Positions 1 through 64,000 of a stretch of DNA of 64,000 bases are shown in pieces. Both the position numbers and the translations under genes were made by a program. The DNA is taken from assembly GCF_013284245.2 (NCBI RefSeq), contig NZ_CP085876.1, positions 4,385,001 through 4,449,000 on the forward strand, written 5' to 3'. Below the pieces are notes generated by a model. That model made no database searches. It was given only the letters and a program-made list of their open reading frames with translations, and had not been told where the DNA came from. Numbering within the stretch: the stretch's first letter is position 1; the number at the start of each line of letters is the position of its first letter. The stretch is from Brevibacillus sp. DP1.3A (lineage in GTDB: Bacteria > Bacillota > Bacilli > Brevibacillales > Brevibacillaceae).

Positions 1-166
1 TTCCAGTTGTAATAGCACGCGGTGGATTGCTATTAAGGTTCTCACTCAAATGTCCTGGATTAACACAACTCAATTTACCGAGTTTACTAAGTGTATATCC
101 GTTCTCTTTTATATTTGTATCTATTTCAGAGCGTATCGATTTTTGTGTTGTTTTTGTTGTTTCCAT
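1..166 (-). CDS. HTH-domain protein, N-terminal part only (runs off the window)
   Basis: An open frame starts at the ATG complementary to 164-166 and runs off the left edge, giving 55 codons. Its translation begins METTKTTQKSIRSEIDTN and continues into a helix-turn-helix-like stretch containing YTLSKLGKLSCVNPGHLS and NPPRAIT. That pattern (G-Y-T-L-x-x-L-G ... N-P-G-H-L-S ... N-P-P-R-A-I-T) resembles XRE/Cro-type HTH domains at the start of uncharacterised regulators in Brevibacillus and relatives; this is from family memory, not a search. An AAGGGGG ribosome site lies about 12 bases upstream of the ATG. What follows the HTH is outside the window, so the function is open beyond probable DNA binding. 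Confidence 0.7.
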   Translation of the reverse strand, partial: METTKTTQKSIRSEIDTNIKENGYTLSKLGKLSCVNPGHLSENLNSNPPRAITTG

Positions 167-509
167 ACTAAAAGAAATCCCCCTTAGTCATGTACATAAG
201 AAATACTCAACTTTCCACATTTTACAACTGTCATAATAAATTGTAAATATTTACCATTAAATCTCCTTGAACTTATTCATGATCCGTCAATTGTATTGCT
301 CATGCATGCGGTTCACATCCTTCTCTGAATTTTCATTCCACTTTCATTTTAGTTTTTAGAAACAAACAGATCAGGTTATCGAAATGTAAAAACTCGGAAA
401 TTACAGTAAGTATACTACGTGTATTTTAATTCACCAAGAATTATGGGTGATTAAAAATTCGCTAACAGTTTACCATATGAGTAAACGAATCAAGGAGAGC
501 TTCCCAGAT
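167..509. other. AT-rich intergenic region between two divergent HTH genes
   Basis: I see no conserved gene here. On the minus strand an 8-codon ORF (231-257) with a good AAGGAG site sits in the presumed leader of the HTH gene; it may be chance. On the plus strand AGTATACT near 410 could be part of the promoter or operator of the small XRE gene. Upstream in-frame starts for that gene (GTG 447, ATG 477) lack a good ribosome site. Confidence 0.4.
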
Positions 510-713
510 TTGAAACTAAAAGATGCGCGAATAGACAAGAAATTATCTCAGGAAAAAATAAGCAGGATCATAAACGTATCCTTGAAACATTATCAGAACA
601 TTGAATACGGGATTACCGTTCCCTCTGTGACGATTGCGCTACATATTTGCGAAGTTCTCAACATCGATCCAAGAGACGTTGACGAGTGGAAAGATAGACG
701 TATACCTAACTAA
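510..713 (+). CDS. Small XRE-family transcriptional regulator
   Basis: A single-domain Cro/CI-type HTH protein of 67 residues: MKLKDARIDKKLSQEKISR, then NVSLKHYQNIEYGITVPS and ALHICEVLNIDPRDVDEW. The order (K-x-L-S-Q-E-x-I, H-Y-Q-N-I-E-x-G, P-S, L-x-I-D-P) is the canonical XRE layout for a DNA-binding repressor. I prefer the TTG start at 510 because AAGGAG lies 12 bases upstream and the product then begins like other small XRE proteins. In-frame GTG 447 and ATG 477 would give longer forms without a clear ribosome site. A strong hairpin terminator follows. Targets are unknown; the neighbouring divergent HTH gene suggests a small accessory regulatory module. Confidence 0.75.
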   Translation: MKLKDARIDKKLSQEKISRIINVSLKHYQNIEYGITVPSVTIALHICEVLNIDPRDVDEWKDRRIPN

Positions 714-761
714 GAGTGGTATCCTATGAGAAATGCAAAATTCAACCCTAAGGTTAAATAA

Positions 762-803
762 GCAAAAAAGCCGGATTACCGTGGGGTAATTCGGCTTTTT
801 GCT
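762..803. terminator. Bidirectional intrinsic terminator
   Basis: The stem pairs AAAAAGCCG-ATTACC with GGTAAT-CGGCTTTTT around a GTGG loop. Poly-A before and poly-T after allow it to end both the XRE transcript and the ankyrin remnant on the other strand. Confidence 0.9.
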
Positions 804-805
804 TA

Positions 806-1046
806 TCAAGAGTACTGTTCACAGACATATTTTTCACGTAAAGTAATCATTTGTGGATTTCCCCTCCTTCTTGCTTCCTCCATCGGAGTCATATAAGTGG
901 ATGGGTAATCTGGGCCGTAAGGAGTCAAAAGATTCGGATTTGCTCTGTGATCCATTAAGAACTTTGCTGTTAGATGGCCACGCTTTAGCTATCTCCACTA
1001 TCTAGCGAAGCGTTACGTCCATTCATTACCGCAGTTTCACGCGAAG
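806..1046 (-). pseudogene. Ankyrin-repeat protein remnant (C-terminal end, frameshifted)
   Basis: On the minus strand 806-988 encodes about 60 codons ending in a TGA: LKRGHLTAKFLMDHRANPN, then LLTPYGPDYPSTYMTPMEEA and a charged tail ending CEQYS. G-H-L-T-x-K-F-L-x-D-H-x-A-N-P-N is the core of an ankyrin repeat. The frame is closed by a stop at 989-991, and a plausible continuation (ETAVMNGRNASLD) lies in another frame immediately upstream, so a frameshift near 990 is likely. No start codon with a ribosome site belongs to it. I call it a decayed gene end, possibly left from a larger ankyrin gene lost by recombination. A sequencing error is the alternative. Confidence 0.6.
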
Positions 1047-1151
1047 TCGACTGATATAATTATTCTTGATGATAATTATGTTACTTGAACCTATGTTACT
1101 AGATCAACGAGAGAAACCATTTCAGTTGTCAAGAAGATCCCGAGGCAATGA

Positions 1152-1183
1152 AAAGGGCCCCATCAGTGTGATGGCGCCCCTTT
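1152..1183 (-). terminator. Terminator of the MarR gene
   Basis: The stem AAAGGGGC-CCATCA / TGATGG-GCCC has a 3-base loop and is followed by T's on the minus strand, 11 bases after the MarR stop codon. Confidence 0.85.
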
Positions 1184-1193
1184 GTTTACGATT

Positions 1194-1679
1194 TTAGAAA
1201 TCCCAATCCAGCAAGTCCTCCAGCAGTTCACGGGAAAATGCTAATTGCTCCGGTGTGTATTTATCTAGAAAGCTCATAAATCGCTGTTCAATATCCTGAT
1301 GCATCCGGTGATGAATCTTATACAGCTTTTGTCCCCTTGCCGTTAGCCGATAGTATACTTCTTTCTTATTATCAACCAGCTGTTGCCTTTTAATTAAATC
1401 AAGCTTCCATAACTTTTTGCTGATCCGTGTTATGGACCCTTTCGTTAAGTTGACTTTCTCCGAAATCGTGGTGACATTGATGGGACCATGATCGCCGATA
1501 CAGGCAATGAAATGAATTTCGGATAGGGTAAGGTTTAGCTTCACCCCCATTTCGGATTCCAGCTTCTGCATCTCTTCTGCCATTCGCGCAGTCAATTTGC
1601 TTTCTCGCAGTTCTTGCTGCGTGACTAGCTGAATGTAAAGCTGTATGATCCTCTGCTTGGAAAGTTCTGTACTTTGCAT
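1194..1679 (-). CDS. MarR-family transcriptional regulator
   Basis: A 161-residue protein of MarR size. Residues about 66-92 (INVTTISEKVNLTKGSITRI) form the winged-HTH recognition part, and 96-113 (KRQQLVDNKKEVYYRLT) the wing with the typical D-x-K/R-x-x-x-x-x-L-T end. The N-terminal helices would dimerise. MarR proteins usually repress their own gene and a neighbouring efflux or enzyme gene until a phenolic or oxidant ligand binds. The gene lies downstream of the FAD monooxygenase on the same strand with a 97-bp gap that holds two copies of an 18-bp motif also found in front of the monooxygenase, so it probably regulates both. TAGGAG precedes the ATG by about 8 bases. The ligand cannot be read from sequence. 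Confidence 0.92.
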   Translation of the reverse strand: MQSTELSKQRIIQLYIQLVTQQELRESKLTARMAEEMQKLESEMGVKLNLTLSEIHFIACIGDHGPINVTTISEKVNLTKGSITRISKKLWKLDLIKRQQLVDNKKEVYYRLTARGQKLYKIHHRMHQDIEQRFMSFLDKYTPEQLAFSRELLEDLLDWDF

Positions 1680-1722
1680 ATCATGTCTCCTAGATTACCA
1701 TCTCCTCTCCATTATATACTGA

Positions 1723-1765
1723 TTGTTTCGAGAAAAACAATTTCATTTTGTTTTGTACAAAACAA
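1723..1765. promoter_or_regulatory. Two probable MarR operators upstream of the marR gene
   Basis: Two copies of TTGTTT-N6-AAACAA lie at 1723-1740 (centre CGAGAA) and 1748-1765 (TTGTTTTGTACAAAACAA, a perfect 18-bp palindrome). They sit 25 bp centre to centre, 44-86 bp upstream of the marR start. A third copy precedes the monooxygenase. Confidence 0.75.
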
Positions 1766-1776
1766 TCTTGTTTCAA

Positions 1777-3288
1777 TCAATCATGTCCGCACCAGTGGAT
1801 GATTCCTTTTCGAATTGCTTCCATCGGATTAGACTCCTCTTGGGAAACCGCCCATGCGACATATCCATCCGGTCGAATCAACGCAGTATGTACGTCATGC
1901 CATTCAGCAGCTCCCTTAGCAAGCGAAGCGTGAACTACATGGACATGCTTGTATTTCGACCAATCGAAAGCATCGTCCAATCGATCATCTGAGCCGAAAT
2001 GTAGCAAGAGGAATGAACCAGAATGAAAAAGCTCGTATGCATTCTGGCACTCACCGTTCTTCAGGCGCAGATTCAACTCTGTAAAACGTCGACCATTCAA
2101 TACATGCGGTTGCGTCTCCCTATCCGGTTCATACTGGACATTGAACGCAGAGATTTGGGTAGCCAGCCGATAATTCGCCTCGGGTATTTGCAGCAGGTTG
2201 GACAGCATATTCCTCAAAGCTATGACGGATGGAGAGAATTCCGAACTACCGAAAAGCACCGATTGCATCTGTGTATTCGTTAGCAATGCGGTATTGATGG
2301 GGAAACGCTCTGTATGATAGCTATCCAACAGCCAATCCGGTGCCCAGCCTTTTAAATGGGCCGCCAGCTTCCACCCCAGGTTGATTGCCTCTTGCAAGCC
2401 AACGTTCATCCCCTGTCCTCCAGCTGGAAAATGAATATGCGCTGCATCTCCCACCAGGAAAATCCGTCCTTCTCGATAACGCTGAGCTTGCAAGGTCGCA
2501 TTGCCAAAACGAGTCATCCAAAACGGATCGGAAATTCCTAAATCGTCTCCAAGAATACGCAGCAAACTAGTGCGAAGCTCCTCCAAGGAAACTGGTTCTT
2601 CCTTTGGTACAGCCATTCGCTCCGAATCGATCAGCACCACCCGATGCATCCCTGCTGGCAAGGGTACAATCATGACCAAACCTTGCTCATTAAAGTAGGA
2701 AGGAGCTCCCGATTCCGGCGGATTTTTCAAAACGACATCCCCTTGCATAGCCGTAAAAGTAGCATTCTTACCGACAAACGGAATGCCTGCCTGCTTGCGG
2801 ACAATGCTGGCAGCGCCATCTGCACCGACCACATAGAGTGCCGTCAGCACAGCCTTTCCATTCGGCCCGACAGACTCTACCTCAACCCCGTGCTGATCTT
2901 GGTGTACGGCCACTACCTCCTCTTCCCTGCGTATTTCCACCCCTAGATTTTTTGCCCACTCCTCTAGTACCTTCTCCGTATCATGTTGGGGAATAATCAG
3001 TGTGTAGTTGGAGGAAGAATCTAAGACAGAAAAATCCAAGCGTCTATCAAGCGCAGCAAAATGCCCTGTCGTAATCGGCTTTCCTCTATCAAGTAATTTC
3101 GCTTTCAACCCGCGCATATCCAGGATTTCCAGTGTGCGCGGATGTACAGTGAGCGCCCGTGAATACGGGGTCGTTTCCTTTAAGCGCTCAAGTACACACA
3201 CCTTCACTTTAGCCAACGCCAGCTCTGCAGCTACCATCATTCCAACTGGTCCACCACCAACAATAATCACTTCATAATCGACCTGCAT
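1777..3288 (-). CDS. FAD-dependent aromatic-type monooxygenase (PheA/TfdB family)
   Basis: A 503-residue flavoprotein hydroxylase. It shows the three family fingerprints: the N-terminal Rossmann GxGxxG (IIVGGGPVGMMVAAELA, residues about 8-24), the DG motif (VGADGAASIVRKQAG, about 153-168) and the GD motif that binds FAD ribityl and NAD(P)H (FLVGDAAHIHFPAGGQGMN, about 277-295). Enzymes of this family add one oxygen atom to aromatic or polyketide substrates; rifampicin and tetracycline monooxygenases belong here too, so antibiotic inactivation is possible. I chose the ATG at 3288 because AGGAG lies about 9 bases upstream; an in-frame start 12 codons earlier falls inside the operator. MarR control is likely. 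The substrate is unknown. Confidence 0.9.
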   Translation of the reverse strand: MQVDYEVIIVGGGPVGMMVAAELALAKVKVCVLERLKETTPYSRALTVHPRTLEILDMRGLKAKLLDRGKPITTGHFAALDRRLDFSVLDSSSNYTLIIPQHDTEKVLEEWAKNLGVEIRREEEVVAVHQDQHGVEVESVGPNGKAVLTALYVVGADGAASIVRKQAGIPFVGKNATFTAMQGDVVLKNPPESGAPSYFNEQGLVMIVPLPAGMHRVVLIDSERMAVPKEEPVSLEELRTSLLRILGDDLGISDPFWMTRFGNATLQAQRYREGRIFLVGDAAHIHFPAGGQGMNVGLQEAINLGWKLAAHLKGWAPDWLLDSYHTERFPINTALLTNTQMQSVLFGSSEFSPSVIALRNMLSNLLQIPEANYRLATQISAFNVQYEPDRETQPHVLNGRRFTELNLRLKNGECQNAYELFHSGSFLLLHFGSDDRLDDAFDWSKYKHVHVVHASLAKGAAEWHDVHTALIRPDGYVAWAVSQEESNPMEAIRKGIIHWCGHD

Positions 3289-3306
3289 TGAAACCACTCC
3301 TCTTTT

Positions 3307-3324
3307 TTGTTTTTCGCGAAACAA
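3307..3324 (-). promoter_or_regulatory. Probable MarR operator upstream of the monooxygenase
   Basis: TTGTTT-TTCGCG-AAACAA has the same half-sites and 6-bp spacer as the two copies near marR. It lies just downstream of the predicted -10 and 19 bp before the start codon, a position where a bound repressor would block transcription. Confidence 0.75.
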
Positions 3325-3328
3325 TATG

Positions 3329-3372
3329 AATATATCACATCTTCTTTTAATTGAAAACGATTTTCAATTAAA
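3329..3372 (-). promoter_or_regulatory. Monooxygenase promoter with a 27-bp palindrome over the -35
   Basis: Read on the minus strand, TTTTCA (3352-3357) and TATATT (3329-3334) are 17 bp apart and fit a sigma-A promoter. The -35 lies within a perfect inverted repeat at 3346-3372: 12-bp arms TTTAATTGAAAA / TTTTCAATTAAA around CGA. This could be a second operator, for instance Fur-like (GAAAACGATTTTC core), or an UP-like AT-rich element. Confidence 0.55.
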
Positions 3373-3398
3373 TACTTTTTAAAGACTATGCCAACAAA

Positions 3399-3445
3399 TG
3401 AAAAGGCGACCCCCTTCTCGAATCGAGCAAGAGATCGCCTTTTTC
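3399..3445 (-). terminator. Terminator of the SLH-protein gene
   Basis: AAAAAGGCGA and TCGCCTTTT form the outer stem, with CTCG/CGAG pairing inside. It lies directly after the SLH gene stop on the minus strand. Confidence 0.8.
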
Positions 3446-3451
3446 TATTTC

Positions 3452-5788
3452 TTATCGTTTGGCTACAACGATAACATAAACATGACCTTGATTATTTGTC
3501 CACAAATCCACTTTGTCCTTGGAGGAAAGATCGCTTTCTTTCAAGTCATTACCGTTGTAGTATTTGATCTTCGCGTCTTCTGTCATCTTCAAGCTCGTCG
3601 ATTCATCATTGAAGAATACGTATTTGTCTTTGTTCACACGGGATTCAATTCCGACGAAACTCGCGTTTTCCTTCGCCAGCTTTCCACTGACGGAAGCAGC
3701 AATGACATCGCCGTCCCGATCAAGGGTCAATGTCACGTATTCAAATTGATCGACATCTTCAATCGCATCTTCATCCGTTACATCGTACGTCTTGCCGTTA
3801 ATCTCTACTTTCGCGGAAGTCACCTTGCCGTCATCGTTACGAACCTCAACAGAGTCAACCACGCCACTTACTTTCCTAGGCGCACCTGTAATTGCCTTTA
3901 CTTTGCCAGCGTTGTTGAGTGTCAGTGTGTACTCGTTGTCGTTGGATGCTGCATCGCTGTCAATCGTGACGCCGGACAAGAGTTCATACACCTTCCCGTT
4001 CACGGTAATTTTGGAACCGGATTTTTTCGTCACGTATCCTTTTACCGTTTGCTTTTCCAAAGTCAGCTCTACAATGTCATTCGTGCCGACGTTGTATTTC
4101 CACGTAAGGATACGGTGGTCATTAAACTGATCTGTTTTAATCGTCGTTGGTGATACGGAGTCGCCATCGACCTTCAGCTTCGCGTTGGTCAAGATGTCGT
4201 AGGTTTTCCCGTCGATTTTCACAGTTGCCAGCTTCCCTGCTTGATACGCTGTTGTGTCAGAGATCAGCTTGTTCGTAGCTGCACCTACACCCTGCTCCAC
4301 TTTCACCAGATTTCCATTCTTGTCAAACGTAAGAACTGCAATTTGGCCGCTCGCCAACTCATCCAGTTCATCTACTTCGTCCTCGTCAACAAACAACTCG
4401 GTATCTTCATGCACCTCGTAATTAACACTGCCAACGCGAATCCGGTTTTTGTCTGTATCAACGGTAATCGTATCCGTGTAACTCAGCTTCGTGTAAAGAA
4501 GCTCGGATACTTCGCCGTCTACGTTGAGTGTCAGCTCGACTAAGTCATCTTTTTCGATGTCAGAGAACGAAGCACTTGTTGCTTTCGCCTCTGGATGCTC
4601 CTTGCCTTTGATCGTTGCTTTGGAGTCCAGAACATAAGTTGTGCCGTCTACTCTCAGCTCTTTCTTCGAGTTGGAACCGCTCACGGAAGATACTTTTTCC
4701 ACAATTCCTTTTGTCGTATTGTCGCTGATCGTGATGGACTTGATCTTGCCATTGTCGCCAACGACTGCCACAAACTTTTGGCCGATGTGAGAGCGGCTTA
4801 CATTTACGCCATCTTCTACTTCCAAAACGACTTCTCTTCCATTGACAATTGCCTTGAATTTCTTCTCATCGCCTACAGCTGTTGTAAAATTAAGGCCAGT
4901 CTTCACGATTCCTTCGACGATTTCGGAGTCAGAAGTAACAACGGTGAGGAAAGCCACTCGGCCGTTTTTCGTGATGTATTCTACTTGCGCGCCTACGACC
5001 AGATTGCCATATACTTGCGCGGAATCAGCAATTTCGATTTCTTTGTTTTGTCCGACTAGTTTCAGCTTTTTGCCAGACTTGTCATACGAAGCAACTGCGC
5101 CCTTTACTACTGGCAGCTTCTGATCGGTTCCTTTTGCATTGCCATCTTTGTCGTAGTATGCGCCGTTTGCGTATACAGGTGTTTCCATAAAGCGATCCGT
5201 ATACTTCGCGACGGTATCACGCGGAGCTGCTGCTGTCGGTGTTTCTTTTGCATCGTAGATACCTGCTCTGTCCGCTTCCAGCAAGTACGGGATGTACCAT
5301 TCGCTTGATGCTGATGGACGAACGTCGATCTTCAAGCCCTGAACGTAGACAGTCAACGCTTCCGCAATTTTTACATTGTGATTCGGTTTGAAGGTACCAT
5401 CCGGATAGCCCTTGATAATGCCTTGCGATACAGCGAGATTGATATAGCCTGTCGCCCAGTGATCTGCAGGCAGGTCTTTAAAAACGGTCTTTCCTTGCAA
5501 GAGCTTTGCTTGGGCATCTGTGTACCCGAGTGCCAGCACCGCAACTTTGGCGAACTCTGCTCTTGTCACTTCTTTATTCGGCTTGAACGTGCCATCGGTA
5601 TATCCTTTTAAAACTCCGGCATAATTCAATTTCAGAATCGCGTCTTTGTTTACGTTTCCTCCGATATCGGAGAATGGCAGTGCCGTAGCAGCCAATCCGG
5701 TACCCGGTAACGCAAGCGAACCTGCCAGAACCGCAGTTGCTAATAATTTTTTAAAATCCTTGCTTGCTCTATTCTTTGCTTTTTGCAA
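3452..5788 (-). CDS. Secreted S-layer-homology (SLH) domain protein with internal beta repeats
   Basis: A 778-residue exported protein. Residues 1-34 are a Sec signal peptide (KKLLATAVLAGSLALPGTG then LAA). SLH domains follow at about 38-85 (GVLKGYTDGTFKPNKEVTRA), 103-150 (GIIKGYPDGTFKPN) and a weaker third at 165-201 ending in APRDTVAKYTDRF. SLH domains bind pyruvylated wall polysaccharide. The remaining ~570 residues are tandem beta-rich units of roughly 70-80 residues, each carrying VxG(K/T)xY(D/V/E) followed by D-x-V-x-L-T-L; I count at least six. The TTG start at 5788 has GGAGGGG 6 bases upstream; an ATG at 5803 overlaps that site. It could be an accessory S-layer protein or a surface adhesin. 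No catalytic motif is visible. Confidence 0.9.
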   Translation of the reverse strand: MQKAKNRASKDFKKLLATAVLAGSLALPGTGLAATALPFSDIGGNVNKDAILKLNYAGVLKGYTDGTFKPNKEVTRAEFAKVAVLALGYTDAQAKLLQGKTVFKDLPADHWATGYINLAVSQGIIKGYPDGTFKPNHNVKIAEALTVYVQGLKIDVRPSASSEWYIPYLLEADRAGIYDAKETPTAAAPRDTVAKYTDRFMETPVYANGAYYDKDGNAKGTDQKLPVVKGAVASYDKSGKKLKLVGQNKEIEIADSAQVYGNLVVGAQVEYITKNGRVAFLTVVTSDSEIVEGIVKTGLNFTTAVGDEKKFKAIVNGREVVLEVEDGVNVSRSHIGQKFVAVVGDNGKIKSITISDNTTKGIVEKVSSVSGSNSKKELRVDGTTYVLDSKATIKGKEHPEAKATSASFSDIEKDDLVELTLNVDGEVSELLYTKLSYTDTITVDTDKNRIRVGSVNYEVHEDTELFVDEDEVDELDELASGQIAVLTFDKNGNLVKVEQGVGAATNKLISDTTAYQAGKLATVKIDGKTYDILTNAKLKVDGDSVSPTTIKTDQFNDHRILTWKYNVGTNDIVELTLEKQTVKGYVTKKSGSKITVNGKVYELLSGVTIDSDAASNDNEYTLTLNNAGKVKAITGAPRKVSGVVDSVEVRNDDGKVTSAKVEINGKTYDVTDEDAIEDVDQFEYVTLTLDRDGDVIAASVSGKLAKENASFVGIESRVNKDKYVFFNDESTSLKMTEDAKIKYYNGNDLKESDLSSKDKVDLWTNNQGHVYVIVVAKR

Positions 5789-6018
5789 AATAAACCCCTC
5801 CATCAATGTAACAGTTTTATCAGTTCATTCTCTCCAGCAAATACTCCCATTTGAAGAAATGATGGAATTGTCCGCAGTAGAACTGTTTTCTTCGGCCGAT
5901 TGCTCTTTTTAGACGACAAGACTTCCGAAAAGGTTTCATAGCTTGTTCACGGTAAATCATTCCACTGTTCTTCAAACATGGATAGGTAGCGGGTTCACGA
6001 TATTTCGGAGAACGTAAA

Positions 6019-6046
6019 AAAACCACCTGAGATCTCAGGTGGTTTT
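6019..6046 (-). terminator. Terminator after RNase P RNA
   Basis: A perfect 28-bp palindrome (AAAACCACCTGAGA and its complement) with T-tract. It begins 13 bases beyond the 3' end of rnpB on the minus strand. The following ~230 bp up to the SLH gene hold no recognisable gene and probably form its promoter and leader. Confidence 0.9.
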
Positions 6047-6059
6047 ACGTTTCATTCCA

Positions 6060-6461
6060 GCAGGAAATGCTATAAGCCAGGTTCTGTCTCTCCCGTGCTT
6101 CAAGCGGGGCAATCCCTCGCACCAAGAGCGGTAGCCATCTATCTATGGCATCCGAAGATACCATCCGTCCTTTCCGTTTGATTCCTTCAGGACGGTTCCC
6201 CTACCTAATTTGGGTTTCTCGCTCGCAGGGTTTACCGCGTTCCATCTTTTCTGTCGCCAGAAAAGCTACGTTTCTGTGGCACTTTCAGCGTACTCGGGCC
6301 TCAGAGAGAGCCCTTTCCACGCCGTCAGCAAGGCTTGCACCTCACTGCCCTGGCTTGCACCAGGTACGAACACTCCAGGCATCTCAGCCTGGGCGAGCCT
6401 GGACTTTCCTCTACCGCCAATCGTCGAAACGATTGCGGCAGCGACTACCCACATTTCCTGC
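6060..6461 (-). ncRNA. rnpB: RNase P RNA (bacterial type B)
   Basis: The catalytic RNA that matures tRNA 5' ends. On the minus strand I recognise the conserved elements in order: GAGGAAAGTCCAGGCTCGC near the 5' end, GAAAGTGCCACAG, ATGGAACGCGGTAAACCC, GCGAGAAACCCAAATT, and the 3' signature GACAGAACCTGGCTTAT. GCAGGAAATG at the 5' end (6461-6452) pairs with CATTTCCTGC at the 3' end (6069-6060), forming helix P1 and fixing both ends. The region layout matches Bacillus-type (type B) RNA. A terminator follows at once, and a TTGACC-17-TAGAGT promoter lies just upstream. Confidence 0.97.
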
Positions 6462-6482
6462 ACATCAGAATCAGTAACATTT

Positions 6483-6511
6483 ACTCTATCACATGCCTCC
6501 TTCATGGTCAA
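6483..6511 (-). promoter_or_regulatory. rnpB promoter
   Basis: On the minus strand TTGACC (6506-6511) and TAGAGT (6483-6488) are 17 bp apart. Initiation would fall near 6476, about 15 bases before helix P1. Confidence 0.7.
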
Positions 6512-6571
6512 CAAGCAGGATTTGGAAGGTCCATTTGTAGTACAATAGAATGGCTACGAGGAGGTATGACG

Positions 6572-6880
6572 ATGATAACCATTACTCCAACTGCGGCAGT
6601 ACGTCTTGCACAAATGATCGCGGAAGAAGCGGATGCTGAACAGCTCGGAATCAGACTCGTCCCGACTACGACGGGTTGTGGTAGCTATACATATAGCATC
6701 GCCATTACGGAAGCGGACAAACACGATATTGCCCAAGATATTAGTGGGATTCATTTCTTTTATCAAACGCATGAGATAGACAAGCTTTCCGGGACAGTCA
6801 TCGACTGCGATCCTGCAACTGGTCGCTTCTCCATTTTCCATCCGCGCCCGATGCAAACAGATTGCTCGCTTACTCATTGA
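6572..6880 (+). CDS. HesB/IscA-like (Fe-S biosynthesis fold) protein
   Basis: A 102-residue protein beginning MITITPTAAVRLAQMIAEE and continuing GIRLVPTTTGCGSYTYSIA, which follows the HesB/IscA fold (I-T-x-x-A ... L-R-L ... G-C-G-x-x). A-type carriers that hold Fe-S clusters have one cysteine here plus a C-terminal CxC pair. Here the C-terminal region is PMQTDCSLTH with a single cysteine, so it is an atypical member like several small Bacillus HesB-like proteins and may not carry a cluster. GAGGAGG ends 7 bases before the ATG at 6572; an ATG at 6566 would be too close. The neighbour 13 bp downstream is gamma-carbonic anhydrase, so the two are probably co-transcribed. Confidence 0.8.
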   Translation: MITITPTAAVRLAQMIAEEADAEQLGIRLVPTTTGCGSYTYSIAITEADKHDIAQDISGIHFFYQTHEIDKLSGTVIDCDPATGRFSIFHPRPMQTDCSLTH

Positions 6881-6893
6881 TTAGGAGGATACT

Positions 6894-7427
6894 ATGCTGC
6901 TCTTATCATTTGAAAACATCAAACCGAAGATTCACCCTACTGTTTTCCTGGCAAAAGGCTCCGTCGTTTCTGGCGATGTCGAAATCGGCGAGGATTCTTC
7001 TATTTGGTACAACACTGTGATCCGCGGGGACATCGCTCCGACCGTCATTGGAAAACGCGTCAGTGTGCAAGACAACAGCACCCTGCATCAAAGTCCGAAC
7101 AACCCGTTGATCCTCGAAGACGAGGTGACCGTTGGACATAATGCCGTTTTACATAGCTGCGTGGTACGTCGCGGCGCATTGATCGGAATGGGCGCGATTG
7201 TTTTGGATCGTGCGGAAATCGGGGAAGAAGCGATGGTCGCTGCGGGTGCACTCGTACCTCCAGGCATGAAGGTGCCACCTCGTTCGCTCGTTGTCGGCAA
7301 TCCAGCCAAAGTAAAACGCGAACTCAACGAGGCTGACTTGAAAGAATTCGTACGCATTCGCCAATCGTATGTGGATAAAGGCAAGATGTATCGCCAACTG
7401 GAAGAAAGCCCGCTAGAACGGGAATAG
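6894..7427 (+). CDS. Gamma-class carbonic anhydrase-like hexapeptide protein
   Basis: A 177-residue left-handed beta-helix protein of the gamma-CA/PaaY/YrdA group. Hexapeptide repeats run from about 15 to 145 (VSGDVEIGEDSSIWYNTVIR ... VTVGHNAVLHSC ... ALIGMGAIVLDRAEIGEEAM), followed by a C-terminal helix. Histidines at 65 (TLHQS), 82 (VGH) and 87 (VLH) match the zinc ligands of the family, so the metal site of the trimer interface is intact. Members hydrate CO2 or remain of unknown activity. AGGAGG lies 8 bases before the ATG. The gene follows the HesB-like gene by 13 bp and is closed by a shared terminator. Confidence 0.93.
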   Translation: MLLLSFENIKPKIHPTVFLAKGSVVSGDVEIGEDSSIWYNTVIRGDIAPTVIGKRVSVQDNSTLHQSPNNPLILEDEVTVGHNAVLHSCVVRRGALIGMGAIVLDRAEIGEEAMVAAGALVPPGMKVPPRSLVVGNPAKVKRELNEADLKEFVRIRQSYVDKGKMYRQLEESPLERE

Positions 7428-7434
7428 GAAAAAG

Positions 7435-7483
7435 AACAGGGAGGTCGAAGGCGCATGGACACCTTCTATCCTCCCTGTTTTTT
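7435..7483. terminator. Bidirectional terminator between convergent genes
   Basis: AACAGGGAGG (7435-7444) pairs with CCTCCCTGTT (7470-7479), with an inner GAAGG/CCTTC helix and T-tract. It overlaps the last codons of the convergent methyltransferase gene. Confidence 0.88.
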
Positions 7484-8179
7484 ATGATTTGCGCCCACTA
7501 GAAACCGAAAGCTCGTCGGCTGCAAACTGGCTGTGTGGCCGAACCGTTGTATTTCTTCCATGAGCTGTGGCAGCATGCTAGATGGCTTGCGATCCAATCC
7601 GATTAACGGATAGAGTCTGATTCGACCGCCAGGCTGACAAACACGCAGCAATTCCTTGATCGCGTCCAGGTGAAATTGCTCATCGAACTGTTGCTGGTAC
7701 AAAAACAAAAAATGACTGCCAAGCACCAGTGAAAATTGAGCGTTTGCAAAAGGCAATTCCGGCAGCAAGCCTGCGACGTATCTTTTACCGATGCCTTCAT
7801 CGGCACGATAAGCGGCCACGAATTGCTCCAGTGACCGTTCTCTGTTTTGCTGATGCTGGCCAAGCGAGCCGTAATATTCCCAATGAAGGGTGTGTGCGAT
7901 TCCAGCCAGCTTTTGCGTCGATTCCTCGATCTCTCGCTTCCCCTTCGTGTAAATCTCTTCGGGCTTCATTCGATAAAGCGGATCGACTGCCATTGCCTCT
8001 CGTCCTTGTTGACATGCCTCCGCTGTAAAGGAGGACGCTCCTGCCCCGACGTCCAAGATCGGTCCCATCGCCAAGATTTCGTCCGTGAGCGAAAACATAT
8101 CCACATACTCTTGATAGGAACGGCATGTCATTGCCACTCCCACTTGCTCGTACACCCCTACATCCTGTTCTTTTCTCAT
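7466..8179 (-). CDS. Class I SAM-dependent methyltransferase
   Basis: A 237-residue protein with a Rossmann methyltransferase core: motif I PILDVGAGASSFTAEAC (about 41-57), the acidic loop MAVDPLYRM and motif IV/V region FSLVLGSHFLFLY with LLRVCQPGGRIRLYPL. The D-V-G-A-G-x-S loop binds S-adenosylmethionine. The substrate cannot be assigned; the central segment 75-130 is charged and variable, as expected for a cap. The ATG at 8179 has only a distant GGAG; an in-frame ATG 15 codons on (MTCRSYQEY, after GGGAGTGG) is an alternative start. The gene stands alone between two terminators. Confidence 0.85.
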   Translation of the reverse strand: MRKEQDVGVYEQVGVAMTCRSYQEYVDMFSLTDEILAMGPILDVGAGASSFTAEACQQGREAMAVDPLYRMKPEEIYTKGKREIEESTQKLAGIAHTLHWEYYGSLGQHQQNRERSLEQFVAAYRADEGIGKRYVAGLLPELPFANAQFSLVLGSHFLFLYQQQFDEQFHLDAIKELLRVCQPGGRIRLYPLIGLDRKPSSMLPQLMEEIQRFGHTASLQPTSFRFLVGANHKKQGG

Positions 8180-8302
8180 CTCGACTCAGCTCTCCTCATC
8201 TCATATTCCTCCATCCCTTTTCAAAGAAAAAGGATCGAGTTGAGCAAATATTACCAAAATACTTTTCATGATTCAATGACGCTACCGACCTATGCATGGA
8301 AC

Positions 8303-8343
8303 AAAAAACGCGGCGCATCCATAGTGGAAACACCGCTTTTTCC
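8303..8343 (-). terminator. Probable terminator of the DUF1385 gene
   Basis: AAAAAGCGG and CCGCGTTTTTT flank a 17-base loop immediately after the stop codon on the minus strand. The stem is imperfect. Confidence 0.5.
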
Positions 8344-9027
8344 TTATGAAGCATTCTGCAATCGATCCACCTCGCGAATGTGCTCAAAAAGCATATACGA
8401 GCGGATCGCTGTCTCTAGATGAAGCCGATCCGGTTCTTTAGTCGTGCTGTACTTTTGAAAGAAAGCCGACAGCTTGTAAAGAAAACCAAAATATTTACGC
8501 ACGTACCGATCCCCTAGCATGCCAACAAGCAGTCCTGCTACCCCGCATGCGACGCTCCATTCTAAGGGTAAAAAGAATACAGACAAAATGAACCCCGTAA
8601 AAAACCACACGACCAGATTCGTCGAGCAACCGTCATTCACGATATTTGCCCGTTGAATCTCTTTGAGTGCTGCTAGCGACTTCTTGCCCCCATAGCTAAA
8701 TACTTTATGTTCTGCACCGTGAAATTTTTTCATCATTTTCGGAAAAACGAAGTGAAAGCCTGCGATGTATACAGCCACCCACATCGGATCGATGATGGCC
8801 CAGTCAGGCTTCACGATCGCTGCCAGTACATAACCGGCAAGCAGGAGGTGAAACAATTGATAGTACCACGGAAAGGAGAAAAATATTCGATACCAGAGCT
8901 TCCCGATCGTTTTCAATGTGATTTTTTCCGCCCACATATGAATCACGCCGTCTTTTACTTCCGCGCAAGCCAGCACATTTCGATCATGAAAAAGCACACC
9001 GCGTCCAAAAGACATCCCCATAATCAT
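8344..9027 (-). CDS. DUF1385 (YqhQ-like) membrane protein
   Basis: A 227-residue protein with the DUF1385 hallmark FHGAEHKVFSY (about 103-113) and, further on, NIVNDGCSTNLVVWFFTGF, matching the H-G-A-E-H-K ... C-G-S/T-N pattern of YqhQ-type proteins. Four hydrophobic segments (about 49-68, 76-95, 143-160 and 160-175) make it an integral membrane protein. It is shorter than YqhQ and lacks the usual N-terminal GGQAVMEGV segment, having MSFGRGVLFHDRNVL instead. The function of the family is not established; the conserved H/E/H and Cys residues suggest a metal site. The ribosome site (GAAGGAG) is about 13 bases before the first ATG, so a slightly later start is possible. Confidence 0.8.
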   Translation of the reverse strand: MIMGMSFGRGVLFHDRNVLACAEVKDGVIHMWAEKITLKTIGKLWYRIFFSFPWYYQLFHLLLAGYVLAAIVKPDWAIIDPMWVAVYIAGFHFVFPKMMKKFHGAEHKVFSYGGKKSLAALKEIQRANIVNDGCSTNLVVWFFTGFILSVFFLPLEWSVACGVAGLLVGMLGDRYVRKYFGFLYKLSAFFQKYSTTKEPDRLHLETAIRSYMLFEHIREVDRLQNAS

Positions 9028-9105
9028 CTCGTTAGCTATTCTCCTTCCGCCCTAATGTCGTTATAATAGGTTGAGTTGTACGCAGAATGAAGGAGGTTTC
9101 CACAA

Positions 9106-10221
9106 TTGATCCGCATGGTTCCAACTACACCACTAACACCTTTACACGATCCATGGGAGCCGTTGTTCAATGCTACACCCCCCGCCTATAAACTTACCAG
9201 CGTCGAGTTTACTGTAACGAATCTGTGCAATCTCCGCTGTGAGCATTGCGCGGTTGGTGATACATTGCGATACAAAGACGATCCCGCTCTCCCTGTTGAT
9301 CTCATACTCCGTCGTCTCGATGAAGCAAAAGATCTGCTTACTATCAGTATAACAGGCGGAGAACCTATGTACAGCGAGCGCACCGTGAAAACTGTGATCG
9401 CGCCTATTCTACAATATGCAGCAGATCGTGGGCTGCGGACGCAAATCAACTCCAACATGTCCATGCCGTTTTCTCGGTATGAGTTGATCCTGCCTTACAT
9501 CGACGTCATGCATATTTCATGGAACTGGTCTACCCCCGAAGAATTCCATGATATTGTTTACGCAAAAGCACGGCAGCCGGTTTCAATCAAAAGAGCGGAA
9601 GCACAGTTTCAAGAGATGATGGAAAATGTTCGCAAGCTCTCAGAAGCTGGTGTATTTGTCTCAGCCGAAACGATGCTGAATCATCGTACATGGACAAAGC
9701 TCGATACGCTCCACCGTCAGATTCAGGAGATGGGAAGCAAGCGACATGAGGTACACCCGATGTACGCGAGTGATTTTGCCCGTGATCTGGATGTACTTTC
9801 ACTCGATGAGCTCCGTCAAGCCATTCATCGGATGCTCGATGTACGCAATGAAGATTTGTGGATGCTTTTCGGGACGCTTCCGTTTTTCGCTTGTAGTCCT
9901 GAAGCAGCAGACAGGGAATTGATCAGCAGACTGCGCTCTGCGAAAAATGTGACGACTCGCAATGACCCAGATGGTCGCAATCGTCTTAACATCAACATTT
10001 TCACAGGCGATGTCATCGTGACCGATTTCGGTGATGTAGAGCCATTGGGCAATATTCAAACCGATCAGCTCCAGTCGATGTTTGAAAAATGGCAGGAACA
10101 CACGCTGAATCAGAAAATCAATTGCTTCTGCCCCGCTGCTGGATGTGCAGGACCAAACCTGCTCGTTGCTAATACTTACTATCAGGAGACTGATTTTACT
10201 CTGCGCAAAGCACTCGTCTAA
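9106..10221 (+). CDS. yfkAB: Radical SAM protein YfkAB (CxCxxxxC family)
   Basis: A 371-residue radical SAM enzyme. The [4Fe-4S]-binding motif CNLRCEHC gives C41-x3-C45-x2-C48, with SITGGEPMYS as the SAM-binding glycine motif and a TIM-barrel core. Near the C terminus NCFCPAAGC carries the CxCxxxxC motif that names the YfkAB family and probably binds a second cluster. The reaction is unknown. The TTG at 9106 has AGGAGG 9 bases upstream and is preferred over the ATG at 9115; TATAAT at 9062-9067 is a good -10 with a poor -35. A SASP gene follows after 31 bp, so co-expression in sporulation is possible but not shown. Confidence 0.93.
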   Translation: MIRMVPTTPLTPLHDPWEPLFNATPPAYKLTSVEFTVTNLCNLRCEHCAVGDTLRYKDDPALPVDLILRRLDEAKDLLTISITGGEPMYSERTVKTVIAPILQYAADRGLRTQINSNMSMPFSRYELILPYIDVMHISWNWSTPEEFHDIVYAKARQPVSIKRAEAQFQEMMENVRKLSEAGVFVSAETMLNHRTWTKLDTLHRQIQEMGSKRHEVHPMYASDFARDLDVLSLDELRQAIHRMLDVRNEDLWMLFGTLPFFACSPEAADRELISRLRSAKNVTTRNDPDGRNRLNINIFTGDVIVTDFGDVEPLGNIQTDQLQSMFEKWQEHTLNQKINCFCPAAGCAGPNLLVANTYYQETDFTLRKALV

Positions 10222-10252
10222 TTGGGCACACTAGGGCGTGAGGTGATCTACC

Positions 10253-10507
10253 ATGAGCAGACGCAAACGCCCTCTCGTCCCCGAGGCGAGAAAAGGACTG
10301 GACGCCCTAAAAGCGCAGGTTGCACACGTTGCTGATCCCGCGCAGGCCAAATTCGAGGTCGCAGAAGAAATTCATGTACCATTGCAGCCCGGCTACAATG
10401 GACAGTTAACCTCTCACGATGCTGGCCGAATCGGAGGACGCTTGGGCGGCAGTATGGTCAGAGAGATGGTTCGGATGGCAATGGAAAGTATGAATAAAAA
10501 ACCGTGA
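10253..10507 (+). CDS. Alpha/beta-type small acid-soluble spore protein (diverged)
   Basis: An 84-residue protein related to the DNA-saturating SASPs that protect spore DNA from UV and heat. The region AKFEVAEEIHVPLQPGYNGQ carries a GPR protease-like site (FEVAE), and LTSHDAGRIGGRLGGSMVRE matches the second conserved block (G-x-x-G-G-x-x-x-x-x-M-V-R-x-M-V). The N-terminal part (RKRPLVPEARKGLDALK) is more basic than in major SASPs. GTGAGGTGA precedes the ATG by about 8 bases. It is placed 31 bp after yfkAB with no terminator between. It is likely a minor SASP. Confidence 0.85.
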   Translation: MSRRKRPLVPEARKGLDALKAQVAHVADPAQAKFEVAEEIHVPLQPGYNGQLTSHDAGRIGGRLGGSMVREMVRMAMESMNKKP

Positions 10508-10509
10508 TT

Positions 10510-11919
10510 CTATTGTTTGGGAACCCCGCTATTTGATGTATGCGAATGGCGGGGTTCTTTGTCGAGCAATCGAGTATTGCCGAGTAGGACACTGGCTATC
10601 AAACTGATTCCAATCAGAATCAATCCAGTGATAAAGACGCCGTGCATAGCTTCACTAAACACCATTCCTCCCCGCATCCGCCCTTCTACAATGGTCCCAA
10701 ACACACTAATACCAATCGTCCCCCCAATGGAACGAAACAATTGCGATGTCGACATAGCAACGCCCCGATCTTGCGGTTTTACAGCGCTGTGTGCTGCTGT
10801 ACCGAGTGCCGGATAGATTGCCCCCATGCCTAGACCTGTGACAATCATGTAGCTGACGAGCTGTGTGTTGGTTGTCTCTCCATCAATCGTGCTCAGAAGG
10901 AAAAAGCCAGTCGCCATGATGATTAAACTAGGAATCAGAATCGCCCGAAATGAAGCTTTTGCCATCCATCTCCCCCCAACCGTCGAAGAAATCGCTGCGG
11001 ACAGCATGAGAGGAACTAAAAGGCATCCAGCTTCTGAGGGACTCGCACCGCGTACCCCTTGAACGAACAGAGGGATATATGCGATGGCACCAAACAAAGC
11101 GGCACTCACAAAGAATCCCACGAGATTGCCATATCCGATGGCCGGAATGCGAAATAGGGAAAGCGGAAGCAGGGGCTCCTTTGCTTTGGTTTCAATCCAG
11201 ATGAACCAACCGAGAAGGAAAATACCAGCTCCCCCTAATCCGATCTTGTATTCCCTCCCCTCCATAACAGGGGACAGCAGGATGAGAATGATGGATGCAC
11301 TCAAGCTAGTCGCCCCATACCAATCAATCACTGGCTTCTTATCGTATTGTCGCTGATCACGAAAGGCTAGAGCAATAATAAATAAAGCAACGATACCGAT
11401 AGGAAGGTTTATAAAGAAGATCCATCCCCACGGCAGATGCTCCACGAGAATTCCTCCCAACGAGGGACCGAGTATACTCGTCATGGCAAAAACAGCTCCG
11501 AAAAGGCCTTGAAATTTGCCTCTCTTTTCGGGTGGATACAGTTCACCCACAATGATGAATGCAACCGGCATTAATGCCCCAGCGCCCAACCCTTGAACTC
11601 CTCTCGCTACAATAAGACTCGTCATGGAATTCGCCATGCCGCACAGGAGAGATCCCACGAGAAACAGAAACAAACCGATCACATACATTTTTCTTGGTCC
11701 AAACAAGTCCGCCATTTTCCCATAGATGGGCATGCTCGTGGTCGCTGTAAGCATATAAATGGCGAACACCCAGCTATAAAGAGATAGACCTCCCAGCTCT
11801 TTGGTAATTGTCGGCATGGCTGTTGATACAATCGTCTGATCCAACGATGACAAGATTAGCCCCATCAGCACTCCACCCGTAACCAAGCCTACGCGGCGCT
11901 TTTCCTTTTCCATCTCCAT
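10510..11919 (-). CDS. MFS multidrug exporter, DHA2 (EmrB/QacA) family
   Basis: A 469-residue proton-driven exporter with about 14 hydrophobic segments. Family markers: motif D1 LDQTIVSTAMPTI in the first helix, motif A GKMADLFGPRKMYVIGL between helices 2 and 3, ARGVQGLGAGALMPV in helix 4 and motif C MTSILGPSLGGILVEHL in helix 5. Such proteins expel lipophilic drugs. I chose the ATG at 11919 because GGGGAGTGGG immediately precedes it; a 45-codon upstream extension has no ribosome site and an unrelated composition. A TetR/MarR partner is not adjacent. The last codons take part in the hairpin at 10521-10557. Confidence 0.93.
   Translation of the reverse strand: MEMEKEKRRVGLVTGGVLMGLILSSLDQTIVSTAMPTITKELGGLSLYSWVFAIYMLTATTSMPIYGKMADLFGPRKMYVIGLFLFLVGSLLCGMANSMTSLIVARGVQGLGAGALMPVAFIIVGELYPPEKRGKFQGLFGAVFAMTSILGPSLGGILVEHLPWGWIFFINLPIGIVALFIIALAFRDQRQYDKKPVIDWYGATSLSASIILILLSPVMEGREYKIGLGGAGIFLLGWFIWIETKAKEPLLPLSLFRIPAIGYGNLVGFFVSAALFGAIAYIPLFVQGVRGASPSEAGCLLVPLMLSAAISSTVGGRWMAKASFRAILIPSLIIMATGFFLLSTIDGETTNTQLVSYMIVTGLGMGAIYPALGTAAHSAVKPQDRGVAMSTSQLFRSIGGTIGISVFGTIVEGRMRGGMVFSEAMHGVFITGLILIGISLIASVLLGNTRLLDKEPRHSHTSNSGVPKQ
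10521..10560 (+). terminator. Hairpin after the SASP gene, inside the exporter's 3' end
   Basis: GAACCCCGC (10521-10529) and GCGGGGTTC (10549-10557) form a 9-bp GC-rich stem followed by only CTTT. It probably ends the SASP transcript; its T-tract is weak. Confidence 0.55.
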
Positions 11920-12059
11920 CCCACTCCCCTTTTTGAAGTCAGTTGATAACAGCTCCAAAAATATAAGGGAATTTTTAGAAAAAGAGTAGACTTTTTCTTT
12001 CTGATGATTTATTCTGATGATAGAGTCTGCCCCTAAGAACCACGAATGAATCATAAATA

Positions 12060-12088
12060 AAAACCGCCTCCATTATGGACGCGGTTTT
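12060..12088. terminator. Terminator of the 62-residue gene
   Basis: AAAACCGC-TCCA and TGGA-GCGGTTTT form a near-perfect hairpin 14 bases downstream of the small minus-strand gene; it works in both directions. Confidence 0.8.
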
Positions 12089-12101
12089 CTTGTTTTGCCA
12101 T

Positions 12102-12290
12102 TCATCTCAGCTTGTCGAGCTTTTTCGCACTTGCCTTACGAGGTCCAAGCATCGCCTTTCCTATGTCGCCCACTTTGTTTACAGAGTCAAAAACTTGGTC
12201 GATCACATCCACCAGTTCCCGAATCTGCACCACTTTTCCATAGACGCCCATGAAATGGTGTCGGACGTTTTTTCCATTTAACCCTAGCAT
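12102..12290 (-). CDS. Small basic protein of unknown function (62 aa)
   Basis: I do not recognise a family. The 62-residue product MLGLNGKNVRHHFMGVYGKV continues as an amphipathic helix (VQIRELVDVIDQVFDSVNKV) and ends in a lysine-rich tail (PRKASAKKLDKLR). The gene is supported by an AGGAGGT ribosome site 8 bases before the ATG, by the terminator 14 bases after the stop, and by its isolated position. No signal peptide or membrane segment is seen. The hydrophobic-then-basic layout would suit a small DNA- or membrane-associated protein, for instance in sporulation, but this is a guess. Confidence 0.6.
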   Translation of the reverse strand: MLGLNGKNVRHHFMGVYGKVVQIRELVDVIDQVFDSVNKVGDIGKAMLGPRKASAKKLDKLR

Positions 12291-12392
12291 GGCCGCACCT
12301 CCTCTTAATCCTCTCGTATCACTTTATGCAGGATCAGGCGAAGAGGAAATAGCGATGTGTGGAAAAATATTCAACTTCTCTATCCCAACGTC

Positions 12393-12734
12393 TTAGCTTG
12401 GACGGGGTGTACCAGGTGGACGCGGGCGAGGAGGGGGTGTTGGCGTAATGGCTCGCTCCAATCGAGTGACACGGTTTTCCAATCGATCTACGCGGTTATC
12501 CAGTCTGCGAAAATCTTCTCGCAACGCATCTACTCGCCTTTCCAGACGATCCAAGCGCCGATCGACTTCCGCTCCAGGTGCTGGTGTCGCTGTGGTCGGG
12601 ATGTACAAATTTTGACCGACGTAAATGTAGTAAGGATAGGCGATATTATTCACTCGGATCAATTCCTGAACGGATACACCAAAACGAGACGCAATGCTGT
12701 TCAGCGTATCTCCGGCACGGACTACATAGTTCAC
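12393..12734 (-). CDS. LysM-domain protein with coiled coil, probable spore-associated protein
   Basis: A 113-residue protein with one LysM domain at the N terminus (YVVRAGDTLNSIASRFGVSV through VGQNLYIP), which binds peptidoglycan-type glycans. A charged heptad-like helix follows (DRRLDRLERRVDALREDF ... VDRLENRVTRLE), likely a trimeric or tetrameric coiled coil, then a proline-rich tail (TPTPPPRPRPPGTP). There is no signal peptide, typical of LysM proteins assembled on the spore from the mother cell. The GTG at 12734 is preferred, with AGGAG 8 bases upstream; a GTG three codons earlier overlaps that site. A CATA-N3-TA element upstream (12770-12778) would fit mother-cell sigma control. Confidence 0.82.
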   Translation of the reverse strand: MNYVVRAGDTLNSIASRFGVSVQELIRVNNIAYPYYIYVGQNLYIPTTATPAPGAEVDRRLDRLERRVDALREDFRRLDNRVDRLENRVTRLERAITPTPPPRPRPPGTPRPS

Positions 12735-12769
12735 GAATCTCACTCCTTTTATCTGTGATCATTCGTTAT

Positions 12770-12778
12770 TAACCTATG
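12770..12778 (-). promoter_or_regulatory. Possible SigK/SigE-type -10 for the LysM gene
   Basis: The minus strand reads CATAGGTTA, matching the CATA-N3-TA -10 of mother-cell sigma factors, 36 bp before the GTG start. I see no convincing -35, so this is weak. Confidence 0.3.
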
Positions 12779-12884
12779 CCCGCCTTGATACACGCGCAAT
12801 AAACGAATACCCATTTTGGCAAAGAATAGTCAAACACCCAGTACAAACGCCGTTACAAACCTGAATGAGCAAGGCTCAGCCCCA

Positions 12885-14105
12885 TCACCCCTTTGAATAG
12901 ACAGTCACACCATCAAGAAACACTTCTTCCACTTGCTTCAATACCTCTATCTCTTGTAATGGATCCCCTTTTACCACAAGCAAATCTGCAAAATAACCCG
13001 ACGCTAACGTACCGATCTTACCTCCTTGATCCAGCACCTCAGCAGCGTTTTGAGTAGCAGCCTGGATCGCACGAATTGGCTCCATCCCCAGCTCCACCAT
13101 CAGCTTGATCTCTTCTGCCACAGGGGTAATCGGATAGCCTTCCAATACGATATCCGTACCCGTAGCGATCTTTACGCCTGTATTCATCAATTGTACGAAG
13201 TTCTCCCGGTACGCCTTTTCCGATTCGATGAAAAAGGCTCCCTGCTCAATAAGCCCTTCGCTCAATATGCCTTGATTCGCCTGTTGCTGCTCATTCCAAA
13301 TATGCTTGTAATAATCAGCAATCTGGAAAAAGGTGATCATGGTCGGTACCCATACCAGTCCTTTTTCTTTCATCTGTTCTGCCTGTTCGACGGTCATAAA
13401 TGTTGCGTGCTCGATCGTATCAAATCCCGCATCAATCGCCATCTGGATCGCAGGTTGGGTCGAGGCATGGACACAGCATTTCCGTCCCAAGCGATGCGAT
13501 TCATCAACCGCCGCATCCAGCTCCTCTTGTGTGAACTCCGGCGTTGGTGTACGATGGCTCGTCATGAGCTTGATCCAGTCCGCTCCCGCTCTCACTTGTT
13601 CACGCACAGCTGTCCGCACGTCCCACGGACCATTTGCTTCTCGCAGGGCACCCTCTAATTGCCAACCGTGCCCCCCGGTCATAATGATCCCTTGGTTTAC
13701 CTGAAAAAGACGAGGGGAAACAATGAACTTGTTCTTGGCTGCCATCTTCAGCGTACTGCACAATCCATCCGGTGCTGCTACATCGCGAATCGTCGTGACC
13801 CCCAAGGAAAGTGCCTCTTTCAAGTTCGCTGTCGCAAGTAAAGCCACGAGTCCATCGTTGTTGCGATACTCAGCCGAGTCTGGTTTGCTCCACCAATACC
13901 CGATATGAACATGTAAATCGATCAAGCCTGGTAAAATGGAGCATCCAGTGTACCGCTTTACCTCTCCCTCCGAAATGGAATCCGTAAGCTCCGATTCTTT
14001 CCCTATTGCTACAATCTTTCCTCGCTCATCAATCCCAACAGCGCCTTGTTCGATTACATGCTCTCCATCTCCGATAATGACGCGATCAGCAATCAACCAT
14101 TTCAT
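12885..14105 (-). CDS. Metal-dependent amidohydrolase (imidazolonepropionase/prolidase-like)
   Basis: A 406-residue amidohydrolase-superfamily enzyme. Metal ligands are visible: H-x-H in GLIDLHVHIGYW, the bridging lysine region ADWIKLMTSHRTP, histidines in CVHASTQPA and DTIEHATFM, and the catalytic aspartate in IATGTDIVLEG. The N- and C-terminal beta-sandwich parts (ADRVIIGDGEHV; ADLLVVKGDPL) are typical of hydrolases such as Xaa-Pro dipeptidases and imidazolonepropionase-like proteins. The substrate is unresolved, perhaps a dipeptide or cyclic amide. The ATG at 14105 follows a purine-rich GGGGGGACAGGA; a 14-codon upstream extension has no support. The gene appears to be a single unit. Confidence 0.9.
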   Translation of the reverse strand: MKWLIADRVIIGDGEHVIEQGAVGIDERGKIVAIGKESELTDSISEGEVKRYTGCSILPGLIDLHVHIGYWWSKPDSAEYRNNDGLVALLATANLKEALSLGVTTIRDVAAPDGLCSTLKMAAKNKFIVSPRLFQVNQGIIMTGGHGWQLEGALREANGPWDVRTAVREQVRAGADWIKLMTSHRTPTPEFTQEELDAAVDESHRLGRKCCVHASTQPAIQMAIDAGFDTIEHATFMTVEQAEQMKEKGLVWVPTMITFFQIADYYKHIWNEQQQANQGILSEGLIEQGAFFIESEKAYRENFVQLMNTGVKIATGTDIVLEGYPITPVAEEIKLMVELGMEPIRAIQAATQNAAEVLDQGGKIGTLASGYFADLLVVKGDPLQEIEVLKQVEEVFLDGVTVYSKG

Positions 14106-14221
14106 TCCTGTCCCCCCTGTCAAAAATGAAAAACCATCTGTCCGCAATCCTAGTTAGTCCCTCGAAAGTTCATCATGCATCCAACCTTTTCCTCCCTGTT
14201 TCTTTGCCTCGTAAAAAATAA

Positions 14222-14259
14222 AAAACCTCCGGCCACACATAAGTGCGCCAGAGGTTTTC
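14222..14259 (-). terminator. Terminator of the fumarase gene
   Basis: AAAACCTCTGGC pairs with GGCCGGAGGTTTTTT on the minus strand, 11 bases after the fumarase stop. Confidence 0.87.
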
Positions 14260-14269
14260 CCTTTATACC

Positions 14270-15805
14270 TTATTTAAATACAGGTGCAGCAAATTGAGCC
14301 AGTTTCTCAGCGGACGTTTTCTCGACATCCGCATGCAAGCTGTTGCCGTGCGCATCCATCGTTACGATAGCCGCGAAGCCGTTCACTTGCAAGTGCCACA
14401 TTGCTTCTGGAATACCGAATTCCATGAAGTCAACACCGTTTACTTTTTTGATGCAGCGTGCATAGTATTGAGCTGCCCCACCAATTGCATTGAGGTAAAC
14501 AGCGCCATGCTCATTCAATGCTTTCAGTGTTTTCGCACCCATTCCGCCTTTTCCGATAACGGCACGGATTCCGAATTTCTTGATGATTTCGCCTTGGTAC
14601 GGCTCCTCACGAATGGAGGTAGTCGGACCAGCCGCTTTTACATGCCATTCGCCCTCTTGATCCTTCAGCATTACTGGACCGCAATGGTAGATGATGCCAC
14701 CATTCATGTCCACTGGACAGTCATGATCCATCAGGTAGCTATGCAGCGCGTCGCGTCCTGTGTGCATTTCGCCGTTGATGATAACCACATCGCCCACTTT
14801 CAGGCTGCGGATTTGTTCTTCCGTGATCGGCGCTTGAAGAACCACTTCACGAGGTTCATCGTCTGTTTCGTCCGAAGCTGCTACTGGCGTCAAGTCCATC
14901 GCCACTTCTTCATCTTTATACAGATAACGAAGGATTTCGCCAGTCTCCGGGTTCAGGCGAACACCTTGACGGCGGAATGCCCAGCAGTTGTATGCAACGG
15001 ATACGAAGAAGCTCGCTGGCAGGCGGTTTTCCACGCCGATTTTACAGCCCAAGAGGGTAGCGTTTCCGCCAAAGCCCATGGTTCCGATTCCGAGTTGGTT
15101 TGCTGTTTCCATGATGTAGTCTTCTAATGCAGCCAGATCAGCAATTGGATTGACATCGTCCACTTTGCGGAACAATTGATGCTTCGCCAGTGCATAACCG
15201 GAAGTGCGATCGCCACCGATTCCTACGCCGATGAAGCCGGCACTACAGCCTTGTCCTTGCGCTTGGTATACCGCGTGCAGAATGCACTTGCGAATGCCAT
15301 CCAGGTTGCGGCCCACTTTGCCCAGGCCTTCGAGCTCACAGGGCAGGGAGTATTGGATGTTCTTGTTCTCACAGCCGCCGCCTTTGAGAATCAGCTTGAT
15401 TTCGATTTCATTCTCTTCCCATTGCTCGAAGTGAATGACAGGAGTACCTGGTCCGAGGTTGTCCCCTGTGTTTGCACCCGTCAAGGAATCTACAGAGTTG
15501 GAACGAAGCTTACCTGTTTTGGTTGCTTCTGCAATCATTTCTTTGATTGCTTGTTTAATGATCAGTTGGTTGACTCCAACCGGAGTTTTCACTTCGAATG
15601 TAGGCATACCTGTATCTTGACAGATCGGAGAAACATTTTCTTCTGCCATGACGACGTTTTGCGCAATCGTAGACAAAGACAGCGCTGCACGAGTGCCAAG
15701 ATCCTCGTTCACTTTAGCTGCATTGACGGCACGACGCACATCTGGTGGTAGATTCGTAGAAGTATCCGTGATCAGTTCCAGAATGCTTTGCTTCAAGTTT
15801 TCCAT
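14270..15805 (-). CDS. fumA: Class I fumarate hydratase (4Fe-4S)
   Basis: A 511-residue enzyme that interconverts fumarate and malate in the citric acid cycle. The alpha part carries cluster cysteines in SPICQDTGMPTF (about 57-68), LILKGGGCENKNIQYSL and GQGCSAGFIGVGIGGDRTSG. The beta part (about 320-511) has the GDVVIINGEMHTGRDALHSY and GKGGMGAKTL motifs. In many bacteria these are separate subunits; here they are fused, as in E. coli FumA. AGGGG precedes the ATG. A CGGACA-17-TATAAT promoter lies upstream and is back to back with the ECF-type promoter of the divergent beta-propeller gene. Class I enzymes are oxygen-sensitive, so a class II FumC may exist elsewhere. Confidence 0.96.
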   Translation of the reverse strand: MENLKQSILELITDTSTNLPPDVRRAVNAAKVNEDLGTRAALSLSTIAQNVVMAEENVSPICQDTGMPTFEVKTPVGVNQLIIKQAIKEMIAEATKTGKLRSNSVDSLTGANTGDNLGPGTPVIHFEQWEENEIEIKLILKGGGCENKNIQYSLPCELEGLGKVGRNLDGIRKCILHAVYQAQGQGCSAGFIGVGIGGDRTSGYALAKHQLFRKVDDVNPIADLAALEDYIMETANQLGIGTMGFGGNATLLGCKIGVENRLPASFFVSVAYNCWAFRRQGVRLNPETGEILRYLYKDEEVAMDLTPVAASDETDDEPREVVLQAPITEEQIRSLKVGDVVIINGEMHTGRDALHSYLMDHDCPVDMNGGIIYHCGPVMLKDQEGEWHVKAAGPTTSIREEPYQGEIIKKFGIRAVIGKGGMGAKTLKALNEHGAVYLNAIGGAAQYYARCIKKVNGVDFMEFGIPEAMWHLQVNGFAAIVTMDAHGNSLHADVEKTSAEKLAQFAAPVFK

Positions 15806-15858
15806 CTATGACGCCCCTTTTGACGTAGTGGTGTAAATGGTAGCATAAACCGCCTATT

Positions 15859-15887
15859 ATTATAGCACACGCTCCCCCACCTGTCCG
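15859..15887 (-). promoter_or_regulatory. fumA promoter
   Basis: On the minus strand CGGACA (15882-15887) and a perfect TATAAT (15859-15864) are 17 bp apart; the start codon is about 55 bp downstream. Confidence 0.7.
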
Positions 15888-15909
15888 TAGATTGCTGCCC
15901 AAAGAGTGT

Positions 15910-15938
15910 GTGAAACATTCCGTAAACGTGCGTCGTCT
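15910..15938 (+). promoter_or_regulatory. ECF sigma-type promoter of the beta-propeller gene
   Basis: TGAAAC (15910-15915), a 17-bp spacer and CGTCTT (15933-15938) match the TGAAAC-N16/17-CGTC consensus of Bacillus cell-envelope ECF sigma factors. Initiation would fall about 45 bp before the ATG at 15988. Confidence 0.7.
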
Positions 15939-15987
15939 TATTACCGACAACAAATTTTGGCAAGAAGCAGATATGAGGGGGATCAAA

Positions 15988-17946
15988 ATGAAAAGAACAT
16001 TTACCGGGCTTCTCGCATCCGTAACGGTGGTGGCCGCTATACCCTTCCTGTTCACGACGGGTACAATCGCGGAGCCAACCGTTCAAGCCGCATCTACAGA
16101 AGAGTTGCCAGTAGTCGGTTCCTATGCGGGGCTAAAAAAGCTCATCCAATCATCAGACCTGGACAGCTATCATTACGCCACCATGGAAACGAGTACCGCT
16201 ATGCCAGTAGCAGCACCCAGCACAGCCAATAAAGTAGCGGACACATCTAGCGGCGCTGTTCGCGGTGATTTTTCCACAACGAACACACAAGTGCAGGGCG
16301 TCGATGAAGCAGATATCGTAAAATCAGACGGCACTTATCTTTATCAATCCACGCAAAATGAAGTGCGCATCATCAAAGCGTATCCAGCCACCGAGATGAA
16401 GGTCGCAAGCCGTATCAGCTATGACAATGGAAAATTCGTACCGCAAGAAATGTATGTAGACGAACGCAGACTCATCGTAATCGGGCAAGCGGATGAGACG
16501 ATCTCCTATCCTCCTGGTCCTGCTTCCAAAAGAGGCATCCCCCGTTTTCAAGGCATGCAGTCCGTGAAAACCATGATCTACGATATTACGGACAAAAAAC
16601 AACCTCGGCTCATTCGTCAATTGGAGCTGGAAGGCCAGTACATGTCGTCCCGCAAAATCGGCGCGAGCTTGTACGTGACAGCCAACCATTACATGGATAC
16701 GTATCGTATCATGCAAGAGAAAACAGAAGTGCCAGGTCCAACGTATAAAGACAGCGCCCATCATAACCAATACCAAACCATTCCGTACAGCGAGATTCGT
16801 TACTTCCCGGATCACTTTCGTCCAGAGTATTTGATCGTCGCTGGCGTGAATCTGGATGACGCGAAACAAAAGATGTCACTGAATACGTATCTTGGTGCTG
16901 GCGAGAACATCTATGCATCCACCAAAAATCTGTATGTAGCCGTCACCCAGAACAATGCCCAGCCAGTAGCCGTTAAGCAAAAAGGAGTGACAACTCCTTT
17001 GATTGCACCTCCCATTGAGTCAGATACAACCATTTACCGTTTTGCCATGAACAAGGGAGACATTCGGTATACAGGAAAAGGGTCGGTGCCTGGACGCATT
17101 CTGAACCAGTTTTCCATGGATGAAAACGACGGTTATTTCCGAATTGCCACCACGAGCGGTGACATGTGGCGAGACGATGAGCTTACGTCAAAAAACAACT
17201 TGTATGTTCTGGACAACAAACTCGAGGTATTTGGCAAGCTGGAAGGCATCGCTCCAGGAGAACGCATTTACTCTGTCCGTTTCATGGGAGATCGTGCCTA
17301 CATGGTCACCTTCAAAAAAGTCGACCCGCTGTTCGTTCTCGATCTGAAGAAGCCTTCTGCTCCAAGCGTACTAGGTGCCCTCAAAATTCCAGGTTACAGC
17401 GACTATTTACACCCGTATGATGAAAACCATATCATCGGTTTTGGCAAAGAAGCAGAATCAGATAAAGACTGGGCGTACTACCAAGGGATGAAAATTGCCC
17501 TCTTTGACGTCAGTGATGTAACCAAACCGAAGGAAAAGTTCAAGACTGTTATCGGGGACAGAGGAACGGACTCCGAGCTGTTGCGCAATCACAAGGCTCT
17601 GCTGTTCTCCAAAGAAAAAAATCTGCTAGCCTTCCCTGTATCCGTTCACGAACGTACGGCTGAACAAAAAGCCAAAAACGATATGCGCGAGTACGGCCAC
17701 TTTACTTTCCAAGGTGCCTATGTTTATCAGCTCGATCTGAAAAAAGGTTTTCAACTGACAGATCAGATCACCCATCTGTCGAAGGAAGATGTCGCGAAAG
17801 CAGGCGAAGGCTGGTACGACAGCTCCAGTAATATTAAACGGATACTCACGATTGGCGACACGCTCTATACCGTTTCCGACGATTATCTCAAAACGCAGCA
17901 ACTCTCTTCCCCCCAAAAAGAGAATATCTTGCCATTGACGAAATAG
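15988..17946 (+). CDS. Secreted beta-propeller domain protein (PF09826 type)
   Basis: A 652-residue exported protein. A signal peptide covers about 1-38 (LLASVTVVAAIPFLFTTG, cleavage near VQA-A). The block TNTQVQGVDEADIVKSDGTY is the signature start of the bacterial Beta_propel family, and repeated beta blades follow (IYDITDKKQPRLIRQLEL; LYVLDNKLEVFGKLEG; LFVLDLKKPSAPSVLGALKI; IALFDVSDVTKPKEKF). The D-x-x-x-P-x-x-x-G pattern marks each blade. No catalytic residues are known in the family. The ATG at 15988 has GAGGGGG upstream. The TGAAAC-17-CGTCTT promoter implies control by a cell-envelope-stress sigma factor, possibly the ECF factor at 41966. Confidence 0.9.
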   Translation: MKRTFTGLLASVTVVAAIPFLFTTGTIAEPTVQAASTEELPVVGSYAGLKKLIQSSDLDSYHYATMETSTAMPVAAPSTANKVADTSSGAVRGDFSTTNTQVQGVDEADIVKSDGTYLYQSTQNEVRIIKAYPATEMKVASRISYDNGKFVPQEMYVDERRLIVIGQADETISYPPGPASKRGIPRFQGMQSVKTMIYDITDKKQPRLIRQLELEGQYMSSRKIGASLYVTANHYMDTYRIMQEKTEVPGPTYKDSAHHNQYQTIPYSEIRYFPDHFRPEYLIVAGVNLDDAKQKMSLNTYLGAGENIYASTKNLYVAVTQNNAQPVAVKQKGVTTPLIAPPIESDTTIYRFAMNKGDIRYTGKGSVPGRILNQFSMDENDGYFRIATTSGDMWRDDELTSKNNLYVLDNKLEVFGKLEGIAPGERIYSVRFMGDRAYMVTFKKVDPLFVLDLKKPSAPSVLGALKIPGYSDYLHPYDENHIIGFGKEAESDKDWAYYQGMKIALFDVSDVTKPKEKFKTVIGDRGTDSELLRNHKALLFSKEKNLLAFPVSVHERTAEQKAKNDMREYGHFTFQGAYVYQLDLKKGFQLTDQITHLSKEDVAKAGEGWYDSSSNIKRILTIGDTLYTVSDDYLKTQQLSSPQKENILPLTK

Positions 17947-18026
17947 CGGTAATGCTCTGTCATGCGGACAGGTTCTGTGCTAAGATGGGGTAATAGATGC
18001 AGCGTAAATAGAGAGGGTGTCACTAC

Positions 18027-18713
18027 GTGGAGTATTTGAGTTTTAATTTGACATCAACGCTGGCAGGGATTGCGGCTGTGCTGCTGGTTATGTTTATTCG
18101 CCTGCACTGGCCCTTCCGCTTTCAGTACATGGCCAATCTTTTCAAACGACGTTTGAATATTCGATTGCGCTGGCTGGAGGCTTCCTATCGGAAGAACCGT
18201 TCCCGTGCTGTCGCTATGCTGGATAAATCAACCCATGAGATCATGCTTGGCAATTATGAAATGGCCGAAAAATATATCGTTCAAGGAATCAACGTTTGCA
18301 AAGAACGACCAACGTTATTCAATCAAGCGATGATTCACTACTTGTTTTACAACCTGGCGATCGTTTACTATTCATCTGAACGATACAACGAATCATTGGA
18401 AGTGGCGTTTCGTATTTACCAGCGTGATCAAGGAATGACTGATTCCTTAGCTCTTATTGCATGCTCGCACGCCCGCCTGGGTGAAGTAGAGAGTGCGATA
18501 GAAGCTTACCAGCTGATCGCAAGCAAACGATCGGCAAAAGACTGGAAGCTCTTCTGCTTGGCAGAGATTGAAGCTGCCAAAGGAAATTACGAGCGAGCCC
18601 TCTCCCATCTGAAGCAATTGATGGACAAATCAGCCAGTCTTTTGCATCTGAATCACACCGTACTGGAAAAACGCTTGGAAGAGTGGAAAAAAGCCTCTAC
18701 ACAAGCCAGCTAA
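18027..18713 (+). CDS. Membrane-anchored TPR-like protein
   Basis: A 228-residue protein with one N-terminal membrane helix (STLAGIAAVLLVMFIRLHW, about 9-27), a basic linker and then tetratricopeptide-like helix pairs from about 70 to 215 (GNYEMAEKYIVQGINVC; FNQAMIHYLFYNLAIVYYSS; DSLALIACSHARLGEVESAI; AEIEAAKGNYERALSHLKQL). TPRs mediate protein contacts; no enzymatic signature is present. The GTG start at 18027 follows GAGAGGGTG by about 8 bases. It lies 80 bp after the beta-propeller gene on the same strand and is followed by a terminator, so read-through from the ECF promoter is possible. I do not recognise a named family. Confidence 0.8.
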   Translation: MEYLSFNLTSTLAGIAAVLLVMFIRLHWPFRFQYMANLFKRRLNIRLRWLEASYRKNRSRAVAMLDKSTHEIMLGNYEMAEKYIVQGINVCKERPTLFNQAMIHYLFYNLAIVYYSSERYNESLEVAFRIYQRDQGMTDSLALIACSHARLGEVESAIEAYQLIASKRSAKDWKLFCLAEIEAAKGNYERALSHLKQLMDKSASLLHLNHTVLEKRLEEWKKASTQAS

Positions 18714-18722
18714 TCGATTGAC

Positions 18723-18754
18723 GACCGCACATTGCTTTATGTGTGCGGTTTTTA
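18723..18754 (+). terminator. Terminator of the TPR gene
   Basis: ACCGCACAT and ATGTGTGCGGT form the stem around TGCTTT, followed by TTTT. Confidence 0.9.
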
Positions 18755-18821
18755 TTTTCCGGTCTCCGTAACGCTGCTCTATACACAGTCGTATTACTAT
18801 CAAGAAAGTGAGGTATTTTTC

Positions 18822-19469
18822 ATGAAAAAATTCAATGTATCTATACTTGCTGCCTCAGCACTTGTACTCGGTCTCGCTGTAGCGGGCTGTACACCTGGAA
18901 AAGATTCTGCTTTCTCTGCGGATAACCCTGTTGCCAAAATAGGTAATGTGACGATCACTCAAGAACAAATGTACGACAAGTTGAAAAAAGATGCTGGTAA
19001 GCGTGTCATGGCTGATATCATCACCTTGGAGCTGTACAAGCAGGAAGGCGCTGCACAAGGAGTCACTGTAACTGATCAAGAACTCGATGCGCGCGTGAAC
19101 CCAGTTAAAGAAAAAATGGGATCACCAGAGCGATTCCAACAGTATTTGGATGATAAGCAAATGACTGAGCAAGAGCTCCGTGAGGGCGTGCGTGCTGTCA
19201 TGCTGCGGGACAAGCTGTTCGAGAAGGCTAATCCGATCACTGAAGAACAAATTAAAGAATACTATGAGAAAAACAAAGATAAGTTCGAGGGAACATTTGA
19301 AGAAGCTCGCCCGAAAGTGATCGAAAAAGTAAAAACCAGAAACAAACGAAATAATATGGATAAATGGATCGATGAATTGTATAAAAAACACAACGTTCAA
19401 ATCCTCGATAAAGATTTAGAAAAAGAAAAAGAAGTGGAAGAAGAAGAAACAACAACTTCCAGCAAGTAA
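18822..19469 (+). CDS. SurA/PrsA N-domain lipoprotein lacking a PPIase domain
   Basis: A 215-residue lipoprotein. The signal peptide ends in a lipobox (LAVAGC, Cys 23), so it is anchored on the outer face of the membrane. Residues 38-150 match the chaperone helix domain of SurA/PrsA (VAKIGNVTITQEQMYDKL; TDQELDARV; LREGVRAVMLRDKLFE; ITEEQIKEYYEKNKDKFEG). PrsA would insert a parvulin domain here; instead the sequence goes directly to the closing helices (ARPKVIEKVKTRNK), then a Glu-rich tail. It is therefore a foldase-like chaperone without a proline isomerase domain. AAGTGAGGT precedes the ATG. A strong terminator follows. Confidence 0.88.
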   Translation: MKKFNVSILAASALVLGLAVAGCTPGKDSAFSADNPVAKIGNVTITQEQMYDKLKKDAGKRVMADIITLELYKQEGAAQGVTVTDQELDARVNPVKEKMGSPERFQQYLDDKQMTEQELREGVRAVMLRDKLFEKANPITEEQIKEYYEKNKDKFEGTFEEARPKVIEKVKTRNKRNNMDKWIDELYKKHNVQILDKDLEKEKEVEEEETTTSSK

Positions 19470-19472
19470 TGC

Positions 19473-19519
19473 AAAAAGACTTGTGCAAGCCGGCAGTACG
19501 CGGCACACAAGTCTTTTTT
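19473..19519. terminator. Bidirectional terminator between convergent genes
   Basis: AAAAAGACTTGTGC and GCACACAAGTCTTTTTT form a long stem between the lipoprotein gene and the MBL gene. Confidence 0.93.
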
Positions 19520-19521
19520 CG

Positions 19522-20211
19522 TTACGAACGGGCAATCGCAATCAACTCTTGCAGAAACACCTTAATTTCGCCTTGAAGAATGGGGCCATGACCAGTCGCT
19601 AAATACTCAATGGGCCAATCCTGCAAAATCTCCAAGCCCTCCGTAAACTCCACCGCTCGCTCCGGTTCACGTGCTACCCATTGCTTCAAGTGTTCTTGAT
19701 AAGCTGTCCGACAGTCCACTTCTCCGCCAACGATTTGGCCGAGTTCTGTGTTTTCAAAGCACAAATGATCGCCGACAAAGCATATTTTCGACTGGGGATC
19801 AAAGAAGGCAACTGAGCCTTCTGTATGAAAAGAAAGCTGTCGGAAACGCAGTGAAGGCAGATCTCCCCCACTCCCTGTAAACGTATGGCCGAATAGCGTC
19901 TGTGAAAAATCGTCCAGTTCGTAATAATCTTCGAGGTGAATCCAATTGTTTCGAGAAGGGAACATATCGGCATTTCCAATATGATCAGCATGTCGATGAG
20001 TGAAGTAGACATATTCCGTTCGCTCTGGCTTGACCCCGATCTCTTCCAACGCCTGTTGAAAAAATGAGCGTTGCTTACGCTGGTGAGAATCAATCAATAC
20101 AAAGGCATTCCCTTGTTTGATCACATAGCTGTTCACGTAGCTATTCCACGCTTCCTCATAGGTGATGATCGCCCAGGTGGAGTCTGTGATTGGTGCAATC
20201 ACATTGTTCAT
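19522..20211 (-). CDS. MBL-fold metallo-hydrolase
   Basis: A 229-residue metallo-beta-lactamase-fold protein. The dinuclear metal motif H-x-H-x-D-H is seen as THRHADHIGNA (about 74-84), the next ligand region is LPSLRFRQLSFHTEGSVAF with His, then FVGDHLCF supplies the bridging Asp, and LATGHGPIL the last His. The glyoxalase II/RNase Z-like arrangement is complete. Substrate is unknown; hydrolysis of a thioester or lactone is typical. AGGAGAG lies 8 bases before the ATG at 20211, and a TATAAT sits about 40 bp upstream. It is preceded on the same strand by an ABC ATPase gene with a ~100-bp gap. Confidence 0.88.
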   Translation of the reverse strand: MNNVIAPITDSTWAIITYEEAWNSYVNSYVIKQGNAFVLIDSHQRKQRSFFQQALEEIGVKPERTEYVYFTHRHADHIGNADMFPSRNNWIHLEDYYELDDFSQTLFGHTFTGSGGDLPSLRFRQLSFHTEGSVAFFDPQSKICFVGDHLCFENTELGQIVGGEVDCRTAYQEHLKQWVAREPERAVEFTEGLEILQDWPIEYLATGHGPILQGEIKVFLQELIAIARS

Positions 20212-20310
20212 GCCTCCATCTCTCCTCTCCTCCCAGATACCATTTCTTATTGCTATTATACACAATCCTGCACAACCGTGCTGACTCGTGCCCAAACTTA
20301 TCCTACACGA

Positions 20311-21099
20311 TCAAACAGTCGCCTCTTCGCCTAAGCTTACCCAAGATCTTCCTTGCGAGCGTTGAATATGAACAGGTACACCGAAAAAGCTTGTCAGACG
20401 CTCAGCCGTTAAGACCTCATCTGTTTTTCCAACCTGGTCTACTTCCCCCGCTTTTAGCAGCAAGGTATGCGTGAAGCAAGGCAAAATTTCTTCAATGTGA
20501 TGGGTGACATAAAGAAGAGTGGGCCCGTTTGGCTGTTTGGCGATTTGTTCAATCATGGCCAACAGCTGTTCTCTTGAAAGCAAGTCCAGTCCAGTGCAAG
20601 GCTCGTCTAGGATGAGTAACTGAGGGGAAGCCATCAATGCACGAGCAATCAGCACTTTTTGTCTCTCCCCTTGCGATAAAGCGGCAAAACGTCTGTTTTT
20701 CAATGCACGGCATCCAAATGTATCGAGTAAGTCCGACGCTTTCTCTACGTCCGCCTCCTCTGGAACGGAATACAAGCCGATGGTTGCCTCCCGTCCACTC
20801 AAGACGACACGGAGTGCGGTTTCATGCTCGTGAAGCTGTGCCATCAACGCCGTGCTTACCCAGCCGATTGATTTACGCACCTCGCGTAAGTCGACTGTTC
20901 CGTAAAGATTACCTAATACACTGACCTCCCCCTTTGTCGGCCACACATAACCACAAATGATATTCAACAGACTGGTTTTACCAGAGCCGTTTAAACCGAC
21001 TAAACACCAATGCTCCCTGTCTTGCACTTGCCAGGCAATGTCTCGCAAAATGGTTGTTTCATCTCTTTGCCAGGTAACCTTTCTCACATCAATGATCAT
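20311..21099 (-). CDS. ABC transporter ATP-binding protein (YlmA/ModF-like)
   Basis: A 262-residue ABC ATPase. Walker A is VGLNGSGKTSLL (about 34-45), the Q-loop region follows IGWVST, the signature is AALSQGERQKVLIARAL, Walker B is LLILDEPCTGLD and the switch His is in LYVTHHIEE. The set is complete for ATP hydrolysis. The sequence type resembles B. subtilis YlmA, a lone ATPase of unknown substrate, and no permease gene is adjacent: upstream on the same strand lie the M20/DUF3100 genes. AGGAGTGG precedes the ATG at 21099. Confidence 0.9.
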   Translation of the reverse strand: MIIDVRKVTWQRDETTILRDIAWQVQDREHWCLVGLNGSGKTSLLNIICGYVWPTKGEVSVLGNLYGTVDLREVRKSIGWVSTALMAQLHEHETALRVVLSGREATIGLYSVPEEADVEKASDLLDTFGCRALKNRRFAALSQGERQKVLIARALMASPQLLILDEPCTGLDLLSREQLLAMIEQIAKQPNGPTLLYVTHHIEEILPCFTHTLLLKAGEVDQVGKTDEVLTAERLTSFFGVPVHIQRSQGRSWVSLGEEATV

Positions 21100-21133
21100 G
21101 CTTTCTCCACTCCTGACTCTCACAGTTGTATGT

Positions 21134-21170
21134 GAAAAGAACCTCCATGGCATATGGAAGCACACGGAGG
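21134..21170 (-). terminator. Possible terminator of the M20/DUF3100 operon
   Basis: On the minus strand CCTCCGTG-GC and GC-ATGGAGG form an imperfect stem followed by TTCTTTTC, 22 bases after the last gene of the operon. Confidence 0.5.
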
Positions 21171-21192
21171 CCCTAACACAAAAACAGTTTCG

Positions 21193-21630
21193 TTAAAATT
21201 TGCCTTGAATCTTGAATACAATCTCCGCAAACAACGTAGCGAATAGGAACGTACCTGTAAAGACGACGAGAGACACGACTACGATACGCCAGCTAAGCTG
21301 TTTGAATAGATGAACGTCTTTTCCGAGTGACAGACCTGCATACGCGAGAATCGGCGTGGCCAATGCAAGCAGATTGATCTTGGCAATCGCAGCAGCCGTA
21401 TATTCGTTCCCTGGAAAAAACGGGGAGGTCGCAAGCATCGCAAACAAAGAGATCCATACAATGACGGGAGATTTGAACGGAAGAATGCGAGTGAAGCCCA
21501 TTCCGATCAACGTAATGACCGCCAAGAGCAAAATACCTGGCAAAGATTCCATGAATGGTACTTTATAACCGATCCAGTTACCAATGAGAGCAATGAAGCC
21601 AATGATAAAAATCGTCAAGATCTGATTCAT
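21193..21630 (-). CDS. Small polytopic membrane protein of the M20/DUF3100 operon
   Basis: A 145-residue very hydrophobic protein with about four or five membrane helices (ILTIFIIGFIALIGNWIGYK; LPGILLLAVITLIGMGF; SPVIVWISLFAMLATSPFF; IVVVSLVVFTGTFLFATLF). I do not recognise a named family with certainty. It overlaps the end of the DUF3100 gene by 4 bases (ATGA), so the two are translationally coupled and probably form one transporter complex. The context with an M20 amidohydrolase suggests uptake or release of an acylated amino acid or small peptide. Three conserved-looking residues in LALATPILAYAGLSLGKDVH resemble a re-entrant loop. Function is inferred only from context. Confidence 0.75.
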   Translation of the reverse strand: MNQILTIFIIGFIALIGNWIGYKVPFMESLPGILLLAVITLIGMGFTRILPFKSPVIVWISLFAMLATSPFFPGNEYTAAAIAKINLLALATPILAYAGLSLGKDVHLFKQLSWRIVVVSLVVFTGTFLFATLFAEIVFKIQGKF

Positions 21631-22457
21631 GCGCTTTTTCTCCCCCCTTCTGCTGCAGAAGAAGCGCCTTTGCGTCCAATGATAGGCTCAAGCCATGCGT
21701 ACAGCTTTTGTGTGACCGGCAAGGAGAAGAAGATACATACGTACGTTCCGACGATACTCATCATCAAGTTTGCCGCTCCGGAATAAAAGGCAATGTCTTT
21801 TTGCGCTTCTGGGAAAATAACAGCCAATGAGCCTGTTGCTGCTGCCATCATGCTACCGGAACCAACTGCGGCTCCCATCGCCAGAGAAATCGGGTGAAAC
21901 ACCCCGCTGCTTCCTAAAATACTTGCAAGAATCGACATATAAATGGCACCAAACAAGGTTCCGCAAATATATACACCCAGCGCGCCGCGAGCTTCGGCAG
22001 AGTTTGCTCCAAACTTATCAACAATGATTGCCAAGTTTGGCTCACGGTCGAGAGAATAAGTAGCCCCAATTGCTTCACGCTTCAGACCTAGCCACAATGC
22101 GATTGGTAGACCAAATGCGATTGTCCCTACAATGTGTCCCATCTCTTGGACGATCAAGGATACACCAGAACCGAGCAGCTTAGGCAGCTCAGGACCGATA
22201 TTGGCTCCCAGCTTCGCAATAAAGATCAAAAACGAAACACCCAAAATATTGGCTGCGACGTTCATTTCTTTTTCACTCAAAAATTTAAACTTAGGCCAGC
22301 TAATTGCCCCACCTAAAACGAGCGCGTAGAGCATCGGAAACAGAGCGATAACCCCGATGCCAATACTGATTTTCTTTGTCCCGATAAATTCTGTCAATGC
22401 GACGAGAATCAGTACGAGAAAATGCAGCTTGTACTCATTGACGCGTGCCTCTGCCAT
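21627..22457 (-). CDS. DUF3100-family membrane protein, probable transporter
   Basis: A 276-residue polytopic protein with about eight hydrophobic segments. The layout (KKISIGIGVIALFPMLYALVLG near the N terminus, LGANIGPELPKLLGSGVSLI in the middle, and GAAVGSGSMMAAATGSLAVI near the C terminus) matches my recollection of DUF3100 proteins, which resemble halves of anion or amino-acid carriers. It lies 27 bp after the M20 hydrolase gene and overlaps the next membrane gene by 4 bases. I infer that the two membrane proteins import the substrate that the hydrolase cleaves, or export its product. The glycine-rich GSGSMMAAATG stretch would suit a transport path. Confidence 0.78.
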   Translation of the reverse strand: MAEARVNEYKLHFLVLILVALTEFIGTKKISIGIGVIALFPMLYALVLGGAISWPKFKFLSEKEMNVAANILGVSFLIFIAKLGANIGPELPKLLGSGVSLIVQEMGHIVGTIAFGLPIALWLGLKREAIGATYSLDREPNLAIIVDKFGANSAEARGALGVYICGTLFGAIYMSILASILGSSGVFHPISLAMGAAVGSGSMMAAATGSLAVIFPEAQKDIAFYSGAANLMMSIVGTYVCIFFSLPVTQKLYAWLEPIIGRKGASSAAEGGRKSA

Positions 22458-22484
22458 ACAACATCCCCCTCATTCTATCTCGCT

Positions 22485-23660
22485 CTACTCCATGACGACT
22501 TTTTGAGCTGCTCGAACAAACAATTCCACGCCGCGTACCATTGCATCCTCATCAAAATCAAAGCGTGGATGATGGTGCGGATACGTAAAGCCTTTGTCTG
22601 GATTGCCAGCGCCCAATTGAATAAAACAGCCTGGAGCTTTTTTCAAATACTCAGAGAAATCTTCACCTGGCATCAAAGGATCAATGTAAATAATCTCTTC
22701 TTCTCCCCAACGCTCGCGGATCGTATCCTCCATCAGCTTGGTCACCTGCTTGTCGTTGACAACCGATGTGTAGCCATGCGAGAACGTCAATTCATAACTT
22801 GCGCCATGCGCTTCCGTAATTCCTTTAACAATTCGTTCAATCCACATTGGAATATTTTTGCGAATCTCCGCATCGAAGCAGCGCGTGGAGCCCGTCAGTG
22901 TCATCGAATCTGGAATGATGTTATAAGCTGTCCCTGCATTCAGCATCGTCACCGAAATAACGACCTTGTCCAACGCACTGACGTTGCGGGATACAATTTG
23001 TTGTAGGCCAGTAATAACCTGTGCCCCAATGACGATCGGGTCAACCGATGCTTCTGGTTGCGAGGAGTGCCCGCCTTTTCCTTGAATCTTGATATCGAAG
23101 CGATCTGTCGATGAAGTAAGTGCCCCGTACAGTACGCCAAATTTCCCGACAGGCATGTACGATGCCAAATGAATGCCGATAATCGAATCCAGTCCGTCCG
23201 CTGCACCAGCTCTTACGATTTCAGCAGCCCCACCCGGCGGCAGCTCCTCGGCATGCTGGAAGAAGAAACGAACCTCACCTTTGATTTGATCCTTGTACTG
23301 GGACAAAATTTTTGCGGCTCCCAACAGCATCGCTGTATGACCGTCATGTCCGCACGCGTGCATCACGCCAGCTTTTCCTGATGCATATGGCACATCATTT
23401 TCTTCATGGATGGGGAGAGCATCAATATCAGCGCGAATGCCAAGAACTTTTCCTGGCTGTGATCCGATCAGTCGAGCGACCACACTCGTTTTGGTTGGCC
23501 GCGAAAGCTCCAAATTCCCGAAAGATTCCAACGTTTCGTAAATAAATTGAGACGTCTTCTCCTCTTCAAAAGACAATTCTGGATGCTGATGGAGATATCG
23601 TCGCCATGAGACTACCTGCTCAGCTACTTCATCCGCCCATTTCTTCGTTTCCAAACTCAC
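22485..23660 (-). CDS. M20D-family amidohydrolase (N-acyl-amino-acid hydrolase type)
   Basis: A 391-residue zinc enzyme of the AmhX/HipO type. Metal and catalytic motifs are VLGIRADIDALPIHEEN, MHACGHDGHTAMLLGAAK, FFFQHAEELPPGGA (catalytic Glu pair) and the C-terminal YPHHHPRFDFDE; the dimerisation domain starts about residue 185 (IQGKGGHSSQPEASVDPI). Such enzymes split N-acyl amino acids, indole-acetyl conjugates or hippurate. It is the first gene of a three-gene unit with two membrane proteins. An inverted repeat (AGTTAA-GT-TTAACT) lies about 46 bp upstream and could be an operator. The ribosome site (AAAGGAGTGA) fits the ATG at 23660. Confidence 0.93.
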   Translation of the reverse strand: MSLETKKWADEVAEQVVSWRRYLHQHPELSFEEEKTSQFIYETLESFGNLELSRPTKTSVVARLIGSQPGKVLGIRADIDALPIHEENDVPYASGKAGVMHACGHDGHTAMLLGAAKILSQYKDQIKGEVRFFFQHAEELPPGGAAEIVRAGAADGLDSIIGIHLASYMPVGKFGVLYGALTSSTDRFDIKIQGKGGHSSQPEASVDPIVIGAQVITGLQQIVSRNVSALDKVVISVTMLNAGTAYNIIPDSMTLTGSTRCFDAEIRKNIPMWIERIVKGITEAHGASYELTFSHGYTSVVNDKQVTKLMEDTIRERWGEEEIIYIDPLMPGEDFSEYLKKAPGCFIQLGAGNPDKGFTYPHHHPRFDFDEDAMVRGVELFVRAAQKVVME

Positions 23661-23705
23661 ACAATCACTCCTTTTTCTGCTTTTTTCCTCAACATTTTCC
23701 GAGTC

Positions 23706-23719
23706 AGTTAAGTTTAACT
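23706..23719. promoter_or_regulatory. Inverted repeat upstream of the M20 operon
   Basis: AGTTAA-GT-TTAACT sits 46-59 bp before the M20 start in AT-rich DNA. It could be an operator. The rest of 23720-23937 holds no gene I can support. Confidence 0.4.
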
Positions 23720-23937
23720 AAAAAAAATATCGTTTTGTGAATTCTATCACGGAACGATGAAAATAACAAATGTCCATTCCACAAGGACAAAACTGTCGAA
23801 TCTACATCTGTAGCTGTTTATTTATTTGTTATTTTAGAATTTTCCATCGATAATGTCCATGTAAAATATACTATTTGGAACAATAAAAACATTTATGCTG
23901 CTAGATTGGGAGCTTTTCTAGAGAAAAGCCCTTGTCC

Positions 23938-24408
23938 CTATTCTACATTTACTGCAAAAACGACAAAGCGATTCGAAAATTGCCCCAGCCACATTTCTCC
24001 ATTCCCTACCATCACTCCTTGATCATTGACAAACGTATCCGTTACCTTTTGCTGTAAAAAAGCTTCCTTTACCTTCTCCGTGATGACTCGATCATACTCT
24101 TCCAAAAATTGCTGCTCATCTCGGATAAAATGACTTTTTCCGTCTTTGTTCACACGCAGTGGATACCTGATATGCTTGGCTACTTCTGTCTTGTCATTTT
24201 TTTTGACCGCTTCTTGAAGTTTTCCAAAAAAGGCTTCAAATGCGCCTGCATTTGTAATACCCGCGACTTCATACCGATTCGAGGAATTTCCTTCACGCGC
24301 ATATCCGTCATATCCGTCATACCCACTCACCTGTGGAACCAAACTCGTCATTGCTTGAGCCATCAGCGCGATTCCCATCGCAAGCAACATCCATCTCATT
24401 CTTTTCAT
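23938..24408 (-). CDS. Secreted protein of unknown function with a GYDGYDGY motif
   Basis: A 156-residue exported protein. Residues 1-22 are a signal peptide (MKRMRWMLLAMGIALMAQAM), followed by the short tyrosine repeat SGYDGYDGYAREG. The mature domain (FEAFFGKLQEAVKKNDKTEV, then IRYPLRVNKDGKSHFIRDEQ and a C-terminal GNGEMWLGQFSNRFVVFAVN) resembles small NTF2-like or DUF4440-like domains, in which a helix-rich cap is followed by a curved sheet. That is a fold impression from pattern, not a search. GGGAGGA precedes the ATG. It stands between two minus-strand genes with its own promoter space and no obvious partner. Confidence 0.7.
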   Translation of the reverse strand: MKRMRWMLLAMGIALMAQAMTSLVPQVSGYDGYDGYAREGNSSNRYEVAGITNAGAFEAFFGKLQEAVKKNDKTEVAKHIRYPLRVNKDGKSHFIRDEQQFLEEYDRVITEKVKEAFLQQKVTDTFVNDQGVMVGNGEMWLGQFSNRFVVFAVNVE

Positions 24409-24494
24409 CGCGTTCCTCCCATATGTATTGCTATTTCCTTCCTACTGATAGCTTTTCGTCCTCTGCCATTCGTTATGCAAAACCGCCTTCAACG

Positions 24495-24534
24495 AAAAAA
24501 AGCCCCTATGCCCATACTGACATAAGGGAGGCTC
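24495..24534 (-). terminator. Terminator of the permease gene
   Basis: AGCC-CCCTTATG and CATAGGGGCT form the stem on the minus strand, followed by TTTTTTTC. Confidence 0.75.
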
Positions 24535-24566
24535 TTCACTTTCCGTGAAACGGAACTTCTTTTCCA

Positions 24567-26099
24567 TTAGGAGTCCCGAAATTTCGCTTCCTGACGCTTA
24601 ATGTCTTCCTCCGAATTGCCCAGCGCAGCTTGCGGGCCCTTGAAATGCTTCCTGTAATAAGCCAAATCCATGATCAGAAGCACCAAAAACATGGCTATCA
24701 AGGCGTACCCAGCTGTCTGATTGGGTGGAATCACCATCATAATCGAGATGAAAATGATCCAAATCAAGCTCAACACATTAATGGGTTTACTCCAGTTCCC
24801 CAAATGCCAGGGACCGTAATGCTTCCGCTGAAAAAGTCCTCGCGATTCCGCCCGGAGCTTGAGGTACAACGGAATCCCGTAGGCGACATAAAGCCCAACG
24901 ACACTAACCGCAGTAAGAAATGCCAAGGTCGTATACGTCGTGTTCGGATTGATGCTTTTCACGATGTAATCGAACAAGGCAAGCGCAAAAGAAAGAATGA
25001 TAACCAGCCAAATTGCTTTTGCCGGCGTTCTGTACTTGGTCGATATTGCTGCCCACTGGTGGCTCCACGGCATTCCTTTGTCACGTGAAAATGCATACAG
25101 CATTCGCGAAAAGGAAGTAATGGACGCCAAGCCACAGAACCACATCGCAAAGGTAACCAGCCACAGCACGACCGAACCAAATGTGCCGCCTAATGCCTCG
25201 CTAATCACATAAATAAATGCATTTTCCGCTTCACTCGCAGCCGCTGCGTTTTTGATGGATAAGGTGACAAAAGCAAGCATGATGAATCCAAAAATAAAGG
25301 AAAAGGCCACAGACGTATAAATCCCCCAAGCAGCACGAACCCGCGGGTTAATCGTTTCTTCAATCGTATGTGCCGATGCATCATAGCCAGTAAACGTCCA
25401 CTGCGCTTGTAACAACCCAATTAAAAAAGCAATCGCGTACGGTTTGTCTGAAAAAGTTTGACCGACCTGAAAGAGGTAATCAAGTGGTTGCAAATCATGA
25501 CGGGAGAAAAAGACGAGGCTGCCGACGAGTATGACGACGACGCCAATATGGTACCAAGCGGAGAAGTCATTTAACCGGGCAACGAGTCGAATTCCAATGT
25601 GGTTAAATGTACCGTGCAAAAGGAGTGTGATCCCGAACAGGATTAACGTCGTCGTTTCTGTTGAGGTATAACCAAACGCACTCGCGAGCAGCGGGTCCGC
25701 AAACAAAGAGAACGAATAGTCAATGCCTGCGACAATCCCGATTTGGCCGATGAGATTGATCCACGCTGTGTACCAGCCCCACCGTTTGCTACCTAATATT
25801 GCTGCCCAGTGATACAACGCTCCGGCTGTAGGGATTGCAGATGCAAGTTCAGACATCGATGCTGCAATCAGGATGACGAATAACGCTACCAAGGTCCATC
25901 CGAAGCCCATCATGCCAGAACCGCCATACAGTAATCCGTGCCCGTACAAGGATACTGCACCTGTCAAAATAGATATAATCGAAAATGAGATCGCAAAGTT
26001 CGAAAAGCCACCCATATCCCTCAGTAATTCCTGCGCATAACCAAACTTGTTCAGGTCTCTCTTGTCCTCGAGCAATTGCTGTTCTTTTTCCTGCTGCAT
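24567..26099 (-). CDS. APC-superfamily amino acid permease
   Basis: A 510-residue permease with about 12 membrane helices. The N-terminal LNKFGYAQELLRDMGGFSNF is typical of the amino acid/choline transporter (ACT) branch, with the unwound helix-1 segment in SISILTGAVSLYGHGL; the helix-6 motif appears as FTGYDASAHTIEETINP. GABA, choline or other amines are possible substrates. The ATG at 26099 follows GGAGGGATAACGAA. A 47-residue membrane protein is encoded directly upstream with its stop 4 bases before this ATG, so expression is coupled. The C terminus is a charged cytoplasmic tail. A terminator follows. Confidence 0.92.
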   Translation of the reverse strand: MQQEKEQQLLEDKRDLNKFGYAQELLRDMGGFSNFAISFSIISILTGAVSLYGHGLLYGGSGMMGFGWTLVALFVILIAASMSELASAIPTAGALYHWAAILGSKRWGWYTAWINLIGQIGIVAGIDYSFSLFADPLLASAFGYTSTETTTLILFGITLLLHGTFNHIGIRLVARLNDFSAWYHIGVVVILVGSLVFFSRHDLQPLDYLFQVGQTFSDKPYAIAFLIGLLQAQWTFTGYDASAHTIEETINPRVRAAWGIYTSVAFSFIFGFIMLAFVTLSIKNAAAASEAENAFIYVISEALGGTFGSVVLWLVTFAMWFCGLASITSFSRMLYAFSRDKGMPWSHQWAAISTKYRTPAKAIWLVIILSFALALFDYIVKSINPNTTYTTLAFLTAVSVVGLYVAYGIPLYLKLRAESRGLFQRKHYGPWHLGNWSKPINVLSLIWIIFISIMMVIPPNQTAGYALIAMFLVLLIMDLAYYRKHFKGPQAALGNSEEDIKRQEAKFRDS

Positions 26100-26103
26100 T
26101 TCG

Positions 26104-26247
26104 TTATCCCTCCCTCTCTGCTTGGGAACCGATAAAGCTCTCATGCGCGCTTTCATCAAATTGCCGGACGCTTTCGTTTGCCCGATACCCAATGGCAATC
26201 GCAACTCCAATGGTAAACAGCAATAAGACGACACCTAGAGCCAGCAT
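26104..26247 (-). CDS. Small single-pass membrane protein in front of the permease (47 aa)
   Basis: The frame encodes MLALGVVLLLFTIGVAIAIG, one membrane helix, followed by a charged cytoplasmic tail (YRANESVRQFDESAHESF then IGSQAEREG). AGGAGG ends 6 bases before the ATG at 26247. The TAA is 4 bases from the permease ATG and the permease's own ribosome site lies inside this gene's last codons, so both belong to one operon. Small helices of this kind accompany several symporters and permeases as accessory subunits; the role here is inferred from position. It is short and absent from most automated annotation. Confidence 0.75.
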   Translation of the reverse strand: MLALGVVLLLFTIGVAIAIGYRANESVRQFDESAHESFIGSQAEREG

Positions 26248-26359
26248 ACTCTCCCTCCTTTCGTCCTAGATGCAATTCCTTGACAAGTTCGCAGGAATAG
26301 TACATTTTACGTGACAATTTGACAGCTATACCACCTCATTTGGCTGGCCGATGCAAAAC

Positions 26360-26390
26360 AAAAGAGCAACTCATGTGAGCTGCTCCTCTT
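26360..26390 (-). terminator. Terminator of the MHYT-GGDEF-EAL gene
   Basis: GAGCAGCTCA and TGAGTTGCTC pair on the minus strand and are followed by TTTTGTTTTG. Confidence 0.75.
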
Positions 26391-26392
26391 GT

Positions 26393-28810
26393 TTAACTCG
26401 CGCCTTTTTGGGCTTGCAAATAAAGCGCTACGTCTTCACTCGGTAACGGTCTGCTGAATAAATAGCCTTGCACTTCTTCACACAGATGCTCTTGCAAAAA
26501 CGCAAGCTCTTCCTTCGTCTCGACCCCTTCCGCAATCACATGCAGTTGCAAATGATGCGCCATGGAAATAATCGTGGACACGATGGCCTGATTGGAAGGC
26601 TGTTCGATCAGGTCGCGCACAAACGAGCGATCTATTTTCAAACGATTTAACGGAAATTCTTTCAGATAGTAGAGAGAACTGTAGCCCGTTCCAAAATCAT
26701 CAATCGCAACGTGCACCCCTAATTGCTTCAGTTCCTTAAGTGCCTGTGTGGCGCGTTGGACGTCGATCATGCTGCTTTCTGTGATTTCCAGCTCCAAGTA
26801 TTCCGGTGCTAGCCCTGTCTGGTGCAGAATCTCAGCGACCATCAGGGTAAAGTCTTGTTTGAGGAATTGCCGCGCAGATAGATTAACGGCTACTCGAAGC
26901 GGCATGAGTCCCTGTTCTTGCCATTGCTTGTTCTGTTTGCAGGCCGTTCGCAGCACCCATTCTCCAATCGGTACGATCAATCCGGTTTCTTCTGCTACAG
27001 AGATGAACTGGTCTGGCAAAAGCAAGCCTCGTTCAGGATGGTCCCAACGAATCAACGCTTCTACACCAACGATTGCGCCTGATTTGGCACTTACCTGTGG
27101 CTGGTAATGCAATAAAAATTCTTGCCTGGCCAAAGCGCGATTCAATTCATTTTGAATCTTCATTTTGTCATTCACTGCTTGCTCCAGATTCGGTACATAC
27201 AGGTGGAAACTGTTCTTCCCTTTGTCTTTGGCTGCATACATCGCCGCATCTGCGTTACGCATCAAGACACTTCTGTCTTGCCCATCCTCTGGATATCGAG
27301 AAATCCCGATACTCGTCGTTATGTACAGCTCGTGCCCATGGATAAAAAATGCCTGTTCAATCCTTTGGTTGATTTCATTCGCCATGGAAGATACTTCTTT
27401 TTCCGTGACATCCGTAAGAATCACCATGAATTCGTCTCCGCCAAGCCTGCTCACCGTTCCTCTTTCACCCACACAATCCTGCAATCGCAAGGAGGCTTCC
27501 TGGAGTAACAGGTCACCAAAATCATGCCCCAAGGAATCGTTTACCAGCTTGAAATGGTCAAGATCCAGAAACAACACGTATACTTGCTGATCCGTTTTTT
27601 GTGCCTCCATGATCACCTGATCCAGTTGCTGTTCAACAAAACGGCGATTCGGCAAACCAGTCAACGAATCGTGGAAAGCGAGATAATTGATTTTTGCCTC
27701 GTATTCTTTCTTATTGGTAATGTCTCTCACAATCACAAATACGCCCGTAATCTGCTGATCGACAAATACGGGGGTATGGGTCATATTCAGATGAAGCTGA
27801 TGACCCTCGCACGTGGTCAAGGTAATCTCGTAGTTACGCGCCTGACCTTGCACTGCATTAGCAAAATGTGTCGATATGAGCTCGGCATCTGTTGCAGCAC
27901 ACATCGTCATTAATTTTTCGAGTGGCAAGCTCTGCTCCTTTGTCAATCGCATCGCCGCAGGATTCATGACGCTTTGGCTACCATCGATCGAGTAAAAGAT
28001 CACCCCGTCATAATTGTGCTCAAATAGCGATTTATAGCGTTGATCACTTTCTAGCACGCGCAAGGTCTTCCCTGCGAATTGCTTGTCCACGTATACAGAA
28101 GCCAATGTAACGACCAGAATCAACACGATGACAATGCCAATCATGGTAGCAATCAGCCCCGAATCATCATGTGAGATCACTGCGATTGTCATGTGCTCGT
28201 GAGCGATGAATGTGGTGGCGTACATACCAGTGTAATGCATACCGGTAATGGCTGCCCCCATCAACAGCCCTGCAAAAATTTTACGCCAGAGACCTTCTAC
28301 TGGGTCCACCGAACGCAATTGAAACGTAAAAATCAACGCTACCATCGAAACCAGGATGGCAACAAAAATGGATACGGTAAACCATCGCCAATCGTACAGA
28401 ATAATGGCGTTCATCATCATCGCCGCCATCCCTGTATAATGCATTCCGGCGATACCAGACCCAATGACAACTGATCCTGTTACTACCCTCGTTTTGGACA
28501 TGGACTGCTCGCTCACAATCCATAATGTGATCGCTGATGATAAAACCGCCAAAACAATCGAGAAAAATACAATCAGGTTATCATACTGGACGGCAATCGG
28601 CAGATGCAAAGCAAGCATGGCAACAAAATGCATAGCCCAAATACCAAGCCCCATGGAGACGGCTCCAGCACATAACCAAAACACACGTCCCCTGCCTTTT
28701 GCATAATGGAGACGTGCGCCTAGATCTAATGCTGTGTATGACGCCATTGCTGAAATAAAATAGGAGAGAAAAACCAGAGTCATACTATAGGATTGGTCAA
28801 GACTATTCAT
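26393..28810 (-). CDS. MHYT-PAS-GGDEF-EAL cyclic-di-GMP signalling protein
   Basis: An 805-residue membrane protein. Residues about 10-240 form seven membrane helices with MHYT sensor motifs (MHF at 60, MHYT at 123 and 191), proposed to bind copper and sense O2, CO or NO. A PAS domain spans about 255-365, a GGDEF domain about 370-540 with an intact RLGGDEF (457-461), and an EAL domain about 550-795 with VGVEALIRWDH (EAL at 584-586), NLSARQF and DDFGTGYSSL. Both diguanylate cyclase and phosphodiesterase motifs look complete. It would adjust c-di-GMP, and thus motility or biofilm, to a gas or redox signal. The ATG at 28810 has GAAGGAG upstream. It resembles B. subtilis YkoW. Confidence 0.95.
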   Translation of the reverse strand: MNSLDQSYSMTLVFLSYFISAMASYTALDLGARLHYAKGRGRVFWLCAGAVSMGLGIWAMHFVAMLALHLPIAVQYDNLIVFFSIVLAVLSSAITLWIVSEQSMSKTRVVTGSVVIGSGIAGMHYTGMAAMMMNAIILYDWRWFTVSIFVAILVSMVALIFTFQLRSVDPVEGLWRKIFAGLLMGAAITGMHYTGMYATTFIAHEHMTIAVISHDDSGLIATMIGIVIVLILVVTLASVYVDKQFAGKTLRVLESDQRYKSLFEHNYDGVIFYSIDGSQSVMNPAAMRLTKEQSLPLEKLMTMCAATDAELISTHFANAVQGQARNYEITLTTCEGHQLHLNMTHTPVFVDQQITGVFVIVRDITNKKEYEAKINYLAFHDSLTGLPNRRFVEQQLDQVIMEAQKTDQQVYVLFLDLDHFKLVNDSLGHDFGDLLLQEASLRLQDCVGERGTVSRLGGDEFMVILTDVTEKEVSSMANEINQRIEQAFFIHGHELYITTSIGISRYPEDGQDRSVLMRNADAAMYAAKDKGKNSFHLYVPNLEQAVNDKMKIQNELNRALARQEFLLHYQPQVSAKSGAIVGVEALIRWDHPERGLLLPDQFISVAEETGLIVPIGEWVLRTACKQNKQWQEQGLMPLRVAVNLSARQFLKQDFTLMVAEILHQTGLAPEYLELEITESSMIDVQRATQALKELKQLGVHVAIDDFGTGYSSLYYLKEFPLNRLKIDRSFVRDLIEQPSNQAIVSTIISMAHHLQLHVIAEGVETKEELAFLQEHLCEEVQGYLFSRPLPSEDVALYLQAQKGAS

Positions 28811-29000
28811 TGCATTCTCCTTCAAAAACCTCTACCGATGTCTACTCACAAGGAACGTCCGCACTTTTAGGGATTGTTTATCGACGTGCCTGTGACATTC
28901 TCCCATCTTATCCGTTTTATAATTCTCTGGCAAGAAGCCGACGACGTTCCCGTTTTGGAGATACTACAAAGGAATGCTGCTGCAAAGGAGGGAGATTTCC

Positions 29001-29927
29001 TTGATCCGTATGGGCTATGCCTGCATCAGTGTAAAGACGAAAAACAATCCAAACAAAAAAACGACGGTTGCCCAAGTAAATAAATTAGATCCCCAAGCTC
29101 GGTTAAAAAAGCTGCGACAAGTTATGCAGGTAAACTTTTTCAATTTAATGGATTTGCTTGCTTATAATGTAGAAAATCATATCTTTGTGTATCGACTTCC
29201 TTCTGAATTTGTTCCACTGGCTACTCATCCAGTAGCAGCTGAATGGGATTGGGCAAAAGAATTCGCATGGGACTTCCAAAAGGCAGGGAATTATATCCGC
29301 AATCATGGCATTCGTTTGACAGCTCATCCCGGACATTACAGCATATTGAACAGCGACAAGCCTTCTGTGCTGGAATCGACGATTGCCGATTTTTCCTACC
29401 ATGCAAAAGTGTTTGATTTACTGGGGCTCGACGATAATTCCGTCTTGGTAACGCACGTGGGAGGAGTATACGAAGACAAGGCCTCTTCTCTCGATCGTTT
29501 TGCATCCAACTTCGAGCAGCTTCCTGAAAACGTCAAACGTCGTTTAGTTGTGGAAAACGACGACATGTCTTTTACCATGCGCGAGGTACTGGAGCTATGC
29601 GAACGGATCGGTGTGCCGATGGTGCTCGATATTCACCACCATAACTGCCATTCTGATGGCGAAGATTGGACCGAATACCTTCCCCGGATTATTCAAACCT
29701 GGGGAGAGCGCACACCGAAAATGCACATGTCCTCGCCTAAGTCAGCAAATGACTTTCGCGCTCATGCAGACGATATTGACCCAGACGCGTTCCTTACATT
29801 TGTCAGTGCGCTAGCAGATTACAATGTGGACATTATATTGGAATGCAAAAACAAAGATGATGCCTTGCTTACTTTAAGGCGCGAGTTAAAGAAAAAAGGA
29901 GTCGCTGTTGAGGCATTTACGAATTGA
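29001..29927 (+). CDS. uvsE: UV DNA damage endonuclease
   Basis: A 308-residue TIM-barrel endonuclease that nicks DNA 5' to UV photoproducts. Recognisable family blocks: MGYACISV at the start, RLTAHPGHYSILNSDKP (metal-binding His), VLVTHVGGVYEDKASSLDRF, LVVENDDMSFTMREVL (Glu), MVLDIHHHNCHSDGEDW (His/Asp) and PKMHMSSPKS. The metal ligands all appear present. The TTG at 29001 is preferred, with AAGGAGG 9 bases before it; the product then starts MIRMGYACISV. Together with splB and the SASP gene it represents spore UV resistance in this window. It is monocistronic and ended by a hairpin. Confidence 0.95.
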   Translation: MIRMGYACISVKTKNNPNKKTTVAQVNKLDPQARLKKLRQVMQVNFFNLMDLLAYNVENHIFVYRLPSEFVPLATHPVAAEWDWAKEFAWDFQKAGNYIRNHGIRLTAHPGHYSILNSDKPSVLESTIADFSYHAKVFDLLGLDDNSVLVTHVGGVYEDKASSLDRFASNFEQLPENVKRRLVVENDDMSFTMREVLELCERIGVPMVLDIHHHNCHSDGEDWTEYLPRIIQTWGERTPKMHMSSPKSANDFRAHADDIDPDAFLTFVSALADYNVDIILECKNKDDALLTLRRELKKKGVAVEAFTN

Positions 29928-29934
29928 GTTTGGA

Positions 29935-29968
29935 AAAGGACGCCGCTTAATTAGCTGGCGTCCTTCCT
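29935..29968. terminator. Bidirectional terminator between convergent genes
   Basis: AAGGACGCC (29936-29944) and GGCGTCCTT (29957-29965) form a perfect 9-bp stem. The T-tract is better for the minus-strand repeat-protein gene. Confidence 0.8.
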
Positions 29969-29976
29969 CAAGTGCT

Positions 29977-31017
29977 TCAAAATGAACATCCGCAGCCACG
30001 CCCTCGTCTATGACCCCGTCTACGTCCGCAATTGCATCCGGCCGAGGAGCTACTGCCACCCGAAGATGAAGATGATGAGCCCCGACCAAAGGAACTGCTA
30101 CCGTCATTCCATAATTGACAACGGTCATGATAATGATGCATTCTCCGTTCATGGTGCTTGTAATGTCTGCGGTATTCCATGTATTTGCGGCGATTTTCAC
30201 CATGCTCCTCGCATTTGTGGCGGAAGTACTGCATCCGATCCATATGGAACTGGAATTTGAACAAGTACATCTCCAGATCCCTTCCTATGTTCTCATTCGG
30301 TCGCGCATTCGGCCTGACATTCGGTCTGATATTTGGTCTAATATTTGGTCTGATATTCGGTCTTAGATTTGGCATCATGTTTGGACTTTCATTCGGCCGC
30401 ACATTTGGTCTGACATTTGGTCTTACATTTGGCCTCATGTTTGGACTTTCGTTTGGCCTTACGTTCGGTCTGACATTTGGTCTCATGTTTGGACTTTCAT
30501 TCGGTCGCACGTTTGGTCTCATGTTTGGACTCTCATTCGGTCGCACGTTTGGTCTCACATTGGGTCTGACATTTGGCATCATGTTTGGACTCTCATTTGG
30601 CCTTACATTCGGTAAAGTGTTAGGCATAGGGTTTGCGGGCATCCGGTTCGGTGGCATTGGCATTGGATTCGACGGTTTGAGGTTTGGTGGCATCGGATTT
30701 GGAGGCATTGGATTGGACGGCTTGAGATTTGGTGGCATGGGATTCGCTGGCATCCGATTTGGCGGCATTACGTTTGGCACGTTCGGGTTAGCCAAATTGG
30801 GAGCTGGCATGATCGGTTTTTGCGGCATTGGGCGAGCAGGAATAGAATGATTCGGATTGATTGGACTTTCCGACTTGGGCTTTTCAGGAGAAGGCTTCAT
30901 AGGTGACGGCATCGATGGAGACGGCAATGGCATCGCTGAAGAAGGCGGTTTCGGCATTTCTTTAGGACGCCTTGGGAGTGCGGTAGGCATAGGCGGCATC
31001 TTACGTCGCTTTTCCAC
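29977..31017 (-). CDS. PN-repeat, proline-rich coat-like protein
   Basis: A 346-residue protein of unusual composition. Residues 1-70 are proline/methionine/serine-rich; 75-130 repeat PMPPN and NLKPSNP; 130-245 are an almost perfect 4-residue period, xRPN (NVRPNVRPNESPNM ... NIRPNIRPN). A distinct domain follows at about 250-315, rich in Tyr, His, Arg and Met (MYLFKFQFHMDRMQYF; YRRHYKHHERRMHHYH), then a Ser/Gly run and a CNCGRRRGHRRGRGCGC tail. There is no signal peptide. Tyr, His, Cys and Arg richness is common in cross-linked spore coat or exosporium proteins, so that is my best guess. The GTG start has only a weak upstream AAAGG; an ATG seven codons on is possible. Confidence 0.75.
   Translation of the reverse strand: MEKRRKMPPMPTALPRRPKEMPKPPSSAMPLPSPSMPSPMKPSPEKPKSESPINPNHSIPARPMPQKPIMPAPNLANPNVPNVMPPNRMPANPMPPNLKPSNPMPPNPMPPNLKPSNPMPMPPNRMPANPMPNTLPNVRPNESPNMMPNVRPNVRPNVRPNESPNMRPNVRPNESPNMRPNVRPNVRPNESPNMRPNVRPNVRPNVRPNESPNMMPNLRPNIRPNIRPNIRPNVRPNARPNENIGRDLEMYLFKFQFHMDRMQYFRHKCEEHGENRRKYMEYRRHYKHHERRMHHYHDRCQLWNDGSSSFGRGSSSSSSGGSSSSAGCNCGRRRGHRRGRGCGCSF
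30280..30790. repeat. In-gene tandem repeat, 12-bp base period
   Basis: This stretch encodes the xRPN/PNxP part of the repeat protein. The 12-bp unit (minus strand: CCNAATGTCAGA and variants) is grouped into higher-order units of 24-48 bp. The plus strand stays open through it (TFGLTFGLMFGLSFG-type reading), an artefact of the repeat. Confidence 0.85.
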
Positions 31018-31151
31018 GGAATTCTACACGTCCTTTCGGATGAACTAACACAGTACATGGTATGACATTTATCCAACTCGAGAGACGACTCTCGCCCAGT
31101 TTGAAAAAATGGACTAAGCCCGTTTTTTGCTCTCTAGGGAAGCCGCCGTGA

Positions 31152-31189
31152 CAAGATCATCTTGACTGCACGTAGGCATTTGATACAAT
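31152..31189 (+). promoter_or_regulatory. hutH leader promoter with an overlapping inverted repeat
   Basis: TTGACT (31162-31167), a 16-bp spacer and TACAAT (31184-31189) give a good sigma-A promoter. CAAGAT-C-ATCTTG (31152-31164) is a perfect inverted repeat overlapping the -35, a likely repressor or activator site. Initiation near 31196 leaves a leader of about 180 bases. The ~130 bp further left hold no gene; CATACCAT on the minus strand (31057-31064) may be a mother-cell -10 for the repeat protein. Confidence 0.65.
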
Positions 31190-31247
31190 GATAACAATAG
31201 CTAAAATAATCAGACAGTTGCAAATGAACGAAAGTGAGGAAGAACGT

Positions 31248-31322
31248 ATGCCGCGACAAATGCAGGCTTACACGTTTTCATCCAATCACATACATGCTTT
31301 CGAGCGAGGGGTTAGGATATGA
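31248..31322 (+). CDS. 24-residue leader peptide upstream of hutH
   Basis: The frame MPRQMQAYTFSSNHIHAFER-GVRI starts at an ATG with GTGAGGAAG about 6 bases upstream. Its last seven codons form the 5' arm of the terminator at 31302-31344 and its TGA lies in the terminator loop. A ribosome completing this ORF would therefore mask the terminator. It contains two histidines (NHIH), which is not enough to claim histidine-specific stalling. It could be a real leader peptide controlling hutH or a small independent peptide gene. Confidence 0.55.
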   Translation: MPRQMQAYTFSSNHIHAFERGVRI

Positions 31323-31344
31323 TGTCCTAACCCCTCGCTCTTTT
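31302..31344 (+). terminator. Attenuator-type terminator inside the hutH leader
   Basis: GAGCGAGGGGTTAGGA (31302-31317) pairs perfectly over 16 bp with TCCTAACCCCTCGCTC (31325-31340), loop TATGATG, followed by TTTT. It lies between the promoter and the hutH ribosome site, 34 bases before the hutH ATG, so hutH expression needs read-through or antitermination. Confidence 0.85.
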
Positions 31345-31377
31345 CGTTCTCTGCTCTGCTAAAGGAGGAAATTACTG

Positions 31378-32892
31378 ATGAATCAGCAAGTAAACGTTGT
31401 AAAAGTAGATGGGGATCAATTGCGTATCGAAGATGTTGTTTCCATTGCAAGAAGCGCCACCCACGTCCAATTGACCGAAGAAGCATTGCATCGTGTTCGT
31501 GCTTCACGTGCCATGGTGGAGCGAATGGTATCGCAGCAGGAAGTCGTATACGGAATCACCACTGGCTTCGGAAAATTCTCCGATGTCATGATCCACGACG
31601 AGGACGTAAGCAAGCTACAAGAAAATTTGATTATGAGTCATGCTTGCGGGATGGGCGACCCTTATGCCGTTGAAGTTGTCCGTGCGATGATGGCTTTGCG
31701 CATCAATGCATTGGCAAAGGGTTATTCGGGAATACGAGAAGAAACATTGCTTCAGCTTGTAGAACTATGCAATCGAGGGGTTCATCCGATTATTCCTCAA
31801 CAAGGTTCCCTTGGTGCAAGCGGCGACCTGGCCCCTCTCGCTCATATGGTACTGGTCATGCTCGGTAAAGGTGAAGCGCTCGTCAATGGCAAGCGGCTAT
31901 CCGGAAAAGAAGCACTGAATGAAGTGGGGCTTTCCCCTATTCGACTGGAGGCTAAAGAAGGTCTGGCTCTGATTAACGGGACACAGGCGATGACTGCACA
32001 GCTTTGCCTCGCCTTGTATGATTCGCGAGTTCTGCTTGAAAGCGCTGAATTGATTGCGGCGATGACGATTGAAGCGCTGCGTGGAATTCCAAAAGCCTTT
32101 GATCCACAGCTCCATCTCGTCCGCCCGCATCCAGGACAGCAGGAGTCAGCAAAGCGCTTGCTCCAGCACTTATCCGGCAGCAAACGTACAACTGCGCAGG
32201 GTGAGCTACGCGTCCAAGATCCATACAGCCTTCGTTGCCTCCCGCAAGTGCATGGTGCAACTCGTGATACGCTGGAGTATGTATGGACTACGGTAACACG
32301 CGAATGCAATAGCGTCACCGATAACCCTATTCTTTTCACAGAAACAGGCGACGTCATCTCCGGCGGGAATTTCCATGGTCAGCCAATGGCATTCGCAGCT
32401 GATTTTCTTGCCATTGCCATAGCTGAGCTGGCAAATATTTCCGAAAGACGCACAGAACGTCTCGTCAACCCACAGCTAAGTGGTCTACCCGGATTCTTAA
32501 CCGAAAATGGCGGACTCCATTCTGGATTTATGATTACGCAATATGTAGCCGCTTCCATTGTTTCTGAAAACAAAGTGCTCTGCCATCCCGCGTCGGTCGA
32601 TTCGATTCCGTCATCTGCCAATCAGGAGGACCATGTCAGCATGGGAACGACTTCTGCTCGCAAGCTTCGCACGATCGTATCGAATGTCACCAAGGTGCTT
32701 GCCATTGAATATTTGGCAGCAGCACAAGCTATCGATTTTGGCTCGGGAGATCTCGGGACAGGTACAGCGCGAGCCTATGAGCAGTTGCGCCGGGTGATTC
32801 CCCGCCTGCATGAAGACCGCGAAATGCATCCTGATCTCGTAAAGGCAGAAGAGCTGATCCAGCAAGGGACTCTCGCGTTTGTGACAGAATAA
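31378..32892 (+). CDS. hutH: Histidine ammonia-lyase
   Basis: A 504-residue enzyme that converts histidine to urocanate and ammonia, the first step of histidine use. The self-forming MIO cofactor tripeptide Ala-Ser-Gly is seen in GSLGASGDLAPLAHM (147-149). Other active-site blocks are VYGITTGFGKFSDV, NGTQAMTAQL, QDPYSLRCLPQVHGATRD, NSVTDNPILF and NFHGQPMAFAADF. AAAGGAGG precedes the ATG. The other hut genes (hutU, hutI, hutG, hutP) are not nearby: a DCC protein follows. Regulation is probably at the leader terminator. Confidence 0.97.
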   Translation: MNQQVNVVKVDGDQLRIEDVVSIARSATHVQLTEEALHRVRASRAMVERMVSQQEVVYGITTGFGKFSDVMIHDEDVSKLQENLIMSHACGMGDPYAVEVVRAMMALRINALAKGYSGIREETLLQLVELCNRGVHPIIPQQGSLGASGDLAPLAHMVLVMLGKGEALVNGKRLSGKEALNEVGLSPIRLEAKEGLALINGTQAMTAQLCLALYDSRVLLESAELIAAMTIEALRGIPKAFDPQLHLVRPHPGQQESAKRLLQHLSGSKRTTAQGELRVQDPYSLRCLPQVHGATRDTLEYVWTTVTRECNSVTDNPILFTETGDVISGGNFHGQPMAFAADFLAIAIAELANISERRTERLVNPQLSGLPGFLTENGGLHSGFMITQYVAASIVSENKVLCHPASVDSIPSSANQEDHVSMGTTSARKLRTIVSNVTKVLAIEYLAAAQAIDFGSGDLGTGTARAYEQLRRVIPRLHEDREMHPDLVKAEELIQQGTLAFVTE

Positions 32893-32986
32893 TCGTTCGT
32901 GTATAGGAAGCATTGTCTTTCTCTGTTATGATGGAGCTAAGGATAAGCATTTAGAGCAAAACACTTGAAGTATGGAGGGCTGTCTC

Positions 32987-33412
32987 ATGAAAGCAGGCAG
33001 AGAACTAGACCATCCTGAGTACCTGTTACTGTTTGATGGGGTTTGTCATCTGTGCCACGGTGCTGTACAGTTTATTTTGAAGCGTGATCCGCATGGGCAC
33101 ATTCACTTTGCATCCTTACAGTCAGAGAGAGCACAGGAAATTTTGTCTCATTACAAGTATCAGGAAAAAGACTTGTCATCCGTGGTCTTTATCGCCAACG
33201 GACAGCTATATACAAAATCGGATGCGATCTTGCACGTCGGTCGCAAGCTTCAAGGTGGATGGCCTCTGTTGTCAAACGTAGCTCGGCTCATCCCTAGACC
33301 TGTCCGCAATCCGATTTATGATTGGGTCGCGAGAAATCGCTATCGGTGGATGGGCAAAGCTGAACAATGCATGCTTCCTACCCCGCAGATCAGATCCCGC
33401 TTTTTGGATTAA
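32987..33412 (+). CDS. DCC-family (DUF393) thiol-disulfide oxidoreductase-like protein
   Basis: A 141-residue protein with the family motif D-G-V-C-x-x-C at the start (LLLFDGVCHLCHGAVQFIL, about 14-32) and a thioredoxin-like continuation (IHFASLQSERAQEIL; SSVVFIANGQLYTKSDAIL) ending with the family's tryptophan/tyrosine block YDWVARNRYRWMGKAEQC. Members are predicted oxidoreductases; few have been tested. The ATG at 32987 has GGAGGG 8 bases upstream, which also rules out the ATG at 32972 lying within that site. It is 94 bp after hutH without a clear terminator between them, so read-through is possible. Confidence 0.88.
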   Translation: MKAGRELDHPEYLLLFDGVCHLCHGAVQFILKRDPHGHIHFASLQSERAQEILSHYKYQEKDLSSVVFIANGQLYTKSDAILHVGRKLQGGWPLLSNVARLIPRPVRNPIYDWVARNRYRWMGKAEQCMLPTPQIRSRFLD

Positions 33413-33415
33413 AAG

Positions 33416-33457
33416 AAAAAGGAGAAGCCGTTGTCCTATCGCGGCTCCTCCTTTTTT
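33416..33457. terminator. Bidirectional terminator between convergent genes
   Basis: AAAAAGGAG-GCCG and CGGC-CTCCTTTTTT pair around TTGTCCTATC. Confidence 0.88.
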
Positions 33458-33472
33458 ATTCGCTGTGCCCAA

Positions 33473-33769
33473 TCATTCGCTCTTAAATGACAATCCCTTT
33501 TCCTTCAATGCAGTCCGAAGTTTCGGCATAGATGCGGGCCCCATCCCATGATATTTCAGGATCTCTTTTTCGCTGTAGGTTGCGAGCTGTTCCAAGGAAG
33601 TGATCCCATTGTGTTCCAATGCCCTTCTTGCTGGTGCCGAGAGCAGAGAAAGAAATCCCGTGTCCGGTTTGCGTTCTTGCTCACAGATTGGACAAGTCGG
33701 ACAATCACTGCTTTTCATGTATGGATGACCATTCGCGCAAGTTCTTACCATTTTTTTGGAAGTTGTCAT
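33473..33769 (-). CDS. Zinc-ribbon plus RNA polymerase alpha-CTD-like protein
   Basis: A 98-residue protein in two parts. Residues 10-30 (CANGHPYMKSSDCPTCPICE) carry five cysteines and a His arranged like a small zinc ribbon. Residues 40-95 (LSAPARRALEHNGITSLEQL; YSEKEILKYHGMGPASMPKL) follow the helix-hairpin-helix pattern of the RNA polymerase alpha C-terminal domain, which binds UP-element DNA and activators. The protein is much too small to be alpha and has no assembly domain. It may bind DNA or compete with alpha-CTD; similar stand-alone proteins are annotated in bacilli without function. It lies 14 bp after the aldo/keto reductase gene, same strand. Confidence 0.8.
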   Translation of the reverse strand: MTTSKKMVRTCANGHPYMKSSDCPTCPICEQERKPDTGFLSLLSAPARRALEHNGITSLEQLATYSEKEILKYHGMGPASMPKLRTALKEKGLSFKSE

Positions 33770-33783
33770 GGCACGTATCCTTT

Positions 33784-34704
33784 TTAATTCGACGTCGCTT
33801 GTGGATGCTCATCGCTCACATAGTCAGCTGCTTTGGCATTTGCCTCTACCTGCGCTGGGCTCTTGCTGCCTGGGATCACGGTCGTAACAGCCGGATGCAT
33901 GAGGCACCACGCCAATGCCCACTGCGCCATATCCATTCCTTCTGGAACTTCATTTTTCTTGATTTCTTCTACTTGGAGCAGCAGCTTGTTGACATGCTCC
34001 TGATCGTGTCGGTGTCGCACATCGTTTCCACCGAATACAGAACCCGGCTTGTACTTTCCGCTCAAATAACCACTCGCCAGCGGAACGCGGGCCAACACAC
34101 CCAGATCTTGCTGCTGGCAAGAAGCAAAAACACCTTCTTCCGGCTTTTGATCCAAACGATTGTACACCACTTGGATTGCCTTTGCATTCACCGAAGTAGC
34201 GGCGGATGTTTGATGCATGTTGTCATTTTTCGCAATCGAGAGGCCGAGATGACGGATCGTTCCTGCCTGCACCTGTTTGTCGAGGTAAGTCCACAAGTCA
34301 TCATTGTCAAAAGCCTCGTCAGGTCCCGAGTGGAATTGGTACAAGTCTATATAGTCGGTCTGCAAGGCTTCCAGCGATTTTTCCAATTGTTGCTGAACTT
34401 CAGCTGCTCCGTAATGATTGGTTCGAGAAAATTTGTCATGAAAATGATGCCCGAATTTCGTCGCCACAATCCAGTCTTCCCGGCGGCTTTTTTTCAAATA
34501 TCCTCCGATAAGCTGTTCGGACAGATGATCTCCGTAGCATTCCGCTGTATCAATCAAGTTGATCCCGAGATCCTTTGCTTTGTCGAGAATCTGGTCAACA
34601 GCTTCTTGCGAGAAATCCATTCCCCACTCCCCGCCAAATTGCCAGGTACCTACACCGATTACGGATACGTTCAAGTCGGTTTTTCCTAATCTGCGGTACT
34701 TCAT
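33784..34704 (-). CDS. Aldo/keto reductase
   Basis: A 306-residue NADPH-dependent reductase with a TIM barrel. The catalytic tetrad is present: Asp in LIDTAECYG, Tyr in the same block, Lys in VATKFGHHF and His in DLYQFHSGPD. The cofactor end reads TTVIPGSKSPAQVEANAKA. The start of the barrel (YRRLGKTDLNVSVIGVGTWQ) is like general-stress aldo/keto reductases (YhdN group). The physiological carbonyl substrate is unknown. The ATG at 34704 follows AGGAGGAATCGGGCA, and the seven codons upstream of it are not needed. The alpha-CTD-like gene follows at 14 bp. Confidence 0.94.
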   Translation of the reverse strand: MKYRRLGKTDLNVSVIGVGTWQFGGEWGMDFSQEAVDQILDKAKDLGINLIDTAECYGDHLSEQLIGGYLKKSRREDWIVATKFGHHFHDKFSRTNHYGAAEVQQQLEKSLEALQTDYIDLYQFHSGPDEAFDNDDLWTYLDKQVQAGTIRHLGLSIAKNDNMHQTSAATSVNAKAIQVVYNRLDQKPEEGVFASCQQQDLGVLARVPLASGYLSGKYKPGSVFGGNDVRHRHDQEHVNKLLLQVEEIKKNEVPEGMDMAQWALAWCLMHPAVTTVIPGSKSPAQVEANAKAADYVSDEHPQATSN

Positions 34705-34779
34705 TGCCCGATTCCTCCTCATCATGGATAAACGAGAATCCCCTGAACGAATGTTCGCTCAGGGTGTAGACTAAAAAAA

Positions 34780-35289
34780 TTATATGCTTTTCTCGATGTT
34801 CAATTGGCTCACAAAATCTTGCAGATTCCCTTTTCGTTCCTTGCGCATTTTCTTGCGCTCCTCCGCAGTTGCCATCAATCTCTCTTCTTCCTCTGTTTCA
34901 GGGGCAATAGCTGGCACATCAGTCGGATTCCCTTCCTCATCTAGGGCAACAAAGGTGAGAAAAGATGTCGCGGTCAAAATGCGCTTGCCGGTCTGGAGAT
35001 TTTCCGAGATGACTTTTACGAAAATCTCCATAGACGTTCTGCCTGTTGACGAAACAAAAGCTTCCAGGCAGATGGAATGTCCCATTTTGACGGGAGCAAG
35101 AAAGTCAATCGAGTCAATCGATGCTGTCACAACAGGGCGACGCGAATGTCGCATCGCAGCGATTGCAGCTACCTCATCTATATAAGCCATCATCGTACCA
35201 CCAAAAATAGTCCCATGGTAATTCGTATCAGATGGCTGAACCAGTGATGCCTGAATTGTACGAGATTCTTGAGTTGTCTTGATGTTCAT
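34780..35289 (-). CDS. Acyl-CoA thioesterase, hotdog fold (YkhA-like)
   Basis: A 169-residue hotdog protein. The core NYHGTIFGGTMMAYIDEVAA (about 23-42) has the central helix and the Asp/Glu seen in YciA/BFIT-type acyl-CoA hydrolases; the strands VVTASIDSIDFLAPVKMGHS and SMEIFVKVISENLQTGKR follow. The C-terminal ~45 residues are charged (PETEEEERLMATAEERKKMR), as in B. subtilis YkhA. It would hydrolyse medium- or long-chain acyl-CoA in the cytosol. AAAGGAGC precedes the ATG. It is monocistronic; a hairpin (34731-34755) downstream lacks a T-tract. Confidence 0.92.
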   Translation of the reverse strand: MNIKTTQESRTIQASLVQPSDTNYHGTIFGGTMMAYIDEVAAIAAMRHSRRPVVTASIDSIDFLAPVKMGHSICLEAFVSSTGRTSMEIFVKVISENLQTGKRILTATSFLTFVALDEEGNPTDVPAIAPETEEEERLMATAEERKKMRKERKGNLQDFVSQLNIEKSI

Positions 35290-35345
35290 CGCTGTTGCTC
35301 CTTTATCAATCTACTTGATGCATACTTCATCATATCACAAGGCAT

Positions 35346-36110
35346 TTAACGTTCCAATTGATAGCTGATCGCAAGCATGCCTTCTATTCTCTCTGCATCA
35401 TCTTGCAAAATGTAACGTAACAAAGGGAGATTCCACTCATAAGCTGGGCGATAGCCGTCTAAAGCAAACAGCTTGTCATCTATATGCGTGGCAAGCTTTC
35501 GGCGGGCCGGACTGGCACAGTAAAACTGCTCCAAATAATCCGTACCCCATCTGGAAAAGGAAGACGTTTCGGTGGTAACCGCCGTTAGCAGGATCCCTTC
35601 CCCTGTCTCAATCAAATCGATTGGATACAGTTGACAGCTAAATGGCTTGAGAGGCTCAACTTCACGACCAGCCTGTTCGGCATAAGCATGGATCGCACAG
35701 CCGTAACGCCCATTGTTTTCTTGATAAAAAAGACAATTACCATGCCGCATGCGAATGGTTCCTGGAGGCTCATTGCGATCCCAAACCCCATGAAGAAGCC
35801 AATGATTGCGTTCAGACTCATCCTGGAGTCCAGCAGAGATAGAGGGGATTTCCCCCTCCATGATTGGAATCTGCCATTCTTCTACTGCGTATGGTTGTCC
35901 ACCCTCACAACACGTCTCACGATGAACCGTCCTGCAATTCCAACAGTCCAAATGAAACAAAGCTTGGAGGGCTGTTACATCAACCAAATATTGTCCCGCT
36001 CTCACCAAGGAATGCTTGTTTTTCTTTATATATTTTTCGCAGTGGTACGCCTCTTTATCAGACATGGGATCGGGCGTGCCTACATAACGAAAAGCCCGCT
36101 TCGTTTTCAT
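35346..36110 (-). CDS. DUF3109-like cysteine-rich protein
   Basis: A 254-residue protein with many conserved cysteines: LDCWNCRTVHRETCCEGG (about 54-71), GNCLFYQ..., GRYGCAIHAYAEQ and KPFSCQLYPID. This spacing is like the CxxCxxC/CxxC arrangement of DUF3109/YkgJ-type proteins, which probably bind zinc or an Fe-S cluster. No enzyme activity is established for the family. The start codon overlaps the stop of the upstream gene by 4 bases (ATGA at 36107-36110), so translation is coupled. The C terminus (AYEWNLPLLRYILQDDAERI) is helical and variable. It is probably cytoplasmic. Confidence 0.8.
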   Translation of the reverse strand: MKTKRAFRYVGTPDPMSDKEAYHCEKYIKKNKHSLVRAGQYLVDVTALQALFHLDCWNCRTVHRETCCEGGQPYAVEEWQIPIMEGEIPSISAGLQDESERNHWLLHGVWDRNEPPGTIRMRHGNCLFYQENNGRYGCAIHAYAEQAGREVEPLKPFSCQLYPIDLIETGEGILLTAVTTETSSFSRWGTDYLEQFYCASPARRKLATHIDDKLFALDGYRPAYEWNLPLLRYILQDDAERIEGMLAISYQLER

Positions 36111-36427
36111 TTTTGCAAAACAATCTCCGCTTCTGTTCCAAAAATGCGCAAATGGCCTTCCTCATAGCTAGCCAAATCTACTTCATCACCCGGAATTTCC
36201 ATCAGGATTTCCATTTCTTCGCCCTCTACTGTCGTAAACACGAGCAGGAGATCTTTTTCCTCAAATTCATTGTCAGTCAGTTTGGTTTCGAGGAGCTGAG
36301 CTTGAAATTGTGTTACCTCTTCCTCTTCTTCGCTATCGGTATCCCATTGGGTAAAAGCCACGGAAACCTTTTGATTTTTATACTCCGCCAACAGTTGAAT
36401 CAATTGCTCGTGTTGTTGAATGTCCAT
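36107..36427 (-). CDS. Acidic protein of unknown function, coupled to the DUF3109 gene
   Basis: I do not recognise this 106-residue protein. It is very acidic (TDSEEEEEVTQ; TVEGEEMEILMEIPGDEVDL) with predicted beta strands (KVSVAFTQW; DLLLVFTTVE; LRIFGTEAEIVL), reminiscent of small DUF1292-like proteins. GGAGGGATTACAAG precedes the ATG. The last codons overlap the start of the cysteine-rich gene, so the pair is likely expressed in fixed ratio and may act together. Confidence 0.7.
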   Translation of the reverse strand: MDIQQHEQLIQLLAEYKNQKVSVAFTQWDTDSEEEEEVTQFQAQLLETKLTDNEFEEKDLLLVFTTVEGEEMEILMEIPGDEVDLASYEEGHLRIFGTEAEIVLQK

Positions 36428-36489
36428 CTTGTAATCCCTCCGAAATGGTTCATACTGCCCATCATAACAAAGTAGCTCTTAAAAAGCCA

Positions 36490-36530
36490 AAAAGAAATAC
36501 CGCTTCGCTGTGGGAAGCGGCTATTTCTCT
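36490..36530 (-). terminator. Terminator after the pterin dehydratase-like gene
   Basis: AGAAATA-CCGCTTC and GAAGCGG-TATTTCT pair on the minus strand and are followed by TTTT. Confidence 0.82.
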
Positions 36531-36538
36531 TCTGCCTG

Positions 36539-36823
36539 TTAGCTTACTTTGCTAATGGTCTGGGCTAACGCAAAATCTTTGCCGGTTAAACCTTTTGCCT
36601 CGCGGGTGGCTAACGTAAACGTAACCGTTCCCCCTGCCAGATGAATTTCCACATGCTGATTGTCATGCTCAAGCATCTCTGCCACACGGTTAACGAAACT
36701 GACCGCAGTGGAAAAGTCACGACAGTGGTACGTGCGTGATAGTGCCATTCGGTCTTCTACCAGCTTCCAGCCAGGTACCTTGCTCAGATACAATTTGACC
36801 TGTTCCAAAGACAGCTTGCTCAT
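36539..36823 (-). CDS. Pterin-4a-carbinolamine dehydratase-like protein
   Basis: A 94-residue protein of PCD length and pattern: PGWKLVEDRMALSRTYHCRD, FVNRVAEMLEHDNQHVEIHL, then TFTLATREAKGLTGKDFALA. PCD enzymes recycle tetrahydrobiopterin cofactors and rely on a [E/D]xx[N]HHPx[W/I] block and a TH motif. Here the HHP site reads HDNQHVEIHL and the TH site reads ATREAKGLT, so two catalytic histidines appear changed, while G-L-T-x-x-D-x-x-L-A is kept. It may be a non-catalytic or altered-function member. The 5' region has GGGGGC upstream of the ATG. No phenylalanine hydroxylase gene is nearby. Confidence 0.82.
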   Translation of the reverse strand: MSKLSLEQVKLYLSKVPGWKLVEDRMALSRTYHCRDFSTAVSFVNRVAEMLEHDNQHVEIHLAGGTVTFTLATREAKGLTGKDFALAQTISKVS

Positions 36824-36898
36824 TTTCGCAATGCCCCCTTTACCCGATGAATGGTTGTTACACCATCATATTCACGAGACGTACAGGTTATCCGCTCC

Positions 36899-37636
36899 CT
36901 ATTGCTTCACGGCATAAAAAATCATACGAGGTGATTCATGCGCCACATATTCGTCAAACCGATAATTTCCAAATACTTGGATTTTTTCGAATCCCGCCTC
37001 TGTCAGCATTGCAATCATTTGCTGGGCAGAAAACAAGCGAACCTGCTCCATATACTCACGCGGTTCATTCGAAGACTCGTCGGAAATCAGTATCCGCTTT
37101 TTCACAAATCCATCCTGGATCCAGCGTTCTTCTTTAATCAACATTCCACTGACTTCCTTCGTAGAGTGCGACACGAGATTATCCATGACGTACGCTGCAT
37201 TTAAGAAATCGATGACCACTTCACCTTTTGTTTTGAGTGCTTGTGCCATGTTACGAATAACGTTAGCATTTTCTTCATCTGTGGAGAAATAACCAAAGCT
37301 GGTAAACAAATTCACCACGATATCAAATTCGTCGTGAAACGGAATGTCGCGCATGTCACAGCGGGCAAAACTTAGCTGTGGATAGGTGTTTTGTTCCTCA
37401 GCCAACTGTAAGAGAACAGGCGACAAATCCACACCAACTACTTCATAGCCCCGGCGAGCCAGCGCACGCGAATGACGCCCGCTCCCGCAGCAAAGATCAA
37501 GTACGCGTCCTGTGTCCTTTATCGGCAATCTTTCCAACAGATTAGCGATCTCTCCATCTGCTGCCGAATCGTCCCTATGACGATACACAAGCACATAATC
37601 TTCGCGAAAGCTGCGTTCAAACCATTCTTCTGCCAT
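36899..37636 (-). CDS. Class I SAM-dependent methyltransferase
   Basis: A 245-residue methyltransferase with clear motifs: RVLDLCCGSGRHSRALARRG (motif I, about 44-63), VVGVDLSPVLLQLAEEQ (motif II acidic residue), FARCDMRDIPFHDEFDIVV (motif IV) and KTKGEVVIDFLNA (motif VI region). The C-terminal half (LISDESSNEPREYMEQVRLF; MIAMLTEAGFEKIQVFGNY) is the substrate-binding sheet typical of small-molecule methyltransferases. The substrate is unknown. It starts with an ATG at 37636 after AAAGGGGC. It is transcribed away from the VOC/TetR pair. Confidence 0.9.
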   Translation of the reverse strand: MAEEWFERSFREDYVLVYRHRDDSAADGEIANLLERLPIKDTGRVLDLCCGSGRHSRALARRGYEVVGVDLSPVLLQLAEEQNTYPQLSFARCDMRDIPFHDEFDIVVNLFTSFGYFSTDEENANVIRNMAQALKTKGEVVIDFLNAAYVMDNLVSHSTKEVSGMLIKEERWIQDGFVKKRILISDESSNEPREYMEQVRLFSAQQMIAMLTEAGFEKIQVFGNYRFDEYVAHESPRMIFYAVKQ

Positions 37637-37750
37637 GTCTGAGCCCCTTTAATTCCAAGATGTTCTTATTATACCACAGCGGGGTTTATCCGGAGCCGAT
37701 TTGCATGTGGCAAAGTGTACAAAAGCTTTGTTAAAAAATATAGAAAAAAC

Positions 37751-37779
37751 TTTACATACATACTGTATGTATGTTAAAT
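37751..37779 (+). promoter_or_regulatory. TetR-controlled promoter: operator between -35 and -10
   Basis: TTTACA (37751-37756) and TTAAAT (37774-37779) are 17 bp apart. A 21-bp perfect palindrome, ACATACATAC-T-GTATGTATGT, occupies 37754-37774, filling the spacer. This resembles operators of BM3R1/QacR-type TetR repressors. The regulator is encoded two genes downstream. Confidence 0.85.
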
Positions 37780-37812
37780 TAACCTCATCCAATCGTGAGG
37801 GAGAGATCCGTA

Positions 37813-38238
37813 ATGAAAGTGAACAGCTTTTATCCTGTCATCTTGACAGAACAAGTTGAGGCTAGCTCGAAGTTTTATCGTGAACACTTTGGATTTGAAA
37901 TTGTTTTCGAAGCAGACTGGTATGTGAGCCTGCAAAATCAGAGCAGCAATCCGGCATTTGAGCTAGCCATCTTAGATCCTTCTCACAACACAATTCCACA
38001 AGGATTCCGAAAGCCAGTAGATGGTGGTCTTATCCTTAATTTCGAAGTCGATGATGTTGACGCTGAATACGAGAGACTTATTGTGAAAGCAGGACTTCCT
38101 CTCCATCTGGATATTAGAGACGAGGAGTTCGGTCAGCGGCATTTTATTACATCCGATCCGAATGGCATTTTACTTGATATCATAAAAGTAATCCCGCCTT
38201 CTGAAGCATTTGCTGAAAGTTATGTTGACCCTGTATAA
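37813..38238 (+). CDS. VOC-family (glyoxalase/bleomycin-resistance fold) protein
   Basis: A 141-residue vicinal-oxygen-chelate protein with two beta-alpha-beta3 modules: [28 protein letters not shown] and [20 protein letters not shown] ... [20 protein letters not shown]. The second ends with the usual D-P-D/N-G-x-x-x-D/E signature ([10 protein letters not shown]). Metal ligands are not fully evident, so it could be an enzyme or a drug-sequestering protein. It is directly controlled by the TetR operator and is the likely effector of that unit. GAGGGAGAG precedes the ATG at 37813. The TetR gene follows after 33 bp. Confidence 0.9.
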
Positions 38239-38271
38239 TCTGGCATGAAATAAGTAAGGAGATCGTACCGC

Positions 38272-38862
38272 ATGAAGATGTCCAAAGCAGAGCAAAAACA
38301 ACAGACGATGCAAAAATTGATCGAAGTAGCAAGAGAGATGTTCTCCAGGCAAGGTTACGCGGATGCCGCTATGGAAGACATCGTAAAGCAAGCCGGGGTG
38401 ACCCGTGGCGCACTGTACCATAACTTTGGGAGCAAAGAAGGATTATTTGAGGCAGTACTGGCTTCTGTCCAACAAGAAATCGGTGAGCGCGTAGAAGCTG
38501 AAGCTGCGAAAAGTGAGGATCCTTGGCAACAATTGATCTTGGGTTGCTTGGCCTTTGTCTCCTCGGCCGTCGAACATCGCAACAAGCGGATTTTGCTTAT
38601 CGATGGCCCTTCTGTTATCGGGTGGGAAACATGGCGCCGGATGGACGAGGAAAACTCCATGAGGCATCTCAGGGAGCAGCTTCAAACGATGCAGGAGCAA
38701 GGATACCTTCGTCCCGTTTCCATCGATGCTCTGACGCATTTGCTGTCTGGTGCGATGAATGAAGCGGTGCTCTGGATTTCGGAGACGTCTGATCATGAAA
38801 AGTCCCTTGAGGAAATTTCAACAGCAATGACTCTTCTCTTGGAAGGATATCGCACCAAATAA
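38272..38862 (+). CDS. TetR-family transcriptional repressor
   Basis: A 196-residue TetR protein. The N-terminal HTH is complete: LIEVAREMFSRQGYADAAME then DIVKQAGVTRGALYHNFGSK (about 17-56). The C-terminal ligand domain (about 65-190) is helical (WQQLILGCLAFVSSAVEHRN; IDALTHLLSGAMNEAVLWIS), resembling the TetR_C domain of repressors controlling efflux or detoxification. It is co-transcribed with the VOC gene from a promoter whose spacer holds the palindrome, so it almost surely represses its own operon. The inducer is unknown. AAGGAG precedes the ATG. A terminator follows. Confidence 0.95.
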   Translation: MKMSKAEQKQQTMQKLIEVAREMFSRQGYADAAMEDIVKQAGVTRGALYHNFGSKEGLFEAVLASVQQEIGERVEAEAAKSEDPWQQLILGCLAFVSSAVEHRNKRILLIDGPSVIGWETWRRMDEENSMRHLREQLQTMQEQGYLRPVSIDALTHLLSGAMNEAVLWISETSDHEKSLEEISTAMTLLLEGYRTK

Positions 38863-38866
38863 AAGC

Positions 38867-38917
38867 AAAGCACCCCTGCTTCCGCCTCTTACCGGCAAAA
38901 TGTAGGGGTGCTCTGTT
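38867..38917. terminator. Terminator between tetR and dck
   Basis: AGCACCCCT and AGGGGTGCT form a 9-bp stem closing a large loop; poly-A/T on both sides is modest. Confidence 0.65.
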
Positions 38918-38932
38918 ATTGTAAAGGTTTTT

Positions 38933-39625
38933 TTATGATGAAAAGCGGGTAGCTCGTCCAAGCCGAATTTTTTCAGCAGCCCGAGCAATAATGCTCTCTA
39001 CCGAAGATGGGTCATCCACAACATCGTATTCGTTGATATTGACCCGCAAAATCGGACAGGAAGTAAAGGAAGCAATCCAGCTATCATAGCGGCCAAACAA
39101 ATCCTGCCAGTAATCCACCGGCGTTTGTTGCTCCATCGGACGCCCGCGCTCTTTTACGCGGTCAATAATATCATCGAAGCTTCCCTCTAAATAGATCAAA
39201 ATATCCGGATGCGGGAAGTAAGGCGTCATGACCATCGCTTCAAAAAGTTCTGTATAAGTGCGGTAATCTTCTTCTGTCATGTTGCCTTGCTCGTACAGCA
39301 TGCGGGCAAAAATCCCGGTATCCTCATAAATGGAGCGATCTTGGACAAAACCGCCGCCATAATCAAACATCCGTTTTTGTTCCTTAAAGCGTTCTGCCAA
39401 AAAGAAAATTTGCAAATGGAAACCCCAACGCGATAAATCGTTATAGTAACGGCCCAAATACGGGTTATTGTCAACCTTCTCTACAGATACACGAAATCCT
39501 AGCTGGCCTGCCAAGGCATGTGTAAAGGTGGATTTTCCTACCCCTACTGTCCCTCCGATCGTAATCACTGCGTTGTTCGGTATCCCGTATTTTTCACGAA
39601 GCGTGCTGTTTTGAAACCTCGACAT
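38933..39625 (-). CDS. dck: Deoxyadenosine/deoxycytidine kinase
   Basis: A 230-residue deoxynucleoside kinase very similar in pattern to B. subtilis Dck (YaaF): IPNNAVITIGGTVGVGKSTF with P-loop GTVGVGKS (about 25-32), VDNNPYLGRYYNDLSRWGFH, FLAERFKEQKRMF, the DRS motif in FVQDRSIYEDTGIFARM, TYTELFEAMVMTPYFPHPD and the LID arginines in RVKERGRPMEQQTP. It phosphorylates dAdo and dCyd for nucleotide salvage. AAGGAG precedes the ATG. It lies 42 bp after dgk on the same strand, the same pairing as dgk-dck of B. subtilis. Confidence 0.95.
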   Translation of the reverse strand: MSRFQNSTLREKYGIPNNAVITIGGTVGVGKSTFTHALAGQLGFRVSVEKVDNNPYLGRYYNDLSRWGFHLQIFFLAERFKEQKRMFDYGGGFVQDRSIYEDTGIFARMLYEQGNMTEEDYRTYTELFEAMVMTPYFPHPDILIYLEGSFDDIIDRVKERGRPMEQQTPVDYWQDLFGRYDSWIASFTSCPILRVNINEYDVVDDPSSVESIIARAAEKIRLGRATRFSS

Positions 39626-39667
39626 GTACGCAACTCCTTATCCCCATGCTTACTTTTCCTTTGTTCC

Positions 39668-40309
39668 CTAACCTTCTTGTCCCATCAACTCTTGGATCCG
39701 TGGGGCAATTCGATCCAGTACAACCTTCAAATCTTCTGGTCTATGTACGAAATCCAAATCGTCACAGTCGAATTTGATGACAGGCGTATCCGGATGATGC
39801 TTTTCAAACGCTTCCATAAACTCGTTATAATCAGCAATCAGGTTCTCCATATAGGTGACATCCATGCTGCGCTCCATTTCGCGATCGCGCATCGAAATCC
39901 GCTTCATCACGGTCTCAATCGAAGCTGTCATGTAGATCACCAAATGGGCCTGAGGCAAATCCTCTGTTAGGATATCATAAATTTTGAGGTACTTTGGCAG
40001 GTTATCTCCTTGTAACGTCCGTTTGGCAAAAATCGTATTTTTGAAAATATTGTAATCAGAAACAACGGAAATACCTTGATTCAGGAACTGAGAATGAATA
40101 TCCTGCAACTGCTTGTAACGGTTGCAGAGGAAAAACATCTCTAGTTGAAAGCTCCATTCGGCAATATTTTCATAAAATTTACCCAGGAACGGATTTTCGT
40201 AGACGATCTCTTCCAGTAGCTGCAAGTTGCATGCGCGGCTTAGTTCCCGCGATAAAGAGGTTTTCCCAATACCAATAGGTCCCTCAACGGTAATCAATAT
40301 GGACTTCAT
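39668..40309 (-). CDS. dgk: Deoxyguanosine kinase
   Basis: A 213-residue partner of dck, matching B. subtilis Dgk (YaaG): ILITVEGPIGIGKTSLSREL with P-loop EGPIGIGKT, VYENPFLGKFYENIAEWSFQ, EMFFLCNRYKQLQDI, VVSDYNIFKNTIFAKRTL (DRS region replaced by SDY as in Dgk) and KRISMRDREMERSMDVTYME for the LID. It makes dGMP from deoxyguanosine in purine salvage. The ATG at 40309 is preferred because the protein then begins like its family; the upstream 33 in-frame codons lack a ribosome site and family similarity. The ribosome site AAAGGAAT is moderate. It is first in the dgk-dck unit. Confidence 0.94.
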   Translation of the reverse strand: MKSILITVEGPIGIGKTSLSRELSRACNLQLLEEIVYENPFLGKFYENIAEWSFQLEMFFLCNRYKQLQDIHSQFLNQGISVVSDYNIFKNTIFAKRTLQGDNLPKYLKIYDILTEDLPQAHLVIYMTASIETVMKRISMRDREMERSMDVTYMENLIADYNEFMEAFEKHHPDTPVIKFDCDDLDFVHRPEDLKVVLDRIAPRIQELMGQEG

Positions 40310-40430
40310 GTATGCTTCGATTCCTTTCAAGAAAATGAGAGCACTCCATATTCTAGCACGTATGTAAGTGTTTGTCGAAAACATTCGCATCCTGTCGTTT
40401 AGTATCATTTGGTATTCATTTTTCTAAAAG

Positions 40431-40456
40431 AAAAACTGCTCTTCATCAAGAGCAGT
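40431..40456 (-). terminator. Terminator of splB
   Basis: ACTGCTCTT and AAGAGCAGT pair around GATG and are followed by TTTTTC on the minus strand. Confidence 0.9.
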
Positions 40457-40463
40457 CTGGTTC

Positions 40464-41537
40464 TTACGTAAAATATTCAACGCGAGCCTGTGGAAATAGT
40501 CGGGCAATTTCACTTTCTAAATGGGCCTGCAACGCCTTTGCTTGGATGTCGGGATAGACATACTTCCCTTTCCCGTATTTCCCCCATTTGTACTTGCGCT
40601 CTTCTTCCTTCATCTCCAACTTCGTTTTCGGATAGCGCTGGAGGATTAAGTTTTTAGCGATCTTGGTAAAACGGTGCTGGATCAGCTCGAACGTCAAATC
40701 CTCCATCGCTTCGGGAACCAACTGCGAACGGAGCCTTTCCAGCAAATCGGTATACCCCGCTTCCCATCCGTCAAACCAATATAAAGGCGCTAAAATAAAG
40801 CCGAGCGGATAACCGGCCTTGGCTACCTTCCCTGCCGCCTCCAGTCGCTGATGAAAGCTGGAGGTGCCTGGCTCAAAATTTTTGATGACATAGTCGGCAT
40901 TCATGCTGAAGCGAAATCGGGTATGCTTGTTGTGCTTAGCATCTAGCAAGGAATCCACGTGATGAAACTTAGTCACGAACCGCAACCGCCCAAACTCCTG
41001 CTGGCCCATAAACTCAATCGCTCGTTTCAGATTGCCCGTAAGATGCTCAATGCTAACCGGATCGGATGTACAGGCTGCCTCAAAACGAGTGATCTCTCCC
41101 GGGCGTTCTTGGATGTACTTCTCGGCCTGAGCAAGAATCTCATCTGTATTGACATACACCCGAACATACGGCTTTGTCCCGATATTTGTGTTCAAATAGC
41201 AATAGTGACAGTGGGCAGCACATCCCGTTGCCAGTGGAATGGCATATTCTGCGGAAGGCTTGGAGGTCTCGAACTTCAATGTTTTGCGTACACCAATGAC
41301 CAACGTCCGCTTCGCATTGCGATATTTCTCCACTTCTGTATCTCCAGGGATGCCACGGACCTGATTATGACTGGTCGTCATCTGCATTGGAATCCCTTCC
41401 GTTTGAAAACGGCGATACAGCTCTTGGCCAAGTGGATAATTCAGTGCATTTGGCTCGACGAAAATATAATCCGGAACAAATAGCTTGCTGCCTTTCTGTT
41501 CCTTCTTTTCAGGTCTTTCCAACAGGGTCGTTCCCAT
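40464..41537 (-). CDS. splB: Spore photoproduct lyase
   Basis: A 357-residue radical SAM enzyme that reverses the 5-thyminyl-dihydrothymine lesion in germinating spores. Landmarks: TGCAAHCHYCYLNTNIGTKP with cluster cysteines 106, 110 and 113 (CxxxCxxC), FEAACTSDPVSIEH with Cys156, the expected H-donor of the family (Cys141 in B. subtilis), FVTKFHHVDSLLDAKHN, FRFSMNADYVIKNFEPGTSS and the C-terminal QARVEYFT. I place the start at the ATG 41537, 10 bases after GGTGAAGGGGG. An in-frame ATG at 41612 overlaps the upstream stop (TAATG) and would add 25 residues, so coupling from there is also possible. Confidence 0.95.
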   Translation of the reverse strand: MGTTLLERPEKKEQKGSKLFVPDYIFVEPNALNYPLGQELYRRFQTEGIPMQMTTSHNQVRGIPGDTEVEKYRNAKRTLVIGVRKTLKFETSKPSAEYAIPLATGCAAHCHYCYLNTNIGTKPYVRVYVNTDEILAQAEKYIQERPGEITRFEAACTSDPVSIEHLTGNLKRAIEFMGQQEFGRLRFVTKFHHVDSLLDAKHNKHTRFRFSMNADYVIKNFEPGTSSFHQRLEAAGKVAKAGYPLGFILAPLYWFDGWEAGYTDLLERLRSQLVPEAMEDLTFELIQHRFTKIAKNLILQRYPKTKLEMKEEERKYKWGKYGKGKYVYPDIQAKALQAHLESEIARLFPQARVEYFT

Positions 41538-41611
41538 AGCTATCATTCCCCCTTCACCTAGTATGCCCGTGCCATTTGACTGGACGTAAGGGGAAGTATG
41601 GCTGTGTTCCA

Positions 41612-41824
41612 TTATTTCAGGGTGTTCTTAAAATCGCGTAGCAGCGCCTTTGCTTGCTCCTGTTGAGCTAGTGGTACTTGCAGTGTATAGACATGTCCTG
41701 CTTTTTTGGTCTGTCTGGACAAAAGCCTGACTCGAATTCCTTTCATTTCTAAATAATGCCGACATTCCTGAGCAATCCGCGGAAGGCCATACGATTCATG
41801 AATCGTAACCCATTTGATCCACAT
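41612..41824 (-). CDS. Small protein in front of splB (70 aa), not SplA by sequence
   Basis: A 70-residue protein WIKWVTIHESYGLPRIAQEC continuing HYLEMKGIRVRLLSRQTKKA then YTLQVPLAQQEQAKALLRDF. The strand-helix-strand-strand-helix pattern is like DUF2007-type small domains. B. subtilis has the RNA-binding regulator SplA in this position, but I see no TRAP-like pattern here. The stop TAA overlaps an in-frame splB ATG (TAATG), so the genes are likely coupled. The ATG at 41824 is chosen because GGATGGGG lies 9 bases upstream; an ATG five codons earlier has no spacing for a ribosome site. Role unknown. Confidence 0.7.
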   Translation of the reverse strand: MWIKWVTIHESYGLPRIAQECRHYLEMKGIRVRLLSRQTKKAGHVYTLQVPLAQQEQAKALLRDFKNTLK

Positions 41825-41916
41825 GCACCTGCACCCCATCCTTACACACTTCTTTCTTTTACAGTAAGCAGTGGACAGGTGATTGGTTCAAAAAAACAGC
41901 TTGGCTGACAATTTAT

Positions 41917-41945
41917 GAAAACCGTTTTGGTACCTGCGCCGTCTA
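41917..41945 (+). promoter_or_regulatory. ECF-type promoter in front of the sigma factor gene
   Basis: GAAAAC (41917-41922), 17 bp and CGTCTA (41940-41945) match the ECF consensus TGAAAC-N16/17-CGTC, with the -10 perfect and the -35 keeping AAAC. Initiation near 41952 places the ribosome site almost at the 5' end, which fits the GTG start at 41966. Confidence 0.65.
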
Positions 41946-41965
41946 ATGCTAGAGGAGGGGGAAAA

Positions 41966-42490
41966 GTGAATCTGGAACAGCTCGTTTCGTACGCAAAAGA
42001 TGGGGATGATGATGCCTTTTTTCAGCTCGTCAGCCTTCATAAAGAACAACTGTATAAAATCGCCTACGCCTTTCTTCGTAACGAGACAGATGCATTGGAA
42101 GCCATTCAGGAAGCGACGTGCCGTTCCTATCTCAAGCTGGCACGATTGAAACAGCCTGCGTATTTTCGCACATGGCTGACTCGCATCCTTATTCATATTT
42201 GTCTGGATGAGCAAAAGCGCCGAAAACGGATCATCTTGGATCCCATGGAGGATGACATCGAAAGTCGTGAAAATATTCCTATAGACGACCAAAATGTCGA
42301 GCGTATTCAAATCGAAGAGGCTCTCGCTCGTCTCAGTCCGAATTATCGCCACATCATTATTTTGAAATATTTTGAAGATCGGACGATACGCGATATTGCA
42401 GAGGTACTCGGTCATCCGGAAGGCACCATCAAGACATGGCTGCACAAGGCTTTGGGTGCACTCCGCAAAGATCTCGGGAAAGGCTGGTGA
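41966..42490 (+). CDS. ECF sigma factor (SigV/SigW-like)
   Basis: A 174-residue sigma-70 family protein with regions 2 and 4 only. Region 2 is QLYKIAYAFLRNETDALEAI with QEATCRSYLKLARLK and FRTWLTRILIHICLDEQKRR; region 4 is ALARLSPNYRHIIILKYFED with TIRDIAEVLGHPEGTIKTWL and HKALGALRKDL. The GTG at 41966 has GAGGAGGGGG upstream. Its own promoter has the ECF shape, so it is probably autoregulated. The next gene, a single-pass DUF4179 protein beginning 5 bp later, is the likely anti-sigma factor. The signal is presumably envelope stress. Confidence 0.93.
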   Translation: MNLEQLVSYAKDGDDDAFFQLVSLHKEQLYKIAYAFLRNETDALEAIQEATCRSYLKLARLKQPAYFRTWLTRILIHICLDEQKRRKRIILDPMEDDIESRENIPIDDQNVERIQIEEALARLSPNYRHIIILKYFEDRTIRDIAEVLGHPEGTIKTWLHKALGALRKDLGKGW

Positions 42491-42495
42491 GCTGC

Positions 42496-43827
42496 ATGTG
42501 TGATAATGAAAAAAAGAATGCGAGTCCATTCATGGTTCCCGCTGAGATTGATCAATACATTCGCAGAGGGATGGAACAAGCAAAAGAGCTGCGTCAAAAT
42601 CGGAGCCGCAATCGGTGGGTACGCGTTGGTTCTAGTCTGGTTGCTTGTTTGTTCATTTTCGTGTTTATTTTTTCCGTTCGACTTTCACCTGCTGTTGCTG
42701 CTTATGTCAGCTCCATTCCCGGGATGGAGAAGATCGTTGAGTTTCTTCGGGATGATAAAGGCTTGCAAAAGGCAGCAGAACACAATCTTGTCCAAAATAT
42801 TGGCGCCAGTGGTTCAACGGGAGATGTGACGTTTACCATCGATCAAGTTTTGGCCGACGAAAAACGGATGGTCCTCTTCTATACACTAAAGCATCCTTTC
42901 ACCGATAAAAAAGTAGCCTTGCACAAGATCGAGTTGTCAGACCAAACAGGAAATAAATGGAAACGAGTTATGTCTTGGTCAAGCATGGAGAGCGAAGACC
43001 CTGTGATTCAGAATCGTATTGATATTGTGATCGAAGAAGCCACTGAGATACCCGATGCGATGACTGCAAAAGTCACGCTAGAAATCGATAATCTCGAACA
43101 AAAGACTCCTCTTTTGATTGACTTTGCTGTGGATAAAAACAAATTTAAGACCTTTGAGAAAAAAGTGTATCCGGTGATGAAGGAAGTCACGGTTGACGGT
43201 CAGCGCTTCACGATTGAACAAATCGCAGTCTTTCCTACTCAGACTGAAGTAAGCATTCGCTTTGATCCAGCTAACCAAAAGCACGTATTTGATTTTGATA
43301 AGCTGAGGCTCGAAGATGAAAAAGGAGAAACATTCGCTTTTTGGGGAAATGGCGTTCCTGTTCGGGACAACGGTGAGAATGGGAGGGTATACCATCTGGA
43401 GAGTATTTATTTTGTAGAGCCCGAAAAGCTTATTCTCAAAGCCGATGGCATTCGTGCCATAGACAAAGATAAATTGCAAATCGTAATCGACGCGAAAACA
43501 GGCACATTAACAAACGTGCCAAATGATCGCCTAAAATTAACGGCACTGCGTCAAGTTGATGATGTCGTTGGCATGGACTTTTCCTTGAAGGTTCCGCCAC
43601 AAGATAAACACTCTTATATCTCCTTAGGGAATGACCTGACTGACGACGTGGGAAATGAATATGATTCTGTGCAAGCAAGCTCCTCCTCCACAGATGATGA
43701 ATCCATTCAAAACTATTCCATGCTATTCAAGCGAAAAACAAACAAAGGTAAGCCGACTTCCTATTCCTTTCCTCTGTCCAGCTATCCTGAACGACTTCAA
43801 GGTACTTTTTCTATTGAAGTTAAATAA
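42496..43827 (+). CDS. DUF4179 membrane protein, probable anti-sigma factor
   Basis: A 443-residue single-pass protein. The cytoplasmic N terminus (about 1-50: CDNEKKNASPFMVPAEIDQY, IRRGMEQAKELRQNRSRNRW) would bind the sigma factor, followed by a membrane helix (VGSSLVACLFIFVFIFSVRL) and a large extracytoplasmic region of beta character starting VAAYVSSIPGMEKIVEFLRD, which is typical of DUF4179 proteins. Those are encoded next to ECF sigma genes in bacilli and are annotated as anti-sigma-like. I infer sequestration of the neighbouring ECF factor. The ATG overlaps GGTGAGC spacing 5 bases after the sigma stop. A hairpin terminator follows. Confidence 0.85.
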   Translation: MCDNEKKNASPFMVPAEIDQYIRRGMEQAKELRQNRSRNRWVRVGSSLVACLFIFVFIFSVRLSPAVAAYVSSIPGMEKIVEFLRDDKGLQKAAEHNLVQNIGASGSTGDVTFTIDQVLADEKRMVLFYTLKHPFTDKKVALHKIELSDQTGNKWKRVMSWSSMESEDPVIQNRIDIVIEEATEIPDAMTAKVTLEIDNLEQKTPLLIDFAVDKNKFKTFEKKVYPVMKEVTVDGQRFTIEQIAVFPTQTEVSIRFDPANQKHVFDFDKLRLEDEKGETFAFWGNGVPVRDNGENGRVYHLESIYFVEPEKLILKADGIRAIDKDKLQIVIDAKTGTLTNVPNDRLKLTALRQVDDVVGMDFSLKVPPQDKHSYISLGNDLTDDVGNEYDSVQASSSSTDDESIQNYSMLFKRKTNKGKPTSYSFPLSSYPERLQGTFSIEVK

Positions 43828-43878
43828 AAAATGCCCTTCAGCGGTTGCTTGTACGGCATCGCTGTGGGGCATTCTTAA
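43826..43878. terminator. Terminator between the anti-sigma and thiD genes
   Basis: AATGCCC-CAGCG and CGCTG-GGGCATT form the stem with poly-A/T flanks, serving convergent genes. Confidence 0.75.
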
Positions 43879-43888
43879 TTTGATAACC

Positions 43889-44683
43889 TTAGTCTACAAC
43901 CGCCCAGTGATTGGTCGGCCCATGCCCGCCACCCAATTGCGGAGCTGTCTTAATAGCTTCGAAGATAAAGCGATTCGCTTTTTCAACCGCAGTGATGAGC
44001 GGTGTATTTTTTGCTAACTCTGCTGTAAGAGCCGCTGAGAACGTACAACCCGTGCCGTGCGTATGACGTGTATGAATACGCTCATGGGACAATTCATGGA
44101 ATGACGTACCATCGAACAAAATGTCCACGACAACGTCCCCTTGCATATGTCCCCCCTTCATCAGGACATTGCGAGCGCCTAACGCATGTATCGCTTTTGC
44201 CCCTTCGCGCATCTCGTCTGTCGTCTCGATTCTCATGCCAGTCAAGCATTCTGCTTCCGGCAAGTTAGGTGTGACGACTTCTGCAAGAGGCAACAACTCT
44301 GTTTTCAATGCAACGATCGCCTCATCCAGCAGGAGTTTTGAACCTCCCTTGGCAATCATCACTGGGTCTACCACCAGCTTTTTCAGGCCAAATGCTTTTA
44401 CCTCTTCCGCAACAGCACGAATGATATCAGCGTTAAATAGCATTCCCGTTTTCGCCGCGTCAGCGCCTAGATCACGTAGCACCTCATGCATTTGCTGTGC
44501 AACTGCCTCTGTCGGCAACGGATAAACGCCTGCTACGCCTAGTGTATTTTGTGCAGTGATTGCTGTGATCGCACTCATTCCGTACACACCGAGTTGATGA
44601 AAGGTTTTCAGATCCGCCTGAATCCCAGCTCCCCCACCGCTATCTGAACCCGCTATCGTCAATGCTTTCGCAATCGTGCTCAT
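43889..44683 (-). CDS. thiD: Hydroxymethylpyrimidine/phosphomethylpyrimidine kinase
   Basis: A 264-residue ribokinase-fold enzyme that phosphorylates HMP and HMP-P for thiamine synthesis, or pyridoxal-type substrates. Landmarks: ALTIAGSDSGGGAGIQADLK (substrate site), GVYGMSAITAITAQNTLGV, VVDPVMIAKGGSKLL, VTPNLPEAECLTGM, NVLMKGGHMQGDVVVDILFD and the anion hole/catalytic block HTHGTGCTFSAALTAELAK. The ATG at 44683 has CAGGAGGGA upstream, so the 15-codon upstream extension is not used. I find no TPP riboswitch in the 108 bp between this gene and the divergent kinase gene, and no other thiamine genes in the window. Confidence 0.95.
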   Translation of the reverse strand: MSTIAKALTIAGSDSGGGAGIQADLKTFHQLGVYGMSAITAITAQNTLGVAGVYPLPTEAVAQQMHEVLRDLGADAAKTGMLFNADIIRAVAEEVKAFGLKKLVVDPVMIAKGGSKLLLDEAIVALKTELLPLAEVVTPNLPEAECLTGMRIETTDEMREGAKAIHALGARNVLMKGGHMQGDVVVDILFDGTSFHELSHERIHTRHTHGTGCTFSAALTAELAKNTPLITAVEKANRFIFEAIKTAPQLGGGHGPTNHWAVVD

Positions 44684-44791
44684 GATATTCCCTCCTGCTT
44701 TCCACCTTTTCTCACCTGAGTATACCATCCGCTCGTCCCATTCGGTATACTAAAGGAATGTTTGCCAGCAGTCATGCAAGGAGGCATCTGC

Positions 44792-45598
44792 ATGTCCTAT
44801 CGTATTTTTTATTGGTTGACCTTTTTGATTCCAACCATCATCATCGGGGGTTTTGAATTCATCCGTCACGACTTTCTGCTGCCCTATATGTCTATGGAAG
44901 CCGGGAATGTGTACATTACCCTCTTGACGCTCTTTCTCTCTTTTTTATTCGCTACCTGGATGTTTCACACGCTTAAACAAATGAATGCACGAATTGTCGA
45001 GGAACAAGCTCGTCGCGCTGTTTATGAAGAACGTGAACGCCTTGCCCGCGAATTACACGACGGGATTGCGCAGTCTCTGTTTTTCCTCAACGTAAAGCTG
45101 AAACAGGGACACTTGGACGATGCACGGGTCGCTGTTTCTGCCATCGACAATCATGTACGCCAAGCCATTTTTAACTTGCGCTCATTGCCAGAAGAAGGCA
45201 GTCTGGATCAACGCCTTGAGAAATGGCTGGCGCAATGGAGCGCTTTATCTGGAATCGACGTTGTTAGCGAATTGCATGTCAAAGATGGCTTTTTTACTGC
45301 CACCTCAGAAGTACAACTGTTCGGGATTATCCAAGAAGCTTTTGCCAATATTCGCAAGCATTCTCAGGCCAAGCATTCGTGGATTCACCTCACGACGGAT
45401 GAAACAACTGGCTGGGTTCTCGCCGTTGAGGACGATGGCATTGGGATTTCCAACCCTTCTCCCGATGCGAAAAAATACGGTTTGTCCATGATGCGCGAGC
45501 GAGCACGCCAGTTGAACGCCTCCATCGACATTCAGTTACGACCGGCAGGCGGTACGATCATCCGCTTATCTTCTCATTCAGGAGGAAAAACCCTATGA
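44792..45598 (+). CDS. Sensor histidine kinase (HisKA_3, NarL-type partner)
   Basis: A 268-residue kinase. Two membrane helices (YWLTFLIPTIIIGGFEFI; VYITLLTLFLSFLFATWMFH) enclose a very short external loop, so it may sense something in the membrane, like LiaS/DesK-type kinases. The dimerisation helix has the phospho-acceptor block ERERLARELHDGIAQSLFFL (His of HDG). The ATPase shows N-box FGIIQEAFANIRKHSQA, G1 LAVEDDGIGI and G2 YGLSMMRERARQLNA. AAGGAGG lies 8 bases before the ATG at 44792. It overlaps the response regulator gene by 4 bases. Confidence 0.93.
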   Translation: MSYRIFYWLTFLIPTIIIGGFEFIRHDFLLPYMSMEAGNVYITLLTLFLSFLFATWMFHTLKQMNARIVEEQARRAVYEERERLARELHDGIAQSLFFLNVKLKQGHLDDARVAVSAIDNHVRQAIFNLRSLPEEGSLDQRLEKWLAQWSALSGIDVVSELHVKDGFFTATSEVQLFGIIQEAFANIRKHSQAKHSWIHLTTDETTGWVLAVEDDGIGISNPSPDAKKYGLSMMRERARQLNASIDIQLRPAGGTIIRLSSHSGGKTL

Positions 45599-46242
45599 AC
45601 GCTTACCGTGTATTGATCGCCGACGACCACCCGATGGCTCGTATGGCCATTCGCAGCCTGCTTGATCCCGATCCCTCTTTTGAAGTCATCGGAGAAGCGC
45701 AAAATGGCGAGGAAGCTTTTCTCTTATGCGGACAAATACAACCGGACCTTGTGCTCATGGACATCAACATGCCGAAATGGAGCGGACTCGAAGCGACCCG
45801 CGAGGTCAAAAAAGCATACCCGCACATCAAGGTTGTCATTCTCAGCGTCTCCGATGACGTTGCTGACCTGATCACGGCCATTCAGTTCGGCGCCCAAGGA
45901 TACTTGCTGAAAAATTTAGAGCCTGACGACTGGATTAACTACTTGCATGCCTTGCTCGGCGAGGACAGTGAATTGACTCGCGAAATGGCAACTCGGCTCA
46001 TGTACCGCTTCCGTCAAGAAGAGGCTACAGATGAAATGGTACCAGATGTTCTGACCCCGCGAGAGCGAGAGATTGTCATGTACGTGGGAGCCGGAAAAAC
46101 GAATCGGGAAATAAGCGAAGCGCTGATCATCGCAGAAAACACTGTGAAAAACCACTTAAAAAACATTCTTGAAAAGCTGCAATTGGCTAATCGCGTCCAA
46201 CTCGCTGCTTATGCCGTTCGCCATCATTTGGTTTTAAAATAA
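45595..46242 (+). CDS. NarL/LuxR-type response regulator
   Basis: A 215-residue regulator. The receiver domain has the acidic pair in VLIADDHPMARMAIRSLL, the phosphorylatable Asp in PDLVLMDINMPKWSGLEA, the Ser/Thr switch in VVILSVSDD and Lys in GAQGYLLKNLEPDD. The DNA-binding domain is LTPREREIVMYVGAGKTNRE with AENTVKNHLKNILEKLQLAN, a canonical LuxR HTH. The start overlaps the kinase stop (ATGA), so both are made together. Target genes are not evident; no ABC transporter or Lia-like operon is adjacent. Confidence 0.95.
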   Translation: MNAYRVLIADDHPMARMAIRSLLDPDPSFEVIGEAQNGEEAFLLCGQIQPDLVLMDINMPKWSGLEATREVKKAYPHIKVVILSVSDDVADLITAIQFGAQGYLLKNLEPDDWINYLHALLGEDSELTREMATRLMYRFRQEEATDEMVPDVLTPREREIVMYVGAGKTNREISEALIIAENTVKNHLKNILEKLQLANRVQLAAYAVRHHLVLK

Positions 46243-46323
46243 AAAACATTGCTTTATGCTCGATCAACTGTCATCCTTAGAAAGATACGTTTTCCACAGA
46301 CATAAGAAATGCAGGTGATCCGC

Positions 46324-46728
46324 ATGATCGAAGTCAAGACCTCCAAACTAAGCAATGGAGAATTAAATAGAGGTGTATTTGCAACACAAGATATCCGAAA
46401 AGGCGATCTGATTCATGAAGCGCCCGTGCTGCCCTATTTGAACGAAGAGCATGAGCATATTGAGAAAACCTTACTCGCGGATTATGCATTTGAGTACGGT
46501 GCCAATCACACAGCCTTCTTGTTAGGGTATGGCATGCTATTTAATCACTCCTACACGCCAAATGCCACGTATGAGATTAACTTCGACAACCACACGTTTG
46601 ATTTTTATGCCTATACGGACATTCAAGCGGGTGAAGAAATCTTAATCAATTACAATGGTGATGAGGATTGCGATGATCCTCTCTGGTTTTATGAAGACCA
46701 ACAGAAAGAAACAGATGATACCAAGTAA
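46324..46728 (+). CDS. SET-domain protein (protein lysine methyltransferase fold)
   Basis: A 134-residue minimal SET domain. NRGVFATQDIRKGDLIHEAP is the beta strand start, GYGMLFNHSYTPNATYEINF carries the N-H-S motif that binds S-adenosylmethionine, and DIQAGEEILINYNGDEDCDD ends with the conserved G-E-E-I-x-I-x-Y pseudoknot tyrosine. The pre- and post-SET zinc modules are absent, as usual in bacterial versions. It may methylate a lysine of a bacterial protein; the substrate is unknown. AGGTGA precedes the ATG at 46324. It is monocistronic with its own terminator. Confidence 0.9.
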   Translation: MIEVKTSKLSNGELNRGVFATQDIRKGDLIHEAPVLPYLNEEHEHIEKTLLADYAFEYGANHTAFLLGYGMLFNHSYTPNATYEINFDNHTFDFYAYTDIQAGEEILINYNGDEDCDDPLWFYEDQQKETDDTK

Positions 46729-46749
46729 GAATATGCTTTCATAAGAATG

Positions 46750-46799
46750 AAAACCCGGAAACAGACACTTGAAAAAGTGCCCGTCCTCCGGGTTATTTT
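46750..46799. terminator. Terminator after the SET gene
   Basis: AACCCGGA and TCCGGGTT form the outer stem with an inner CACTT/AGTG hairpin and a following TATTTTG. Confidence 0.8.
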
Positions 46800-46842
46800 G
46801 TGCAACTATATCCCTCCCCAACTATTGGGGCGGGCTTTCGCT

Positions 46843-47298
46843 TTAAGATGGATAAATCGTTTTCTCGAAAAAAGACAGCCTCAGACCGGGCTTCACTTCT
46901 TTTTGATCCGTCAAGGTAAATCCATGTCTTTCATACAATCTAACAGCCGGTTCATTCAAGGAACCAGTCGCAACGATGATCTTGCTGCAGCCATGCTCGT
47001 GGACAGAGGCAAGTAATTTACTCGCGATTCCCTTGCGAAAATGAACAGGATCCACAATCATCCGATGAATATCCAACGTTTGTCCCTCGATCAAAAAAGA
47101 AACCGCCCCTGCCAGCTCGCCTTCCTCTATGTAGCCATAAAACGTTTCTCCACATGTCCTCAGTTGTTCTACTGATTCTCGCAGGGGTGGAATATCTTCC
47201 GTTCCAATTAACTCCGCCTCTACACGATACGCTCTTTGCTGCATGTTCCAAAGTTTTTGTACCTTTTGTTCATCCTGTAAATCTAGTCGCACGATCAT
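46843..47298 (-). CDS. GNAT-family N-acetyltransferase
   Basis: A 151-residue GNAT protein. Strand beta4 and the acetyl-CoA pyrophosphate loop appear as LDIHRMIVDPVHFRKGIASK (V-x-P-x-x-x-x-x-G-I-A-S, a Q/R-x-x-G-x-A/G variant), followed by LLASVHEHGCSKIIVATGSL and NEPAVRLYERHGFTLTDQKE, the usual N-x-x-A-x-x-x-Y-x-x-x-G-F motif. The acceptor amine is unknown. The ATG at 47298 has GGGGAAAACGAA upstream. It follows the YcgQ-like gene by only 17 bp, so it may be the last gene of that transcript. Confidence 0.92.
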   Translation of the reverse strand: MIVRLDLQDEQKVQKLWNMQQRAYRVEAELIGTEDIPPLRESVEQLRTCGETFYGYIEEGELAGAVSFLIEGQTLDIHRMIVDPVHFRKGIASKLLASVHEHGCSKIIVATGSLNEPAVRLYERHGFTLTDQKEVKPGLRLSFFEKTIYPS

Positions 47299-47315
47299 TT
47301 CGTTTTCCCCCGCAT

Positions 47316-48314
47316 TTAACTGTCTGGTGCTGCTTCAAAGCTATAGTACACATAAGGATCTTTCGGTGCGGCAACGGCTTCTACCTGAGATGCTTGGAGA
47401 ACAAGCATGTCGTATCCATCTAACTGACGCAGCTCGAGCTTTCCGCGAACTTTTACCCAGCTATCTTTTGCCCATTTGTTCGCGTCCTCTTTTTCCACCA
47501 AAACGCCATAAACACTGGAATCTGCTGTACAGCAGGTGACGGAAAAACGCGCTACGACAAACTGCTGCTTCGTAAAATCAGGCTGCCGATAAACAAATCC
47601 CATCGTCTCAAGCTCTTTCCCAGCAAATTCTTTTGCATATAGCTCCATTGTGGTGAGTCCGTCCAAGAACACTTTGTCATTCAGTTCAATCACTGGCTGT
47701 TTATGTAAAAAGACGGCGATATCTGTGTAAAAGTCACCAAATCCCCCGTTCGAGAATCGCTGCCGCAATTGTTCGTCGTTTGTCGCTTGTACTGGGGGTG
47801 TTGCTACTTGATTGGTAGCCTCTGGCTGTGGTTCCACGCTTGGCACGGCATCTTCTTTTACCTCTGCTGTCTGCTTCACATTCTCTGTTGTATTCACGTT
47901 CGCATTCGCATTCGCCGTAACATCCGCCAGCTTTCGTACATCATTGCTAAGAAGCGTGATTCCCCGCTTCTCCGCTACATCACTACCAAGAATTTTATCC
48001 GGCATGACAAATCCCATCACAATTGGGAGCACAAACAAGCCATAAACCAAAAGGGAGCCGATGGGTGTACGCGGAACTTTGTGCTGCTCCTCACAATCGC
48101 AATCGTAAACACTACTGCCGACAAAAATTTGCCGTATGCTGACAATTGTCAACAGAGCCAGGATGACGAGCGTGACATAGCTGAACATGTGTAATCGTGG
48201 TGCGAGATAGTGACTGAGCGTTTCCGACAGGATCAAATAGGCCAACAACGCTGTAATGCCCGCCAATATCAAACTGCGCATGACATGATGACGCTTCAAT
48301 TTGTTCTGATCCAT
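47316..48314 (-). CDS. TIGR03943/DUF1980 membrane protein (YcgQ-like)
   Basis: A 332-residue protein with four N-terminal hydrophobic segments (HVMRSLILAGITALLAYLIL; MFSYVTLVILALLTIVSIRQ; GSLLVYGLFVLPIVMGFVMP), a Cys/Asp loop (VYDCDCEEQHKV), a low-complexity linker with ANANANVNTTENV and a C-terminal domain containing FVVARFSVTCCTADSSVYGV. The double-cysteine T-C-C-T-A-D and WVKVRGKLEL blocks are hallmarks of the TIGR03943 family. These proteins are paired with YcgR-type permeases and are linked to metal handling. AAGGAGGAGAAT precedes the ATG. It lies 10 bp after the permease gene. Confidence 0.88.
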   Translation of the reverse strand: MDQNKLKRHHVMRSLILAGITALLAYLILSETLSHYLAPRLHMFSYVTLVILALLTIVSIRQIFVGSSVYDCDCEEQHKVPRTPIGSLLVYGLFVLPIVMGFVMPDKILGSDVAEKRGITLLSNDVRKLADVTANANANVNTTENVKQTAEVKEDAVPSVEPQPEATNQVATPPVQATNDEQLRQRFSNGGFGDFYTDIAVFLHKQPVIELNDKVFLDGLTTMELYAKEFAGKELETMGFVYRQPDFTKQQFVVARFSVTCCTADSSVYGVLVEKEDANKWAKDSWVKVRGKLELRQLDGYDMLVLQASQVEAVAAPKDPYVYYSFEAAPDS

Positions 48315-48324
48315 ATTCTCCTCC

Positions 48325-49329
48325 TTACATCGGTATAAGCATGGTGACACAAATTACCAAAAGCGTAATAACTACGACCAGCTTGACAACAAAACCAAAG
48401 CGAAACGTTCCAAATAGCATCAACGTTGTTTTTAAATCGAGCATGGGACCGAAAATCAGAAATGCAAGCAACGAGCTGCTTGAGAACGTATTGGCAAAGG
48501 AAGCAGCGATAAACGCATCTGCCTCTGAACAAAGCGAAAACAAATACGCCATCCCCATCATGACCAAATTAGAGGTGAGCGGTGTTTGACCAATGTCCAT
48601 GAGCGTATCCCGGCTGATGTACACCTGTAAAAGCGCGCTGATAAGCGAACCAAACAACAAATATTTCCCCATATCAAAAAATTCGTCCACCGCGTGGGCA
48701 AATGTCGAGGAAAGCTTTCCACTCGTCGCTTTTACATGGTCGGCTTCATGACTGATTTGCGATTCCATGCCGAGCCGTATTGGATTTTTTTTGACAAACA
48801 GGAAGACAAGCATGCCCACAATGAGGGCAACAATAAATCCCGCAATGCCCCGGTAGAGAGCCATTTCCGGCTGACGGGCGAAAGCCACATAGGTCGATGA
48901 CAAAACAACGGGATTCACAATCGGTCCCGCCAATAAGAAAACAATACCAACTGACAGCGGCATCCCTTTTTGGATCAAGCGACGAACCACAGGGATAATG
49001 GCACATTCACATACAGGGAACAAAAACCCGAGTAACCCAGCAAACGGTAGGGCCACGAGTGGATGCTTCGGTGTCCAGCGCCTCACCTGCTCTTCTGTCA
49101 CAAACGTCTGGATAAATGCAGAAAAGAATACACCCAAGAGGACAAACGGGATTGCTTCCAACCAAATACTAAGGAAAAAGGTTTTCACATCAAGCCACAA
49201 AGGGGACCACTCTATGCTCCAACCGGAAAACAAGCTGCTTTCTCTACCCATGGTTAACCAAACGACACTTAGTCCAAGCAGGAGCGCCCCGATTATTTCA
49301 ACCAGGAATTGGCGAATTTTCAGAATCAA
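48325..49329 (-). CDS. Permease of the DUF318/ArsP_1 family (YcgR-like)
   Basis: A 334-residue permease with about eight membrane helices. The family motif is LLGFLFPVCECAIIPVVRRL (P-V-C-E-C), with cysteine residues likely binding metal or metalloid, and the second half repeats it as MAYLFSLCSEADAFIAASFA (C-S-E-A-D-A). The duplication is typical of DUF318. The TTG start has AGGAG about 11 bases upstream. It forms a two-gene unit with the YcgQ-like gene. The promoter carries a 21-bp imperfect palindrome of Fur/Zur type (49356-49376), so zinc or another metal may control it. The substrate is unknown. Confidence 0.9.
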   Translation of the reverse strand: MILKIRQFLVEIIGALLLGLSVVWLTMGRESSLFSGWSIEWSPLWLDVKTFFLSIWLEAIPFVLLGVFFSAFIQTFVTEEQVRRWTPKHPLVALPFAGLLGFLFPVCECAIIPVVRRLIQKGMPLSVGIVFLLAGPIVNPVVLSSTYVAFARQPEMALYRGIAGFIVALIVGMLVFLFVKKNPIRLGMESQISHEADHVKATSGKLSSTFAHAVDEFFDMGKYLLFGSLISALLQVYISRDTLMDIGQTPLTSNLVMMGMAYLFSLCSEADAFIAASFANTFSSSSLLAFLIFGPMLDLKTTLMLFGTFRFGFVVKLVVVITLLVICVTMLIPM

Positions 49330-49355
49330 GCGGGAGTTCTCTCCTCTCTATTTGC

Positions 49356-49376
49356 AAATAGGTATCATTCCTATTT
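49356..49376 (-). promoter_or_regulatory. Fur/Zur-type palindrome upstream of the ycgR-ycgQ unit
   Basis: AAATAGGTATC at 49356-49366 is mirrored by ATTCCTATTT at 49367-49376; 9 of 10 base pairs match around a central C. The AAAT...ATTT ends and 7-1-7-like core resemble Zur boxes of bacilli. It lies 27-47 bp before the TTG start. Confidence 0.55.
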
Positions 49377-49470
49377 ATATAAAGGTATCTATATTTCCTT
49401 CTTGTCCTTTTACTTTTTTTTTTGCAAGATGAACAGGTTGTACAGCCTTCCCTTCCCCCTGTATCCGTCT

Positions 49471-49476
49471 TATAAT
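49471..49476 (+). promoter_or_regulatory. -10 of the ArsR gene
   Basis: TATAAT with no good -35, as is common for regulated promoters. Initiation near 49483 excludes the in-frame ATG at 49485 as start and supports the GTG at 49509. Confidence 0.5.
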
Positions 49477-49508
49477 GGTGAAAAATGGAACCGTTCGGGG
49501 TGAATGAA

Positions 49509-49898
49509 GTGAGCGAAGACATTCAGCGCATTCCCACTGATCTAGAGGTTTGTGAAGTACAGACGATCGATGAAGAAAAAGTAAACAGGCTTCGGCCCAG
49601 AATGATGGAGACGGAAGGTGTCGCCCCTCTCTTCAAGGCTCTCGCAGACGATACGCGAGCAAAAATCATTTACGCGCTGGCACTTGAAGGAGAGCTATGC
49701 GTTTGTGATGTCGCTGCAACCATCAATAGCTCGATCCCCAATACCTCTCACCATCTGCGGTTGCTAAAAAATATGGGTCTCGCCCGCTACCGTAAAAACG
49801 GCAAGCTTGTCTATTACTCACTCGATGATGATCATGTCCGTCATTTAATCATGTGTGGAATTGAGCATGCTGCCGAATTGAAGCAATCAAAACCGTAA
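49509..49898 (+). CDS. ArsR/SmtB-family metal-responsive repressor (CadC/CzrA-like)
   Basis: A 129-residue repressor. The N terminus has PTDLEVCEVQTIDEEKVNRL, resembling CadC, whose N-terminal Cys joins the metal site; helix alpha-R region has GELCVCDVAATINSSIPNTS with the C-V-C metal-box cysteines, and SHHLRLLKNMGLARYRKNGK is the DNA-reading helix and wing. The C-terminal HVRHLIMCGIEHAAE could form the alpha-5 zinc site seen in CzrA. So Cd, Zn or Pb sensing is likely. A GTG start at 49509 is preferred. A terminator and an ArsR-type operator in front of czcO follow. Confidence 0.92.
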   Translation: MSEDIQRIPTDLEVCEVQTIDEEKVNRLRPRMMETEGVAPLFKALADDTRAKIIYALALEGELCVCDVAATINSSIPNTSHHLRLLKNMGLARYRKNGKLVYYSLDDDHVRHLIMCGIEHAAELKQSKP

Positions 49899-49916
49899 AT
49901 CCACTGGCTACATACA

Positions 49917-49947
49917 GGTCCGTCACTATGAGTGGCGGCCTTTTTTT
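49917..49947 (+). terminator. Terminator of the ArsR gene
   Basis: GGTCCGTCACT and AGTGGCGGCC pair around ATG, followed by TTTTTTT. Confidence 0.88.
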
Positions 49948-49965
49948 GCTGATGCTCAAAAAAAC

Positions 49966-50007
49966 ATTCAAACAATTAATTGAATATAATAATGAATATG
50001 GTATGAT
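49966..50007 (+). promoter_or_regulatory. czcO-czcD promoter with ArsR-type operator
   Basis: TTGAAT (49980-49985) and TATGAT (50002-50007) are 16 bp apart. The inverted repeat ATTCAA-N8-TTGAAT (49966-49985) overlaps the -35, with another TGAAT at 49993. This fits the ArsR/SmtB operator style (TGAA..TTCA). Confidence 0.65.
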
Positions 50008-50040
50008 TTAGTTAATCCTCACCGAAAGAAGGCCCTAATC

Positions 50041-51081
50041 ATGAACGACTATGACGTCATCATAATTGGTGGAGGGCAGGCAGGACTTGCTCTCGGATAT
50101 GCACTCAAGCGTAAAAATCGCCGTTTTGTCATCTTGGAGCAAAACAAACGGATCGGGGATAGTTGGCGGCAGCGGTACGATTCACTCGTGCTTTTTACAC
50201 CACGCCAATATAATCATCTACCTGGTCTCGCTTTCCCAGGAAAGCCGCATTCACTCCCAAACAAAGACGATGCAGCAGACTATCTGGAAATGTACGCGAA
50301 ACATTTCGAATTGCCAGTCATGCTGAGAACAACCGTTTTGGAACTTAGCCATGCCGAATCTAGATTTCAGGTTCGGACACAAGATAGCTTGCTCTTCGCG
50401 AACCAAGTAGTGATTGCTACGGGTCCCTTTCATACACCCTATATCCCGGCTATCGCAAACAGCCTAGACCCGACCATTCGGCAATGGCACACCGCACAGT
50501 ACAAAAATGAAAGCCAGCTCATTGACGGTCCTGTCCTCGTCGTAGGCAGTGGCAACTCTGGCGCACAAATTGCAGTAGAGCTTGCCGCTCATCGACCCGT
50601 TGTTTTTTCTCAAGGAGAATCACGTTCTTACTTGCCGCTCTTCATTTTTGGAAAACCTATATTTGATTACATGAGGATATTCGGTTTACTTGATGTCCCC
50701 CGCTCCACCTGGCTTGGCCAAAAATTGAGTCAATCACCTGATCCGATATTCGGTTACAAAAAGCAGGTCCAAGAACTGTCCAGAACCGGAGCATTGCGAT
50801 TGGTTTCCCGAGCACTACAGGTGAACGGAAATACCGCTACTTTTGCAGATGGAACACAAGCAACGGTCAACAACATATTGTGGGCTACCGGTTTTCGACC
50901 GAACTACGATTGGCTAAGCGTCCCCAATGTGCTCGATTCCCATGGCCGACCGATTCATAATCGAGGGATAACAAACGTTCCTGGGCTATCCTTTCTCGGG
51001 CTCCCCTGGCAGCATACGCGAGGATCAGCGCTAATGGGCGGTGTCGGGAATGACGCGCTTTATTTAGCAGAGCATCTATAA
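50041..51081 (+). CDS. czcO: Flavin-binding monooxygenase-like protein CzcO
   Basis: A 346-residue NAD(P)/FAD-binding protein. FAD motif: VIIIGGGQAGLALGYALKRK (GxGxxG, about 5-24), then IGDSWRQRYDSLVLFTP, the second dinucleotide motif VLVVGSGNSGAQIAVELAAH, and the C-terminal ATGFRPNYDW. This is the YpeT/TrkA-like flavoprotein group called CzcO when it precedes czcD; in B. subtilis czcD and trkA(czcO) form a CzrA-repressed operon. Its precise reaction is unknown. AAGAAGG precedes the ATG, and czcD follows after 29 bp. The metal operator upstream supports the operon assignment. Confidence 0.88.
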   Translation: MNDYDVIIIGGGQAGLALGYALKRKNRRFVILEQNKRIGDSWRQRYDSLVLFTPRQYNHLPGLAFPGKPHSLPNKDDAADYLEMYAKHFELPVMLRTTVLELSHAESRFQVRTQDSLLFANQVVIATGPFHTPYIPAIANSLDPTIRQWHTAQYKNESQLIDGPVLVVGSGNSGAQIAVELAAHRPVVFSQGESRSYLPLFIFGKPIFDYMRIFGLLDVPRSTWLGQKLSQSPDPIFGYKKQVQELSRTGALRLVSRALQVNGNTATFADGTQATVNNILWATGFRPNYDWLSVPNVLDSHGRPIHNRGITNVPGLSFLGLPWQHTRGSALMGGVGNDALYLAEHL

Positions 51082-51110
51082 ATCATTCGTTTTATAAGGA
51101 GGACACAATC

Positions 51111-52100
51111 ATGAGCTTTCATCATCACGATCATGGAGATGGTCACGATCACCATCACCATGGAAAAGGAGCCAGTAAACGAGCTCTTCTCATTTCTTTC
51201 CTCATCATTACTGTATTTTTGGTTGTAGAAACCATCGGGGGCTTCCTCACCAATAGTTTGGCGTTGCTCTCTGATGCTGGGCATATGTTAAGCGATGCAT
51301 TGGCGCTTCTATTGAGCTTAATCGCTGTTCATTTCGCTGCACGACCACCTTCTGCCAAGAGAACCTTCGGGCTGAAGCGCTTTGAAATCTTAGCTGCACT
51401 GACCAATGGTGTGACACTTGTACTGATTTCCCTGTTCATTTTCTGGGAAGGATTCCAACGCATGTGGAATCCGCCTGAGGTTGCCAGCGGCTCCATGATC
51501 ATCATCGCCACAGTTGGCCTCTTGGCAAATATTGCTGCCGCCATTGTACTCATGCGTGGCGATACCAAGAACAACGTCAATGTACGCAGTGCATATCTCC
51601 ATGTTCTCGGCGATCTTCTCGGTTCTGTCGGTGCAATCATTGGTGGTATCCTGATGTGGGCTTTTGGCTGGTACATTGCCGACCCGATCATCAGTATCGT
51701 CGTGGCTGTCCTGATCATGCTGAGCGCATGGCGCGTAACGAAAGAATCCGTCAATATTTTGCTGGAAGGCGCTCCTTCACGGCTGGATACGACAAAAGTC
51801 GAAGAACGACTCAGTCAGCTAGCTGGAGTTAGCAAAGTGCATGACCTCCATATTTGGACGGTTACTTCCGGATTCGATTCACTGACATGCCATTTGGTTG
51901 TTGAGGACGACTTACCTAGCTACCCTGTGTTAAATGATGCATTGGCCCTTTTGGAAAAAGAATTCGGCATTACACACGCTACCATCCAGATTGAGAACTC
52001 GTCTACTACACACGGTGGCTTACATTGTCAGGCAACAGCCGATTCTCACGATCACGACCATGACCATGCGCATGATCATAAACAACATAGCCATTCCTAA
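51111..52100 (+). CDS. czcD: Cation diffusion facilitator, Zn/Cd/Co exporter
   Basis: A 329-residue CDF exporter. Six membrane helices carry the Zn-binding residues in NSLALLSDAGHMLSDALAL (helix 2) and YLHVLGDLLGSVGAIIGGIL (helix 5, H-x-x-x-D). Both ends are His-rich (FHHHDHGDGHDHHHHGKG; SHDHDHDHAHDHKQHSHS) and would buffer metal. The cytoplasmic C-terminal domain (RLSQLAGVSKVHDLHIWTVT ... GITHATIQIE) is typical. It exports Zn2+/Cd2+/Co2+ against K+ or H+. It is the second gene of the czcO-czcD operon and ends at a strong terminator. AAGGAGG precedes the ATG. Confidence 0.96.
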   Translation: MSFHHHDHGDGHDHHHHGKGASKRALLISFLIITVFLVVETIGGFLTNSLALLSDAGHMLSDALALLLSLIAVHFAARPPSAKRTFGLKRFEILAALTNGVTLVLISLFIFWEGFQRMWNPPEVASGSMIIIATVGLLANIAAAIVLMRGDTKNNVNVRSAYLHVLGDLLGSVGAIIGGILMWAFGWYIADPIISIVVAVLIMLSAWRVTKESVNILLEGAPSRLDTTKVEERLSQLAGVSKVHDLHIWTVTSGFDSLTCHLVVEDDLPSYPVLNDALALLEKEFGITHATIQIENSSTTHGGLHCQATADSHDHDHDHAHDHKQHSHS

Positions 52101-52103
52101 CAA

Positions 52104-52140
52104 AAAAACCATCTCCCGACATTTTCGAGAGATGGTTTTT
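52104..52140. terminator. Bidirectional terminator between czcD and acsA
   Basis: AAAACCATCTC and GAGAGATGGTTTTT pair around CCGACATTTTC. Confidence 0.92.
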
Positions 52141-52147
52141 CTTGTGA

Positions 52148-53863
52148 TTAATCTTCCATCGTAGACAGGTCACCAGTTGGTAGACCTAATTCCCACGCTT
52201 TCAAGACACGGCGCATGATTTTTCCGGAACGCGTTTTTGGCAACTTGTCGCGGAATTCAATTTCACGAGGAGCAGCATGTGCAGCCAGTCCTTCTTTCAC
52301 AAACTTGCGAATTTCATCCATCAACGCTTCACTTGGCTCATAGCCAGCTCGCAGCGAGATGAACGCTTTGATAATTTCACCACGAACCGGATCCGGTTTG
52401 CCGATGACACCCGCTTCCGCTACTGCTGGATGCTCCACGAGCTTGCTCTCGACTTCAAACGGACCGACTCGCTCACCGGAAGTATTGATCACATCATCAA
52501 TACGGCCTTGGAACCAGAAGTAGCCTTCTTCATCCTTGTATGCAGAATCCCCGGACACGTACCAGCCTGGGATGCTGAAGTATTCTTCGTATTTCGCTGG
52601 GTTGTTCCAGATTTGTCTCATCATGGCTGGCCAACCTGTACGGATTGCCAGGTTCCCCATTCGATTCGGCGGCAGCTCATTTCCACGGTCGTCAATAATC
52701 GCTGCATAAATACCTGGGAACGGCTTACCCATCGATCCAGGCTTGATCGGCATACAGCGATAGTTAGAAATCAGCTGAGCACCTGTTTCCGTCATCCACC
52801 AGTTGTCATGAATGCGTTGATTAAACACGCGCATACCCCAGTGAACGACTTCCGGATTGAGTGGTTCGCCAACGCTCAGGACGTGACGCAGACTGGATAA
52901 GTCATATTGCTTGACAAGTTCATCCCCTGCCCCCATGAACATGCGGAACGTAGTCGGAGCACTGAACCAAATCGATACTTTGTTTTTCTCAATGACTTTA
53001 TACCAGTCTTCGGGAGTGAAACGTCCGCCACGTACGACAATCGTTGCTCCATTCAACCAAGGTGAAAAAATGCCATAAGAAGTACCCGTTACCCAGCCAG
53101 GATCGGCTGTGCACCAATAAATATCATCCTCTTGCAAGTCGAGAATCCATTTCCCAGTTTGGTAGTGCTGGATCATGGCATTGTGAACATGCAGAACACC
53201 CTTTGGCTTGCCCGTTGAGCCTGAAGTGTAATGGAGGATCATTCCATCCTCACGATCAACCCATTCGATTTCCAGCTCAGTGGAGGCTTCTTCCATCGCT
53301 TTTTCAAAACGGATGTGACCTTCTTTTAGCTCCTCTTCTGCACCTACAACAATCACGTGTTTTAATGCAGGCAGGTCACTTACCGGAATGCGTGGCAAGA
53401 GTGCAGGTGTCGTAACGATCGCAACGGCTTCGCTATTTTCCAAGCGATCACGCACAGCCGCTTCCATGAACGCTTCGAACAGCGGTCCTACGATTGCGCC
53501 AACCTTAATCGTGCCTAAAACGCTTACATAAAGCTCCGGCGAACGCGGCATAAAGACGAAAACGCGGTCCCCTTTCACAATGCCCAAATTCCGCAAAACA
53601 TTTCCGAATTTATTGGATAATTCGCTTAATTGCGCGAAAGTATAAGTCTCGTCTCTCGTCGCATTGCTGTACATCAAAGCGATTTTGTCTTTCCGATCAG
53701 TAGCGAGATGTCGATCAATGGCTTCGTACACCATGTTCACTTTCCCGGTCTCATACCAAGAGAATTGCTTCTCCACATCCGCCCAATCAAAATTCGCATA
53801 TGCTTCGTCATAATTTTCCAGATTATAAGTGCCTTCCGTTGCTGGAATTTTCTCTACGTTCAT
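52148..53863 (-). CDS. acsA: Acetyl-CoA synthetase
   Basis: A 571-residue adenylate-forming enzyme, the length of B. subtilis AcsA (572). It makes acetyl-CoA from acetate, CoA and ATP. Motifs: ILHYTSGSTGKPKGVLHVHN (P-loop), WWMTETGAQLISNYRCMP (acetate pocket, Trp), YVSGDSAYKDEEGYFWFQGR with the hinge Asp, and the C-terminal KLPKTRSGKIMRRVLKAWE, whose Lys is the residue acetylated in the family by AcuA. No acuABC genes lie next to it here. AGAGTGGGAGAG precedes the ATG. It stands alone between terminators. Confidence 0.96.
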   Translation of the reverse strand: MNVEKIPATEGTYNLENYDEAYANFDWADVEKQFSWYETGKVNMVYEAIDRHLATDRKDKIALMYSNATRDETYTFAQLSELSNKFGNVLRNLGIVKGDRVFVFMPRSPELYVSVLGTIKVGAIVGPLFEAFMEAAVRDRLENSEAVAIVTTPALLPRIPVSDLPALKHVIVVGAEEELKEGHIRFEKAMEEASTELEIEWVDREDGMILHYTSGSTGKPKGVLHVHNAMIQHYQTGKWILDLQEDDIYWCTADPGWVTGTSYGIFSPWLNGATIVVRGGRFTPEDWYKVIEKNKVSIWFSAPTTFRMFMGAGDELVKQYDLSSLRHVLSVGEPLNPEVVHWGMRVFNQRIHDNWWMTETGAQLISNYRCMPIKPGSMGKPFPGIYAAIIDDRGNELPPNRMGNLAIRTGWPAMMRQIWNNPAKYEEYFSIPGWYVSGDSAYKDEEGYFWFQGRIDDVINTSGERVGPFEVESKLVEHPAVAEAGVIGKPDPVRGEIIKAFISLRAGYEPSEALMDEIRKFVKEGLAAHAAPREIEFRDKLPKTRSGKIMRRVLKAWELGLPTGDLSTMED

Positions 53864-54023
53864 GTCTTCACTCTCCCACTCTACATATCGTTTTTCTCAC
53901 TACGCAACATTCATAATATTTCTACATTTTTTGCATAATTCCTCCTGCCAGAACCTACTTATTCGATCGCGAACTTTTTCTTGTATAATGACGGTACTCT
54001 TACTGTGAAGGAGATGGCTGACC

Positions 54024-54926
54024 ATGATGATCTGGTTTATTTTACTTGGCGCTATCGCCTTGTTGCTTTTTCGAGCCTATCGCAATACATTTGATGTTCA
54101 AATAAAAGAAGTAGCGATACCCTTGCAAAAATCCCGGCACCTTCAACAACCGCATGAGTTTGAGCCGATTTCGATCTTACATTTGTCTGATTTGCACATG
54201 GAAAACTTATCTGTACTGCCCCAGAGTATTGTCGATGACTTCTCGCAGCGTCAGGTAGACCTGATTGCGATTACCGGCGACTTGCTCGACCGCGAAAAAA
54301 ACATTCCGAAGGCAGTTGCTTTTGTGCAATGTCTCCAGCAATTACAGCCAGCACTCGGAACTTATGTGGTTTTTGGCAATCACGACTACGTTCTTACCCC
54401 TTTCAAGCTCGCACAGTTGAAATCAGAGTTGGAGCGAATTGGCTGTCGTGTACTTATCAACGAAAATGAAACCATCTATCACAAGGGGCAGCCCCTGCAC
54501 ATAGTAGGTGTGGATGATTTCAGCACACGCCATAGCAACCTGGCCAAGTCTTTCTACGGTGTACCCGAGACAGGAGCAAGGCTCGTCTTAACTCATGATC
54601 CTAATATAGTTTTGCACATGAAAGAGTATGCTTACGATTATTTGTTGTCAGGGCATTTTCACGGCGGACAGATCCATTGGCCTCGCCCCTTTCATCTCGC
54701 AACGATGGGGAAGCTGCCTAAACTGAATATCGTTAAAGGTCTCCACGAGATGGATGGTCGATCCTTTTACATCAGTGAGGGCCTAGGGCAAACAGGGGTA
54801 AACATCCGTCTGCGTTCCCGTCCCGAGATAACTTTGCATGTACTGGGCAGTGATTCTCCATTCAACGAGATGGCCACTCCAGCTGTTGCTCTACAAGAAA
54901 CAGCTGCCACGCTCGCTCTCGACTAA
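54024..54926 (+). CDS. Membrane-anchored metallophosphoesterase
   Basis: A 300-residue calcineurin-type phosphoesterase. One N-terminal helix (MIWFILLGAIALLLFRAY) anchors it in the membrane. The metal motifs are ordered ILHLSDLHMENL (D-x-H), LIAITGDLLDRE (G-D), VVFGNHDYVLT (G-N-H-D), LVLTHDPNIVL and YLLSGHFHGGQIHWP (G-H-x-H), so both metal sites are complete. Related proteins (YpbG/YkuE group) act on nucleotides or lipids outside the cell. A TATAAT at 53983-53988 is a probable -10 and GAAGGAG precedes the ATG. A PucR-type gene follows 42 bp later. Confidence 0.93.
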   Translation: MMIWFILLGAIALLLFRAYRNTFDVQIKEVAIPLQKSRHLQQPHEFEPISILHLSDLHMENLSVLPQSIVDDFSQRQVDLIAITGDLLDREKNIPKAVAFVQCLQQLQPALGTYVVFGNHDYVLTPFKLAQLKSELERIGCRVLINENETIYHKGQPLHIVGVDDFSTRHSNLAKSFYGVPETGARLVLTHDPNIVLHMKEYAYDYLLSGHFHGGQIHWPRPFHLATMGKLPKLNIVKGLHEMDGRSFYISEGLGQTGVNIRLRSRPEITLHVLGSDSPFNEMATPAVALQETAATLALD

Positions 54927-54968
54927 GGTATAATAGCCTTACTTTCGTGTCGAGATGGGGGTCACCTT

Positions 54969-55976
54969 GTGGAAAAATGGAAGAGAGATGTCGAGCACAT
55001 CCGACAAACGACAAATTTACCTATCGAATATGTACAAGTCTCACAAACAGATGCAGTACAAGCCCAGCAGGATTGGGTACAAAAAGGCTGGGAGCAAGTT
55101 GCCATCCATTCGAGCAACGGTGTAATGACAATGATCCTTATTGAAACGGCATTTTGGCATACTTCAGCCCGAGCGTTGTTGGATCTGATTTTTCCTCAAG
55201 TGAATGATCCAGCAACGCTTCCCTTCCCTAAACAGATATCCCATTGGCTTTCGGGCATTGTCTCCGGCTCCCCTGTAGCGATCCCTGCTCAGCTGGAAGC
55301 GAAATGGCCGTGGAAAGAAGCCCGCGTCTCCTTTTTATTAGAGCGATGCAGACCAGATCGCAAGGGAGAATGGGATACTTTGCAGCCCTTGTTGCATGAT
55401 TTTTTTGAAGGAGTACCCGATTTCATTCCGTTGACGCAAATACATGCCCTTCTCATCGTCCCTGTCTCCATGCTCGATCATCAAAAAACAGCTTCAGAGC
55501 TTTTGGAGTGGGCATCTGGCTTACACGATCTGATTTCGATGGAATGGATGGAACCCGTTCGCCTTGTTGTCGGATCGCCAATCACGAGTCCACTTGCATT
55601 GGACGACACTCTTTTACGACAAGTATCACTCTCGCGTGCCCTTCAATCCTATCGACCACAAATGATGGTTGCTGGGGACTGGTCGTATCCGTTAGAACGA
55701 TGGGCAGCTTCTCTCCCCAAAGAAATAGCAGCCGCAATCGCTAACGAGTTGGCCGCTGTCATAACCGTTCCACACATGACAGATGAACAACTGGAAACAT
55801 TAGATACGTTGTTCGCCAGACAATTGAATGTAAGCGATACAGCACGGCAGCTTTTCCTTCATCGGAATACACTGTTGTATCGATTGGACAAGCTGACGGA
55901 ACAAACCGGTTTAGACCCGCGATTATTTCCTGATGCCGTCATGCTGCAGCTCTACCTTCTCTTTCGTCAAAATTAA
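54969..55976 (+). CDS. PucR/CdaR-type transcriptional regulator
   Basis: A 335-residue protein whose C-terminal ~55 residues match the PucR/CdaR HTH (HTH_30): TLDTLFARQLNVSDTARQLF with LHRNTLLYRLDKLTEQTGLD. The N-terminal ~280 residues are not an obvious sensor domain and lack GAF or diacid-recognition features I can identify. Such regulators activate nearby catabolic or transport genes. The next gene on the strand is a MsmX/UgpC-type ATPase, making it the best candidate target; a 112-bp gap with TATACT (about 55994) may hold its promoter. GTG start at 54969 with GGGGG upstream. Confidence 0.85.
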   Translation: MEKWKRDVEHIRQTTNLPIEYVQVSQTDAVQAQQDWVQKGWEQVAIHSSNGVMTMILIETAFWHTSARALLDLIFPQVNDPATLPFPKQISHWLSGIVSGSPVAIPAQLEAKWPWKEARVSFLLERCRPDRKGEWDTLQPLLHDFFEGVPDFIPLTQIHALLIVPVSMLDHQKTASELLEWASGLHDLISMEWMEPVRLVVGSPITSPLALDDTLLRQVSLSRALQSYRPQMMVAGDWSYPLERWAASLPKEIAAAIANELAAVITVPHMTDEQLETLDTLFARQLNVSDTARQLFLHRNTLLYRLDKLTEQTGLDPRLFPDAVMLQLYLLFRQN

Positions 55977-56088
55977 CAAAACATTTCGTATATACTGTCC
56001 ATATCCTTCTTGCTAGTGAATTGGTACCCTACCCTTACAGTCATCCAAGAATTTGCTCTCTTCACAAACCCGAGGAGGTGCCTTTTTC

Positions 56089-57204
56089 ATGGCAAAGGTA
56101 AGTCTTTCCCACATTTATAAACGATATGGAAGCAGCGTAACAGCAGTTGACGATTTTCACTTGGAAATTCAAGATCGCGAATTCCTCGTTCTAGTCGGAC
56201 CATCTGGTTGTGGAAAATCTACCACGCTGCGCATGATTGCAGGTCTGGAAGAGATTTCGGAAGGTGATCTATACATAGGTGATCGTCGAGTCAACGATGT
56301 GGCTCCCAAAGATCGCGACATCGCCATGGTTTTTCAAAGCTATGCACTCTACCCGCATATGAATGTATACGAAAATATGGCTTTCGGCCTGAAATTGCGC
56401 AAATTCTCCAAATCCGATATTGATAAGCGAATTCAAGATGCAGCTCGAATCCTCGATATTTCGCATTTACTAGACCGCAAGCCAAAAGCTCTCTCCGGGG
56501 GCCAAAGACAGCGTGTCGCATTGGGTCGTGCGATCGTGCGTGAGCCGCAAGTATTTTTGATGGATGAACCATTGTCCAACCTCGATGCGAAGCTGCGTGT
56601 ACAAATGCGCACGGAAATTTTGAAACTGCATCAACGTTTGAATACCACGATTATTTATGTGACGCACGACCAGACGGAAGCCATGACCATGGGAGACCGG
56701 ATCGTCGTCATGAAGGACGGCCTTATCCAACAGGTGGCAACCCCGACTGAAATCTACAATCATCCAGTCAATCTGTTTGTAGCGAGCTTCATCGGCTCGC
56801 CTGCGATGAACTTTGTGAAAGGGAATCTTTCCGAGAAAGACGGGGCGCTCTATTTTGATGCGCAAAATATTCATGTACGCTTCCCAGAAGATAAAGCCAA
56901 GACTTTACGGGAAAAAGGTTATGTAAATAAGCAGGTTATTTTTGGTATTCGCCCGGAGGACATTTACAGCGACGCCTCTTTTATGGAAGCAAATCCATTT
57001 GAGAGTTCACTGGAAGCAGAAGTTGAAGTCGTAGAAAACATGGGTTCCGAATTGTACGTCTATTTCCACAATATCGGGGATACCCAGATGGTAGCGCGCG
57101 TGGATTCTCGTGAAGCGCTAAAACCAAAGATGAAGGTAAAACTAGCGATGGATCTTGCCAAATGTCATGTATTTGACAGCGAGACAGAAGTAGCTGTATT
57201 CTAA
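56089..57204 (+). CDS. ugpC: Carbohydrate ABC transporter ATP-binding protein (MsmX/UgpC type)
   Basis: A 371-residue ABC ATPase. Walker A is [20 protein letters not shown] (about 36-55), signature [20 protein letters not shown], Walker [17 protein letters not shown], switch His [10 protein letters not shown]. The C-terminal ~130 residues form the TOBE/MalK regulatory domain ([29 protein letters not shown]). This is the multi-sugar ATPase type (MsmX of B. subtilis) that serves many sugar permeases encoded elsewhere; no permease or binding protein is adjacent. AGGAGGTG precedes the ATG at 56089. A hairpin with T's (57217-57256) may end the transcript. Confidence 0.94.
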
Positions 57205-57216
57205 TAGCGAAGTGAG

Positions 57217-57256
57217 AAGGAGTGTCCCATCGGCATTCCTTTTCCTATTTTTTTGT
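57217..57256 (+). terminator. Possible terminator after the MsmX-like gene
   Basis: AAGGAGTG and CATTCCTT pair around TCCCATCGG; a T-rich run TATTTTTTTG follows 6 bases later. Confidence 0.5.
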
Positions 57257-57312
57257 GCAAAACCTATATAGAGAGAACAACTAGAGGTAGCGTGGAGAGG
57301 AGCGGATAAGAA

Positions 57313-58083
57313 GTGGCTTATCAAATCGTCTTTTTTGACATTGACGGAACCTTACTGAACACCGATCACATCATTCCACAAACAACGGTGGACGCCGTAC
57401 AAACATTAAAACAAAACGGTGTCCATGTCGCGATCGCAACCGGTCGAGCTCCTTATCATTTGATGCCAATCGCTGAGCAATTGGGCATTGAGACATTCGT
57501 GGGCTTTAACGGGTCGTATGTGAAGAGCGAAGGGAAGATCATCCATCACACGCCAATTGCTACAGATACATTGGCAAAGCTCGAACAAATGGCGGAGGGT
57601 CATTCCCATCCCATGGTATTTTTGAGCGCAGATCACTGCTATGCCAATGCCACGGACCACCCACATATCATCGAGTCGTTTGATTGGTTGCGACTGGAAT
57701 CCCCAGCGTATCGCCATCGCTACTGGGAGGAAACGTCGATTTATCAAGCATTTCTCTACTGTGGCGCTGATGAATCGAGATACACGGGTGAATTCCATGA
57801 CGTCTCTTACATTCGTTGGCATGAACACTGCATGGATATTTTGCCCCCAAACGGCTCCAAGGCAAAAGGAATTGAAGCCGTCTTAAAACATTTTGGACTA
57901 TCTCCTACCGATGCTGTTGCCTTTGGAGACGGATTGAACGACAAAGAGATGCTCTCCTATGTTGGCATGGGGGTAGCGATGGGTAATGCTCATGAAGAGC
58001 TGAAGCCGTTCGCCAATATGATTACACGCCACGTAAACGATAGTGGCATCCAGCATGGCTTAGCACAGCTTGGTTTAATCTAG
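57313..58083 (+). CDS. Cof-type HAD phosphatase (YkrA-like)
   Basis: A 256-residue haloacid-dehalogenase phosphatase. Motif I is IVFFDIDGTLLNTDHIIP (D-x-D-G-T), motif II VAIATGRAPYHL, motif III Lys in NGSKAKGIEAVL, and motif IV VAFGDGLNDKEMLSYVGMGV (G-D-G-x-N-D). The C2b cap lies between motifs II and III. Cof proteins dephosphorylate sugar phosphates or FMN/PLP-type metabolites; the substrate here is unknown. The GTG start at 57313 has AGGAG about 10 bases upstream. The following hairpin overlaps the S8 protease start. Confidence 0.92.
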   Translation: MAYQIVFFDIDGTLLNTDHIIPQTTVDAVQTLKQNGVHVAIATGRAPYHLMPIAEQLGIETFVGFNGSYVKSEGKIIHHTPIATDTLAKLEQMAEGHSHPMVFLSADHCYANATDHPHIIESFDWLRLESPAYRHRYWEETSIYQAFLYCGADESRYTGEFHDVSYIRWHEHCMDILPPNGSKAKGIEAVLKHFGLSPTDAVAFGDGLNDKEMLSYVGMGVAMGNAHEELKPFANMITRHVNDSGIQHGLAQLGLI

Positions 58084-58114
58084 TCACACTAACTGTAAGC
58101 TATTTCCTTCATAA

Positions 58115-58170
58115 TCACTCCCTTCATGTGCACGCTATAGACAACAGCACTGGAGGGAGTGAGTTTTTTT
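58115..58170 (+). terminator. Terminator-like hairpin that contains the S8 protease ribosome site
   Basis: TCACTCCCTTCA-(T)-GTGC (58115-58131) pairs with GCAC-TGGAGGGAGTGA (58147-58162): about 16 bp with one bulge, then TTTTTTT (58164-58170). The 3' arm is the GGAGGGAGTGA ribosome site of the S8 protease and the T-run runs into its TTG. A CTATAG -10-like hexamer lies in the loop. It may end the HAD transcript and hide the ribosome site on read-through RNA. Confidence 0.75.
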
Positions 58171-59569
58171 GCGCGTCTGGCCTTTTGTTGCCGCTGTTGC
58201 CTTGCTCGGTCTCGTCGTTGTCCCGTATCGGATGAATCAGAATGCAGAACAAGAAATGCGCGAACCTCATCCCCGCGTGACATCGGTTCAAGCGAGAATT
58301 CCTCGTATTAACTACATTGAACAGGTGAAAGACATTCGTCGTGACCTGGAGAAAAAAAGCCATATTCAAACGCTTCATCATAACCAGCGTGATCGCAGCC
58401 ATTATGTAGAAAATGAAGTCGTCGTGCGCTTTTCACCACGCCCCAAGCAAGAAAAAATTGATCAGCTCGTTTCTTCATTAGATGCCAAGATCAAACGTGA
58501 TTTTGACAAATTTCTCATTATCAAATCAAAGAGCATGACTACCAAGCAGCTCATGAAAAAACTGGCTGAACATCCTGACTCCGTATTTGCCGAGCCAAAT
58601 TACCTCTTACTCCCGAACGTGAAACCAAACGATACGTATTACACAGAATACCAGTGGAATCTTCCTCTGATTGGCATGGAGCAAAGTTGGGACGTCAGCG
58701 AAGGCAGCAGTGATGTCATCGTTGCAGTCGTCGATACAGGTGTGGATATGAAGCATCCAGAATTTGCTGGTAAGCTGGTCAAAGGCTACAACGTTTTGGA
58801 TGGCAGTAGCAAACCTGAGGATGATAATGGTCATGGTACACACGTATCAGGTGTCATAGCGGCGAAAACGAATAACGGAGATGGCATTGCCGGGATGTCC
58901 TGGAATAGCAAGCTCATGCCGATCAAAGCCATTGGCGCAGACGGTTCGGGATCAGCCGTGGACATCGCACAAGGCATTTATTGGGCGACAGATAACGGAG
59001 CGGATGTCATCAACTTGAGTGTAGGTAACTATACCTCCTCTGCTGCTCTGCGGGAAGCATGTCGCTATGCCTTTGATAAAAATGTTGTGTTAGTCGCTGC
59101 TTCCGGAAACGATGCGAGCGATCAGCCTAGCTTTCCTGCTGCCTATGATGAAGTTCTCGCCGTTGCCGCTGTCAATCATCGTAAAGAACGCGCCGATTTT
59201 TCCAACTTTGGTGATTATGTGGATGTATCTGCTCCTGGGGTCGATATTCCGAGTACGTACATTTCTAGCGACTATGCCTCCCTATCAGGTACTTCGATGG
59301 CGTGCCCTCATGTCGCTGCACTCGCTTCGCTCATCCGTTCCGTTCATCCCAATATGAATTCCCAAGACGTGATGAATCTCATTAGACAATCCTCGACTGA
59401 CCTCGGTGCTCCTGGGCACGATCAGTTATACGGATACGGTATGATCAATGTGAACCAGGCTCTTCGCCAAGCCCAGCCGGCCGAGCAAGTCAAATCAGAA
59501 CAACCTCCAAAAACAATCGGCGGCTTGCTTAATAAGTTCTTTCAACGTCTGCGCTTTGGTGGGCAATAA
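58169..59569 (+). CDS. Subtilisin-like serine protease (S8 family)
   Basis: A 466-residue exported protease. Residues 1-20 are hydrophobic (MRVWPFVAAVALLGLVVVPY) and act as signal or anchor; about 70-150 is an inhibitor-I9-like propeptide (YVENEVVVRFSPRPKQEKID ... VFAEPNYLLLP). The catalytic triad is Asp in IVAVVDTGVDMKHPEF, His in DDNGHGTHVSGVIAAK and Ser in SLSGTSMACPHVAALA, with oxyanion Asn in LVAASGNDASDQPSF. The C-terminal tail (about 430-466) ends in a basic FFQRLRF. The TTG start at 58169 lies directly after a hairpin holding its own ribosome site. A terminator follows. Target proteins are unknown. Confidence 0.93.
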   Translation: MRVWPFVAAVALLGLVVVPYRMNQNAEQEMREPHPRVTSVQARIPRINYIEQVKDIRRDLEKKSHIQTLHHNQRDRSHYVENEVVVRFSPRPKQEKIDQLVSSLDAKIKRDFDKFLIIKSKSMTTKQLMKKLAEHPDSVFAEPNYLLLPNVKPNDTYYTEYQWNLPLIGMEQSWDVSEGSSDVIVAVVDTGVDMKHPEFAGKLVKGYNVLDGSSKPEDDNGHGTHVSGVIAAKTNNGDGIAGMSWNSKLMPIKAIGADGSGSAVDIAQGIYWATDNGADVINLSVGNYTSSAALREACRYAFDKNVVLVAASGNDASDQPSFPAAYDEVLAVAAVNHRKERADFSNFGDYVDVSAPGVDIPSTYISSDYASLSGTSMACPHVAALASLIRSVHPNMNSQDVMNLIRQSSTDLGAPGHDQLYGYGMINVNQALRQAQPAEQVKSEQPPKTIGGLLNKFFQRLRFGGQ

Positions 59570-59593
59570 GTTCAGTGATAAACTTCCATGGAC

Positions 59594-59637
59594 AAAAAGG
59601 CGTACGTACCGATCCAAGGTTTGTACGCCTTTTTTTA
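59594..59637 (+). terminator. Terminator of the S8 protease gene
   Basis: AAAAAGGCGTAC and GTACGCCTTTTTTT pair with an inner ACC/GGT helix. Confidence 0.92.
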
Positions 59638-59663
59638 TATACTTTTCGGTGCGGTACGAATAG

Positions 59664-59689
59664 AAAAAAGGTGGCTGTTGACCACCTTT
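59664..59689 (-). terminator. Terminator of the double-barrel gene
   Basis: AAAGGTGGTCAAC-AGCCACCTTTTTT folds into an 8-bp stem directly after the large gene on the minus strand. Confidence 0.85.
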
Positions 59690-59694
59690 GTTTG

Positions 59695-62600
59695 TTACTC
59701 AGACTTTGGCGTACCATAGGCTTCATAAGCCTTGCGCAGTATCTCAAAGCTTTGCTTTTTTCGTTCATGGTACGTTGGTAAATCCCATTTGTCCCATTGG
59801 TACAAGAGTGGTTTGGAGGCTTCGCGCGAGAATGGCTTCTGATTGGAATGTGCAAATACTTCCACTCCGACACCTTTACTTTCGGTTGGTACTGTTCCTT
59901 TCGCCTCATACGGATATTTCCAAACCTGTTTGCTGCTCGGGTCAGTATACCCTAAAAGCATCCAAGGAATGCGTATTTCCAAAACATTGCCCTTTGCATA
60001 CCAATCTGCCAGTGAGTTGTACGCCGGATCTTGCGGATCAGAAATCCCTGGCTTCATGATGCCCACTTCCAGCTCTTCGAAAGGTACTGTTTTCTTCGTT
60101 TCTGGTAAATACAATGCTTTGTTGAGCGCCAGCTTCCACGGCAAGAATATGCCGCTATCTGCTTGATCATAACGTTCGTCCCATGGCAGCATTCCCTTGA
60201 GGTACCCGTATAGCCAACTATGCTGATCATAGGCACTATTGACAAAAATGCGAGAATTGCTTTCCCCTTGCATTCGCAACAAAAATTCGATCTCTTGGGA
60301 AAATGTAATACCTGGTGCTTTATCCGCAGTTCGACTCCCACCACTCAGCGTATCGAAGCCAATATCCAGCGTGTCCTTTGAGAAATCCCACTCTCCTTCG
60401 CTCTTCTTTAGCATGAGAAACAAGTACGCTTCATCGTGTGTAACAGATAGATCAAATCCCGGATAAGCACGTTTGACGCGCTGAAGTCTTTTTTCCCAAT
60501 CTGCTGTTTTCCCATCGAGAACGATCTGGTCAGACGCGTAACTACCGGGTTCCACCGCGATGACGCCGAATTTTTCCTCGTTGGTTAACGTATTGCTCCA
60601 CATCGCCCTCCGTTCCCAAGGCAGTTCCAGGTCAATCGTATTCCAGGTAAATTTGAACCATTCATCCTGCCATGCGAATAAAAGTGCGCCATCATAACCT
60701 TCTTCATAAATATTACGCAGCATATCGGCATTCATCTCGCCCTGCTCTTGTTCCGTATGCATTCCTTGATTCCGTCCAGCAGGCCCATAATGAGCCATTC
60801 CCCGTGAGCTAGGTACGCCATATTCGGCAACCAACAACGGGATTCCCTTATGGTGGGCACGCAGATCACGCAAGTATCCCGCATATGGGTCTAACTTGCC
60901 GCTGGCATCCCGGTACTTTTGGTACTTCTCCTCATATCGCAAAAAGTCCGGGTAGTACGGATAGACATGATAAGAGGCAAAGTAACCTGCTGTCCATTCC
61001 ACCGATGCTTTCAGATTCATCGGGTCGATCGAGACCATATCCTCTTGCGGTAGCGGCTCGTTAGGATGCGACAGCGGATCGGTCGTCAGCCAGTTTGTGA
61101 ACGATACCGGATGCTGCCATCCATATTTCATTTCTTCCTCAGCCAAATAATCAAGCATGAAGGCTAGCCAGCTTTCAAAAGGAGACGCTTTTTCCGTTGT
61201 CTTGATATATTTTCCCTGATAAGGAGGCATGTCCGGATGAGATGCATTCGTCACCTGTACCGTATACGGATACCACTCGGTACCCAGTATCCACCCTACC
61301 AAGTATTGCGACACATCTGTCCGATATTCACCGCTGGCACGACCGTACCGCTCTGGGAGTGTCACGTTTCCATGGATTGCTTGTACAGCGTCTTTAATCT
61401 CTTGGCGAAAATCTTTGGTTATCTCGGGAGTAAATGCATCCCGTCCTTTCCGATCTTCACCCGCGAGCGCTTCATCCGGCGACCAGATTCCTTGCAGCAG
61501 GAGCAACGGCTCTTCCTGTTTTTGGTTGAACTCGTGTAAAGCCTCATAAAAGATCGGAGGTAGAATCGTATAAATGCGAATTACTTTGTTATTCATTTCC
61601 TTCATTTGCGTAAACCAGCGCAAGTAATCCTCGCGGGTCGGGGAGAGCTCTCCAGGATAGTGTCCTGGTGTCGTTGCACCCAGATTGATTCCCGCCCAAA
61701 ACACGGGTTTCCAGCCTTGCCCGTTATAGAGGGCAATATCCCCACCATCTACCTTGGCAACGAGCTTTTTGCCTTCACTTTCGAATACAGGCATCGGTTT
61801 TGACGCTTTGCTTGCTTCCATTTGTGCTTCGCTTTTTTTGACCAGTTCCCTCCACTTTTCATAATCATGGATGGCGTATCCGGCGTAGCCTGCAAATTCT
61901 TCGAGGTTATCTTCGAGAACGGCCAGTTGCTCCTCCAATCCTCCATGCCCTTCCTCATAAAAGGTGGTGTTTTCTCCCTCTGCGCTTTGCAGCAGGTTAA
62001 GACCAACGACCACTTTGTTTTTTTGATCGTCCGCTTCGTTCATGATCGGGTTCACAATTTCCAATACCCCGTTCGGTCCCTCTACCCTGTCGCGATAGGC
62101 CATTAACGTTACATGATCTAGCGTGCTGACCAGCCATTTGCTAACAGTTTCCGATTTGTCTGCCAGCGACAGCTCGTACATCCAAAACGGAATATCGACA
62201 CTTAACTCCAACGCCGGATCCTTTTTGATTTCTGCGGACAAGTACTCGATATTGGCTACCCATTCGTTTTTGATTACTTCCTTGTTCTCATTCCATTCGG
62301 GTAGTACGTGAGGTTCAATATCGAGATGAAGGCCACTAAATCTTTCACCTTCCCCTGCTGATTTATTATAGGTCTGAACCCAGTTTAAGAAGGTGGTAAT
62401 ACTTTTTCGATTGGAAACGAGAGACCAGACCGGATCTCCTGCAAGAGCATCCACGCGAATGCCGGATGCATTTGCTGCCTTAATAAAGGAATGATAATCT
62501 TGATGGGCAACATTTTCTTGATCAATATGCAAATAAATGAGATTGACGTCATGTTGCTTGGCAAATGCGATGATTTCCTCTCTTTCTGTGACAATGAGCT

Positions 62601-62736
62601 GCGTATTCCAAATCCAGGTCGCGATGATCGGCGGAGTCCTATACAAATAAGCGATGATTGCGATGACTGGTATGATGATGATCACAAAACCAAGCAGTAG
62701 CTTTTTTTTGCTTAATCGATTCTGTTCTGGTTCCAT
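59695..62736 (-). CDS. Membrane-anchored protein with two glycosidase-like barrels and a CBM-like C terminus
   Basis: A 1013-residue protein. A signal-anchor helix at 11-31 (KKLLLGFVIIIIPVIAIIAY) puts the rest outside. Residues about 37-300 look like a TIM barrel with HLDIEPH (Asp139, Glu141), a D-x-E arrangement as in GH18-type chitinase folds. A second barrel at about 345-715 has GTEWYP (Glu487) and LLVAEYGVPSSRG (Glu638), like the acid/base and nucleophile of GH2/GH5/GH39-type enzymes. Residues about 725-985 (LDGKTADWEKRLQRVKRAYP then LSVTHDEAYLFLMLKK) resemble a CBM9-like sugar-binding sandwich. A role in trimming an exopolysaccharide is plausible. It follows glmU by 39 bp on the same strand. 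The ATG has no close ribosome site; AGGAGG is about 22 bases away. Confidence 0.82.
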   Translation of the reverse strand: MEPEQNRLSKKKLLLGFVIIIIPVIAIIAYLYRTPPIIATWIWNTQLIVTEREEIIAFAKQHDVNLIYLHIDQENVAHQDYHSFIKAANASGIRVDALAGDPVWSLVSNRKSITTFLNWVQTYNKSAGEGERFSGLHLDIEPHVLPEWNENKEVIKNEWVANIEYLSAEIKKDPALELSVDIPFWMYELSLADKSETVSKWLVSTLDHVTLMAYRDRVEGPNGVLEIVNPIMNEADDQKNKVVVGLNLLQSAEGENTTFYEEGHGGLEEQLAVLEDNLEEFAGYAGYAIHDYEKWRELVKKSEAQMEASKASKPMPVFESEGKKLVAKVDGGDIALYNGQGWKPVFWAGINLGATTPGHYPGELSPTREDYLRWFTQMKEMNNKVIRIYTILPPIFYEALHEFNQKQEEPLLLLQGIWSPDEALAGEDRKGRDAFTPEITKDFRQEIKDAVQAIHGNVTLPERYGRASGEYRTDVSQYLVGWILGTEWYPYTVQVTNASHPDMPPYQGKYIKTTEKASPFESWLAFMLDYLAEEEMKYGWQHPVSFTNWLTTDPLSHPNEPLPQEDMVSIDPMNLKASVEWTAGYFASYHVYPYYPDFLRYEEKYQKYRDASGKLDPYAGYLRDLRAHHKGIPLLVAEYGVPSSRGMAHYGPAGRNQGMHTEQEQGEMNADMLRNIYEEGYDGALLFAWQDEWFKFTWNTIDLELPWERRAMWSNTLTNEEKFGVIAVEPGSYASDQIVLDGKTADWEKRLQRVKRAYPGFDLSVTHDEAYLFLMLKKSEGEWDFSKDTLDIGFDTLSGGSRTADKAPGITFSQEIEFLLRMQGESNSRIFVNSAYDQHSWLYGYLKGMLPWDERYDQADSGIFLPWKLALNKALYLPETKKTVPFEELEVGIMKPGISDPQDPAYNSLADWYAKGNVLEIRIPWMLLGYTDPSSKQVWKYPYEAKGTVPTESKGVGVEVFAHSNQKPFSREASKPLLYQWDKWDLPTYHERKKQSFEILRKAYEAYGTPKSE

Positions 62737-62775
62737 GCTGTCTGTAAAAATAAGACATCCTCCTACTGACTACGA

Positions 62776-64000
62776 TTATGTGCGGGTTGCCATCAACCGT
62801 TTGGCATACTGCTCTTTGATGCTTTGGCGTTCTCTGGCGATGGCCAAAGCGTCGTTCGGAACATCATCTGTGATCGTAGAGCCTGCCGCTACATAAGCGC
62901 CCTCCCCGATGGTAACTGGAGCTATCAAATTGGCATTGCAACCAATAAAGGCGTGATCGCCAACGATCGTTTTATGCTTGCGGACGCCATCGTAGTTGAC
63001 AGTGATTGTACCGCACCCTACGTTTACATGTTCACCAATATCAGAATCACCAATATACGAGAGGTGAGCAACCTTTGCACCTTTCCCGAGACGTGAATTT
63101 TTCAGTTCGACAAAATCTCCGACCTTTGCCGCCTCACCTACATCTGAACCTGGACGAATATAGGCATAAGGGCCAACCAATGCCCCGTCACGAATTATGC
63201 TGTTACATGCATTTGCATAACGAATTTCTACGTTACACCCTACTTCGCAATCCCTTACGTCTGCATTCGGTCCGATGACACAATTGGATCCTATTGTTGT
63301 TTTCCCACGGAGGTACGTTCCCGGATGAATAACCGTATCAGGTCCGATACACACATCGGCATCAATATAGGTGGAGGTTGAATCAATGAACGTGACCCCG
63401 TTTTGCATATGCTCCTCATTGATTCGCATACGGAGCAATCTCTCGGCGCAAGCCAGCTGGATTCTGTCATTCACGCCGCCCCCCTCTTCCGCATCATCGG
63501 TCATGAAAGCCCCAATGCGCTCGTCTTGCTCGTTTAAAATAGTCAAAACGTCAGGCAAGTAATACTCTTTCTGGGCATTATCATTTTTCACTCGGGATAT
63601 GGCTTGAAACAGCTTTTGGTTGTCGAAACAATACATTCCTGTATTGATTTCACATACGAGCCGTTCTTCGGCTGTTGCATCCTTATGCTCCACGATCCGT
63701 TTTACAAGATCGTTTGCGTCGCGGATCAATCGCCCGTACCCTGTAGGATCGTCTACTCGTGCCGTTAAGACAGTTGCAGCTGCACGTTGCGTTTCATGCT
63801 GCGCAAGCAGTTGCTCCAGCGTTTTCTCCCTCACCAATGGTGTATCCCCGCTCAACACGATCGTTGTCCCCTGTTTGTCTTGCAGGAGGTCAGCCGCCAT
63901 CATCACTGCATGGGCAGTTCCTAATTGCTCGGACTGGTAAGCATAGCGGACAGAAGCACCGAACTGCTTTTTCACTTGCTCGGCCCCATGCCCTACAATC
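62776..64000 (-). CDS. glmU: Bifunctional GlmU, 3' part (runs off the window)
   Basis: The C-terminal 408 residues of GlmU, which acetylates glucosamine-1-phosphate and then adds UMP to give UDP-GlcNAc for wall synthesis. The pyrophosphorylase part shows IVGHGAEQ at the edge, QLGTAHAVMMAADLL, VLSGDTPLVR, YGRLIRD, INTGMYCFD and GGGVNDRIQLA. The acetyltransferase part is a left-handed beta helix (IGPDTVIHPGTYLRGKTTIG ... YAYIRPGSDVGEAAKVGDFV ... LSYIGDSDIGEHVNVGCGTI) with the catalytic His in KVAHLSYIGD. The frame continues past 64000. The usual downstream prs gene is not here; the double-barrel protein follows instead. Confidence 0.97.
   Translation of the reverse strand, partial: IVGHGAEQVKKQFGASVRYAYQSEQLGTAHAVMMAADLLQDKQGTTIVLSGDTPLVREKTLEQLLAQHETQRAAATVLTARVDDPTGYGRLIRDANDLVKRIVEHKDATAEERLVCEINTGMYCFDNQKLFQAISRVKNDNAQKEYYLPDVLTILNEQDERIGAFMTDDAEEGGGVNDRIQLACAERLLRMRINEEHMQNGVTFIDSTSTYIDADVCIGPDTVIHPGTYLRGKTTIGSNCVIGPNADVRDCEVGCNVEIRYANACNSIIRDGALVGPYAYIRPGSDVGEAAKVGDFVELKNSRLGKGAKVAHLSYIGDSDIGEHVNVGCGTITVNYDGVRKHKTIVGDHAFIGCNANLIAPVTIGEGAYVAAGSTITDDVPNDALAIARERQSIKEQYAKRLMATRT

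What the first reader, a model, noticed from the sequence alone, without database searches (positions are those of the whole stretch)
31152..31400. hutH is preceded by a leader peptide whose stop codon lies in the loop of an intrinsic terminator
The sequence shows, in order: a TTGACT-16-TACAAT promoter with an inverted repeat over the -35, a 24-codon ORF with a good ribosome site, a perfect 16-bp terminator stem whose 5' arm is made of the last codons of that ORF, and the hutH ribosome site. Translation to the stop codon would hide the 5' arm and allow read-through; absence of translation would terminate. B. subtilis uses the HutP protein on a leader terminator, but with hutP in the same operon; here no hutP is nearby. 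So this may be a different, ribosome-coupled or protein-coupled attenuator.
Basis: partly seen in the sequence, partly recalled or inferred. Interest (0 to 1): 0.75.

Follow-up and report, generated by a model that had tools for sequence, protein, structure and literature searches.

The report
Leader peptide overlapping hutH terminator
Bacteria of the Brevibacillus family appear to switch on their histidine-degrading gene by having a ribosome translate a tiny, often histidine-rich leader frame right into a transcription stop signal, which would keep the stop from forming; this has not been tested in cells.

Summary
A promoter precedes a 24-codon ORF (31248-31322). Its last codons form the 5' arm of a 16-bp terminator (31302-31340), and its UGA lies in the loop, ahead of hutH.

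A covariance model finds this leader upstream of hutH in 38 of 39 family genomes; the exception lacks the close orthologue. HutP is absent from 26 of 26 genus genomes.

In 39 of 39 leaders the ORF is open up to the hairpin; in the 14 divergent ones the other frames have earlier stops in 9 and 10. The first stop lies inside the hairpin in 30 of 39. Seventeen loops hold a stop, always in the ORF's frame, although that frame changed at least seven times on the hutH tree. The peptide drifts neutrally. Outside the window's genus His is the most enriched residue (27 of 203 codons, 6.6 expected); within it, it is not.

Best reading: translation into the hairpin causes read-through (pyrBI-like), gated by charged tRNA-His in many lineages, with polarity opposite to classical attenuators. 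Polarity and histidine response are inferred, not shown.

The parts
31162..31189 (+). sigma-A type promoter TTGACT-16-TACAAT of hutH
   Evidence: pattern matches in 24 of 25 genus leaders
31226..31234 (+). GAACGAAAG, possible 5' strand of a long-range helix (P0) with the terminator tail
   Evidence: in the predicted fold; 87% of cells paired in 23 sequences but only 1 of 8 pairs changes on both sides; weak
31236..31239 (+). Shine-Dalgarno core GAGG of the leader ORF
31242..31277 (+). hairpin P1 (GAACGT with ACGTTT) around the leader start codon; seen in the window's genus
   Evidence: 3 of 6 pairs with a change on both sides, 79% of cells paired; not recognisable by eye in most leaders
31248..31322 (+). 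leader ORF, 24 codons plus UGA, MPRQMQAYTFSSNHIHAFERGVRI
   Evidence: no stop before the hairpin in 39 of 39 leaders
31287..31295 (+). His codons CAC and CAU (codons 14 and 16, with AUA between), 15 and 9 nt upstream of the terminator arm
31302..31340 (+). intrinsic terminator hairpin, 16 bp, loop 31318-31324, with the leader stop codon 31320-31322 in the loop
   Evidence: 12 core pairs, 97% of cells paired, 4 pairs with a change on both sides
31340..31349 (+). tail CTTTTCGTTC: U-tract and possible 3' strand of helix P0
31361..31368 (+). hutH Shine-Dalgarno AAAGGAGG
31378..32892 (+). hutH, histidine ammonia-lyase, 504 aa
   Evidence: TIGR01225 711 bits over a cut-off of 539

Best explanation
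A ribosome-controlled transcription attenuator of the pyrBI type with inverted amino-acid logic. RNA polymerase starts from the promoter at 31162-31189, and a ribosome starts on the leader ORF. If it translates through, it sits on the 5' arm and loop of the terminator (at the stop codon in or near the loop) while the 3' arm emerges; the hairpin cannot form and polymerase reads on into hutH. If the leader is not translated, or the ribosome stalls at the His codons upstream of the arm because charged tRNA-His is scarce, the hairpin is free and transcription ends after about 150 nt. hutH would thus be made only when histidine is plentiful enough to be burned. Shown (by comparison): the ORF is a real frame, it always reaches the hairpin and in most leaders ends inside it, the hairpin is conserved as a structure, and His codons are enriched in most lineages outside the window's genus. 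Inferred: the polarity, the timing of polymerase and ribosome, and the histidine response.
For: Element found upstream of hutH in 38 of 39 family genomes. SD-like stretch plus ATG and an ORF without a stop before the hairpin in 39 of 39; in the 14 divergent leaders the two other frames have an earlier stop in 9 and 10 of 14. First stop inside the hairpin in 30 of 39; the ATG-to-stem distance changes reading frame at least 7 times on the hutH tree, yet the stop codons in 17 of 39 loops are all in the ORF's frame (0 of 56 other-frame cases among 28 leaders). L016 against L018: 2 extra bases in the ORF and 1 extra in the loop bring the UAG back in frame. His 27 of 203 codons in 12 divergent representatives, 6.6 expected, the most enriched of 20 residues (z 8.2); other frames 3 of 194 and 8 of 193. 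One leader per deep lineage: 22 of 171, expected 5.4, 0 of 5000 shuffles. 39 of 57 His codons lie 13 nt or more upstream of the arm, so a ribosome stalled there would leave the hairpin free (footprint recalled). No shared antiterminator: across 19 representatives the 5' arm pairs upstream with mean probability 0.44 against 0.50 for shuffled upstream sequence, and in 12 non-genus leaders the predicted partners lie in different places. In E. coli, moving a stop codon to 5 bp before a terminator cut termination from about 90% to under 10%, and this needed translation; biosynthetic attenuators keep the terminator more than 20 bp from the leader gene (PMC4824070, passages). No HutP in 26 of 26 genus genomes.
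Against: Within the window's genus His is not enriched over other frames (29 of 456 codons; 22 of 446 and 35 of 431 in the others; 7 of 136 against 5.1 expected in 8 lineages). Nine of 39 leaders have no His codon. Sixteen of 57 His codons are 6-12 nt and 2 under 6 nt from the arm, so a stalled ribosome would touch the stem base; this includes the window's second His. Nine of 39 ORFs run past the hairpin; in 2 of 39 the stop lies in the 5' arm. The frame-tracking test has only 3 independent pairs (all agree, p 0.25). [quoted passage not shown] this leader is shorter than that and no pause is shown. In the 12 non-genus leaders, where His is rich, arm pairing is not below control: above it in 7 of 12, with up to 14 pairs, so private antiterminators are not excluded there. 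Start codons of the 13 family leaders were picked by hand after their frames had been read; in L150 and L157 the choice matters. Sensing charged tRNA-His reports sufficiency, not excess.
Confidence: 0.55

Rival explanations
1. Translation-gated but not histidine-specific: the leader only reports whether it is being initiated and translated (growth, ribosome supply, or opening of hairpin P1 over its start), and His codons are a relic in the window's genus.
For: In the genus His codons are not enriched and 7 of 25 leaders have none, while the ORF and its overlap with the hairpin persist. P1 covers the SD-AUG stretch: mean unpaired 0.16 in L007, 0.16-0.63 in the 7 genus representatives, with a change on both sides in 3 of 6 pairs.
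Against: His enrichment in the other lineages; one or two His codons in 18 of 25 genus leaders.
Confidence: 0.22
2. Protein-controlled attenuator: an unknown histidine-binding protein or other factor acts on the terminator or on the conserved stretch CACGTTTTGCCAATCACATA, and the ORF is incidental.
For: High nucleotide conservation of the stretch and of the stem sequence inside the genus while the peptide drifts (8 non-synonymous and 2 synonymous changes among nine close species, 155 and 52 possible). HutP does this in B. subtilis (PMC7430163, passages).
Against: An incidental ORF would hardly stay open in 39 of 39, put loop stops only in its own frame, or be rich in His. No second strong copy of the element in any genome searched.
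Confidence: 0.13
3. Classical polarity: a ribosome stalled at the His codons blocks the stem base, or frees an antiterminator, and hutH is turned on by histidine shortage.
For: 18 of 57 His codons are within 12 nt of the arm; in 7 of 12 non-genus leaders the arm pairs upstream more than shuffled control.
Against: 39 of 57 His codons are further away; no shared antiterminator partner; turning on histidine breakdown in shortage makes little sense; an unhindered ribosome would run into the terminator anyway.
Confidence: 0.07
4. Nascent-peptide sensing of free histidine, as TnaC senses tryptophan (recalled).
For: Catabolic gene and a short leader with its stop at the switch.
Against: No conserved peptide, near-neutral substitution pattern, shifting frame.
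Confidence: 0.03

Closest known systems
E. coli pyrBI (pyrL) attenuator
   Same: The terminator lies inside the leader gene, and a closely coupled ribosome prevents it (PMC4824070 and PMC5021804, passages).
   Different: pyrBI responds to UTP (through polymerase pausing, recalled) and serves biosynthesis, with a 135-bp leader gene; here the gene is catabolic, the leader ORF 75 nt, and the likely sensor charged tRNA-His.
Amino-acid biosynthetic leader-peptide attenuators (trp, his; Listeria ilv Rli60)
   Same: Short ORF with codons of the relevant amino acid before a terminator (PMC5864092, passages).
   Different: Those use an antiterminator, keep the terminator clear of the leader gene, and turn on in shortage.
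Histidine leader peptides before hisZ and a hisS paralogue in bacilli
   Same: His-codon leader ORF plus terminator in Firmicutes (PMC2965389, passages).
   Different: Other genes (hisS family), called 'regular' leader peptides there; overlap with the terminator is not described in the passages seen.
HutP antitermination of the B. subtilis hut operon
   Same: Regulated terminator of hut genes, histidine as activator (PMC7430163, passages).
   Different: Protein plus NAG repeats; HutP is absent here. Other Bacilli show a different leader before hutH (15 of 30 by a loose pattern); in one of them, L186 (G046), hutP lies just upstream of hutH.
bmrB and yxjB leaders of B. subtilis
   Same: Leader translation controls a terminator in a Bacillus; for yxjB no overlapping antiterminator was found either (PMC4191407 and PMC6851288, passages).
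   Different: They respond to antibiotics, and ribosome stalling turns the gene on.

Membership tests
pyrBI-type translation-coupled attenuator | leader ORF extends into the terminator hairpin | tested here: met
   39 of 39 leaders
pyrBI-type translation-coupled attenuator | no antiterminator | tested here: inconclusive
   none in the RNAalifold consensus; arm pairing below control in 7 of 7 genus representatives but above it in 7 of 12 others, with no shared partner there
pyrBI-type translation-coupled attenuator | polymerase pause that keeps ribosome and polymerase together | not testable with these tools
   needs in vitro transcription or NET-seq
pyrBI-type translation-coupled attenuator | translation of the leader raises read-through | not testable with these tools
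   no expression data
amino-acid biosynthetic leader attenuator | codons of the regulated amino acid enriched in the leader | tested here: inconclusive
   strong in 12 divergent representatives, z 8.2; no enrichment in the window's genus
amino-acid biosynthetic leader attenuator | conserved competing antiterminator hairpin | tested here: not met
   no shared partner for the 5' arm; private ones in single leaders not excluded
amino-acid biosynthetic leader attenuator | terminator clear of the leader gene (more than 20 bp, PMC4824070) | tested here: not met
   first stop inside the hairpin in 30 of 39, beyond it in 9
HutP-dependent antitermination | hutP gene (PF09021) | tested here: not met
   0 of 26 genus genomes, 1 of 10 other family genomes searched
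HutP-dependent antitermination | two clusters of NAG repeats | not tested
   no scan with a site model was made
TnaC-like arrest peptide | conserved arrest residues | tested here: not met
   peptides differ, near-neutral substitution
T-box or other Rfam leader | match to an Rfam model | tested here: not met
   no match at E 0.1 in 10 leader loci; two sub-threshold, irrelevant matches

The most novel reading that the evidence does not exclude
A family-wide amino-acid-codon attenuator of reversed polarity: a His-codon leader whose full translation into a lone terminator hairpin turns on a histidine-degrading gene when tRNA-His is charged, having taken the place of HutP in the Brevibacillus family, with the place where translation ends, not the peptide or the frame, as the selected trait.
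Probability: 0.4. Interest if true: 0.78.

Novelty: new variant of a known kind. Interest (0 to 1): 0.62.

Why it matters
The codon-reading attenuators that I know of serve biosynthesis and turn on in shortage (recalled; examples). One that reads the same codons to turn on breakdown, with a single hairpin, would show how simply the polarity can be inverted. It would also be a test case for ribosome-polymerase coupling over a very short leader in a Bacillota, and it would explain how hutH is controlled in a family that mostly lacks HutP.

Tried and rejected
Peptide conservation as the selected trait: rejected. Regulon idea: the covariance model and the hairpin pattern give no second strong match; the two secondary hits that I read (L132, L133) look like gene-end terminators. 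hutU: I read its upstream in the window genome and 4 relatives. In three of these (L134, L119, L120) a GGCACC...GGTGCC terminator-like hairpin stands there; frames cross it, but without a clear SD and with 0-1 His, so not the same element. Wider spread: of 69 more distant hutH loci, 20 with a terminator-like hairpin within 350 nt, two have an ORF with an SD-like stretch overlapping it: L108 (Ornithinibacillus caprae, 19 codons, MFIIHHQRKPIKNIKGGLV, stop in the hairpin, 2 His) and L114 (GTG start, 41 codons, no His). None of 30 relatives of the L108 hutH showed it by the same kind of scan, so L108 may be chance. Helix P0 is suggestive but purine-pyrimidine rich and poorly covarying. Frame tracking on the tree: only 3 independent pairs. 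A cre-like pattern near the promoter is convincing in L028-L030 only. Papers: ten searches (two of them returned nothing; open-access PMC only); no title, abstract start or passage that I saw describes a hutH leader peptide.

Full report
What is there. The window carries hutH (31378-32892; TIGR01225), followed on the same strand by a DCC1-like oxidoreductase gene (32972-33412). hutU lies elsewhere in the genome, about 2.3 Mb away by coordinates. Upstream of hutH are, in order, a promoter (31162-31189), a leader ORF with its SD (31236-31239; 31248-31322), a 16-bp terminator (31302-31340) whose loop holds the ORF's UGA, and the hutH SD (31361-31368). The name Brevibacillus rests on record titles of close relatives, such as B. 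formosus with 99% identical HutH.

Conservation. 26 of 26 genus genomes have a HutH match; 25 have the close orthologue, and G023 has only a 54% relative. Alignment of the 25 upstream regions shows the leader ATG invariant, an SD-like stretch before it, and the hairpin kept. In a 23-sequence alignment the hairpin core has 97% of cells paired and 4 of 12 pairs with changes on both sides. A covariance model finds one strong match per genome in 25 of 26 genus genomes and in 38 of 39 family genomes, 7 of 7 genera. The positions are just upstream of hutH (for G060). These searches scored only the best 83-125 candidates of the first look per genome, so a weak second copy could be missed.

Is the ORF real? 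I assembled 39 distinct leaders: 25 of the genus, L045 of B. migulae, and 13 of other genera of the family. L043 and L044 are the same loci as L148 and L147 and were dropped from the 39; they are among the 28. From the chosen ATG no in-frame stop precedes the hairpin in 39 of 39. In the other two frames an earlier stop occurs in 6 and 6 of the 25 genus leaders, and in 9 and 10 of the 14 others. Start codons of the 13 were picked by hand after I had read their frames. In L150 I took the second of two ATGs; from the first the frame is also open but runs past the hairpin and has 1 His instead of 3. In L157 the first ATG was used; the second would give 0 His instead of 1 and a stop just after the loop (frame 2).

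Where does it stop? The first stop lies in the hairpin in 30 of 39: 17 in the loop, 2 in the 5' arm, 11 in the first bases of the 3' arm. Nine run past: five end at the UAA just before the hutH SD (L019, L020, L030, L031, L147) and four run to or into hutH (L013, L017, L027, L157). The ATG-to-stem distance changes reading frame at least 7 times on the best hutH tree, which has several weak forks. Yet among 28 leaders 17 loops hold a stop in the ORF frame and none of the 56 other-frame cases does. L016 and its relative L018 differ by two bases in the ORF and one in the loop, which together keep the UAG in frame. With only 3 independent pairs on the tree, all in agreement, the formal test cannot reach significance (p 0.25).

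The peptide is not what is selected: among the nine closest species 8 changes are non-synonymous and 2 synonymous, against 155 and 52 possible, and frameshifts between species are common.

Histidine codons. In 12 representatives outside the genus (under 75% identical to one another) His makes up 27 of 203 codons (6.6 expected from composition, z 8.2, the most enriched of the twenty; Arg next, z 3.2), with 3 of 194 and 8 of 193 in the other frames. One leader per deep lineage gives 22 of 171 against 5.4, and without the two richest 14 of 140 against 4.3, with 0 of 5000 shuffles as high in either. In the genus there is no enrichment, though 18 of 25 leaders have one or two His codons; the window has CAC-AUA-CAU with the His codons 15 and 9 nt before the arm. 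Nine of the 39 leaders have none.

Polarity. A ribosome stalled at most of these codons (39 of 57 at 13 nt or more from the arm) would leave the hairpin free; a footprint of about 12 nt ahead of the A site is recalled knowledge. A ribosome at the stop would cover the 5' arm and loop. Across 19 representatives the 5' arm does not pair upstream more than shuffled sequence does (0.44 against 0.50): below control in 7 of 7 genus leaders, but above in 7 of the 12 others, where single leaders can form up to 14 such pairs at differing places. So there is no shared antiterminator, but private ones are possible. The simplest reading is: translated means read-through, stalled or untranslated means termination. 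This agrees with measurements in E. coli, where a stop codon a few bases before a terminator nearly abolished termination in a translation-dependent way, and with the remark there that biosynthetic attenuators keep the terminator clear of the leader gene. [quoted passage not shown] Polarity, coupling and the histidine response remain inferences.

Relation to HutP. HutP is missing from 26 of 26 genus genomes; of 10 other family genomes one (G030) has it, near a second, 57% hutH copy. More distant Bacilli show another leader type before hutH, with AGCCCATAG and a GGGGGCTAT hairpin (a loose pattern in 15 of 30 loci). In L186 (G046) hutP lies just upstream of hutH, so this type is probably HutP-controlled; site and binding were not tested.

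Judgement. The finding is real and its ribosome-coupled reading is well supported by comparison. It would work like pyrBI, but differs in signal, gene class and polarity of the amino-acid response; hence a new variant of a known kind. My ten paper searches turned up no account of it, within an open-access library only.

Noticed in passing
window 29977-31017, minus strand: A 346-codon ORF of low-complexity repeats (RPNVRPNESPNM, PPNPMPPN) with a His/Cys-rich end and no Pfam match; it diverges from hutH. A stretch between the two genes, CACAGTACATGGTATGACAT (31049-31068), recurs with little change in most plus-strand genus loci printed.
   Followed up: no
L108 2850-3000 (Ornithinibacillus caprae): An unrelated hutH leader with a His-His ORF whose stop falls in a terminator hairpin, a possible independent case of the same design; not seen in 30 relatives.
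   Followed up: partly
L028, L029, L030 promoters: cre-like sites (for example TGATAACGTTTTCA) just upstream of the hutH -35 in these three, suggesting added CcpA control there (motif recalled).
   Followed up: no
L027 leader: The leader ORF is open through the terminator and ends at ATGA overlapping the hutH start, as if translationally coupled.
   Followed up: no
L075, L081, L092, L087 upstream of hutH: A recurring leader with GCCCATAG and a long GGGGGCTA terminator in several Bacilli, probably of the HutP type; no Rfam search was made on these four.
   Followed up: partly
window 31349-31368: CUCUGCUCUGCUAAAGGAGG before hutH is nearly invariant, and RNAalifold pairs its CUCU end with the SD, a possible translational layer.
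   Followed up: no
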